The notes under the pieces were generated by a model that made no database searches, was not told the origin of the DNA, and saw nothing but the letters and a program-made list of their open reading frames with translations. Positions 1 to 44,285 of a DNA stretch of 44,285 nucleotides are shown one piece after another. The first letter of the stretch is position 1; the number at the start of each line of letters is the position of its first letter. The DNA is taken from NCBI GenBank assembly GCA_947311825.1, contig CAMZLY010000083.1:1-44285 (forward strand). Reading direction: 5' to 3'. The DNA comes from an uncultured bacterium (GTDB lineage: Bacteria; Verrucomicrobiota; Kiritimatiellia; UBA8416; CAMZLY01). The position numbers were made by a program, and so were the translations under genes.

Positions 1-148
1 TGTTGCTGCAATAAATGAGGATCAGAAACAAACAGGTGGTTTTACCAAGGCATTACTAAAATCAATTGCACTACTAAAAGAACGCCGAGCAGCCCTTATA
101 ACCGCTGCCGTTACAGGGCAGATTAAACAGGAGGAGATGATTGCATGA
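1..148 (+). CDS. hsdS: Type I restriction-modification specificity subunit HsdS, C-terminal fragment (truncated by window start)
   Basis: Frame 2 reads ...LLKSIALLKERRAALITAAVTGQIKQEEMIA*, the typical HsdS C-terminal coiled-coil/tail; followed downstream by hsdR. Confidence 0.85.
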   Translation, partial: VAAINEDQKQTGGFTKALLKSIALLKERRAALITAAVTGQIKQEEMIA

Positions 149-1494
149 AATTGAAGAGGATTGCATTAGTAAATTTTAGAGGGTTTACAAAAATTGATAT
201 AGACTTCCACAATAATATAACCGTTATTGCAGGAGTCAATGGCAGTGGCAAATCCAGCATTCTCAAAGCTATTGCTGGGTTGGCCTCCTATCTTGTTCCA
301 GAAATATCACCTGCCAAGCGGAATGTGATTTCTTTCGATGATGATGATATTCAATACGGTGGACGTGCATTTAGTATAGACATGCAATTTAAGGGTGAAA
401 ATATTCAAACCTCCGCTCAGGTATTACGTTCTATACCTGATCCCCATAAAATTAAAGATTATCAGCAGGAGGTAGAAGATCTTCGAGCAAAGCGTCGTTT
501 TCTAAAAAAGGAATCAAAAGAAGATAATGATATTTTCGCACGTATTATAACCCTTGAACACATTTTGGGCGATAGTGAGGATGTTTTTATGCATCAGTCA
601 ATTCCAATTGAAGCCGCAACGGATAAGACCAAACCATCAGAATTGCTCGTTGTTCTTTATCCCACAAATCGCCATTTCACGAATCTTCCCACTCGCCTTG
701 CGGTTGTAAAAGCAACCACTACTTCAGATGCCTATGCAAATGCTTTACATGCAAAATCTATTTCGCTTAATGATTTTGCACATTGGTTTCGAGCCATAAA
801 GAATGGAAGCATAGGCAACGATGACTTCTGTAAAACTATTATTGAAATGCTTGAATCTACTATAGCCAACATGCTGCCTGGATTTCATAATCTAGATATA
901 GACACCACCCGCAAACCTCGTTTTACAATTGAAAAAGAGGGAAAACGATTAAGTTTAAATCAACTTTCAGACGGTGAACGCGGATTACTTGCTCTTGCTT
1001 TTGACCTGACTCGCCGACTAACAATTGCAAACCCAGAAAAAAAGAATCCTGTCCAAGAAGGCGAAGCCATTGTTTTAATTGATGAAACAGAATTACACCT
1101 GCATCCAAAGTGGCAACGTGAAGTGCTGAGGCGATTAACAACAACATTTAAGAACTGTCAGTTTATTGTGACAACTCATTCACCGCAAGTTATTGGAGAA
1201 GTTAAAGCCGGCAGCCTTAGACTCCTTTCAACAAATGAGAATAAGATTTTTGTTGAAACTCCCGGCATGGCCTACGGAACAGATTCAAACTGGATTCTTA
1301 ATGTCTTGATGGGTGGAAAAGATATGAATGCCGATGTTGAACAAGAATTAAATAACATTAATAAATGTATCTCCGAGAAAGAACTTGATACAGCAGAGAC
1401 TCTTATTCAGGCATTACGAGATAAAGTTGGCAATACGGTATCAATTCAGAAAGCATCTTCAATTATCGAAAGAATGAGGGTTCTAGGACGATGA
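145..1494 (+). CDS. ptuA: AAA/ABC-type ATPase, Septu PtuA-like
   Basis: Walker A GVNGSGKSS, signature LSDGERGLLALAFDL, Walker B IVLIDETELHLHP, H-loop TTHSPQ; next gene is a PtuB-like HNH protein. Confidence 0.8.
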   Translation: MKLKRIALVNFRGFTKIDIDFHNNITVIAGVNGSGKSSILKAIAGLASYLVPEISPAKRNVISFDDDDIQYGGRAFSIDMQFKGENIQTSAQVLRSIPDPHKIKDYQQEVEDLRAKRRFLKKESKEDNDIFARIITLEHILGDSEDVFMHQSIPIEAATDKTKPSELLVVLYPTNRHFTNLPTRLAVVKATTTSDAYANALHAKSISLNDFAHWFRAIKNGSIGNDDFCKTIIEMLESTIANMLPGFHNLDIDTTRKPRFTIEKEGKRLSLNQLSDGERGLLALAFDLTRRLTIANPEKKNPVQEGEAIVLIDETELHLHPKWQREVLRRLTTTFKNCQFIVTTHSPQVIGEVKAGSLRLLSTNENKIFVETPGMAYGTDSNWILNVLMGGKDMNADVEQELNNINKCISEKELDTAETLIQALRDKVGNTVSIQKASSIIERMRVLGR

Positions 1495-2195
1495 GAAGAA
1501 TTATAAAATGTGATAGTCCAGATTGCCTAACAACATTTATTGCTGCACAGCAGTCAATAGAACCCGATCCTATAAATCTTACTTATGATGATTTCCCGAG
1601 AAAAACTGAGCTACTAAATATTCTTACCGCAGAACAATACGGGTTATGTGGATATACTGGAGTTGCTGTTGATGATCGTGTGTCAAGGCTTAGACGTGAT
1701 GATTCAATTGTATATTCTAATCATATTGAACACATGAAGTCTCAGAATGCGTGCAGACAAGAACTTGTCGACAATGGTTTAAATTATGGAACAGATTTAG
1801 CTGACGACTTAAATTACTCAAATATGATCGCCGCACTTGAAATAAGAGGTGCTGAAAGTGAGCATTTTGGTGCAGTTATAAAGAAAAACCATACATTACC
1901 GGTTTTGCCGACTGCCGAAGGATGCGAGCAAAGGTTTAGTTTTCAAGAGCCCGATGGAAAAGTTATAGGACTTGATGCTGATGCCTGCGAAAGCATAAAA
2001 GTGCTACAGTTAAACCATGAAACACTAATTGGATGGCGAAAAGCCGCTATTGATGCGTTCCTTGATCCCGAAATAGTTAAAACAATTGAAGACTTTAAGG
2101 CAATTGTTGATACTATAGACACTCTAAAAGAAGATAAGCTAATAGAATTTTCATTTGTCATAAAAAATATAGCAAAACAGTATTTAAAATCATGA
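1491..2195 (+). CDS. ptuB: HNH-type nuclease, Septu/retron PtuB-like (TIGR02646-like)
   Basis: CGYTGV...NHIEHMKSQ...DLNYSNMIAAL plus C-terminal CEQRFSFQEPDGKV...IKVLQLNHETLIGWR pattern; overlaps the ptuA stop (ATGA). Confidence 0.75.
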   Translation: MRRIIKCDSPDCLTTFIAAQQSIEPDPINLTYDDFPRKTELLNILTAEQYGLCGYTGVAVDDRVSRLRRDDSIVYSNHIEHMKSQNACRQELVDNGLNYGTDLADDLNYSNMIAALEIRGAESEHFGAVIKKNHTLPVLPTAEGCEQRFSFQEPDGKVIGLDADACESIKVLQLNHETLIGWRKAAIDAFLDPEIVKTIEDFKAIVDTIDTLKEDKLIEFSFVIKNIAKQYLKS

Positions 2196-3073
2196 AACAG
2201 CCATTGAGTCCATTAAGGTATCCGGGCGGGAAGGCCGCGATTGCGCCATTTCTCGAAGATGTTATTGATCTGAATAATTTGCGTGGATGCAGCTATTTTG
2301 AGCCTTATGCCGGAGGTGCGGGGGCGGCACTGACTCTTTTGAAAAACGGTGTTATATCTGAAATACATATCAATGATGCCGACATCCGTATTTATTCGTT
2401 TTGGAAAAATGTATTAACGGAGAAGGATCGTTTTGTGGATAATATCTTTTCAATCCCGTTAACATTGGATGAATGGGGACGACAGAAGAAAATATGCGAC
2501 AACCCGGAAAATCATTCCGGATTTAAAATCGGATTTGCCGCATTTTATATGAACCGTTGTAATCGCTCCGGCATATTGCAGGGTGCAGGGCCGATTGGCG
2601 GGAAACAGCAAAAAGGAAACTGGAAACTGGATGTGCGTTTTAATCGTGAAAAACTTGCTGAGCGCATTATAACAATAGCGATGATGAAAAATTACATAAA
2701 TGTTTACAATGAAGATGCCATAAAGTTTCTTAAACAACAGCTTCCGAAAGGAAGAGGTCGCTCCGGGGCTTTTGCCTACCTTGATCCGCCCTATGTAAAC
2801 AAAGCCGACAAGCTTTATATGAACATTTACAACGAAAAGGATCATAGAGCAATCGCCCGATACCTCTTGCAGCAGAAAAAACTTCACTGGGTGCTTTCAT
2901 ACGATGACACCCCGCTGATTCAAGAAATATACAATGGACAGAAGATATGTAGACAATCTTTACGGTATTCTCTACAATCCAAGAGGATTGCTAAAGAATT
3001 AATAATTTCATCGGCGAAGGTAACACTTCCAAGCCAGTATTTTGAAAAGAAAAGAAAAGAGGCTGCAGCATGA
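2192..3073 (+). CDS. DNA adenine methyltransferase, D12 class (Dam-like)
   Basis: LRYPGGKAAIAPFL, FEPYAGGAGAAL, catalytic DPPY (AYLDPPYVNKA). Confidence 0.93.
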   Translation: MKQPLSPLRYPGGKAAIAPFLEDVIDLNNLRGCSYFEPYAGGAGAALTLLKNGVISEIHINDADIRIYSFWKNVLTEKDRFVDNIFSIPLTLDEWGRQKKICDNPENHSGFKIGFAAFYMNRCNRSGILQGAGPIGGKQQKGNWKLDVRFNREKLAERIITIAMMKNYINVYNEDAIKFLKQQLPKGRGRSGAFAYLDPPYVNKADKLYMNIYNEKDHRAIARYLLQQKKLHWVLSYDDTPLIQEIYNGQKICRQSLRYSLQSKRIAKELIISSAKVTLPSQYFEKKRKEAAA

Positions 3074-4167
3074 ATAAAGAAATAAGATCAATAGAAGTCA
3101 AAGAGCTTGATTTTGACCGCAAAAACCCGCGACTGATTGAATATGGAATCAAGTCAAATGCCACAGATGAAGACTTACTGAAAGTTTTATGGGAAACCAT
3201 GGATGTAATGGAAATTGTCCAATCCATTGCCGCAAGTGGATTTTTTCCGCATGAAGCTCTGATTATTGCGGAAGAAGCCGGAAAAAACATTGTGATAGAA
3301 GGCAACCGCAGATTGGCGGCATTGCGTGTTCTGCTTGATCCTGCAATAGCCGAAAATAATGGATGGACGGTTCCCGCTATAGATGAAGCAATCAAAATGC
3401 AGATAGAATCAGTTCCCTGTATCGTCTCAAGTCGGGATAATGCCTGGCGATATCTTGGATTCAAACATGTAAACGGTCCGGCAAAGTGGTCGAGTTATGC
3501 CAAAGCCGCATATATTGCCAAGGTGCATCATGAATCGGGCATTCCGTTAGCGCAAATTTCAGAGCAGATTGGTGACCGTCACAGAACAGTGCAAAAGCTG
3601 TATCGCGGCTTGATGGTTCTGGAACAGGCGGAACAAAGCGGTGTATATGATAGAGATGACCGCTGGAATACACGATTAGCTTTTTCACACCTTTACACGG
3701 GATTGGATCGCGACGGCATAAAGAATTTCATCAATGTCAGCCCTTTGGACGAAGAGGCGAAAAAGCCTGTACCTGAAGATAAACTTGAAGAGTTAGGCGA
3801 GCTGTGCAAATGGCTTTATGGAAGCAGAAGTGAAAAAGAACCACCGGTTATAAAAAGTCAGAATCCCGACCTGAAGCACCTAGATAAAGTAATAGCAAGC
3901 CGAGAAGCGATTTCCACTCTCAGGGCTACACATGATCTCACAGTTGCCTATGAACTAAGCCGCCCTTCAGGTACAGTTTTTGAGGAATCTCTGCTGGAGG
4001 CGAAACGAGGTCTGCAAAAGGCACATAAACATATGTCAACCGGATTCAACAATTCAACTGATCTATTAAAAATTGCGGGAAGTGTAGCCAACCTTGCCGA
4101 TGATCTCTACGAGCAGATGGAACGCAAGATGGATAAACAGAAAAATCGTATTAGCGAGGACAGCTGA
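3070..4167 (+). CDS. ParB/Srx-like nuclease-fold domain protein
   Basis: N-terminal IEVKELDFDRKNPRL...VIEGNRRLAALRVLLDP resembles the ParB box (GxRRLxA); HTH-like ISEQIGDRHRTVQKLYRG. Confidence 0.75.
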   Translation: MNKEIRSIEVKELDFDRKNPRLIEYGIKSNATDEDLLKVLWETMDVMEIVQSIAASGFFPHEALIIAEEAGKNIVIEGNRRLAALRVLLDPAIAENNGWTVPAIDEAIKMQIESVPCIVSSRDNAWRYLGFKHVNGPAKWSSYAKAAYIAKVHHESGIPLAQISEQIGDRHRTVQKLYRGLMVLEQAEQSGVYDRDDRWNTRLAFSHLYTGLDRDGIKNFINVSPLDEEAKKPVPEDKLEELGELCKWLYGSRSEKEPPVIKSQNPDLKHLDKVIASREAISTLRATHDLTVAYELSRPSGTVFEESLLEAKRGLQKAHKHMSTGFNNSTDLLKIAGSVANLADDLYEQMERKMDKQKNRISEDS

Positions 4168-4169
4168 AT

Positions 4170-5102
4170 ATGTTTCGTCTGCCTGATAACCTACCAACAG
4201 AAAATTCATCTATTTCCGAGCTTGCCGATTTTATTGAAATTCTGGCTCTAAAAACCGGTGCTGCCTCACAACGGGAAATCGAACAGTATTTGTCCCAGCC
4301 AAGTGACAATGATTACAATATAGGCTGTGAAGACAGCGATGTAGAGATTGAGGGTATACTTGACGAGGCACTGAACGAAATAGATACAAGAAAAAAGTCA
4401 TGCGGAAATGATTGTGCTTATCCTTTTAATTTGCAAAATTCAGCAGGAACCGTATGCCGACTGAGTTATGACGAAACCAATCCGCAAAATATCGCATATA
4501 TCTATTTATTGCTTTCGACTAGATTCAACATGTCTGATAATCGCAAGCATGCAGAAATTGACGGCAGTCTTCTGCTTGAAGAACTTTCAGCAGAAGCCCT
4601 CAAAACATATTTAGGCGCTGAACGTGCCGAGTCGCTAGTTTTCGGAACAGCAACATCCGGAGGATTTAAAGAGAAGATAAATGACCTTTGCGGTAAAATT
4701 GGGGAGGGTGCCGGTTATGGCTGTCCTGATGGGGCTGTCAGACATACTCAGGACGGCAAGTTGGATGCCGTTGGTTGGATACCGTTCTCTGATGCCAATC
4801 CGGGGAAACTGATTGTATTTGGCCAATGTAAGACAGGCACAAGTTGGCATGATTCTGTCGCACAATTGCAACCAAGTAACTTTATTAAAAAATTTATGAG
4901 CGGATCACTGCACCTTGATCCCGTAAGAGCATTTTTTGTATCTGAGGCTATTAACCCAACAAAAAGAAACGGTTTAAGCATTGATGCCGGTATATTATTT
5001 GACCGCTGTCGAATTGTTGATTTCTGCGGAGAATTTTCGCCTGAATTAGTTGATAAATTAAAGAGTTGGGTGCATGCGGCAAAAGAAACTATAAATATTT
5101 AG
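4170..5102 (+). CDS. Uncharacterised protein, candidate PD-(D/E)xK-family nuclease
   Basis: KLDAVGWIPF...GKLIVFGQCKTG fits a D-Xn-QxK restriction-nuclease core; operon context. Confidence 0.5.
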   Translation: MFRLPDNLPTENSSISELADFIEILALKTGAASQREIEQYLSQPSDNDYNIGCEDSDVEIEGILDEALNEIDTRKKSCGNDCAYPFNLQNSAGTVCRLSYDETNPQNIAYIYLLLSTRFNMSDNRKHAEIDGSLLLEELSAEALKTYLGAERAESLVFGTATSGGFKEKINDLCGKIGEGAGYGCPDGAVRHTQDGKLDAVGWIPFSDANPGKLIVFGQCKTGTSWHDSVAQLQPSNFIKKFMSGSLHLDPVRAFFVSEAINPTKRNGLSIDAGILFDRCRIVDFCGEFSPELVDKLKSWVHAAKETINI

Positions 5103-5109
5103 AATCACA

Positions 5110-8100
5110 ATGAAACAGACCACAGAAAAAGCTTTTGAAGGTGCGATAGAAGAAGTATTGCTGGCTAATGGATATGAGCAGCATAGCTCAAGTGATTTTG
5201 ACCGTGAACTTGCTATATTTCCTGAGGTCGCTTTAGACTTTATCAGAGAAACCCAGCCGGAAGTATGGAGTAAACTGGAAGCTTTGCATGGCGACAAGAC
5301 TGGCGAGCGGGTTATTGCGGCTCTATGCAGATGGCTGGATTCACATGGTATATTGGCAACGTTACGGCATGGATTCAAGTGCTACGGTAAAACATTGCGG
5401 ATTGCTTTTTTCAAGCCGGCACATGGTCTGAATCCGGCCCTGAAAACCCGCTATGCTGCAAATACAATGGGATTAACCAGACAGCTGCATTTCAGTCCCA
5501 AGAATGAAAAATCACTTGATGTTACTTTAAGCGTGAATGGCATACCTGTGGTTACAATGGAACTGAAAAATCCACTCAGCGGGCAGACTGCAGCCAATGC
5601 CATTCATCAGTATCGTAATGATAGAGACCACCGGGAAAAGATATTCTCATTTAAGAAACGTACGCTTGTCCATTTTGCTGTGGATACCGAAGAGGTTCAC
5701 ATGACTACACGTCTGGCAGGCAGTGCCACGCATTTTCTGCCTTTTAATAAAGGGCGAGATGGTGGTGCAGGAAATCCTTCTGATCCCCATGGCCGCAACT
5801 ATCGCACCGCATACCTGTGGGAAGAGGTCTTGCAGCGCGACAGTCTATTGGATCTTTTAGCACGGTTCCTGCATGTACAGATTGAAGAGAGACGCACTGA
5901 TAACGGGCGAAAGGTAAAGAAGGAAACCATGATCTTTCCTCGTTATCACCAGCTACAAGCTGTTCGCTCTTTAGTGATGACGGCGGCAAAGGAGGGACCG
6001 GGGCATAATTATCTTATTGAACATTCGGCGGGAAGCGGAAAAAGTAATACCATTGGCTGGCTGGCTCATCGTCTTTCCAGCCTACATAATGTGAACGATG
6101 AGCGTGTTTTTGACAGCGTTATCGTTGTAACCGACCGTATTGTTCTTGATCAGCAGTTACAAAACACTATTTATCAGTTTGACCACCGTCAAGGTGTAGT
6201 ATTGAAGATTGATGAGGATTCCAGACAATTGGCTGAAGCATTGAAAAATGCTGTACCTATAATTATTACCACACTTCAAAAATTTCCATTTGTATCTCAG
6301 CAACTGTTAAAAATGTCCGAAGAAAGTGGCGAAGAAAGAACCCACCTGCCAACTCGTAAATGTGCTGTCATTGTAGATGAAGCCCATAGTTCACAATCCG
6401 GAGAAACCGCCACAGAACTAAAAGGGGTCCTAGGGGGAGAAGAGTTACGCAAGAAAGCAAAGAAAATTGCACAGGAAGAAGGCGAATCAAACCTTGAGAA
6501 AATGTATCGCAGCATGGCCAAGCGGGAACAGCAACCTAATCTATGCTTTTTTGCATTTACAGCCACACCGAAACATAAAACCCTTAAACTGTTTGGCCGT
6601 AATGGAAAATCATTTGATAAATATACAATGCGGCAGGCTATTGAAGAGCGGTTTATTGAAGATGTTTTGCAAAATTATGTCACATATAAAACTTATTACA
6701 AACTTCTAAAAGCATGTGAAGACGACCCCAATGTTGAGCGCAAGAAAGCCGCAAAAGCACTTAGTCGATATATGCGTCTGCATCCATATAATATTTCTCA
6801 GAAAACTTCTATTATGGTTGAGCATTTTCAAAACTTCACCCGCCATAAGATCGGGGGGCATGCAAAAGCGATGGTAGTTACCGGGTCACGACTGGAAGCT
6901 GTTCGTTATAAACAGGCTTTCGACAAGCTCATAGCAAAAAAAGGTTATCCAATAAAGAGTTTGGTTGCTTTTTCCGGTAGTGTTGTCGATGATAAGATTC
7001 CGGGAAAAACCTATACAGAAACAGAAATGAACAACGGCATACGGGAAAAAGATTTGCCTGACGAGTTTGCGACAATAGATTATCAGGTTTTGCTTGTAGC
7101 AGAAAAATACCAAACCGGTTTTGACCAACCTTTACTGCACACTATGTATGTGGATAAGCGTCTGGCAGGCATTCAGGCTGTGCAGACACTGTCAAGACTT
7201 AACCGTACCCACCCTCTTAAAGATGGAACTTTTGTTCTGGATTTTGTGAATAATCCGGATGAAATTCAAGAGGCATTCAAAGTATATTACGATGGTGCAA
7301 CCATGGGGGAAGATGTTGAGCCGGAACGCCTTTATGATATTAAAGCTGAATTGGATGAGTCCGGCATATATCTACAGGAGGAAATAAATGAATTCTGCAT
7401 GGTGTTTTTCGCACCTAAACAGCGTCAAAGTGCCTCCGACCACAAGACCATGAATGCTATATTAGACAAAGCCGCTAATCGCTTTAAGCTGTTACAGGAT
7501 GCCGAAGAAGATGAAGCAGAATTATGGCGAGGCAAACTATACGCATTTCGCAATCTTTATGGATTTCTCAGTCAGGTTATACCATATCAAGATAGCGACT
7601 TGGAAAAGCTTTATACGTATCTGAAACATTTGTCACTCAAATTGCCAAAGCGTAAATCCGGACCGGGGTATCAGTTTGATGATGAAGTTCAACTTGAATA
7701 TTACCGCCTACAGAAAATCAGCGAAGGATCAATTAGCCTGAATGATGGACTTGCAAAGCCTCTTGATGGACCAAAAGAGGTTGGTAGCGGTGCCGTTAGA
7801 GAAGATAATGTGCAACTCTCCAAATTAATAGATATCATTAACGAGCGATTTGGCGAAGAACTCAATGAGGCTGATCAGCTTTTCTTTGATCAGATGACAG
7901 AGACTGCAAGTCGCATGGATGCACTTAAACAGGCGGCTGAGAATAATCCTATCGGGAAATTTCAACTCGTTTTCAAACAGATACTTGAATCCCTATTCAT
8001 TGAACGCATGGACATGAACGAAGACCTATTTGCACGCTATATGAATGACCCTGAATTTCAAGAAGTGGTAGCCGGCTGGCTAGGACAGCAAGTTTACTCA

Positions 8101-8130
8101 AAAATCCCTAAACAAGTTTCATACCCATAA
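5110..8130 (+). CDS. hsdR: Type I restriction enzyme R subunit HsdR
   Basis: 1006 aa; nuclease core SLDVTLSVNGIPVVTMELKN, Walker A HSAGSGKSNTI, DEAH box VIVDEAHSSQ, FTATP, QTLSRLNR. Confidence 0.95.
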   Translation: MKQTTEKAFEGAIEEVLLANGYEQHSSSDFDRELAIFPEVALDFIRETQPEVWSKLEALHGDKTGERVIAALCRWLDSHGILATLRHGFKCYGKTLRIAFFKPAHGLNPALKTRYAANTMGLTRQLHFSPKNEKSLDVTLSVNGIPVVTMELKNPLSGQTAANAIHQYRNDRDHREKIFSFKKRTLVHFAVDTEEVHMTTRLAGSATHFLPFNKGRDGGAGNPSDPHGRNYRTAYLWEEVLQRDSLLDLLARFLHVQIEERRTDNGRKVKKETMIFPRYHQLQAVRSLVMTAAKEGPGHNYLIEHSAGSGKSNTIGWLAHRLSSLHNVNDERVFDSVIVVTDRIVLDQQLQNTIYQFDHRQGVVLKIDEDSRQLAEALKNAVPIIITTLQKFPFVSQQLLKMSEESGEERTHLPTRKCAVIVDEAHSSQSGETATELKGVLGGEELRKKAKKIAQEEGESNLEKMYRSMAKREQQPNLCFFAFTATPKHKTLKLFGRNGKSFDKYTMRQAIEERFIEDVLQNYVTYKTYYKLLKACEDDPNVERKKAAKALSRYMRLHPYNISQKTSIMVEHFQNFTRHKIGGHAKAMVVTGSRLEAVRYKQAFDKLIAKKGYPIKSLVAFSGSVVDDKIPGKTYTETEMNNGIREKDLPDEFATIDYQVLLVAEKYQTGFDQPLLHTMYVDKRLAGIQAVQTLSRLNRTHPLKDGTFVLDFVNNPDEIQEAFKVYYDGATMGEDVEPERLYDIKAELDESGIYLQEEINEFCMVFFAPKQRQSASDHKTMNAILDKAANRFKLLQDAEEDEAELWRGKLYAFRNLYGFLSQVIPYQDSDLEKLYTYLKHLSLKLPKRKSGPGYQFDDEVQLEYYRLQKISEGSISLNDGLAKPLDGPKEVGSGAVREDNVQLSKLIDIINERFGEELNEADQLFFDQMTETASRMDALKQAAENNPIGKFQLVFKQILESLFIERMDMNEDLFARYMNDPEFQEVVAGWLGQQVYSKIPKQVSYP

Positions 8131-8152
8131 ATATATTAAAATTAACAGCAAA

Positions 8153-8833
8153 ATGAATTCCAACATCATATTCATAACCGGCATAGGCACTGACGTAGGC
8201 AAAACATTCGTTGCCGGACTATTTGCACGCTATCTGCACAAACAGGGACACTCCGTTATTACTCAGAAAATCGCACAAACCGGTTGTGTTGATCTATCGG
8301 AAGATATTACAACACATCGTGACTTAATGGGAATCGAACTCACGGCGGAAGATAAAATCGGTCTTACCTGCCCTTATATTTTCGAGCCTCCTATGTCACC
8401 GCATCTTGCGGCAAAACTAGCGGCAACGGAAATAGAAATCTCAAAAATAAATGCGGCAACGGATGAACTGGCAAAAAAATATGATTTCGTAATCGTCGAA
8501 GGTGTTGGCGGGCTATATGTACCATTAAATGACAACACAACAGTTATTGACTTCATTACAGAACGGGATTACCCCGTCATACTTGTCAGTTCAGCGACTC
8601 TAGGCAGCATCAATCATACCCTCATGTCCATAGAACTCTTAAAGCAAAACAATATCAACCTGCTGGGCATCGCCTACAATCTGCATAACGCCACTAATCC
8701 AATTATCACCGAAGATTCCAGAAACATATTCAAAAACGCCCTAAAAACCCATAACTACCCACCTGTTATTATAGATATTCCAGCGGTTAAGACGGATACA
8801 GTACCGGACATAGATTTTTCAGAAATATATTAA
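8153..8833 (+). CDS. bioD: Dethiobiotin synthase
   Basis: ITGIGTDVGKTFVAGLFARYL and VEGVGGLYVPL motifs. Confidence 0.93.
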   Translation: MNSNIIFITGIGTDVGKTFVAGLFARYLHKQGHSVITQKIAQTGCVDLSEDITTHRDLMGIELTAEDKIGLTCPYIFEPPMSPHLAAKLAATEIEISKINAATDELAKKYDFVIVEGVGGLYVPLNDNTTVIDFITERDYPVILVSSATLGSINHTLMSIELLKQNNINLLGIAYNLHNATNPIITEDSRNIFKNALKTHNYPPVIIDIPAVKTDTVPDIDFSEIY

Positions 8834-8846
8834 AAAAATCTTTTAC

Positions 8847-8911
8847 AATTCGTGCATTCGTGGCAAAACTGAGCAACACACATTCGTAATAAATTCGTGC
8901 ATTCGTGGCAA
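8847..8911. repeat. Two direct copies of aattcgtgcattcgtggcaa
   Basis: Identical 20-mers at 8847-8866 and 8892-8911. Confidence 0.9.
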
Positions 8912-8922
8912 GAAACAAGCAA

Positions 8923-11724
8923 CTACATCTGAATAACATCGGCAAGTTCACGTGCCAAATCGTTAATTCTAAACGGCTTAACTAGGCGTCCCTTAAATCC
9001 ATAATCCGTATAATTCGCCAATACCGGATCAACGGAATAACCACTAGAGACAATAACCTTAACATCTGAGTTTACCTCTAAAAACTTATTAATCGCATCC
9101 TTACCGCCCATACCACCAGGAATGGTTAGATCCATAATCACTATATCAAATGGAGTCCCTGCCTTATCCGCAGCAATATATTTTTCAAGTGCCTCAACAC
9201 CATCACGGGCAGACTCGCAAGTATAGCCACACGCTTTCAACATAGCCTTTGATATTTTTATAATTATTTCTTCATCATCCATTACCAATATATGCCCCAA
9301 TGGAGATTCTGTTTTTCTTATAACTTCAATTTTGGTTGCTTTATTAAGTTTCTCAGAAGATTTCTCTGCCGGCAATAGAACTGTAAATGTTGTACCAACA
9401 CCCACCGTAGAAACAACACTAATATCACCATTATGCTTAGCAATAATGCTCTGTACAGTTGCTAGTCCTAAGCCATTGCCGGATTGTTTTGTACTAAAAT
9501 ATGGATCAAAAATCTTATCTAAATCTTTTGCCGCAATACCACAGCCATTATCGCTAATAGTAAGTTTAACAAAATCTCCAGACAATTCGGGATGTGCAGA
9601 ATCGGAAATGTTCTTAACATTTTCAGCATCAATACATAAAGTGCCACCCTGCGGCATCGCCTGATCAGCATTAATTGTTAAATTGGCAACCACCTGATTG
9701 AGCTGACCTTTGTCAGCCTTAACCTGCCACAAATCATCGGGCAAGTTAAACTGAGCCTTTACATTACTTCCACTTAGATTAAACTTTACGGACTCAGTAA
9801 CCACATCCTGCAACTCTACTGCGGCTAGAATAGGAACCCCACCTTTCGCAAAAGTTAAAAGTTGCTTTGTTAAATTTTTAGCCCTACTCAGAGCCTGTTC
9901 TGCCATTTCTATGTATTGATATGAGCTATGTTCTTTCAACAATTCACACTTTGCTAGTTCAATATTGCCAAAAAGACCCGTAAGGACATTATTAAAATCA
10001 TGGGCAATGCCACCAGCGAGTACTCCAATTGACTCAAGCTTCTTGGCATTAAGCAGTGCAGACTCAGCCTTTCGTTGAGTTGTTACATCACGGAAAACCA
10101 AAACGACACCACGAATACTGCTATCTGCCCCCCTTATAGGTGCCGCACTATCAGAAATATAATACTCTTTACCATCCTTAGAAATCAAAATAGAATCGCT
10201 TGCCAACTCGACAATATGTCCTTTTGCTAAAACCCGATCTACGGGATTGATCACTATTTCCCTTGTCTCTTCATGTATAATACAAAACACTTCCGGCAAC
10301 ATCTTGCCCGCAGCCTCAGCCATACGCCAGCCGGTAATATCCTCAGCGACCGTATTCATCAACTCAATACGCCCAGCAGTGTCTGTTGTAATAACCCCGT
10401 CACCAATAGAATGCAAGGTAACAGCAAGTTGTTCTTTCTCATTATCAAGAGCTTGTCTTGCGAATATTTTATCTTGCAACATTTCATTAGCACTAATCGC
10501 CAACTCATCAAACTCTGAAAACTTTATAGCCCTATGGTCTACCGGCTCATTAGAATGTACCGCTCTCTTGAAGAATGCAATAAATTGACTAAAATCTTTG
10601 TCAAGCCTTGCACTAACTCTATTAAAGAACCACAAGAACAGCAGAATTGTTACAGTAATAAAAGCAATAAACAACAGAAGCTTTTTCTTGATCTGTTGAT
10701 TTAATATCGCTTGTTTTGCTAATATAATCGGCTCAATATCATCTAAATATACACCCGTTGCCAAACAACACCCCCATTCCGGCAAGCCCACAGCAAATGT
10801 AATCTTCTGGCGTTCATCTTCACTTTCTGGTTTGTGCCACCAGTATTTTACACAACCACCATGCTTGTATTTGGAAACCGCAATAAGTTTCTGAACAAAT
10901 TTTGTTCCTTTACTATCAGCCAAATCCCACATGTTTCTATTTATGTGTGTAGGCTGGGTACTATGTGCTAGCACGACACCCTTCCAGTTAATGGCAAAAA
11001 AGTATCCATTTCTCCCGTAATGAGTGCTATTAACTCGTTCTAAGAAATTAGCCTTAACTAGCTTCTCAGCATCATCCATATAAAAACCAGTTCCAATAAT
11101 CCAGTTATACGGCTTGAACATTCTAACATATACTACCCTTCTATACCGATCACCATTTTTATCTGGTTTATTACGGAAGAACTCATAAAAACCTTGTTCT
11201 GACTCTTCCGAAATCTTAATCATATCTTTAACATAATAGTTTCCTGCAACATCCTGACTGTCAAAAAAATTCTTCCCTTCAAGCTCCGGATCATTTTTAC
11301 ATAGAATTTTTGTTCCATCTGAAGAATAAATAAAATAATAACCCTGATTCTGGTCAAATCTTATTGTACGTAAAGCATCTATAATGACCTTTTTTATTTC
11401 AGTATCCGATTTAATATCTTTGTTTTGTTGATAAATATTCTGTGCTATACTACATGCAACATAAGCTCTTGATTTAAGTTTTTTTCTTTCATTAGTGATG
11501 ATTTTTCGTCTATTTACATCAATTAAATCAACAAACCGCTCAGCCTCCCGCTTAATTATCTGCATCTGCTGTTCAATGTAATCAGTACGCATTTTTTTTG
11601 CACTGATATTAAAATCGCGATATGTACTAAAAACATCAATCGAAATTATGCTTATCCCTAATGAAAGCAATAATACCAGCCCCCATAACTTAATAAACTT
11701 AATATAACTGATCTTTTTTTTCAT
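8923..11724 (-). CDS. Hybrid sensor histidine kinase: double Cache sensor, PAS, HisKA/HATPase, C-terminal receiver
   Basis: Two Cache-like segments (YYFIYSSDG..., YFFAINWKG...), PAS (LHSIGDGVITTDTAGRIELMN), H-box GGIAHDFNNVLTGL, HATPase DNGCGI...GLGLAT, receiver VMDDEEII...VIMDLTIPG...VKPF. Confidence 0.95.
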   Translation of the reverse strand: MKKKISYIKFIKLWGLVLLLSLGISIISIDVFSTYRDFNISAKKMRTDYIEQQMQIIKREAERFVDLIDVNRRKIITNERKKLKSRAYVACSIAQNIYQQNKDIKSDTEIKKVIIDALRTIRFDQNQGYYFIYSSDGTKILCKNDPELEGKNFFDSQDVAGNYYVKDMIKISEESEQGFYEFFRNKPDKNGDRYRRVVYVRMFKPYNWIIGTGFYMDDAEKLVKANFLERVNSTHYGRNGYFFAINWKGVVLAHSTQPTHINRNMWDLADSKGTKFVQKLIAVSKYKHGGCVKYWWHKPESEDERQKITFAVGLPEWGCCLATGVYLDDIEPIILAKQAILNQQIKKKLLLFIAFITVTILLFLWFFNRVSARLDKDFSQFIAFFKRAVHSNEPVDHRAIKFSEFDELAISANEMLQDKIFARQALDNEKEQLAVTLHSIGDGVITTDTAGRIELMNTVAEDITGWRMAEAAGKMLPEVFCIIHEETREIVINPVDRVLAKGHIVELASDSILISKDGKEYYISDSAAPIRGADSSIRGVVLVFRDVTTQRKAESALLNAKKLESIGVLAGGIAHDFNNVLTGLFGNIELAKCELLKEHSSYQYIEMAEQALSRAKNLTKQLLTFAKGGVPILAAVELQDVVTESVKFNLSGSNVKAQFNLPDDLWQVKADKGQLNQVVANLTINADQAMPQGGTLCIDAENVKNISDSAHPELSGDFVKLTISDNGCGIAAKDLDKIFDPYFSTKQSGNGLGLATVQSIIAKHNGDISVVSTVGVGTTFTVLLPAEKSSEKLNKATKIEVIRKTESPLGHILVMDDEEIIIKISKAMLKACGYTCESARDGVEALEKYIAADKAGTPFDIVIMDLTIPGGMGGKDAINKFLEVNSDVKVIVSSGYSVDPVLANYTDYGFKGRLVKPFRINDLARELADVIQM

Positions 11725-12079
11725 AATTAATCACTTCATCATAATACAGTGAGAAAAATCACACGACTTATCGTGCCACACATTACTCCCGCAACAAACA
11801 TATTACAAGACATTTATCTTAAAATATATTTTATAGTTTTCTTGCTTATAGGTTATATAAGGATTTATAGTACTGAATATTAAACCGTTTATTTTACGTT
11901 TGTCGTAAGTTCTCAAAAATATATAGATTTGGGGATATACCACCAGTGGGACAAGCTCACGGGGCCTGTTCCTGTAGGGAGTTTCAGGGATTGCCGTCTA
12001 TGTAGCTGCCGTGTTATGCCACCACAGGGCTTGTCCCAGTGGAGCATTGATTGAAAACTAACATAGCCTGAGGTAACAC

Positions 12080-12128
12080 CCCCTTCCCACCATTTGTGCC
12101 GCTTTGCGGCACAAATGGTGGGGAGGGG
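12080..12128. other. Near-perfect palindrome, 23-bp stem with 3-nt loop
   Basis: ccccttcccaccatttgtgccgc-ttt-gcggcacaaatggtggggagggg; only one G.T pair. Confidence 0.9.
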
Positions 12129-12244
12129 AGTTGTGATATCTGTTTTTAGCGAGGTAATCATCGTCCCACTGAGACAAGCCCAGTGGTGACGTTACATAAA
12201 TGTTGTTTAAAAATTAAACCGTTTGTCCGGAGAATAGAATATTT

Positions 12245-13279
12245 ATGTTAGACTTAATAAACCTTAAAAACCTTACTTTGCCTGAACTGAAAGAACTAGC
12301 CGCCAGTATTAACGAACCGGCATCAAAAGCAGATCAACTTTTCTCGCATCTTTACCGACCTACTTCTAAATTTTGCCAAATGCATAATATCTCAAGAAAA
12401 TTCCTATCCAAACTAAACAAAATCTCATTTATTACAGAAATGTTGCTACATAAAAGGGAAATATCCGACGACGGTACCATTAAATACGCATTTAAACTTG
12501 CCGATGACAATATTATCGAAAGCGTACTTATCCCAAGCAACGGACGGAACACACTATGCATATCAGCACAAGCAGGATGTGCAATGGGCTGTAAATTTTG
12601 CCTCACCTCAACCATCGGCTTAAAACGCAACCTACAATCATCAGAAATTGTCGGTCAAGTACTATTTGTCATAAAAGAAGTAAAAACCATCCACCAGCAC
12701 ATCAACAACATAGTATTCATGGGCATGGGCGAACCTCTAGCCAACTACGAAAACACCCTAAAAGCATTAGAAATACTACAAGATGAAAAAGGACTGGGCT
12801 TTTCAGACCGTAAAATAACCATTTCAACCTGCGGCATCACCCCCAAACTTATGGAACTAGCAAAAATAAGTAACGTAAACTTAGCAATCTCACTACACGC
12901 TATAGATGAAGCAATGAGAACTGAACTTATGCCAATAAATAAAAAATATCCGCTAAAAGACCTGCTTGCCAACTGCCGAGAGCTATCTGCCGAACAGGGT
13001 CGACAAATACTAATAGAATATATTCTTCTTAAAGGAATAAACGACAGCGAAGCCGATGCCGCATGTTTAGCCAAACAATTAAAAGGATTTAACTGTAAAA
13101 TAAACCTTATCCCATATAACGAAACCCCAGACTTACCCTATAAACAGTCTTCACCAGAAACTACACAAAAGTTCATGGATATCCTATGTAAATCAGGCCA
13201 CCTTACAATCATCCGCCACAGCCGTGGCAACGATATTTCCGCCGCCTGCGGTCAACTTGCCGGGCAACTGAAATTGTAA
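12245..13279 (+). CDS. rlmN: 23S rRNA (adenine-C2)-methyltransferase, radical SAM
   Basis: CAMGCKFCLT radical SAM motif, GMGEPLANYENTLKAL, STCGITPKL. Confidence 0.95.
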   Translation: MLDLINLKNLTLPELKELAASINEPASKADQLFSHLYRPTSKFCQMHNISRKFLSKLNKISFITEMLLHKREISDDGTIKYAFKLADDNIIESVLIPSNGRNTLCISAQAGCAMGCKFCLTSTIGLKRNLQSSEIVGQVLFVIKEVKTIHQHINNIVFMGMGEPLANYENTLKALEILQDEKGLGFSDRKITISTCGITPKLMELAKISNVNLAISLHAIDEAMRTELMPINKKYPLKDLLANCRELSAEQGRQILIEYILLKGINDSEADAACLAKQLKGFNCKINLIPYNETPDLPYKQSSPETTQKFMDILCKSGHLTIIRHSRGNDISAACGQLAGQLKL

Positions 13280-13408
13280 CTGCATTTAAAGATGTAGCGT
13301 TAGCCGTCTCTGCTGTGCCCTCCGTAGCTCGAAGAGCGAAGGATGGGGCCAATCGTCCACGCAGTGGACACAATGTAGAGGGCTTTGCCGCTACAACAAG
13401 CAGGCAGT

Positions 13409-13523
13409 AATCTGCGAAAATCTGCGTAATCTGCGGACCACCCTTCTTTTTAATCTGCGAAAATCTGCGTAATCTGCGGATCACCCTTCTTTTTAATCTG
13501 CGAAAATCTGCGTAATCTGCGGA
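13409..13523. repeat. Tandem array of aatctgcgaaaatctgcgtaatctgcgga, 43-bp period, 3 copies
   Basis: Units start at 13409, 13452 and 13495, separated by c/tcacccttcttttt linkers. Confidence 0.95.
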
Positions 13524-13640
13524 TTTAGATTGACCTATCATCGTATTTCGCTATAGTTTGCCACGTCTTTTATGAGAACCAAGTTTTTGTTATATACTAT
13601 AAGGTATTGAAATTAAATAAATACAAAGGAGAAGTTAATA

Positions 13641-14585
13641 ATGATCGTTACAACAAAACAACTATTTGACCATGCGTATGGCAAATATGCAGTGGGTGGT
13701 TACAACATCAACAACGCTGAACAAATTATGGGTCTATTCCAGGGTTGCATTGAAAGCAAAGCCCCTTTCATCATCCAACTTTCCCGTGGCGCACGTGCTT
13801 ATACAGATAAACGTATGCTCGAAGGCATGATCCGTTCTGCCGATGAAATCTTTCCTGAAGCTATTTTTGCTGTCCATCTGGACCACGGTACAGAAGAAGT
13901 TGCCATGGATTGTATCAACAGCGGCTTCTACAGCTCTGTTATGATTGATGCCAGCCATGAATCATTTGACGAAAACATCGCTATCACAAAACGTGTAGTT
14001 GATGCCGCTCATGCCAAAGGTATTTCTGTAGAAGCTGAACTTGGTCAGCTCGGTGGCGTAGAAGAAGATATCGTAGTAAGCGAAGAAAGTGCTAACTTGA
14101 CAGTTCCTTCCGAAGCTAAAGAATTTATCGAACGTAGTGGTTGCGATAGCCTTGCCTGTGCATTTGGTACAAGCCACGGTGCATACAAATTCACAAGTTC
14201 ACAAGGACTACACTTCGAAGTAATCAAAGAAATTGCTGCTCTAGTACCAGGATTTCCTATTGTAATGCACGGTTCAAGCTCTGTTCCTCAGGACGAAGTT
14301 GAACGCATCAACGCAGCAGGCGGCAAGCTTGGTGGTGCTAAAGGTGTTGCAGAAGAAGATATTTCTAAAGCTGCACCAATGGGTGTAACGAAAGTAAACA
14401 TTGATACTGATGGTCGCTTGGTATGGTGTCGCGTACATCGTGAATACTTCCGTGATAATCCTGAAGGTTTTGACCTGCGCCCTGCTGGTAAAATTTTCAT
14501 GAGCGAATATGCAAAATATATTGTTCATAAAAATGAAGTACTCGGCAGTGCAGGACAGATTGATGACCTTCGTAAAACTTTATAA
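13641..14585 (+). CDS. fba: Class II fructose-bisphosphate aldolase
   Basis: YNINNAEQIMG, AVHLDHGT, SVMIDASH, VMHGSSS, KVNIDTDGRL. Confidence 0.93.
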   Translation: MIVTTKQLFDHAYGKYAVGGYNINNAEQIMGLFQGCIESKAPFIIQLSRGARAYTDKRMLEGMIRSADEIFPEAIFAVHLDHGTEEVAMDCINSGFYSSVMIDASHESFDENIAITKRVVDAAHAKGISVEAELGQLGGVEEDIVVSEESANLTVPSEAKEFIERSGCDSLACAFGTSHGAYKFTSSQGLHFEVIKEIAALVPGFPIVMHGSSSVPQDEVERINAAGGKLGGAKGVAEEDISKAAPMGVTKVNIDTDGRLVWCRVHREYFRDNPEGFDLRPAGKIFMSEYAKYIVHKNEVLGSAGQIDDLRKTL

Positions 14586-14600
14586 TTAAACAAAATTTAA

Positions 14601-14653
14601 AGCACCCTCTGGACATCAATTATCACAACGATATGCGAACTAAAGAGGGTGCT
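14601..14653. other. Inverted repeat agcaccctct ... agagggtgct between aldolase and PFOR
   Basis: Perfect 10-bp arms with a 33-nt loop. Confidence 0.6.
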
Positions 14654-14694
14654 AACGTGTCCGGCATACAACACCGGCAAACAAGGAGAAACAA

Positions 14695-17600
14695 ATGTCA
14701 GATAAAAATATGATTATGATTGACGGTAATACAGCCGCCGCTCAGGTAGCTCATGCACTCAGCGAAGTGTGTGCAATTTATCCAATCACGCCATCTTCTG
14801 CGATGGGTGAAACTGCAGACGAACTCAGTGCTGCCGGTGTAAAGAATATCTGGGGAACCATCCCTGATGTAGTCGAAATGCAATCCGAAGGTGGTGCTGC
14901 CGGTGCAGTTCACGGTGCACTTACCGCAGGCTCTATGACAACAACATTTACAGCATCCCAGGGATTGCTACTAATGATTCCTAACATGTACAAAATTGCC
15001 GGCGAACTTACTGCTGCAGTATTCCATGTATCAGCCCGCTCAATTGCATGTCAGGCTCTATCCATTTTCGGCGACCATTCCGACGTAATGTCCGTTCGCT
15101 CGACCGGCTGGGCTTTACTTGCCGCAAGTAGCATTCAAGAAATCGGCGATATGGCTCTTCTTGCCCATGCATCAACATTAGAATCAAGAATCCCGTTCGT
15201 ACATTTCTTTGACGGATTCCGTAACTCACACGAGATTCAAAAAGTTGACCAAGTATCACGCGAAACAATCCGTGCTATGATAGATGACGAAATGGTATTT
15301 GCACATCGCGAACGCGGACTAACACCAGATCACCCATCCATTCGCGGTACCGCACAAAACCCTGACGTATTCTTCCAAGGACGCGAAACAGTCAACAAAT
15401 ACTATGACGCAACAGCTGGTATCGTTCAAAAGAACATGGACAAACTTGCAAAAATGACAGGTCGTCAATACAATCTATTTGATTATGTTGGTGCTCCTGA
15501 TGCAGAAAAAATTATTGTTATCATGGGCTCAGGTGCAGAAACTGTGCATGAAGTTGTTGAATACATGAACACAACTGGTGAAAAAGTCGGATTAGTAAAA
15601 GTACGTCTCTACCGTCCTTTTGACGTAAAAGCTTTTGCCGCATCACTTCCTGCATCAGTTAAATCAATTGCCGTACTTGATCGCACAAAAGAGCCTGGCT
15701 CAATTGGCGAACCGCTTTATATTGATGTACGCTCCGCTCTCGGCGAAGCCATGGAAAACAAATGGTATACTGGCGGATGGCCAAGAGTTCTTGGCGGACG
15801 TTATGGCCTAGGTTCAAAAGAATTCACACCGGCAATGGTTAAAGCTATATTTGACAACCTTTCAGCCGAAACTCCTAAAAACCACTTCACCATCGGTATC
15901 AACGACGACGTAACCAACACAAGTCTTGAAGTAGATACGTCTTGGCACATTGCCGATTCCGACAGTTTTGAATGTATGTTCTATGGTTTAGGATCTGATG
16001 GTACTGTTGGTGCCAACAAAAACTCAATCAAGATCATTGGTACAGATACAGACAACTATGCACAGGGGTACTTCGTATATGACTCGAAAAAAGCCGGTGC
16101 AATGACAGTGTCACATCTACGTTTCGGCAAAAAACTCATTCGTAGTCCATACCTATGTACACATGCCGATTTCGTTGCATGCCATAACTTCTCCTTCTTG
16201 GAAAAATATGACATGCTGGCAAACGCCAAAGATGAATCAGTATTCCTACTCGCCAGCCCCTATTCCGCAGAAGAAGTTTGGGATCACATGCCGGACAAAA
16301 TCGAACAGCAAATTATTGATAAAAAAATCAAATTCTACGTAATCGATGCAATCAAAATTGCACATGATCTCGGACTTGGTGCACGTATCAATACTATCAT
16401 GCAGGCATGCTTCTTTGAAATATCCGGTATTTTACCTAGCGAACAAGCTGTAGCTTCCTTAAAGAATGCTATCAAGAAATCGTACGGCAAAAAAGGTGAT
16501 GCAGTTGTTCAAATGAACTACAGTGCCGTTGATGGTGCAGTAGCAGGTCTGGCAAAGGTAGAAGTTCCTGCCGCAGTTGCTGGCAAAGTTAAAATGCCAT
16601 TAACCGTATCTGCTGATGCTCCTGACTTTGTTCAAGATGTAACAGCAGTACTAATGCGTCAAGAAGGAGACTCGCTACCAGTAAGCAAGATGCCTGCTGA
16701 TGGAACATGGCCAACCTCAACTACACAATACGAAAAACGTAATATCGCAGTTGATGTACCAGCTTGGGACAACAGCCTATGTATCCAATGTGGACGCTGT
16801 TCATTAGTTTGCCCACATGCCGCAATACGTATCAAAGCTTATGATCCAAAAGCACTTGATAACGCTCCTGAAAGCTTCAAATCACTTGACGCTAAGGGCA
16901 AAGATTATGCTGGCATGAAATACACTGTTCAGGTTGCTCCTGAAGATTGTACCGGTTGCGGAATTTGCGTTGAAATGTGCCCTGGTCGCGAACGTGACGA
17001 AAATAAACAGGAAACAGGTCGTCGTGCAATCAACATGGAACCACAACTTCCAATCCGTGAGCAAGAAGAAACAAACTTTGAATTCTTCCTCACTGTACCT
17101 GAAGTAGATTCAGACCTTTACAATGTTGCAACAATAAAAGGAAGCCAGATGGCACAGCCATTATTTGAGTTCTCCGGTGCTTGTGCAGGTTGTGGGGAAA
17201 CACCATACATCAAGTTGCTAACACAGCTCGTTGGTGACCGGGCGTTAATTGCAAATGCAACAGGTTGTTCATCAATCTACGGTGGTAACCTACCAACCAC
17301 ACCATACTGTACACGTCCAGATGGACGTGGTCCTGCATGGTCCAACTCACTCTTCGAAGATAACGCAGAGTTTGGTCTTGGTATGTGTCTGACAGTAGAT
17401 AAGTTCACCGCTTATGCACGTGAACTTGCCGAAACAATCAAAACAGAGGAATGCTGTAGTGAAGTTTCAAATGACCTTCTAACAGCCGTACTTGACGCTG
17501 ATCAATCAACAAAGAACCTAATCGAAGCACAGCGAAAACGTGTTGCAGAGCTAAAAACTCAACTCGAAAAATGCGATTGTGCAAGCTGTAAAAACCTATT

Positions 17601-18267
17601 CACACTTGCCGATTACCTCGTCAAGAAATCCATCTGGATTGTTGGTGGTGACGGCTGGGCTTATGACATCGGTTACGGTGGTTTAGATCATACCTTGGCA
17701 TCAGGACGTAACATCAACGTACTCGTACTTGATACCGAAGTATATTCCAACACCGGTGGACAAGCCTCAAAAGCAACTCCAATGGGTGCCGTAGCTAAGT
17801 TTGCTGCCTCCGGCAAACCTTCAATGAAGAAGGAACTCGGACTAATGGCAATGACTTATGGTGATGTATACGTAGCCACAGTTGCAATGGGAGCAAATGC
17901 AAATCAAGTAGTAAAGGCATTCATCGAAGCAGAAGCTTACGACGGACCTTCACTGATCATTGCATACTCACACTGTATTGCACATGGTATCGATATGAAA
18001 AAGGGATACGCAGAACAGGATGATGCCGTAAAATCCGGTCATTATCCACTATACCGTTACAACCCTGACCTAACAGCTCAAGGCAAAAACCCATTCATAT
18101 TGGACAGCAAAAAGCCAACCATGAAATTCAGTGAACATGCTCTAAAAGAAAACCGGTTCCGTGTACTAACAACCACCAAACCGGAAAACTCAAAAGAGCT
18201 ACTAGCCACAGCCGATAGAATTGTCGAAGAACGCTTCGCCAAACTAGAAAAAATGGCTGAACAATAA
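14695..18267 (+). CDS. nifJ: Pyruvate:ferredoxin (flavodoxin) oxidoreductase
   Basis: IYPITPSSAMGE; two 4Fe-4S motifs CIQCGRCSLVCPH and CTGCGICVEMCP; TPP region GDGWAYDIGYGGLDH; 1190 aa single chain. Confidence 0.97.
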   Translation: MSDKNMIMIDGNTAAAQVAHALSEVCAIYPITPSSAMGETADELSAAGVKNIWGTIPDVVEMQSEGGAAGAVHGALTAGSMTTTFTASQGLLLMIPNMYKIAGELTAAVFHVSARSIACQALSIFGDHSDVMSVRSTGWALLAASSIQEIGDMALLAHASTLESRIPFVHFFDGFRNSHEIQKVDQVSRETIRAMIDDEMVFAHRERGLTPDHPSIRGTAQNPDVFFQGRETVNKYYDATAGIVQKNMDKLAKMTGRQYNLFDYVGAPDAEKIIVIMGSGAETVHEVVEYMNTTGEKVGLVKVRLYRPFDVKAFAASLPASVKSIAVLDRTKEPGSIGEPLYIDVRSALGEAMENKWYTGGWPRVLGGRYGLGSKEFTPAMVKAIFDNLSAETPKNHFTIGINDDVTNTSLEVDTSWHIADSDSFECMFYGLGSDGTVGANKNSIKIIGTDTDNYAQGYFVYDSKKAGAMTVSHLRFGKKLIRSPYLCTHADFVACHNFSFLEKYDMLANAKDESVFLLASPYSAEEVWDHMPDKIEQQIIDKKIKFYVIDAIKIAHDLGLGARINTIMQACFFEISGILPSEQAVASLKNAIKKSYGKKGDAVVQMNYSAVDGAVAGLAKVEVPAAVAGKVKMPLTVSADAPDFVQDVTAVLMRQEGDSLPVSKMPADGTWPTSTTQYEKRNIAVDVPAWDNSLCIQCGRCSLVCPHAAIRIKAYDPKALDNAPESFKSLDAKGKDYAGMKYTVQVAPEDCTGCGICVEMCPGRERDENKQETGRRAINMEPQLPIREQEETNFEFFLTVPEVDSDLYNVATIKGSQMAQPLFEFSGACAGCGETPYIKLLTQLVGDRALIANATGCSSIYGGNLPTTPYCTRPDGRGPAWSNSLFEDNAEFGLGMCLTVDKFTAYARELAETIKTEECCSEVSNDLLTAVLDADQSTKNLIEAQRKRVAELKTQLEKCDCASCKNLFTLADYLVKKSIWIVGGDGWAYDIGYGGLDHTLASGRNINVLVLDTEVYSNTGGQASKATPMGAVAKFAASGKPSMKKELGLMAMTYGDVYVATVAMGANANQVVKAFIEAEAYDGPSLIIAYSHCIAHGIDMKKGYAEQDDAVKSGHYPLYRYNPDLTAQGKNPFILDSKKPTMKFSEHALKENRFRVLTTTKPENSKELLATADRIVEERFAKLEKMAEQ

Positions 18268-18279
18268 AAAACACAAACC

Positions 18280-18313
18280 AAAGCCGGACTGAGCAATCAG
18301 TCCGGCTTTTTTT
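18280..18313 (+). terminator. Rho-independent terminator after PFOR
   Basis: aaagccggactgagcaatcagtccggcttttttt. Confidence 0.92.
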
Positions 18314-18396
18314 GTACCAGTCTTTTTCACAGTCATTTCCACACTTAGTCTCTCACATTTAGTCGTCGAAGTGAAAAGGACTAGGTGTACAAAAGG

Positions 18397-19110
18397 CTAA
18401 GCCCTGCAAAGACGGGTTATAAAATCACTTTGTCTAAGAACAACAAATGCAATTATCCCGGTAAGTACACCACCAGCATGACAAATCGTTAGTGGCGTTC
18501 CCACATCACCAAGGTGTAAAAAAGCAAACATAACTTTACCTGTTAATACCTCTATAATACTTTTTATGACTACTACCCACAGTCCAATTATTCCTATACG
18601 CTGTAATTTAATATCAGCCGATGATGTAGCAATCTCTAATGCACTCACCGCCATCAGACCATGTGCTATACCGGATAATCCACAAAGGCCTCCGTCAAAT
18701 ATTTCCGGTGATAACATCGAAATCCCAAGGCTACCTATCGCACAAAAAACCACATACAAAACTCGCTTTAACCAAGACGGCTCTAATATTCCGTGATACA
18801 AAAGCATAAACGCACCTACATCAAGCAATAAATGATACCAGGAAACATGGATGAAAGGATAAGTTATAACCCGCCACCATTCCCCCGCACCAACCTCTGC
18901 CGGGGAAAAAATATAATTATAAAACTGATGACCAAAGAGCATCGGAATATTAATTATACAAATCACCGCCAGGAACAACCAAAGTTCTAAGCGATGAATT
19001 ATTTTATCAGTAAAAAAGTTTTTTGCTATCGTTTTCATTTTTGTATCCAGTGAGATTTTTGTGACAGAATCATCTTTTTTTTGAGTATGCGGGCGATCTC
19101 TCGCCCACAC
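18397..19110 (-). CDS. Rhomboid-family intramembrane serine protease, rhombosortase-like
   Basis: Multi-TM protein with GLCGLSGIAHGL (GxSG-xxHG) and C-terminal CHAGGVLTG; neighbour carries a Gly-rich/TM/basic C-terminal tail. Initiator may be internal (MKTIAKNF). Confidence 0.8.
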   Translation of the reverse strand: MWARDRPHTQKKDDSVTKISLDTKMKTIAKNFFTDKIIHRLELWLFLAVICIINIPMLFGHQFYNYIFSPAEVGAGEWWRVITYPFIHVSWYHLLLDVGAFMLLYHGILEPSWLKRVLYVVFCAIGSLGISMLSPEIFDGGLCGLSGIAHGLMAVSALEIATSSADIKLQRIGIIGLWVVVIKSIIEVLTGKVMFAFLHLGDVGTPLTICHAGGVLTGIIAFVVLRQSDFITRLCRA

Positions 19111-19121
19111 ACTCGGATAAT

Positions 19122-21215
19122 CTATCCACGTATTTGTTTCTTCTTTCTGTTCATCCAGGCAACTGCACCAAGAAAGATCAACCCCACCGGGCCTGTTCCG
19201 GGCGATAAATTTCTTCTACGTCTATGTGATGATTTATGCGGCTGACTAGTCTGCTGTGTCTGCCGAACTTGTTGTTGCTGTGTTGCCGGAACATTATTAG
19301 CAACCTGCTGCACGCTTTCTACGTCACGGGCTTCCTGTGGTCCAATATCAGATGATGCCATACGACGTGCTTCATCAAGGCTGTCACGTAACTGTTTCTG
19401 CGCATTACGATCACGTTTTATTCTTCTCTGATTGAGTCTTTTTATTTTCCAGCGTTTATATTCGTTGTCATTTTCCAGCACTAGAAATGATGTATATTCA
19501 GTTACTATCGAATACATCTCGCCCAATGATACTACCTGAGCAGTAACAGAATCTCTACTACCGTTTCTATCAGCCATTTTTAATAAGCTATCTATTCGTT
19601 TCCATGCCCACATACGCTCAACCTCCGGATTATCATCGTTCGTTGCCGGAAAGTTGAATGTTTGATTCATAGTTAAGGCAACCCCTTGAATATCTGCATT
19701 CAGTTTAACTTTTGTTTTCCCGTTGCCTTTATAGCGACCATAAACTCTAATTGGTGCACCGTAATATAAGTTAGGCAATATCTTAGGTTCGACATCATAG
19801 ACCTTGATTCCTTCGAATCTAACATCAAGATCAGTTGCTGCCGGATGTATAAGCTTACGTCTGAACGCATCTGCCATTCTTGCAAAATTGCTTCCTCTTG
19901 AAATAAACTCGGCAATCCCGCCGGAGTCCTTTGCCATCTGCTGAAGTAATGGGCGGTTAACATTATTACCAACACCAATACAGAATACACGTGCATTACG
20001 AGGTCTGGCTTTTATTCTATTGAGCAATATTTTTCTTTCACGTTGTTCAGTCATACCATCACTAAGAATCACTACGTTCAAAGTGCGGTCTGGGTCTGCA
20101 TATTTATATGCAACCGACATTGCCGGATCAAGAACTGTTCCGCCTCTAGCTTTTTGCGATGACATAAAATCAACTGCCGCCACAATGTTTTCTGCTGTAG
20201 CATTTTGAAGCGATCCAAAATGTGCATTTGGTTTTATGTTAAATGTCATAACATCAAAACGATCATCTCTGCTTAACGACTTAATAAAGCTCGCAACAGA
20301 ATTTTTTGACATTGCCAATTTACGGTCATTGCCCATGCTACCGGATATATCAATCAGAAAAACATAGTCCATGCCGGTATCTAGCTTGCCGAGATCTTCA
20401 CCAGCTGTAACTGTCATGCAAAAGTATCCATCTTCACCGGATTCTTTCGATGTAATCAAATCCATCCCGCTTTTCGGACGCATCATTTCACAAGCAAGCA
20501 CAACATCACGATTCAACTCGCCGCCGGTAGTTTCCAAGCTAGCTTGATAGTATGAGTCTGAATGCCCAACAATAATAAAGTCATCAGCATGGCTTGAACT
20601 TTCAACCTGCTTGATGGGAACCTCAGATTTAATTTCAAATGTGATTGCAAATTTTCCGTGTGTTTGCGAATCAACATTAGCTTTAGCTGTTGTTGCCAAT
20701 GGATAGACGTAATTTATCCAATCGTGATCAAAATCCATTTCCTGATAATATGTAATTTCAACCTTCTGTTCAGCACCGGCAGCAATCGGGAATATACGCA
20801 TCTCAAACGTTTTATAATCCATCTGCTCCAGCAAACCAGGATCACGTTTCTTTACCTTATAACTATTATATATCTCGCGTGCCCGTTTCTTCTCCAAGAC
20901 TTCACCTATCATTTCCTTGCCATTTATCCACATGCTGAAATTGGCAACTGATGCTCCTTTTGGCACAGGAAACGTATATAACGCTTCCACTTGCCTCTTC
21001 TCGGTATTCTTAAATACCTGAGTAACCTTCGTGACAGCAATTCCGTTATTGATGGTGACTTTTACATCATGCTCAACAATCTCAAGCACGCCGCCCAAAC
21101 CTCCATCTGCGATAAGAAGCCCTGCCGCATTACTACTGCAAGCTCCAAATTCTGTAGCCGTTATAACCAATGCTACTACCAACGCCTTCCATCCTACTAC
21201 TTTCCTCTTCATCAT
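19122..21215 (-). CDS. VIT + von Willebrand factor A domain exported protein with C-terminal sorting-like tail
   Basis: N-terminal hydrophobic segment, VIT-like KVTQVFKNTEKRQVEALYTFPVPKGASV, MIDAS DISGSMG, tail SPGTGPVGLIFLGAVAWMNRKKKQIRG. Confidence 0.9.
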   Translation of the reverse strand: MMKRKVVGWKALVVALVITATEFGACSSNAAGLLIADGGLGGVLEIVEHDVKVTINNGIAVTKVTQVFKNTEKRQVEALYTFPVPKGASVANFSMWINGKEMIGEVLEKKRAREIYNSYKVKKRDPGLLEQMDYKTFEMRIFPIAAGAEQKVEITYYQEMDFDHDWINYVYPLATTAKANVDSQTHGKFAITFEIKSEVPIKQVESSSHADDFIIVGHSDSYYQASLETTGGELNRDVVLACEMMRPKSGMDLITSKESGEDGYFCMTVTAGEDLGKLDTGMDYVFLIDISGSMGNDRKLAMSKNSVASFIKSLSRDDRFDVMTFNIKPNAHFGSLQNATAENIVAAVDFMSSQKARGGTVLDPAMSVAYKYADPDRTLNVVILSDGMTEQRERKILLNRIKARPRNARVFCIGVGNNVNRPLLQQMAKDSGGIAEFISRGSNFARMADAFRRKLIHPAATDLDVRFEGIKVYDVEPKILPNLYYGAPIRVYGRYKGNGKTKVKLNADIQGVALTMNQTFNFPATNDDNPEVERMWAWKRIDSLLKMADRNGSRDSVTAQVVSLGEMYSIVTEYTSFLVLENDNEYKRWKIKRLNQRRIKRDRNAQKQLRDSLDEARRMASSDIGPQEARDVESVQQVANNVPATQQQQVRQTQQTSQPHKSSHRRRRNLSPGTGPVGLIFLGAVAWMNRKKKQIRG

Positions 21216-21279
21216 CCTACCCTCCTAATGTGAGCCTGCACGCCATTCGTGCAGTTTAACTCACACGCCTACCTCTATC

Positions 21280-21295
21280 GCAAAGAGCGTGCCAA
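21280..21295 (-). promoter_or_regulatory. Sigma-54 (-24/-12) promoter for the VIT/vWA gene
   Basis: Minus strand TTGGCACGCTCTTTGC = TTGGCACG-N4-TTGC, GG-N10-GC spacing, 65 bp before the ATG at 21215, RBS-like GGAGGG before the ATG. Confidence 0.8.
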
Positions 21296-21374
21296 CCCTA
21301 CGGCAAAATATAAGTACCTTTATATCAACATGTTAGACATTTGGCATATAATTTATTAAAACATCTATAGACTT

Positions 21375-21399
21375 ACAATGTATATTGATGCTACATTGT
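21375..21399. promoter_or_regulatory. Inverted repeat ACAATGTA-N9-TACATTGT, candidate activator (UAS) site
   Basis: Perfect 8-bp arms located ~80-120 bp upstream of the sigma-54 promoter and just before the activator gene. Confidence 0.6.
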
Positions 21400-21403
21400 T
21401 TGT

Positions 21404-22903
21404 ATGAGAAATAAAAAAATATTATCGGACAATGACCGCCACTTCTTTGAACTTGTGACCGAGTCGACATTTGCTAATCCCTTCAGCAATGAGCGAGAAG
21501 AGTTAAATCAAAAAATTCTGAAACTATCGCCAACCATAGACAAAAAAGAGGCAATTGAGCAGATTATGGCGGCATTATCTTTACGATTAAACAAATTACG
21601 TAAGAATAATGCGGATAATATCAACAGTTACAGCCATGCAGACAGCAAACTGCTCAAATTTGCCATTCTATTTGACCTATTTCATCAATATTGTCAGCAA
21701 TTCGATGATCACATTCTCGCACAAGCATCAGAGCCAGCTGTCAATCTGCCATTATCATTTGCAAATGAAATGATGCAAGCAATGACAAAACATGGAATAT
21801 CTGAAAGAGAAGCACTGCACTATTTTGCACTTTCCTATCAGGTACGCCGTGCGTTCTTCTTTATAAATGGTAGCCTGCTCGGTACATCAGAATCTATGCG
21901 TCACTTACGCAAGCAACTCTGGAACAATATTTTTACCTGTGACGTGCACCGCTACATGGAATCCATGTGGAATCGTATGGAAGATTTCTCAACACTGTTA
22001 CTTGGCGGTACAGGAACCGGCAAAGGAACAGCGGCAGCCGCTATTGGACGATCGGGTTATATTCCATTTGATAAAAAAAACAACTTCTTTACAGAATCAT
22101 TTACGACATCTTTTGTATCGCTTAACCTGTCCCAGTTTCCTGAATCACTGATTGAATCAGAAATATTCGGTCATCGAAAAGGAGCATTTACCGGTGCCAT
22201 AGATAATCATAAAGGAATTTTCTCACGCTGCAGTGAACATGGTGCCATTTTTCTTGATGAAATAGGAGACGTTACCATTCCTGTTCAGATTAAATTGCTT
22301 CAAGTATTGCAAGAACGAACCTTCTCCCCTGTCGGTAGTCATAGCACAGAAAACTTTAAAGGCCGCGTCATAGCGGCAACTAACAGACCACTTGACAATT
22401 TGCGTACTAAAGGAGTTTTTCGAGATGATTTCTATTATAGACTTTGCTCAGACGAGATTACCGTTCCATCATTACATCAGCGGATTATGGAAGATGAAAA
22501 TGAATTAAAAATACTTCTCAGTCATATTCTAAAAAAATTACTCGGCGACAATGCAGAGAACTTTCTATCGCAAACCTTGAGCACAATCATAAAAGACGTG
22601 GGCAAAGACTACAAATGGCCCGGCAACGTTCGAGAGTTAGAACAGGCAACTCGCCGGATACTTCTAAACGGTCATTATCGAGGTGATACCGCAGAAAAAC
22701 CCGATAACACAAAAAACAACCTACTTACCAATATAGACGATGGGGCACTTAATGCCGACGAACTTATAACCGAATACTGCAAAATGCTATATAAGCGACA
22801 TCCAACTTACGGAGAAGTTGCACGCCACACCGGACTAGACTGGCGTACAGTTAAAAAATATATAGCCGCAAAAGAACGCAAGGAGCCCAAACATTTCTAT
22901 TAA
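21404..22903 (+). CDS. Sigma-54-dependent transcriptional activator (AAA+ bEBP) with uncharacterised N-terminal domain
   Basis: GGTGTGKGTAA Walker A, ESEIFGHRKGAFTGA (sigma-54 contact), GAIFLDEIGD, R-finger region, C-terminal HTH. Confidence 0.93.
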   Translation: MRNKKILSDNDRHFFELVTESTFANPFSNEREELNQKILKLSPTIDKKEAIEQIMAALSLRLNKLRKNNADNINSYSHADSKLLKFAILFDLFHQYCQQFDDHILAQASEPAVNLPLSFANEMMQAMTKHGISEREALHYFALSYQVRRAFFFINGSLLGTSESMRHLRKQLWNNIFTCDVHRYMESMWNRMEDFSTLLLGGTGTGKGTAAAAIGRSGYIPFDKKNNFFTESFTTSFVSLNLSQFPESLIESEIFGHRKGAFTGAIDNHKGIFSRCSEHGAIFLDEIGDVTIPVQIKLLQVLQERTFSPVGSHSTENFKGRVIAATNRPLDNLRTKGVFRDDFYYRLCSDEITVPSLHQRIMEDENELKILLSHILKKLLGDNAENFLSQTLSTIIKDVGKDYKWPGNVRELEQATRRILLNGHYRGDTAEKPDNTKNNLLTNIDDGALNADELITEYCKMLYKRHPTYGEVARHTGLDWRTVKKYIAAKERKEPKHFY

Positions 22904-22906
22904 CTG

Positions 22907-23072
22907 GAGGTGCTTGCAAAACTACTGTGCGAGGCAATTTTTCGTGTTTTAGGCGAGCAAATTCTGCCTTTTGAACAATTGGAGCATACCCGTAGGGTCT
23001 GTAAAATTGCGAAAAAGCAGAATATGCCGCATAAAATCAAAAAGTGCCCGCAGATAGTTTTGCAAGTGCCTC
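22907..23072 (+). repeat. Dispersed near-palindromic intergenic element, copy 1
   Basis: gaggtgcttgcaaaactactgtgcgaggc...tagttttgcaagtgcctc; terminal inverted repeats; two other copies in window. Confidence 0.93.
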
Positions 23073-23197
23073 GTTTGTTAATATTGATTATTTTGCTACT
23101 GGAATTACCAATGCTACAGTTAAGAATGTGAAGTATTGTTGGAGAGTTGAATGTGAGACTATGCGCTCGGTAGGTTTGTTGATTTGAGGTATATTAT

Positions 23198-24061
23198 ATG
23201 AATAAGATTGTTAGTAAGAAGAAGTTGGCGGCGGCGGTTTATGAAATGGAAGTTGAGGCTCCACTTATTGCGGAGGAACGGCAGGCGGGGCAGTTTATTA
23301 TTTTTCAGCTTGATACTGATTCAGGTGAACGGGTTCCATTGACCATTGCGGATGCTGATAGGGATAGGGGTACTATAACTTTGGTTTTTCAGACTGTAGG
23401 AAAGACTACCCATGATTTGGGAGAACTTGAAGTTGGGGATAGTATTAAACATCTGCTTGGTCCGCTGGGAACACCAACAAAGATTGAGAATGTTGGGCAT
23501 GTTGTTTGTGTTGGTGGCGGGATTGGTGTTGCACCGCTTCATCCAATTGCGAAAGCAATGAAGGCCGCGGGTAATAAGGTTACAATTATTCTTGGTGCCC
23601 GTAATAAGGAGTTAGTGGTTTTTGAAGATCGTATGCGTGCTATTGCTGATGAATTGATTATTTGTACTGACGATGGCTCTTATGGGCGTAAGGATTTGGT
23701 GACAGCTCCGCTTAAGGAACTTTGTGAGATGGATTCTAAGCCGGATGAGGTGATTGCGATTGGTCCGCCTATTATGATGAAGTTTTGTGCCGAGACAACG
23801 CGCCCATACGAGGTTCATACTTTGGTTTCGCTTAATACGATCATGATTGATGGTACGGGGATGTGTGGCGGTTGCCGCGTTACTGTAGGTGGTGAGACTA
23901 AGTTTGTTTGTGTTGACGGTCCAGAGTTTGATGGTCATCTGGTGGATTTTGATAATATGATGAATCGTCTTGGTGCTTATAAGAAGATTGAAGATGAAGA
24001 CCATAAGAAGTGTCATCTTGAGATCGCTGCCGAGAAGAAGGAGGCGGAACTTAATGCATAA
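23198..24061 (+). CDS. Sulfide/dihydroorotate dehydrogenase-like FAD/NAD-binding subunit (NfnA / ferredoxin-NADP reductase alpha)
   Basis: VPLTIADADRDRGTITLVFQTVGKTTHDL, GGGIGVAPLHPIAKA, C-rich MCGGCRVTVGG. Confidence 0.9.
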   Translation: MNKIVSKKKLAAAVYEMEVEAPLIAEERQAGQFIIFQLDTDSGERVPLTIADADRDRGTITLVFQTVGKTTHDLGELEVGDSIKHLLGPLGTPTKIENVGHVVCVGGGIGVAPLHPIAKAMKAAGNKVTIILGARNKELVVFEDRMRAIADELIICTDDGSYGRKDLVTAPLKELCEMDSKPDEVIAIGPPIMMKFCAETTRPYEVHTLVSLNTIMIDGTGMCGGCRVTVGGETKFVCVDGPEFDGHLVDFDNMMNRLGAYKKIEDEDHKKCHLEIAAEKKEAELNA

Positions 24062-25544
24062 ATCATCTAAAGAGCTTTTTGAAGAGGCAATCGTACAGCT
24101 TAAAGATTTGGAGCTGCGCATGGGGGAGCTTACCATGCGGGACAGGTTATCTATTCCGTTACAGGAAATGCCTAATCAGGATCCAAATGAGCGCCGAATT
24201 AATATGGGTGAGGTTGCTCTTGGGTATAGTGTTGAACAGGCCCGGGTAGAGGCAATGCGTTGTATTCAGTGTAAAACTAAGCCGTGTATTAAGGGGTGTC
24301 CGGTTGGTATTGATATTCCTGCATTTATTCAGGCTATTGCTAATAATGATCTTGAGAAAAGTATTGATATAATTAAGCAGAGCAGTCTGTTGCCGGCAGT
24401 TTGTGGGCGAGTCTGTCCGCAGGAAACGCAGTGTCAGTTATATTGTACCGTTGGTAAGTCGCTTAAAGATGTTGAAAAATCAGTCTCCATAGGGCGGCTA
24501 GAGCGGTTTGTTGCTGATTGGGAACGTGAGAATGGTATTAAGAAGCCGATTATTAAGCAGGAAACCGGTAAAAAAGTTGCCGTTATTGGTAGCGGTCCAG
24601 CCAGTATCACCGTGGCAGCTGATGTGCGGCGGGAGGGGCATGAAGTTGTTATGTTTGAAGCGTTTCATAAACCTGGCGGGGTTTTGATGTATGGAATTCC
24701 TGAATTTCGTTTGCCGAAAGCTATTGTGCAGCAGGAGATTGAAGGTCTACTTGATATGGGGGTTGAAATTAGAACAGATTTTGTGGTTGGGCGTACAAGG
24801 AAATTGCATGACCTTATTGCGAAAGATGGTTTTGATGCAGTTTTTGTTGGAACAGGTGCCGGGCTTCCTAAGTTTATGAATATTGAAGGTGAGAATCTTA
24901 TAGGCGTGTTTTCTGCTAATGAGTTTCTTACTCGTGTAAATCTAATGAAGGCGTATGACCGTGATAATGCTGATACGCCGGTTGTTGAGTCTGAAAGTTT
25001 AGCTGTTTTGGGTGGTGGCAATGTTGCTATGGATGCCGCACGAACGGCGATCCGCCTTGGTGCAAAAAAGGTCTATTTAGTATATCGTCGTACTGAAGAG
25101 GAAATGCCTGCAAGAATTGAGGAGGTTGCACATGCCCGAGAAGAGGGGGTGGAGTTTTGTATGCTTCAGAACGCCAAGGGGATTGTTGGTGATGAGTATG
25201 GGCGTGTTACTGGAATGAAATGTGTACGTTATGAACTTGGTGAGCCGGATGATTCGGGGCGAAGAAGACCGGTAGAGATTGCCGGTAGCGAATTTGTGAT
25301 GGAAGTGGACACTGTTATTGTTGCTATTGGGAATGATTCTAATCCGTTGATCAAACAGACAACACCTGCATTAGAAACAAATAAATGGGGTAATATTATT
25401 GTAGATGATACCGGCAAAACTTCACTTGATGCAGTCTATGCCGGTGGTGATATTGTTCTTGGTGCAGCTACGGTTATTCTTGCTATGGGGGAAGGTCGTC
25501 GTGCAGCGGCGGCAATTATAGAGCAGTTAGCAGTGAACAGTTAG
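24054..25544 (+). CDS. gltA: NADPH-dependent glutamate synthase small-subunit-like protein (GltA/NfnB)
   Basis: CIQCKTKPCIKGCPVGIDIP, GSGPASITVAADVRREGHEVVMFEA, GGNVAMDAARTAIRLGA. Start moved from ORF 23970 to ATG at 24054 (MHKSSKEL). Confidence 0.9.
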   Translation: MHKSSKELFEEAIVQLKDLELRMGELTMRDRLSIPLQEMPNQDPNERRINMGEVALGYSVEQARVEAMRCIQCKTKPCIKGCPVGIDIPAFIQAIANNDLEKSIDIIKQSSLLPAVCGRVCPQETQCQLYCTVGKSLKDVEKSVSIGRLERFVADWERENGIKKPIIKQETGKKVAVIGSGPASITVAADVRREGHEVVMFEAFHKPGGVLMYGIPEFRLPKAIVQQEIEGLLDMGVEIRTDFVVGRTRKLHDLIAKDGFDAVFVGTGAGLPKFMNIEGENLIGVFSANEFLTRVNLMKAYDRDNADTPVVESESLAVLGGGNVAMDAARTAIRLGAKKVYLVYRRTEEEMPARIEEVAHAREEGVEFCMLQNAKGIVGDEYGRVTGMKCVRYELGEPDDSGRRRPVEIAGSEFVMEVDTVIVAIGNDSNPLIKQTTPALETNKWGNIIVDDTGKTSLDAVYAGGDIVLGAATVILAMGEGRRAAAAIIEQLAVNS

Positions 25545-25560
25545 CAGTGAATAGTGAGTT
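25523..25560. repeat. cagttagcagtgaacagttagcagtgaatagtgagtt tandem repeat overlapping the gltA 3' end
   Basis: Internal repeats of agttagcagtgaa; similar sequence after lpdA. Confidence 0.7.
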
Positions 25561-25632
25561 CTTTTTGAGGTCTTTGATAAGTTTGGTAAAGATTATCCAG
25601 CGGCATCAAGGTGGTAGGTAGAGGGATTTATA

Positions 25633-26184
25633 ATGGAAAAGCAAATGGTAATATCGGTTATGTCCAAGGATAGACCGGGAATTATTGCAGATGTTACGGG
25701 TGTGATATATGAGCTGAACGGTAATTTGGCAGATTTAAAGCAGTCAGTACTTTGTGGTTATTTCACGATGATTCTAATGGTTTCTTTTGGTGATGATATA
25801 ACTGCTGGAGAGATTGCTGAGAAAATATCCAGCGTAGAATCTGAAACTAGACTTGAAGTTGTCGTTAAAGATTTTGTTGGGACTCTTGATTCTGGTTCTG
25901 TGATAGGTAGTAATATTTATGTTATTACTGCACAGGGTGCAAATAAAAATGGGCTAGTTGCACGTATGGGGAGGTTGTGCTTTGCCTACGGGATTAATAT
26001 TCTTGATTTTGATACCGCGGTTTCTGATGGATTATACAGTATGATTTTGCATGTAGACCTTGCTGGTGTTGCATCATTAGATGATATATATATGGCAGTT
26101 GAGGATTTTGGCAGAGAGGTTGAACTTAATGTTGTGATGCAGCATATTGATATTTTTAAAGCTACTAGTGATATATCACTATAA
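25633..26184 (+). CDS. ACT-domain regulatory protein (tandem ACT)
   Basis: MVISVMSKDRPGIIADVTGVIYELNGNLADLKQSVL and a second domain YVITAQGANKNGLVARMGRLCFAYGINI. Confidence 0.8.
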   Translation: MEKQMVISVMSKDRPGIIADVTGVIYELNGNLADLKQSVLCGYFTMILMVSFGDDITAGEIAEKISSVESETRLEVVVKDFVGTLDSGSVIGSNIYVITAQGANKNGLVARMGRLCFAYGINILDFDTAVSDGLYSMILHVDLAGVASLDDIYMAVEDFGREVELNVVMQHIDIFKATSDISL

Positions 26185-26196
26185 ATAAGGATTATT

Positions 26197-27576
26197 ATGA
26201 GTGCATCAAGAAACATTCTTGCAACAATAGATATGATACAGAAGGAGCATTTAGATGTTAGAACTGTAACGATGGGAATAAACCTAATGGAATGTTGTGG
26301 CAGTAATGTTCAGGAAACATGTCGGAAGGTGGAGAGTAAAATAATATCCGTTGCCGGCTCTTTTGTGGGCATTTGTGATGAGGTAGGTAAGACCTACGGA
26401 ATTCCGGTAGTAAATAAACGCATTTCTATAACCCCTATTGTTCATATCGGGGCTAGCTTTGATCGTTACGGATTTATTGAGCTGGCAAAAGCACTTGATC
26501 GTGCGGCAACGACTGTAGGTGTTGATATTTTAGGCGGCTTCTCTGCACAGGTGGAAAAGGGTATGACGGCAACGGATTTAGAGTATATTGCATCATTACC
26601 GGAAGCTATATCAACCACGGGTAAAATTTGTGCATCAATAAATATAGCCACCACTAAAAAGGGCATAAATATGGATGCACTTAAATTAGTGGGACAGACG
26701 GTAAAAGACTTGGCAGAGAATACTAAAGAAAATGATGGGTTTGGTGCCGCCAAGTTTGTGGTGTTTTGTAATCAGCCAGGTGACAATCCCTTTATGGCAG
26801 GTGCAATTCATGGACTAGAAGAAGCTGATGTTGTTTTGAATGTTGGTGTTAGTGGCCCTGGTGTTATTGCTCGGGCATTGGACCGCATTATAAAAAATGT
26901 TGGGTGTGCAAATCTTAGACTTGATGATCTTGCAGAGGAAATTAAACAGACTACATTTCGTGTTACACGTTGTGGCGAACTGATTGGTCGGCGTGTGTCT
27001 GAAAAGCTAGGAGTGGAGTTTGGGGTAGTAGATCTTTCGTTAGCACCTACGCCAACAATAGGGGATAGTGTTGGTGAAATTTTCCAGATTCTGGGCGTCG
27101 ATGATGTAGGTGCACCAGGGTCAACGGCAATTCTTGCAATGCTGAATGATGCTGTAAAAAAAGGCGGAGTATTTGCCAGTAAAACTGTCGGTGGATTAAG
27201 TGGTGCATTTATTCCTGTTATGGAAGATGCGGTGTTGGCAGATGCTGTAGAAAAAGGATCACTTAGTCTTGAAAAACTGGAAGCCATGACTTGTGTCTGC
27301 TCGGTTGGATTGGATATGGTTCCTATTCCTGGTTCAGTAGGTGCTGATACTATTTCGGCAATTATTGCTGACGAGATGGCGTTAGGTATGATTAATCAAA
27401 AAACTACCGCCGCACGTCTTATTCCTGTTCCTGGAAAAAAAGCTGGTGAGCATGTGAGCTTTGGTGGGCTCTTTGGTGCCAGTCCGATATTACCGGTTAA
27501 TAATATTGGTAAATCAAAACGGTTTATAGAGTGGGGAGGACGTATCCCCGCACCAATACATAGTTTTAAAAACTAG
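26197..27576 (+). CDS. PFL family protein (DUF711/UPF0210)
   Basis: 459 aa; NLMECCGS...GASFDRYGFIELAKALD, VCSVGLDMVPIPGSVGADTISAIIADEMALGMINQKTTAARLIPVPGKKAGEHVSFGGLFG; follows an ACT gene. Confidence 0.88.
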   Translation: MSASRNILATIDMIQKEHLDVRTVTMGINLMECCGSNVQETCRKVESKIISVAGSFVGICDEVGKTYGIPVVNKRISITPIVHIGASFDRYGFIELAKALDRAATTVGVDILGGFSAQVEKGMTATDLEYIASLPEAISTTGKICASINIATTKKGINMDALKLVGQTVKDLAENTKENDGFGAAKFVVFCNQPGDNPFMAGAIHGLEEADVVLNVGVSGPGVIARALDRIIKNVGCANLRLDDLAEEIKQTTFRVTRCGELIGRRVSEKLGVEFGVVDLSLAPTPTIGDSVGEIFQILGVDDVGAPGSTAILAMLNDAVKKGGVFASKTVGGLSGAFIPVMEDAVLADAVEKGSLSLEKLEAMTCVCSVGLDMVPIPGSVGADTISAIIADEMALGMINQKTTAARLIPVPGKKAGEHVSFGGLFGASPILPVNNIGKSKRFIEWGGRIPAPIHSFKN

Positions 27577-27670
27577 CCAATGAGGTTGCTATTAATATTC
27601 CCAAAACAAATAAGTCCGATGGGCACAACCAGCACCAAATAGTTAAGAATAAAAATCCGTTGCCTTAAAT

Positions 27671-30016
27671 TTAGTGATATGATGTTCCGCATTTACTACA
27701 GTGGTAAACATCGCCGTATAAGGCGTGAGTGTGATGAATTTTGTTGTAAGTTCCACATTTTGGACACGCCATGCCGCTTTGAACTGGTTTGGGGGCAGGT
27801 TGAGATATTTCTGTTGTTTTTGTTGGTTCTTCTGGCAAGGATGTGCCTGGAGCACTTGCTGGTTCGGCAGATGTTCTTTGGCGTATTTGTTTGTATCCGC
27901 ATAGTCTGCAGAAACGATATAAATAGGTTGGGTTATCATTTCTCCATGGTCCCATCTTTCCTACGTTACACATGGGGCATGAGCCACTGTTTTTAGGTTT
28001 GTTGCCGGAGGTCTTTCGTATTCTTCCGGTATTTGACGCTCGGCGTGTTCCTTTGTTGCTGGATACTTGGCGTTGACCTTTACCACCGCCTGATGATTCA
28101 GCAACTTTGTCACCATTAACTTCCGCTCCATCACCGCCTTGCCATTCTTCTCTACGGTCTTCACGATGTTTATCTCCTACAATTTTGCGTGCCATGGCTT
28201 GACCTATTGCGGTGCCGACTGCTGTACCGGCTGTTTCAAATCCTTGCTTGATCCCTTCAGTGACTTCGGTGGACATCTGCTCGCCGAAACTATTGTCGTT
28301 ATAGTCGGCGGTTGATTTGTCGGCTGCCGTTACCTTTATTTCTTCACCTTCTGTATTTGCTTGGTCAATTTTTGTTTGGCTATCTCTAACAGTTTGATCT
28401 CCACTGGTTGCGGCATCTGCCATTTCGTTTTTAGATTTGTTTACTTCGGCACTGAAAGCATTTTCTTTTTGCCTTTTAAGTTCTTTGCGTAAAATGGCCA
28501 TCTCGGCAGTATCTTTCTGATCATCATCAGGCAGATCAACGTAGTCATCACTATATTCATTATCACGTAAATTTTTGTTATTCTCAGCAGTAGCGGACTG
28601 ACCCTTGTCATGTTTATTAGCAAAAATATCGTCTGCCGCATCTTTTACTTTTACAGACTTAGTAGCATTCTTATTTTTATCATCAAATAAATCATTTGCC
28701 GCTTTTTCTGCTTTTAATTTTGCTTTTCGCTCTCGCAGAGTTTTTGCTAGTTTAATTGCTTTCTCTGGGTTGCCTTTTGAATAATCATTTGCGGCAGCCC
28801 GAGCCTCTTGCTTGGTTGCTCCAGCTTTACGGAATACTTTATAGGCGTTGTTTTCACGTTGCTGTTCATCTTTTTCTGCAAGGTCTTTTTTGTCTAGATA
28901 TTCTAGTACTTTGTTTGGAGCCCGCATCATTTTTTTTGAACGATCTTTCCAGGCTTGTGCTTCTTTGTCGATTATATCTTCGCCATAATCATCAGATTCA
29001 AAGGTTGAGGTTTTTCCTGCTGCCGAGAGTCCTTCGTTTTTTGAAGGATCTTCCTTGCCATCTTTCGCAAGTTGTTTGGCTATTTTGTTGAATTCTTCAG
29101 GATGTCCTTTTCGCTTTGCGTCAATTGCTGCTCGTGCTTGTTTATAAGGTATGCCTTTACGCATCATTTTTTTGACCACAGCATTGTCGACTTCATCTTG
29201 AATACCGCGTTGGGTTTGGTCTTGTTCCTTGTTTAGTTTTTTTAGTTCTTTATCGGATGCTTGTCGTTTCTGTATTGTTCCGCCAAAAAGATCATCCACT
29301 TTTTTAGCAGTGGTTTTTGCCCCTTCATAAAGTTGATCTTTGAGGTTAAATTCATCATCATTTTTGCCGTCGGCGGTGAGACCGTGTGTGCTTTGTTCTT
29401 TATCTTTAATACCTTTTTTCTTTATCTCTTTAACCGCATTCCGAAAGCCTTTTTTGTCACCATTGTCATATTTTTTCATTGCAGCTTCTGCTTCTTCTTT
29501 GGTGGCTCCTTTTCTCCGTAATTTTGCTTTTAGAGCCTGCCGAACTTCAGCTTCTTTTGCGGTAAGGGTTTTGCTTTCTTCCTTTTCGTATTCTTTTGCA
29601 TCTTTAGCAGAAATTTTATCGGCTGTATCCTGTCCAACAACTACTGAGCTAACTTTAGCGGCGTCGCCTTCCTCTATTCCTTCAATAACGGTCATTACTT
29701 TATCTTCAATATCGAGAAGATCGTCTACCACGCCTAAAGCATTCTTGGCTTTGCCTACTTTGTCTCCTGCCGAATGACCAATAATCTTTTTTGTTGCCTT
29801 GTCAACAGCTTTATCAATTGCATCATCTGCGTCACTACTGGCATCATCAAAATCAGCAGCGGCTTTTCTCCAGCCGGTTTTTACCTTCTCTTTTTCTTTT
29901 TCGGCATAAATCGGTAACGATAAAAATATTAATAGTATTATAAATGTTTTTAGCATTATATTTTTCATCATTTGTTTCTTTATATGCTTGGTTAAATTAT
30001 TTTCTTTTGTTGACAT
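27671..30016 (-). CDS. Large secreted, charged, internally repeated protein with two C-terminal zinc-ribbon motifs
   Basis: Hydrophobic leader MLKTFIILLIFLSLPIYAEKE; three related R-[KA]-G-[AI]-x-K-x-[AE]A-x-AA units; CPMCN...CRLCG and CPKCG...CSKCG. Start chosen at 30016 because of upstream GAGGAG. Confidence 0.75.
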   Translation of the reverse strand: MSTKENNLTKHIKKQMMKNIMLKTFIILLIFLSLPIYAEKEKEKVKTGWRKAAADFDDASSDADDAIDKAVDKATKKIIGHSAGDKVGKAKNALGVVDDLLDIEDKVMTVIEGIEEGDAAKVSSVVVGQDTADKISAKDAKEYEKEESKTLTAKEAEVRQALKAKLRRKGATKEEAEAAMKKYDNGDKKGFRNAVKEIKKKGIKDKEQSTHGLTADGKNDDEFNLKDQLYEGAKTTAKKVDDLFGGTIQKRQASDKELKKLNKEQDQTQRGIQDEVDNAVVKKMMRKGIPYKQARAAIDAKRKGHPEEFNKIAKQLAKDGKEDPSKNEGLSAAGKTSTFESDDYGEDIIDKEAQAWKDRSKKMMRAPNKVLEYLDKKDLAEKDEQQRENNAYKVFRKAGATKQEARAAANDYSKGNPEKAIKLAKTLRERKAKLKAEKAANDLFDDKNKNATKSVKVKDAADDIFANKHDKGQSATAENNKNLRDNEYSDDYVDLPDDDQKDTAEMAILRKELKRQKENAFSAEVNKSKNEMADAATSGDQTVRDSQTKIDQANTEGEEIKVTAADKSTADYNDNSFGEQMSTEVTEGIKQGFETAGTAVGTAIGQAMARKIVGDKHREDRREEWQGGDGAEVNGDKVAESSGGGKGQRQVSSNKGTRRASNTGRIRKTSGNKPKNSGSCPMCNVGKMGPWRNDNPTYLYRFCRLCGYKQIRQRTSAEPASAPGTSLPEEPTKTTEISQPAPKPVQSGMACPKCGTYNKIHHTHALYGDVYHCSKCGTSYH

Positions 30017-30298
30017 GGCGATACTCCTCAAATATTTATACATATGAGCTTCTTGCAAAACTAAAAAAATTGGCTCATAGAGCCAACGTTACAACCGTTC
30101 TTATTAGTCATAATATATCATATAAAAATATTAGTTCAATTTTATATTGTTAATAAATGTAACTATATACATCTACTATTTGAACAGCAATTCTCGTTTT
30201 GAGAGGATACCGCCTTACGGCGGAACTACAAACAGTGAATTATCGGAGAAAATGTTTTTGTTCTGTTACTTTTTGGCTATATATGGCAGACTGATTTT

Positions 30299-31138
30299 AT
30301 GACATTGATAGGAAAGAAAAATATTTTAGTGATACTACGTGAAGCAGAGCAGGGGCTTTATCTCGATGGCGGGAAAGAGCATGGCGATATACTGCTTCCG
30401 AGGCGTTACGTGCCAAAAGGCGTAAAAGTCGGTGATTCCATAAATGTTTTTATTTATCTGGATTCTGATGAGCGTCTTATAGCAACAACCGAAACGCCCC
30501 TTGCAGAAGTTGGTGATTTTGCTTACTTAAAAGTGGTAAGCATTAATGAAAAAGCAGGTGCGTTTCTTGATTTAGGGATATCAAAAGATGTATTACTGCC
30601 ATTTCGTGAGCAGGCGAAGCCGTTAACTCCAGGCGACCGTGTTATTGTTTATATTAATCTGGATAAATTATCAGAGAGAATTATCGCAACTACCAGATAT
30701 TCCAGGCATTTATCAAAAGAAATACCACTGGTAAAAGAAGGCGATAAAGTAAAATTTCTTGTTGCAGGTATGACACCGCTTGGGTATAACGCCATTGTTG
30801 AGAATGCTTATGCAGGGTTGCTTTATCATAGTGATATAGCAACACCGTTATCTACCGGGAAAATTATTGAAGGATATGTGCGTGCTGTACGTCCAGATGG
30901 TAAAATTGACCTAGGGTTAGATCGTTCTGGTTATAAGAGAATTGCACCTTTAACCGAACAGATTATTTTGGCCTTAGAAGCAAATGATGGAGAGATGAAG
31001 TTTAATGACAAAAGCTCCCCCGAAAGTATCAGAGAAGTATTTAATGTAAGTAAGAAGGCTTTTAAACAGGCTTTGGGTGCTTTATATAAGAAAAAACTTA
31101 TACAGTTTACTGATAATGGAGTAAGGCTAGAGAGGTGA
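30299..31138 (+). CDS. cvfB: S1 RNA-binding protein, CvfB family
   Basis: S1 repeats (GDILLPRRYVPKGVKVGDSINVFIYLDSDERLIAT; GAFLDLGISKDVLLPFRE) and C-terminal winged helix. Confidence 0.9.
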   Translation: MTLIGKKNILVILREAEQGLYLDGGKEHGDILLPRRYVPKGVKVGDSINVFIYLDSDERLIATTETPLAEVGDFAYLKVVSINEKAGAFLDLGISKDVLLPFREQAKPLTPGDRVIVYINLDKLSERIIATTRYSRHLSKEIPLVKEGDKVKFLVAGMTPLGYNAIVENAYAGLLYHSDIATPLSTGKIIEGYVRAVRPDGKIDLGLDRSGYKRIAPLTEQIILALEANDGEMKFNDKSSPESIREVFNVSKKAFKQALGALYKKKLIQFTDNGVRLER

Positions 31139-31203
31139 GGGTGAGGGTGGGGGTGGACTAAGAATGTGAGGCTAAGGAGTAGGTATTAATGTGATAGAAA
31201 ATA

Positions 31204-31370
31204 GAGGTGCTTGCAAAACTACTGTGCTAGGCGATTTTTTGTATTTTAGGCGAGCAGATTCTGTCTTTTGAGCAATTGGAGCATACCCGTAGGGTCTGTA
31301 AAATTGCGAAAAAGCGGAATATGCCGCATGAAATCAAAAAAGTGCCCGCAGATAGTTTTGCAAGTGCCTC
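31204..31370 (+). repeat. Dispersed near-palindromic intergenic element, copy 2
   Basis: Closely matches copy 1 end to end, between convergent cvfB and TPR gene. Confidence 0.93.
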
Positions 31371-31384
31371 TATAAACAATCTTT

Positions 31385-32359
31385 CTACTTTTGTCTTTTT
31401 AATATTGCGGCATCTAGTTTTTTGTCGCGGGGTGAACCGAGCTCGACGGCTTTGATATAGTATTTTGCGATTGCTTCTGTGTCATCTGGATTTGTTTTAA
31501 AAAGTAGTTTTGCCATATTGAGGTTCGCTTCTTTGTGGAATGAGTTTGTTTTAAGAGCTTGTTTGAGCTGGGTGATTGCAGCTTTGTTGCGGTTAATTCC
31601 ACAATATGCGGTTGCTAGAATTACGTGTGCATTGGCATTGCCGGGGTGTTCTTCTATAAGTGTTTCTAAGAGGTAACTTGCGTCATTGTATTGTTTTAGC
31701 CTGCATTGGACAATGCCTATCATAAGTCTTGTACGTGTACTATCAGGGTCATCCATTAATGCCTTTATGAGTATGTCTCTGGCTTCTTTGTTTTTATTTT
31801 CCATCATTAGTATTTTTGCTTTTGTGAGTGCTTTATTGTTTTTTTGTTTGGATAAATTTATTTTCTTTTTTGGGGCTTCTACATCGGTTGTTTCGCCTTT
31901 ATTTGCCTCTTTAAGCAGTTCTTTTAGATGATATTCACAGTGATTACGGTGAAATTTTATTACTGCCGGTTGCCAGTCTGGATATTCATTTTGTATGTTG
32001 GCATAGCTTTTGATTGCTTTATCGTATATCCACATAGCTATGATGGGGTCTTTTTCTGCTCTTGCTTTGTCGGCATCGGACAGGAACGTGTGTGCTATAG
32101 CGAATTGTTCTGGTGCTGTTTTGTGTTGTTTTACAGTTGGATTAGTAGGTTGTTCTATTTGTGGCACGTCACTTTTATCTATATCTTGAGTTCTTTCAAG
32201 TTTGTTAAATCTTTTAGGGCTATTATTGGTTTCTATTAGTATGGACCACGCATTCTCCGGTAGTTTTTTTTGCGTTTCTTTCTTTTTCCCCCATGCATGC
32301 GAGGTTAGTGGTAATGTGGCTGTTAGTAGTGCTGTTAAAAATAGTACTTTTGTTTTCAT
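31385..32359 (-). CDS. Exported tetratricopeptide-repeat protein
   Basis: Signal peptide MKTKVLFLTALLTATLPLTSHA; TPR-like repeats ...GNANAHVILATAYCGINRNKAAITQLKQALKTN; start set to the internal Met. Confidence 0.75.
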   Translation of the reverse strand: MKTKVLFLTALLTATLPLTSHAWGKKKETQKKLPENAWSILIETNNSPKRFNKLERTQDIDKSDVPQIEQPTNPTVKQHKTAPEQFAIAHTFLSDADKARAEKDPIIAMWIYDKAIKSYANIQNEYPDWQPAVIKFHRNHCEYHLKELLKEANKGETTDVEAPKKKINLSKQKNNKALTKAKILMMENKNKEARDILIKALMDDPDSTRTRLMIGIVQCRLKQYNDASYLLETLIEEHPGNANAHVILATAYCGINRNKAAITQLKQALKTNSFHKEANLNMAKLLFKTNPDDTEAIAKYYIKAVELGSPRDKKLDAAILKRQK

Positions 32360-32430
32360 GGTGTGTATCCTGCGTGATAGTGGTGCTGTAGTCAAGACAA
32401 GAAAGAGTTACTATCTTAATAAAAATATTG

Positions 32431-32482
32431 TTATCCGCAGATTACGCAGATTTTCGCAGATTAAAATATTGTGGTGGTTCTG
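32431..32482. repeat. ccgcagattacgcagattttcgcagatt repeat plus aaaatattgtggtggttctg
   Basis: Reverse complement of the 13409-13523 unit; related copy at 34010-34052. Confidence 0.9.
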
Positions 32483-32498
32483 TTCTACAGGATGTTTT

Positions 32499-32515
32499 GC
32501 CACTAATGCACGAAT
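32499..32515. repeat. Inverted copy of the attcgtgcattcgtggc repeat
   Basis: gccactaatgcacgaat is the reverse complement of the 8847/8892 repeat with one mismatch. Confidence 0.75.
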
Positions 32516-32646
32516 GAAAATATTGTATCATATTCTAATTTGTTGTTGTATTTCGCATATTTTTTGTTTGTTATTGTCAGTTATTATAATTTGTTGTAGT
32601 ATTTATGAATTAATTTTTTGTACTGAAGATAAGGTGAGTTTTAATT

Positions 32647-33981
32647 ATGAGTTTTTTTAATTCTGAGAATAAAGAGACGGTTCATCTTTGGGTGGCGATT
32701 GCAATAACTATTATACTTGCTCTGTTCCGGTCTTTGTCGTTGATTCCTGCGTCGAGTGGCATTTGTCAGTTTATTCCGGTATTACCTACAATGGTTTATA
32801 TCTTAATGTCTTTGTTTGTTGTGATTTTGCTCTGGGTAGCTTATCAGCGCTGGATTGCTACTATACATCACCGGGAGGAGCTTGAATTTGTGATCAAGAG
32901 TATTGGCCCAGATATGATTATGGTGATTGACCCTAAAATGACTATAACTATGTGCAACAATGCGGTTGAAGAAATTTTCGGTTACAGGCCAGATGAGGTG
33001 ATTGGTCAGAAAACAAATATGCTTTATTTTGATCGGCGTATAACTGGCGATAAAAAAGAGGTATATAACCGTATTATAACTATTGGTATTCATGCCGGTT
33101 TTGCAAAGGGGAAATGTAAAGATGGACGTATTATTCCGCTTGAAATTATAACTGGAGACTTGCCGCATCAACCGGGGGCAGTAATTCTTATTCGTGATAT
33201 TACGGAAAGAAAAATGTTCGAGGATGAGCTTATTAAAGCAAAAGAGAAGGCGGAAGAAGCAACGGTGAAGTTAAAGAAGATTGAAGGTATGCGTGATAGT
33301 CTTTCCAATATGATTGTGCATGATCTGAAATCACCTTTAACAGCGATTAGTGGATATTTGGAATTGATAAACAGGACTCCTGATAATAATCTTGATGATT
33401 CTTGTTCTGTATTTTTGGATGAGGCGTTGAAAATGACTCATCAGCTGGGTGATATGATTAATTCGTTGCTTGATATAAGTCGTTTAGAGCATCATGAAAT
33501 GCCATTGAATAAGTCGGTGTTTGATGTTAAGGAGTGCTGTGATAAGGCTATGGAGGTTATTAGACCTGATTGTGCAAGTAAGAATATTGTAATAATTCTT
33601 CCGTCAGAGGCGGTGCTTGCTTTTGGTGATTCTGATATAGTGCAGCGTATAGTGATGAATTTGATGAGTAATGCTATTAAATTTACTCCTGAAGGTGGGT
33701 TGGTTACGGTTAGAACTGAATCTGTAGATGAATTTGTGAGAGTTATGGTGTCTGATACTGGTATGGGTATTCCGAAAGAGTTTCATGAGAAAATATTTTC
33801 TAAGTTTGCACAGCTTGAAGCAAAGAAGTTTTCTACTGGTATTGGGCTTACTTTCTGCAAGCTGGCAGCTGAAGCACATGGTGGAGAAATTGGTATTGAG
33901 AGCGAGATGGGGCATGGGAGTAAGCTATGGTTTACTATACCTGCTACACCAACGTCCGTTAGTGATCTATTCGAGGCTTGA
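32647..33981 (+). CDS. Membrane PAS-domain sensor histidine kinase
   Basis: Two TM helices, PAS (VIKSIGPDMIMVIDPKMTITMCNNAVEEIFGY), H-box IVHDLKSPLTAISGYLE, N-box/G-boxes. Confidence 0.95.
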   Translation: MSFFNSENKETVHLWVAIAITIILALFRSLSLIPASSGICQFIPVLPTMVYILMSLFVVILLWVAYQRWIATIHHREELEFVIKSIGPDMIMVIDPKMTITMCNNAVEEIFGYRPDEVIGQKTNMLYFDRRITGDKKEVYNRIITIGIHAGFAKGKCKDGRIIPLEIITGDLPHQPGAVILIRDITERKMFEDELIKAKEKAEEATVKLKKIEGMRDSLSNMIVHDLKSPLTAISGYLELINRTPDNNLDDSCSVFLDEALKMTHQLGDMINSLLDISRLEHHEMPLNKSVFDVKECCDKAMEVIRPDCASKNIVIILPSEAVLAFGDSDIVQRIVMNLMSNAIKFTPEGGLVTVRTESVDEFVRVMVSDTGMGIPKEFHEKIFSKFAQLEAKKFSTGIGLTFCKLAAEAHGGEIGIESEMGHGSKLWFTIPATPTSVSDLFEA

Positions 33982-34009
33982 ACCGCTAATTAGGTGAATT
34001 AAGCGAATA

Positions 34010-34052
34010 TTATCCGTATATTTTTGCAGATTAAAATATTGTGGTGGTTATG
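34010..34052. repeat. Degenerate direct copy of the 32431 repeat
   Basis: ttatccgtatatttttgcagattaaaatattgtggtggttatg. Confidence 0.85.
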
Positions 34053-34258
34053 TAAAAGCTAGGCGGGTGGGCGGTAATGTCGTTGCATTTACATCTTTAA
34101 CTTTGTTCTTGCTGTGTTTCTCTGGGGACATTGCTACGAATGCGTATGAACAAGGCTATGTATCCTATCGTTATGTCGGTGGCCATCCATGCTCGTCTAC
34201 TTACTTGTCGAGTCACTTAGCACGTAGGACGACCGTTAATCGGCACGGGGGATTTCTT

Positions 34259-35689
34259 TTATGTTTCCGGGTGATATTCTTTTATGTCGCATGAGTTCGC
34301 ACTGATTTCAGGTGCGTGTTTCCAATCGGAAAGTTCTCCGCTTACGTAGGCTTGCAAAAGGATGTTTCCGGTGGCAGTTGCTTCGGAGGGTCCTGCATAT
34401 ACATCAAGCCCAGTGGCGTCGGCTGTGAGTTGGCATTGCAGTTCTGATTGCGAACCGCCGCCAATCATGTGTATCCTGTTTATTTCGAATGGTGCAAGTG
34501 TGCGGAGTTCATTCAGTACTTTGTTGTAGGTATTTGCGAGGCTTTCTGTAATTACTCGCATAAATTCGGCTGGTGTTTGTGGTTCACGTTGATTTGTATT
34601 TCTTGCATATTCACAAATTGCTTCTGGCATGTTTGGTGGATTTTCAAACATTGGATCGTTGGGGTCAACAATACAGGTTCCTGAAGGTGCGGTTAGTACT
34701 TCTTTATCGAGAACGGAGAAGCTGGTTTCAAGTCTATCTTTTTTCCATTGTTTGCGGCATTCTTCTAGTAGCCACATTCCAGTTACATTTTTTAGAAAGC
34801 GTGTGGTGCCGAATACACCTTGTTCGTTTGAGTAGTTAAGTGCTTCTGCTTCCGGCGTGATTATAGGTTTTGGTGCGATTATACCGAGAAGTGACCAAGT
34901 TCCGCTGCTGATAAACATACTGCCTTCTGGATTGGCTGGAATTGCGGCAACGGCTGATGCTGTGTCGTGTCCGGCAATTAGGCATACTCTTATATCTCTG
35001 TTTGTGCAGTTTAACTTTTTGGCTATAGCGGGTGATAGTGTTCCTAGTTCTACGCCGGGTTCAAAAAGATCTGGCAGCAGATGTGATGGCAGGTTAAGGT
35101 CTTTGATTATTTTATCGCTCCAGGTTCTGGTGTGTGGATTAAAAAGTTGTGAGGTTGATGCCATGCTTGTGTCGCAAGCTTTTTTACCGCAGAGCAGGTA
35201 GTTGAATAGGTCGCTCATGAAGAGTAGTTTTCCGGCACAGGCGGTGAGTTCCGGTTCGCGTTTATTTAGTTCGTACAGTTGAAATATGGAGTTGATGTGC
35301 ATTGTTTGAATACCGGTTTCTGCATATATTTCAGCCTGTGAAATTTTTTTGAAGACTTCTTTAGGAATAGTTGAGGTGCGTGGGTCGCGGTATGCATAAG
35401 GGGAAAGGCATATTTCACCATGAGGTGAAAGTAGTCCGGAGTCTACGCCCCAAGTGTCAACTCCAATAGAAATTTTATTGGCATCGGTTTTTTGTATAGC
35501 GGATGAAAGACCTTCTAACATGTTTTCAAATAATCCGATAATGTTCCAGTGTAGGTGGTTGCCGACAAGATGAAATTTGTGCGGGAATCGGTTGATGACT
35601 TCCATCTGTACGGTTTCGTTTTCGATGTGTGCTAGAATTGTTCGTCCGCTGGTTGCACCAAGATCGAAAGCTATGTATGCGTGTTTCAT
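34259..35689 (-). CDS. rhaB: Rhamnulokinase
   Basis: AFDLGATSGRTILA, GVDTWGVD, SSGTWSLLGI, IHMIGGGSQS. Confidence 0.95.
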   Translation of the reverse strand: MKHAYIAFDLGATSGRTILAHIENETVQMEVINRFPHKFHLVGNHLHWNIIGLFENMLEGLSSAIQKTDANKISIGVDTWGVDSGLLSPHGEICLSPYAYRDPRTSTIPKEVFKKISQAEIYAETGIQTMHINSIFQLYELNKREPELTACAGKLLFMSDLFNYLLCGKKACDTSMASTSQLFNPHTRTWSDKIIKDLNLPSHLLPDLFEPGVELGTLSPAIAKKLNCTNRDIRVCLIAGHDTASAVAAIPANPEGSMFISSGTWSLLGIIAPKPIITPEAEALNYSNEQGVFGTTRFLKNVTGMWLLEECRKQWKKDRLETSFSVLDKEVLTAPSGTCIVDPNDPMFENPPNMPEAICEYARNTNQREPQTPAEFMRVITESLANTYNKVLNELRTLAPFEINRIHMIGGGSQSELQCQLTADATGLDVYAGPSEATATGNILLQAYVSGELSDWKHAPEISANSCDIKEYHPET

Positions 35690-35710
35690 GTTTTCTCCTT
35701 TGTTTTGTTT

Positions 35711-35744
35711 AGATCAGTCGGATCTGACGGATCGGGCTGCTCTG
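35711..35744. repeat. GATC-centred 9-bp-period repeat between rhaD and rhaB
   Basis: agatcagtcggatctgacggatcgggctgctctg; GATC at 35712, 35721, 35730. Confidence 0.85.
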
Positions 35745-35777
35745 CTTCCGCTTTTGGGTAGTGGCGGAGAGTTTGTG

Positions 35778-36572
35778 TTAACATTTGTTTACTAGAATGC
35801 GTTCCATTTCTGCTAGGTTATCTTGCGATAATCCTTCGGGCCAATATCCGGCGGCCATACATTTTAATATAATGGTTGCTGATTTGTTGGCTACATCAAT
35901 GAAGTCGAAGGCTTCGACAATGTTGCGACCGGTTCCTAGGGCACCATGTTTTTCCCATAGTATTACGTCAAAGTTATGTAGGGCGGCACCGGTAAGTTTG
36001 CTTAGTTCTGCTCCTCCGGGAATAGCATATTTTGTTATTTCTGCACCGCGTGGTACAAATACACGTGATTCAGGCATGGTGCTCCATAGCATTGTGCGTA
36101 GTCGTGCAGGGTCTTTTGAAAGTTCTGGATGGTGTGTTAGGCAGATTAGTTCAATAGGGTGTGTATGCAAAACGGCACGATATTCAGGATTATCTGCAAT
36201 CATTTTTGATTGTAGTTCGAGATGTGATCCTATTTCCATTGTCGGTTTGACATTTTTTTCTCCTTGACCGCATTCTAGAAAATGATACCCAGTTGTATCG
36301 TTAGATATTTTTATGACTGCACCGTATTTGAATGGGGCGCGGGCAAGATCGCGCATACGGCAACCTGTGCCGGATATATATAATATGGCATTTGCCAAGT
36401 TTTCCGGAATATCTTTTAGTGGTATCAGTTCATTTCTAGTTTCGCCGTCCCATGCTTTAAGTCGTAATGAAATATTTCCGCCATTACGTTCTGCCCAGCC
36501 GCGTTCCCATAGGTAGCCGGCAATTTCTTTTATTTCATCGATGTCTTGGTTGTGTTGTTCGTTGTTTGTCAT
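35778..36572 (-). CDS. rhaD: Rhamnulose-1-phosphate aldolase
   Basis: WAERNGGNISLRL, VLHTHPIELICLTHH, EKHGALGTG. Confidence 0.93.
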   Translation of the reverse strand: MTNNEQHNQDIDEIKEIAGYLWERGWAERNGGNISLRLKAWDGETRNELIPLKDIPENLANAILYISGTGCRMRDLARAPFKYGAVIKISNDTTGYHFLECGQGEKNVKPTMEIGSHLELQSKMIADNPEYRAVLHTHPIELICLTHHPELSKDPARLRTMLWSTMPESRVFVPRGAEITKYAIPGGAELSKLTGAALHNFDVILWEKHGALGTGRNIVEAFDFIDVANKSATIILKCMAAGYWPEGLSQDNLAEMERILVNKC

Positions 36573-36596
36573 GTGTTTTCCTTTGTGAGTTTTAAA

Positions 36597-36630
36597 AGAT
36601 CGGACTGATCTGTCGGATCAGGCTGATCTG
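36597..36630. repeat. GATC-centred 9-bp-period repeat between rhaA and rhaD
   Basis: agatcggactgatctgtcggatcaggctgatctg; GATC at 36598, 36607, 36616, 36625. Confidence 0.9.
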
Positions 36631-36646
36631 GGGTATGCCTGTGGTC

Positions 36647-37921
36647 TTATCTTTTTGCTAGTACGTTTTTTTCGTATTCGTTCATGTAGTTAAGCCAGGC
36701 GGAGCCGACCGGAGTGTTCTGCTGTAGGCAGAATTGATCCCAGATTGCACCCATTGGCAATGTTTTGAATGCTTCCATTATGGCAAGTTTTTCGGCTCCA
36801 CGGTTTTCTAGTTCTAGTTGTTTTAGTAGTGTGGTTGGCTCTAGCATTGCTTGTAATAATGCTTGCTGTGTTGCGCGAAGTCCTATTACCCAGGCTCCTA
36901 TACGGCAGATGGAGGCATCAAAAAAGTCGGTTGCGATATTTATGCGGTCAAATGCATCGCCTCGTACAATCTCGCGAGCAAGATCCAGTAAATTGTCATT
37001 TAGGATTACTACATGATCAGAATCCCATCTGATAGGGCGGCTTACATGGAGCAGTATTTCCGGTATAAATGTGAGAATTGACGAGAGTTTATCGTGAATG
37101 GTCTCGGTTGGGTGGAAGTGTCCCATATCTAGGCAGAGTAGTTTTTCTCTGGTTATGGCGTATCCCATATAGAATTCGTGACTACCGACAACAAATTCTT
37201 CGCTACCGATGCCGAATAGTTTGCACTCTACGGCTTCTTTTACTCGTGGATCTGTTTTTGTTAAAAAGATTTCGTCGTAAGATTCTACTAGCCTTTTACG
37301 TGCGTCCCAGCGGTCTACGGTTAAGTCTTTTGTGCCGTCAGGGATCCAGAAAGAGTTTACCATTGGCTCGTCTAATGCTTCGGCAAAGGCGGCTGCTATT
37401 TCGCGGGAGCGTTTACCATGTTCAATCCAGAAGTTTCGGATACTGTCGTCTGTATGAGATAGTGTCATGCCGTCAGCTGCTTTTGGATGAGAGAAGAATG
37501 AGGGATTAAAATCTATGCCGACTTTTTTTTCTTTAGCCCAGTCGATCCAGCTGGCAAAGTGTGATGGTTCAATGGCATCGCGGTCAACAAATTTGCCGCC
37601 GTCTTCTCGGTAGAGAGCGTGGAGGTTTAGGCGATGTGAACCAGGGATAAGGCTCATTGCCATTTCTATATCGGCACGTAGCTCTTCTGGAGTGTGGGCT
37701 TTGCCGGGATGATTGCCAGTTGCCATTATGCCGCCACTAATGGCGGCATCGGGTGATTCGAAGCCGCCAACATCATCGCCTTGCCAGCAGTGCATTGAAA
37801 TAGGTATTGTTGCCAGCTTAGAAATTATGCTGTCTGTGTCAATTTTAAAATCTGAATAGCGTGTACGTGCTTGTTTGTATGCTTGTTCAATTTCTTGTGT
37901 GCTTGTTGCCGGATATTTCAT
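36647..37921 (-). CDS. rhaA: L-rhamnose isomerase
   Basis: SMHCWQGDDVGGFE, ATGNHPGKA, CLDMGHFHPTE, SRPIRWDSDHVV. Confidence 0.96.
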   Translation of the reverse strand: MKYPATSTQEIEQAYKQARTRYSDFKIDTDSIISKLATIPISMHCWQGDDVGGFESPDAAISGGIMATGNHPGKAHTPEELRADIEMAMSLIPGSHRLNLHALYREDGGKFVDRDAIEPSHFASWIDWAKEKKVGIDFNPSFFSHPKAADGMTLSHTDDSIRNFWIEHGKRSREIAAAFAEALDEPMVNSFWIPDGTKDLTVDRWDARKRLVESYDEIFLTKTDPRVKEAVECKLFGIGSEEFVVGSHEFYMGYAITREKLLCLDMGHFHPTETIHDKLSSILTFIPEILLHVSRPIRWDSDHVVILNDNLLDLAREIVRGDAFDRINIATDFFDASICRIGAWVIGLRATQQALLQAMLEPTTLLKQLELENRGAEKLAIMEAFKTLPMGAIWDQFCLQQNTPVGSAWLNYMNEYEKNVLAKR

Positions 37922-38189
37922 GATGGTTCCTTTGCTTATTTTTTATTTCAGGGAGTAACTTGCCCTAAAATGACTGTTTAGACAAGAGAAATCAACAAAA
38001 TCGGTAGTTTTTTTATGTTTATTAAGAAAAAATATCTGTTTTTGCGGTTTTTGTGCGAAATACTGTTGACATGATGCCCGTTTTTGTGGTTTTATGGTTA
38101 CTCGACGGAAAAAAGGGTTGCGATGGAGGCTTTGTTATAGTGTTGGACAGAAGGACTGATGATGGGGTGCTGAGACTTGAGGATGAATT

Positions 38190-38951
38190 ATGCTGGCAGT
38201 AGATAGACAACGGGAAATAGGGGTAAAGGTTGTGCGTGAGGGAAGTGTTCGCGTTGATAATCTTGCTGAGTTGTTTTCTGTTGCACGGGAGACTATACGG
38301 CGTGACTTGGCTAAGTTGGAAGAGGAGGGGCGTGTTAAACGTAGTCATGGTGGTGCGGTTCGTATTGCGAGTAGTGATTATGCTTCAACTTTTAGTGAGC
38401 GTCGAATAATTAATATTGAAGAAAAGCGTGCGATAGCATCTGAGGCAATTCGATTTGTGGAAGAGGGTGATTCTATTATTCTTGATGCGAGTACTACAAC
38501 TTGGCAGATGGCAAAGTTGTTGCCTGATATTCCTATGACAGTTTTGACTAACTCTATCAAAGTGATTGTTGAGCTTGTGCGTTGTAAGAATATTCATGTT
38601 ATTGGTACCGGTGGTGAGTTTTCAGGATCATATTTAGCTTTTGTGGGTAGTCGTGCGGAGCAGGCTATACTTGGTTATCATGTTAATAAAGTTTTTATGT
38701 CTTGTAGCGGTTGTGATCTTGAGTATAGTCTTAGCGATACCAATGAGTTGCAGGCTGAGCTTAAACGGAAAATGATACAGTCTGCCGATTCCAGTTATTT
38801 ATTGGTTGATCATAGTAAGATAGGAACAAGAAATTTGATAAATATAGCAAAGGTTGATGTTTTTGATTATATGGTTATTGATAAGAAATTATCAAAAAAA
38901 GATAGTGAACTTTTAAATAAGAAGAATGTGGAAGTTGTTGTTAGTGGTTAG
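38190..38951 (+). CDS. DeoR-family transcriptional regulator
   Basis: DeoR HTH VDNLAELFSVARETIRRDLAKLEEEGRVKRSHGGAV; divergent from the rha operon. Confidence 0.93.
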   Translation: MLAVDRQREIGVKVVREGSVRVDNLAELFSVARETIRRDLAKLEEEGRVKRSHGGAVRIASSDYASTFSERRIINIEEKRAIASEAIRFVEEGDSIILDASTTTWQMAKLLPDIPMTVLTNSIKVIVELVRCKNIHVIGTGGEFSGSYLAFVGSRAEQAILGYHVNKVFMSCSGCDLEYSLSDTNELQAELKRKMIQSADSSYLLVDHSKIGTRNLINIAKVDVFDYMVIDKKLSKKDSELLNKKNVEVVVSG

Positions 38952-39036
38952 TAATGGGATGAAATCCCGGGATTATAAAAATTTATAGTGGTGTGATATT
39001 TGCACTTGAAATAGTTAAAATAAAGGAAGAAAAGAA

Positions 39037-41325
39037 ATGCCGAATTACCTAAGTGATATGCGTCCTGATTTTAAGGCGCAAACAATAGATTGTGGAACGA
39101 TTAAGGCGTATAGTTATAGAAAAAACCTTAAATCTGAATTGAAAGCAAAAAGTATAATGGCTTCTGAATCTATTGCCGTTTTGGAAGATATGTTGACTAT
39201 CAGAGAGTTTGAACAGATGATTATTAAGCTTCGGTCGGGTGCATATCAGCCAATTTCAGATTTTGATTATCGCGGACCTACTCATGTTTCTATTGGTCAG
39301 GAAGCTGCGTCAGTTGGATGTTGTGTTGGTATTGATCCGCTTGATTATATTACATCAACTCACCGTGGACATGGTGATAGTATTGCCAAGGGATGTGTTG
39401 CAATCCGTGCTATGTCAATAGAGCAGTTGCGTGAACGTATTCCGAATAGTACGGCAACAACAAAAAAGGCATTACTTGATGAGGCATTGGAAGATCATGT
39501 TTATAAGACTATTGCCGAACTTTTTGGAAAAGAAGCCGGTTATTGCAAGGGACGTGGTGGCGGTATGCATATTGCCGATTTTACGGTTGGTCATCTTGGT
39601 GCTAATGCAATTGTAGGTGGCGGTGTTCCTATTGCTACCGGTGCGGCAACGGCATCTCGCTATTTTGATAATGATCGTGTCGTGTGTTGTATTGCTGGTG
39701 ATGGTGCTTATGCAAATGGCGTGGTTCTTGAATCTCTTAACTGGGCTGCTATGAAGCAGCATACAAATGAGCTTGCAAGAGATAAGGCGTTTGGTTTGCC
39801 GGTTATTTATGTTATTCAGAATAATCATTATGGCATGACTCATCGTACTGATAATGAGGTCATGGGCATTGAGTTTATGGCAAAACGTGCGGCGGGATTT
39901 GCTGATAACAATATGCATGCTGAAGTTGTAAACGGTATGGATGTGCTTGCTGTTCGCAATGCTATTCAACGTGCGGCAAAGATTTGCCGTAGTGGTAAAG
40001 GCCCTGCATTGCTTGAAATTAATACGTATCGTTATTATGGGCATTCGTTGAGTGACCCGCGCAATGAATATCGCACTAGAGAAGAGGAGGCTGCTTGGCG
40101 TGAGATCGATCCGATTGATACATTTTCGGCACAGCTTATAAAGAATGGTGTTCTTACCGAACGTAAGCTTGCGGCTCTTAAGAAACGTGTGATAGATCGC
40201 AATGCGATTGCAGCACAACGCGCAGCGGCATCGGCTGATCCTTTGCCGGAGGATGTACTAAAATATATGTATACTGATACAAAGGTTGATGAGGTTCCAG
40301 AGGAGTTCACAAAGTTTGAAGTTATCAATCCGTTGCCGGAAATCAAGCGTGTAAATGGTGAGCTTACATATAAAGATGCTATTAAAGAAGCTATTATGGA
40401 AGAGATGGATCGAGATTCACGGGTTATTCTTTTTGGTGAAGATGTTTCTGATTATGGTGGTGCATTTAAGGTGACTAAAGATTTGCTTGAAAGTTTTGGG
40501 CGATCTAGGGTTTTTAATTCGCCTATTTCCGAAGCATGTATTTGTGGGGTAGCCGTCGGGGCATCAATGACGGGGTTACGTCCTATTGCAGAATTAATGT
40601 ATATGGATTTTGCCTTGATGGCATCAGATCAGATTAGTAATCAGGCGGCTAAGTGGCATTATATGTCCGGATCGAAGGTTAAGGTTCCGGTTGTTTACCG
40701 TGCTTCTGTTGGCGGTGGTAAGGGTTATGGTGGACAACATTCGCAGTCGTTGGAAACAATGTTTGCACATATTCCGGGGTTATATGTAGCATACCCAGCA
40801 ACGCCGTATGATGCAAAAGGTATGTTGAAGGCGGCAATTCGCGATAATAATCCGATGATGTTTGTTGAATCACAGGTTCTCTATGGTATTAAGGGTGAAG
40901 TTCCAGAAGAAGAATACATTATTGAACTTGGTGTTGCTGATGTTAAGAAAGAGGGTAGTGATCTTACTATTGTAACTTGGGGACCGGCATTGCACGATGT
41001 GCTTAAGGTTGCTGATACGTTGGGTGAAGAGGGAACAAGTGTTGAGGTTGTTGATTTGCGCAGTTTGGTTCCTCTGGATATGGACACAGTTCTTGCATCT
41101 GTTCGTAAGACGGGGCGTTGTGTTGTTGTTAGCCAGTGTGTTGACATTGCCAGTTTTACCGGTGAGATTGCTTCACGTATTATGATAGATGCGTTTGATT
41201 ATCTTGATGCACCTGTAATGCGTGTTGGTGCCAAAGATGGTATTGCACCGCAGTCGCATATTCTTGAGCAGGCATTTATGCCGGATGCTGATGATATTAT
41301 GGATGCATGTAGGAATATTTTATAA
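39037..41325 (+). CDS. Thiamine-dependent 2-oxoacid dehydrogenase E1, fused alpha and beta subunits (pyruvate dehydrogenase type)
   Basis: Alpha: STHRGHGDSIAKG, GDGAYANGVVLE, EINTYRYYGHSLSDP; beta: EDVSDYGGAFKVTKDL, FNSPISEACICGVAVG, TWGPALHDVL. Confidence 0.93.
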   Translation: MPNYLSDMRPDFKAQTIDCGTIKAYSYRKNLKSELKAKSIMASESIAVLEDMLTIREFEQMIIKLRSGAYQPISDFDYRGPTHVSIGQEAASVGCCVGIDPLDYITSTHRGHGDSIAKGCVAIRAMSIEQLRERIPNSTATTKKALLDEALEDHVYKTIAELFGKEAGYCKGRGGGMHIADFTVGHLGANAIVGGGVPIATGAATASRYFDNDRVVCCIAGDGAYANGVVLESLNWAAMKQHTNELARDKAFGLPVIYVIQNNHYGMTHRTDNEVMGIEFMAKRAAGFADNNMHAEVVNGMDVLAVRNAIQRAAKICRSGKGPALLEINTYRYYGHSLSDPRNEYRTREEEAAWREIDPIDTFSAQLIKNGVLTERKLAALKKRVIDRNAIAAQRAAASADPLPEDVLKYMYTDTKVDEVPEEFTKFEVINPLPEIKRVNGELTYKDAIKEAIMEEMDRDSRVILFGEDVSDYGGAFKVTKDLLESFGRSRVFNSPISEACICGVAVGASMTGLRPIAELMYMDFALMASDQISNQAAKWHYMSGSKVKVPVVYRASVGGGKGYGGQHSQSLETMFAHIPGLYVAYPATPYDAKGMLKAAIRDNNPMMFVESQVLYGIKGEVPEEEYIIELGVADVKKEGSDLTIVTWGPALHDVLKVADTLGEEGTSVEVVDLRSLVPLDMDTVLASVRKTGRCVVVSQCVDIASFTGEIASRIMIDAFDYLDAPVMRVGAKDGIAPQSHILEQAFMPDADDIMDACRNIL

Positions 41326-41336
41326 GGAGAATTATT

Positions 41337-42704
41337 ATGGCACAACCTGTGTTATTACCCAAATTGGGACAGACAGTGGAAGAAGCAAGTATTGTTAAGT
41401 GGCATGTGAGTGTCGGCGATACTGTTAAACAGGGAGATGTCCTGTTTGAAATTGAGACAGATAAGGCGGTATTGGAAGCTGAAAGCTTTTTTGATGGTAC
41501 TGTGTTAAAAATATTTGTTAAAGAAGGGGAGACAGTACCTGTTTCCACTGTAGTTGCTTACATTGGAGATAAGGGAGAGAAAGTTCCTGATAAACCGCCG
41601 ATGCCGGAAGTAGCAAAAAAGGCGGAATCTGCACCTGCACCGTCTAAGGCTAAACCTGTGGCGGAAGAGAAAAAAGCTGTTAAGCAAGTTTCAACGCCTG
41701 TGGTAGAGACTGTCGTTGCGGCACCTGCACCAGCTGCTGTACCTGTTGCTGCGACGGAGCAAAGGATATTTATTTCGCCGCGGGCACGTGCATTTGCTAA
41801 GGCAAAGTGTATTAGCTTTAAGGCCATAACCGGTTCCGGACCTAATGGGCGGATTACGGTTAAAGATGTTGAGTCTTATTTAGAAAATAGCGGATACAAC
41901 AATTTACGAATAAGTCCGGCAGCAAAACGACTGGCGGCGAAGCATAAAATTGATTTGTTGTCAGTTAGAGCAACTGGTTTGTCCGGGCGTATTATGGTTC
42001 ACGATGTAGAGCGTAGTGTAGAGGCTCAGCCGAAAGAAATGAGCAAGATGCGTAAGATTATTGCTAGCCGTCTAACCGAAAGTTTCCGGGATATACCTCA
42101 TTTTTATGTGACGGTCACTGTTGATATGACTGATTTGTTGATATATCGTCAGGAGTTGAAGGCTCAAGGGCAGGCGTTTAAAGTTACTGATTTTATTTTG
42201 GAGTCCACTGTATTATCGCTGGAAGAATTTAAGGCCATGAACAGCAGTACGGACGGGGTAAATGTAAGTTGGAACGAAAGTGTTAATCTCGGGTTGGCTA
42301 TTGGGCTTGATTCAGGGCTTGTTGTTGCGGCTATTCGTAATGCTCAGGATTTGACACTTAGAGAATTAAGCGAGCAAGTTGCGTCTATGGGGGCCAAAGC
42401 TAGAGGCGGCAAGCTTATGCCGGATGAAATGACAGGAAGTACTTTTACTGTTACCAATATGGGAATGTTGGGCGTAGAAAGTTTTGGTGCAATTATCAAT
42501 CCAGGCGAAGGCGGAATCCTTGCTGTTGCAAGTACGATACCGACACCGGTTGTTGTTGATGGTAAAGTTGTGGTTCGACAGATAATGAAAATCACATTGT
42601 CTGCAGATCATCGTATTGTTGATGGAACAACAGGTGCAGCTTTTGTTAATGCTATAAAGAATAAATTAGAGGATGTGGAGTTATGGAAACATTTAACGTC
42701 GTAG
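41337..42704 (+). CDS. Dihydrolipoamide acyltransferase E2 with two peripheral subunit-binding domains
   Basis: Lipoyl motif FEIETDKAVLEAES, PSBD-like ISPRARAFAKA...GPNGRITVKDV and ISPAAKRLAAK...GLSGRIMVHDV, catalytic SADHRIVDG. Confidence 0.94.
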   Translation: MAQPVLLPKLGQTVEEASIVKWHVSVGDTVKQGDVLFEIETDKAVLEAESFFDGTVLKIFVKEGETVPVSTVVAYIGDKGEKVPDKPPMPEVAKKAESAPAPSKAKPVAEEKKAVKQVSTPVVETVVAAPAPAAVPVAATEQRIFISPRARAFAKAKCISFKAITGSGPNGRITVKDVESYLENSGYNNLRISPAAKRLAAKHKIDLLSVRATGLSGRIMVHDVERSVEAQPKEMSKMRKIIASRLTESFRDIPHFYVTVTVDMTDLLIYRQELKAQGQAFKVTDFILESTVLSLEEFKAMNSSTDGVNVSWNESVNLGLAIGLDSGLVVAAIRNAQDLTLRELSEQVASMGAKARGGKLMPDEMTGSTFTVTNMGMLGVESFGAIINPGEGGILAVASTIPTPVVVDGKVVVRQIMKITLSADHRIVDGTTGAAFVNAIKNKLEDVELWKHLTS

Positions 42705-44083
42705 TTATAGGGAGTGGTCCGGGCGGGTATCCGGCAGCAATACGGGCAGCACAATTAGGTGCGTCAGTGGCGATTATAGAAAAAGAGCAAGCAGGAGGTA
42801 CTTGCTTGAACTGTGGATGTATTCCTACGAAGACATTAATTGCCAGTGGAGATTTATTTCACCGTATATCTAAGTCCGAAGAGTTAGGGATTACAGTTGG
42901 CTCAGTTGCTTATGAATATAAGAAGTTTGCTGCTCGTAAGGATGAAGTGATTAAAAAACTTCGTGGCGGTATTGAGGGATTGCTTAAAGCTAATGGTGTC
43001 ACTTTATTTCGCGGTACCGGTTCTTTTGTTTCTCGTAATCGCATTGCCATTACCGGAGCAGATGGCACGGTAGAGATAGGTGCAGAAAAAACCATTATTG
43101 CCACCGGTTCTGATTCAGTTATGCCTGGATTTATACCTAAATCAAAATCTATTTTGGATAGTCGAGCATTTCTTGAATTAAAGAAACTACCAAACTCGTT
43201 GTTGATTCTTGGCGGTGGTGTTATCGGGTGTGAATTTGCCTGCTTAGCTGCTCAATTAGGCGTTAAGGTTACTGTTGTTGAGATGCTTGATGATATTATG
43301 CCTATGCTGGATAAAGATGTTCGTCGCCAGGTTCGTAAGTCTATGGAGAAAGAGCTTGGTATAGAAGTTTTAACCGGAGCACCTTTAGAAAATATTACTG
43401 CAACAACAAGGGCGGTAAAAGGTAAGGTTGCCGATAAATCAGTTCAGGCTGATATGATGCTTGTGTCAATTGGTCGTCGCCCGGTAACTGATGGGCTTGC
43501 TGTTGAAAATGCAGGTGTTAAATTAAATGAGCGTGGTTTTATTTCGATTAAAGATGATTGCTCAACTTCTATGGCTACAGTCTATGCTGTTGGTGATGTT
43601 GTTGCGGGAACTACGCAATTGGCACATGCTGCTACAGCACAGGGAACTATAGCGGCGGAGAATGCCGTACAGAAAAATTCAAAGAAGGCGGAAGTGCTTG
43701 TTCCTGCGTGTATTTTTACTGCACCGGAGATTGGTGTTGTTGGATTATCAGAGACAGAAGCCAAAGAAACTGGGCGTGAGATTGCTGTTGGTAAGTTCGC
43801 TTTTGCGGCATTGGGTAAAGCGATGGCAATGGGTGAGACTATTGGGTTTGTTAAATGGATTGCCGATGCAGAAACTGATCAATTGCTTGGTGCACAGGCG
43901 ATAGGACCACATGCAACGGAGTTGATTGCAGAAGCTGGAGTTGCTATTCGTGCGGAATTAACAGTAACGGAAATTGGTAGTACTGTTCATTCGCATCCGA
44001 CTCTTTCAGAAGCCTGGATGGAAGCAGCTCATGTTTTGCACGGTAATTGTGTGCATACACCGCCATCGAGACGGGGAAGATAG
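42683..44083 (+). CDS. lpdA: Dihydrolipoyl dehydrogenase E3
   Basis: GSGPGGYPAAIRAAQLG, GGTCLNCGCIPTK, GGGVIGCEFACLAAQLG, HSHPTLSEAWMEAA. Confidence 0.96.
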   Translation: METFNVVVIGSGPGGYPAAIRAAQLGASVAIIEKEQAGGTCLNCGCIPTKTLIASGDLFHRISKSEELGITVGSVAYEYKKFAARKDEVIKKLRGGIEGLLKANGVTLFRGTGSFVSRNRIAITGADGTVEIGAEKTIIATGSDSVMPGFIPKSKSILDSRAFLELKKLPNSLLILGGGVIGCEFACLAAQLGVKVTVVEMLDDIMPMLDKDVRRQVRKSMEKELGIEVLTGAPLENITATTRAVKGKVADKSVQADMMLVSIGRRPVTDGLAVENAGVKLNERGFISIKDDCSTSMATVYAVGDVVAGTTQLAHAATAQGTIAAENAVQKNSKKAEVLVPACIFTAPEIGVVGLSETEAKETGREIAVGKFAFAALGKAMAMGETIGFVKWIADAETDQLLGAQAIGPHATELIAEAGVAIRAELTVTEIGSTVHSHPTLSEAWMEAAHVLHGNCVHTPPSRRGR

Positions 44084-44108
44084 TTGATAGTGAATAGTGA
44101 ATAGTGAA
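44082..44108. repeat. agttgatagtgaatagtgaatagtgaa tandem repeat at the lpdA stop
   Basis: Related to the 25523-25560 repeat. Confidence 0.7.
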
Positions 44109-44176
44109 AAAGAAAATGAACGTTCAACTATGAATGAAACGGTAAATCGATGCAGGTGGGTTATTAAAAAATAAAA

Positions 44177-44285
44177 GAGGTGCTTGCAAAACTACTGTGC
44201 GAGGCAATTTTTTGTATTTTAGGCGAGCAGATTCTGCCTTTTGAGAAATTGGAGCATACCCGTAGGGTCTGTAAAATTGCGAAAA
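44177..44285 (+). repeat. Dispersed near-palindromic intergenic element, copy 3 (truncated by window end)
   Basis: gaggtgcttgcaaaactactgtgcgaggcaattttttgtattttagg... matches copies 1 and 2. Confidence 0.93.

Follow-up and report, generated by a model that had tools for sequence, protein, structure and literature searches.

Genes and features of the locus

The window, that is, the whole stretch of 44,285 nucleotides that was analysed, carries a gene for a VIT and vWA surface protein and a rhombosortase gene on the minus strand, and a sigma-54 activator (bEBP) gene that is divergent from them (Table 1). The same three gene assignments had been made in an earlier sequence-only reading of this DNA, and profile searches agree with them. 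The rhombosortase gene follows the vWA gene after 11 bases on the same strand, and the two are presumed to share one operon. At its C-terminus, the vWA protein has a tail of GTGPVG, a hydrophobic segment, and RKKK that resembles a rhombosortase sorting signal. This tail is conserved in the linked homologs; the GlyGly-CTERM model was not among the NCBIfam hits. Readable tails of other vWA proteins under predicted sigma-54 control are of the G-x-GPVGPLF type or glycine-rich, with a basic end. The three inspected vWA paralogs without regulatory sites (L076-L078) are without such a tail. The vWA proteins of L071 and L072 retain it; their genomes (G162 and G168) carry the activator, and in G168 the activator gene stands at the head of that run.

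Elsewhere in the window, the 795-aa open frame has no Pfam match. The 166-bp near-perfect palindromic repeat, present twice, is a MITE-like or large-hairpin dispersed element; its DNA fold is -48 kcal/mol (z -9.9), and at least 40 copies, 91-100% identical, are present in the genome (40 scored of 194 first-look candidates).

Table 1. Positions of genes, regulatory sites, and other features in the window
Feature	Position	Strand	Basis
Rhombosortase	18397..19110	-	TIGR03902, 87.6 bits (89.1 in another search), cut-off 84
VIT + vWA surface protein, 697 aa, C-terminal tail SPGTGPVGLIFLGAVAWMNRKKK	19122..21215	-	Domain profiles; tail conserved in sigma-54-linked homologs
Hairpin at 5' end of predicted vWA mRNA	21229..21266	-	
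Sigma-54 -24/-12 promoter TTGGCACGCTCTTTGC of vWA-rhombosortase	21280..21295	-	Exact match; strand and position conserved in relatives; rpoN in genome
Enhancer/operator dyad 1 (putative), ACTTACAATGT, RCAT-N3-ATGY with 1 mismatch	21371..21381	.	Tandem-dyad conservation, 22-bp spacing
Inverted repeat ACAATGTA-N9-TACATTGT	21375..21399	.	Exact; right half of dyad 1 and left half of dyad 2
Enhancer/operator dyad 2 (putative), ACATTGTTTGT, 1 mismatch	21393..21403	.	Tandem-dyad conservation, 22-bp spacing
Sigma-54 activator (bEBP), 499 aa	21404..22903	+	Pfam/NCBIfam, alignment, model pLDDT 90
Activator layout: N-terminal domain (all-helical, family unassigned); AAA+ with GAFTGA; C-terminal HTH	Residues 1-190; 193-421; ~451-492		
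166-bp near-perfect palindromic repeat	22907-23072 and 31204-31370		
Open frame, 795 aa	27671-30058	-	

Sigma-54 promoter upstream of the vWA gene

The minus strand from 21295 to 21280 reads TTGGCACG-CTCT-TTGC, which is a perfect -24/-12 element (GG-N10-GC) agreeing with the TGGCAC/TTGC consensus and places the predicted vWA transcription start at ~21268. The window holds a single perfect match to TGGCAC[GA]N4TTGC, where shuffles give 0.07 on average. With a weight matrix built from the textbook consensus, the element is the best site of the window at 17.6 bits, and the runner-up reaches 12.9. Across the genome, matches to the pattern with at most one mismatch are enriched (84 vs 25 for the reversed control pattern), and an rpoN gene scores 435.8 bits against a cut-off of 277; together, these two results make it very likely that this genome uses sigma-54 promoters. 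A sigma-54 promoter facing the vWA gene at this position had been called from the letters alone, and the exact match, the conserved strand and position, and the presence of rpoN make it a well supported prediction.

The predicted vWA mRNA can fold into a strong hairpin at its 5' end, TGTGAG-CTGCACG...CGTGCAG-CTCACA (-20.7 kcal/mol, z -3.95), immediately 5' of an AGGAGGG ribosome site. It is possibly an mRNA stabiliser or a control element.

The activator protein

The activator contains an AAA+ sigma-54 interaction domain (PF00158, 143.8 bits in Pfam) with Walker motifs and an HRKGAFTGA loop that is present in both the protein and the consensus. The C-terminal HTH is unmatched in the Pfam search, and is recognised from helices at residues 451-492 of the model and from conserved EVARRTGLDRRTVKKY in the alignment. 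Both GAFTGA and the HTH residues are kept across the family alignment, in which the invariant residues include N25, D101, Q146, R148, and R149. The AlphaFold2 models are confident, with a mean pLDDT of 90.0 (29 sequences) and 90.9 (20 sequences), and the whole protein finds known bEBP AAA+ structures in a Foldseek search of the PDB.

The N-terminus of ~190 aa has no match in Pfam families, PDB sequences, or PDB folds, and Foldseek of this domain against the PDB gives nothing below E = 1. Residues 9-188 form nine helices in the model, and domain searches find no V4R domain in the protein. Assignment to known families was tried and rejected. The PspF family model (TIGR02974) has a cut-off of 444 bits, and the protein, which has an extra N-terminal domain, scores 137. 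The NCBIfam RtcR equivalog scores 170 bits against a cut-off of 650; the PADLOC RtcR matches miss the N-terminal domain, which as an all-helical region without a PDB match does not fit an RtcR/CARF assignment. In the sources searched, all readable without subscription, the activator family, its sensor domain, and its operator code appear to be undescribed.

The putative tandem-dyad operator

In the aligned upstream regions of activator genes, the conserved putative operator is a pair of RCAT-N3-ATGY dyads in tandem, 22 bp apart, with the consensus nATnGACATnnAATGnATAnnTnATATACATTnTATGTATG. The sequence-only reading had proposed an upstream activator site here in the form of the inverted repeat ACAATGTA-N9-TACATTGT. 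The upstream place and the normal activator distance stand, while the parse does not: the repeat is not conserved in relatives, and the true unit is the two tandem dyads. No other match to the repeat with at most three mismatches occurs in the window. Perfect 8-bp inverted repeats with a gap of 3-20 number 29 in the window vs 10-24 in six shuffles, and the 188-bp intergenic region has 1 vs 0.07 in shuffles, which is modestly unusual. Since such repeats are ordinary in the window, the repeat alone is weak evidence, and it is conservation that makes the case.

A scan of spacings from 12 to 44 bp over the loci of the activator family singles out 22 bp, with a mean best score of 12.78; the next is 11.72 at 13 bp, other spacings give 10.4-11.3, and shuffles give 10.03 (sd 0.13). 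The motif was first seen by eye in the same loci that were scored, so loci outside the motif definition are the fairer tests. Sixteen distant activator loci of this kind exceed their shuffles (10.97 vs 9.74, sd 0.21), with spacings of 21 and 22 bp tied. Three vWA loci that have no activator gene on the contig, L063 (TACATAAAATGTCTATTTAGTATACATAAAATGTACA), L067, and L091, carry perfect or near-perfect tandem dyads with a -24/-12 element at 106-108 bp. Among the three genomes with such a contig, G094 and G339 encode an activator of the family elsewhere, and none was found in G018, whose genome is 79% complete and has both the dyads and the promoter.

Among 30 vWA homologs, 12 have dyads and a sigma-54 element, two have the sigma-54 element only, none has dyads only, and 16 have neither (Fisher p 1e-6, uncorrected for relatedness, which inflates the significance). 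The activator family is absent from the ten tested genomes with a site-less vWA gene. Several activator loci are without clear dyads, and none were seen at L168 and L169 at the threshold used. Sequence by itself shows the promoter, the dyads at 22 bp, their conservation, and their presence at trans targets.

Conservation and predicted targets in relatives

Full-length relatives of the activator with 31-56% identity are found in about 28 of the 95 relatives searched, and 71 of 388 genomes sampled from the phylum have the N-terminal domain. The vWA gene is divergent from the activator gene at six loci of the first set (L038, L048, L051, L054, L057, and L058), at four more (L068, L069, L074, and L081), and at six distant ones (L153, L155, L158, and L160-L162). 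TGGCAYG-N4-TGC lies on the vWA strand, 109-155 bp from the activator gene, in the first seven vWA loci including the window. Whatever the partner gene, 26 of 34 activator loci carry a -24/-12 element of at least 11 bits, 60-260 bp upstream on the divergent strand, compared with 1/34 on the activator strand and 0/34 in reversed sequence; the other eight are without a good element. The control of the vWA gene by the divergent activator, as suggested earlier, gains support from these 26 loci and from the dyads at trans vWA genes. The predicted switch of activator, paired sites, and sigma-54 promoter recurs as a conserved unit across a phylum, and the window locus is one example of a portable module.

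Two further observations concern the neighbours of the activator gene. A DJ-1/PfpI-family gene follows it in the same orientation at five loci (L047, L049, L052, L055, and L060), those of the other four being 71-89% identical to that of L047; it may be a co-regulator or a signal enzyme. In a Desulfarculaceae MAG (L031 1-7467), an activator relative adjoins a divergent giant polyketide/PUFA-synthase-like gene, its function read by eye, and no clear -24/-12 element occurs within 400 bp upstream of the activator gene.

The divergent operons in relatives are assembled from a common pool of genes, which encode an acyl-[ACP]-phospholipid O-acyltransferase (LplT-Aas-type; NF006386, 1378 bits vs 1221), a hydrolase, B12 and SPASM-like radical SAM proteins, a methyltransferase, the vWA protein, and rhombosortase. 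The activator at L225 is divergent from a single run of acyltransferase, hydrolase, vWA, and rhombosortase genes, and the L165 run comprises vWA, rhombosortase, and acyltransferase. These partner genes suggest a signal linked to the envelope or membrane-lipid state, and the module may serve envelope remodelling or a membrane-lipid response.

The sequence-only reading saw the surface-protein/sortase module as being under one dedicated regulator. Among the places inspected in the window genome (C207 and C210 left out), there is no convincing second target with dyads and a -24/-12 element at a suitable distance, so the word dedicated may hold locally. Dyad matches with at most two mismatches, both strands counted, number 88 in this genome vs 42 for the control pattern. 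In relatives the description is too narrow, as operons for a phospholipid acyltransferase, a hydrolase, and radical-SAM enzymes also lie under the same regulator family, and the vWA gene can be a trans target.

Predicted regulation of the activator gene

Dyad 1 overlaps the expected -35 region of the activator promoter, and dyad 2, which abuts the start codon, shares bases with a -10-like TACATT (21392-21397). In 15 of 23 aligned loci, the window included, the ATG lies directly 3' of dyad 2. TTGACA is often inside dyad 1 and TATACAT in dyad 2 at sigma-70 spacing; the window version is poor (TAGACT-N18-TACATT). The position of dyad 2 directly before the ATG leaves no room for a ribosome site, and none is seen there, in contrast to the AGGAGGG of the vWA gene; the activator mRNA is thus probably leaderless. 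Because the dyads cover the -35, the -10, and the start of the gene, their occupation should block the activator promoter. Autoregulation, which had been proposed before, appears likely from the place of dyad 2, and it would be autorepression, as with PspF, here through an operator at the start codon.

Proposed mechanism and alternatives

We consider it likely, with good confidence, that the locus is a self-contained enhancer switch of the PspF type, in which the activator on the dyads turns on the vWA-rhombosortase pair and represses itself. The activator would bind both tandem dyads, whose centres precede the predicted vWA start by ~110 and ~130 bp, and would loop to RNA polymerase-sigma-54 at the -24/-12 element, where its AAA+ ring would open the promoter of the operon. 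Action from an upstream site on a sigma-54 promoter would fit the architecture of the loci. Once made, the vWA protein would have its C-terminal tail processed by rhombosortase. Dyad binding would also repress the activator gene, keeping the level of the activator low, with translation from a leaderless mRNA, and the signal would enter via the helical N-terminal domain.

It is unlikely that the -24/-12 element is real and driven by another sigma-54 activator, with the dyads being only an autoregulatory operator. The genome does contain nine matches to the activator and many other -24/-12 sites (the 84 vs 25 given above). Moreover, its acyltransferase gene lies on another contig with the -24/-12 element TTTGGCACAACTTATGCAATAT at C41 19384-19399 (L254 585-600), ~50-60 bp before the ATG, and no tandem dyads accompany it, so the acyltransferase may be served by another activator. 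Against this stand the tandem dyads with -24/-12 elements at vWA genes that have no adjacent activator gene, since autoregulation cannot explain those dyads.

Still less probable is that the conserved block before the activator gene is mainly a sigma-70 promoter (TTGACA ... TATACAT) serving a leaderless gene rather than an enhancer, the dyad symmetry being a by-product. TTGACA does recur at dyad 1 in many loci, as does TACATT six bases ahead of the ATG, but a -35/-10 promoter does not require the conservation of the right half (ATGY) that both dyads show, and the 22-bp spacing is also found at the vWA promoters of L063, L067, and L091, which have no neighbouring activator start. Many dimeric regulators could use such palindromes, but binding by a third protein such as a TetR-like repressor is very improbable: none of the analyses points to one, the sites track the activator family, the HTH of that family is conserved, and genomes that do not encode the family are without sites at vWA.

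Under the preferred reading of an activator that works from the dyads, the rule of tandem RCAT-N3-ATGY dyads 22 bp apart plus a -24/-12 element would make it possible to predict which genes an entire, uncharacterised family of activators controls. The rule would also link rhombosortase surface proteins to sigma-54 control; no paper naming both rhombosortase and sigma-54 was found in literature readable without subscription. For the unassigned sensor domain, the signal would be sought via the shared phospholipid acyltransferase and surface-protein targets. A wider reading is conceivable, although we lean against it: a phylum-wide, undescribed envelope-stress regulon, in which an activator family with a new helical sensor fold would read a fixed 22-bp tandem-dyad code, one that is also its start-codon operator on a leaderless mRNA, and would jointly control phospholipid re-acylation and rhombosortase-anchored VIT-vWA proteins.

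Comparison with known systems

The type of circuit is known and is of the PspF/XylR kind. XylR/DmpR-type activators carry a V4R aromatic-sensing domain, and their genes are divergent from a sigma-54 operon. The window activator has the same divergent layout, and V4R is not found in it. MphR is another divergent example according to the available text of PMC3063778. One-component EBPs of Desulfovibrio vulgaris have genes beside their sigma-54 promoters and half sites of the TGT/ACA type; unlike the window family, a tandem 22-bp dyad rule is not described for them in the available text of PMC4641369. In dedicated rhombosortase (GlyGly-CTERM) systems, rhombosortase lies beside a single target, and VIT/vWA proteins with GlyGly-CTERM are known; the gene adjacency is like that of the window pair, and regulation is not described in the available text of PMC3237569.

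The window activator shares with PspF the two sites between its own promoter and a divergent sigma-54 target, together with the predicted self-repression. To our knowledge, PspF is without an N-terminal input domain. It is held off by PspA, and the window activator instead has the helical N-terminal domain of ~190 aa. In the available text of PMC3709507, the two UAS sites of Escherichia coli PspF lie in the pspA-pspF intergenic region between its own sigma-70 promoter and the sigma-54 target, and PspF activates the target and represses itself (there citing Jovanovic et al. 1997). The window module differs in that its dyads abut the start codon, and in that the predicted targets across its family are the vWA/rhombosortase pair and lipid genes.
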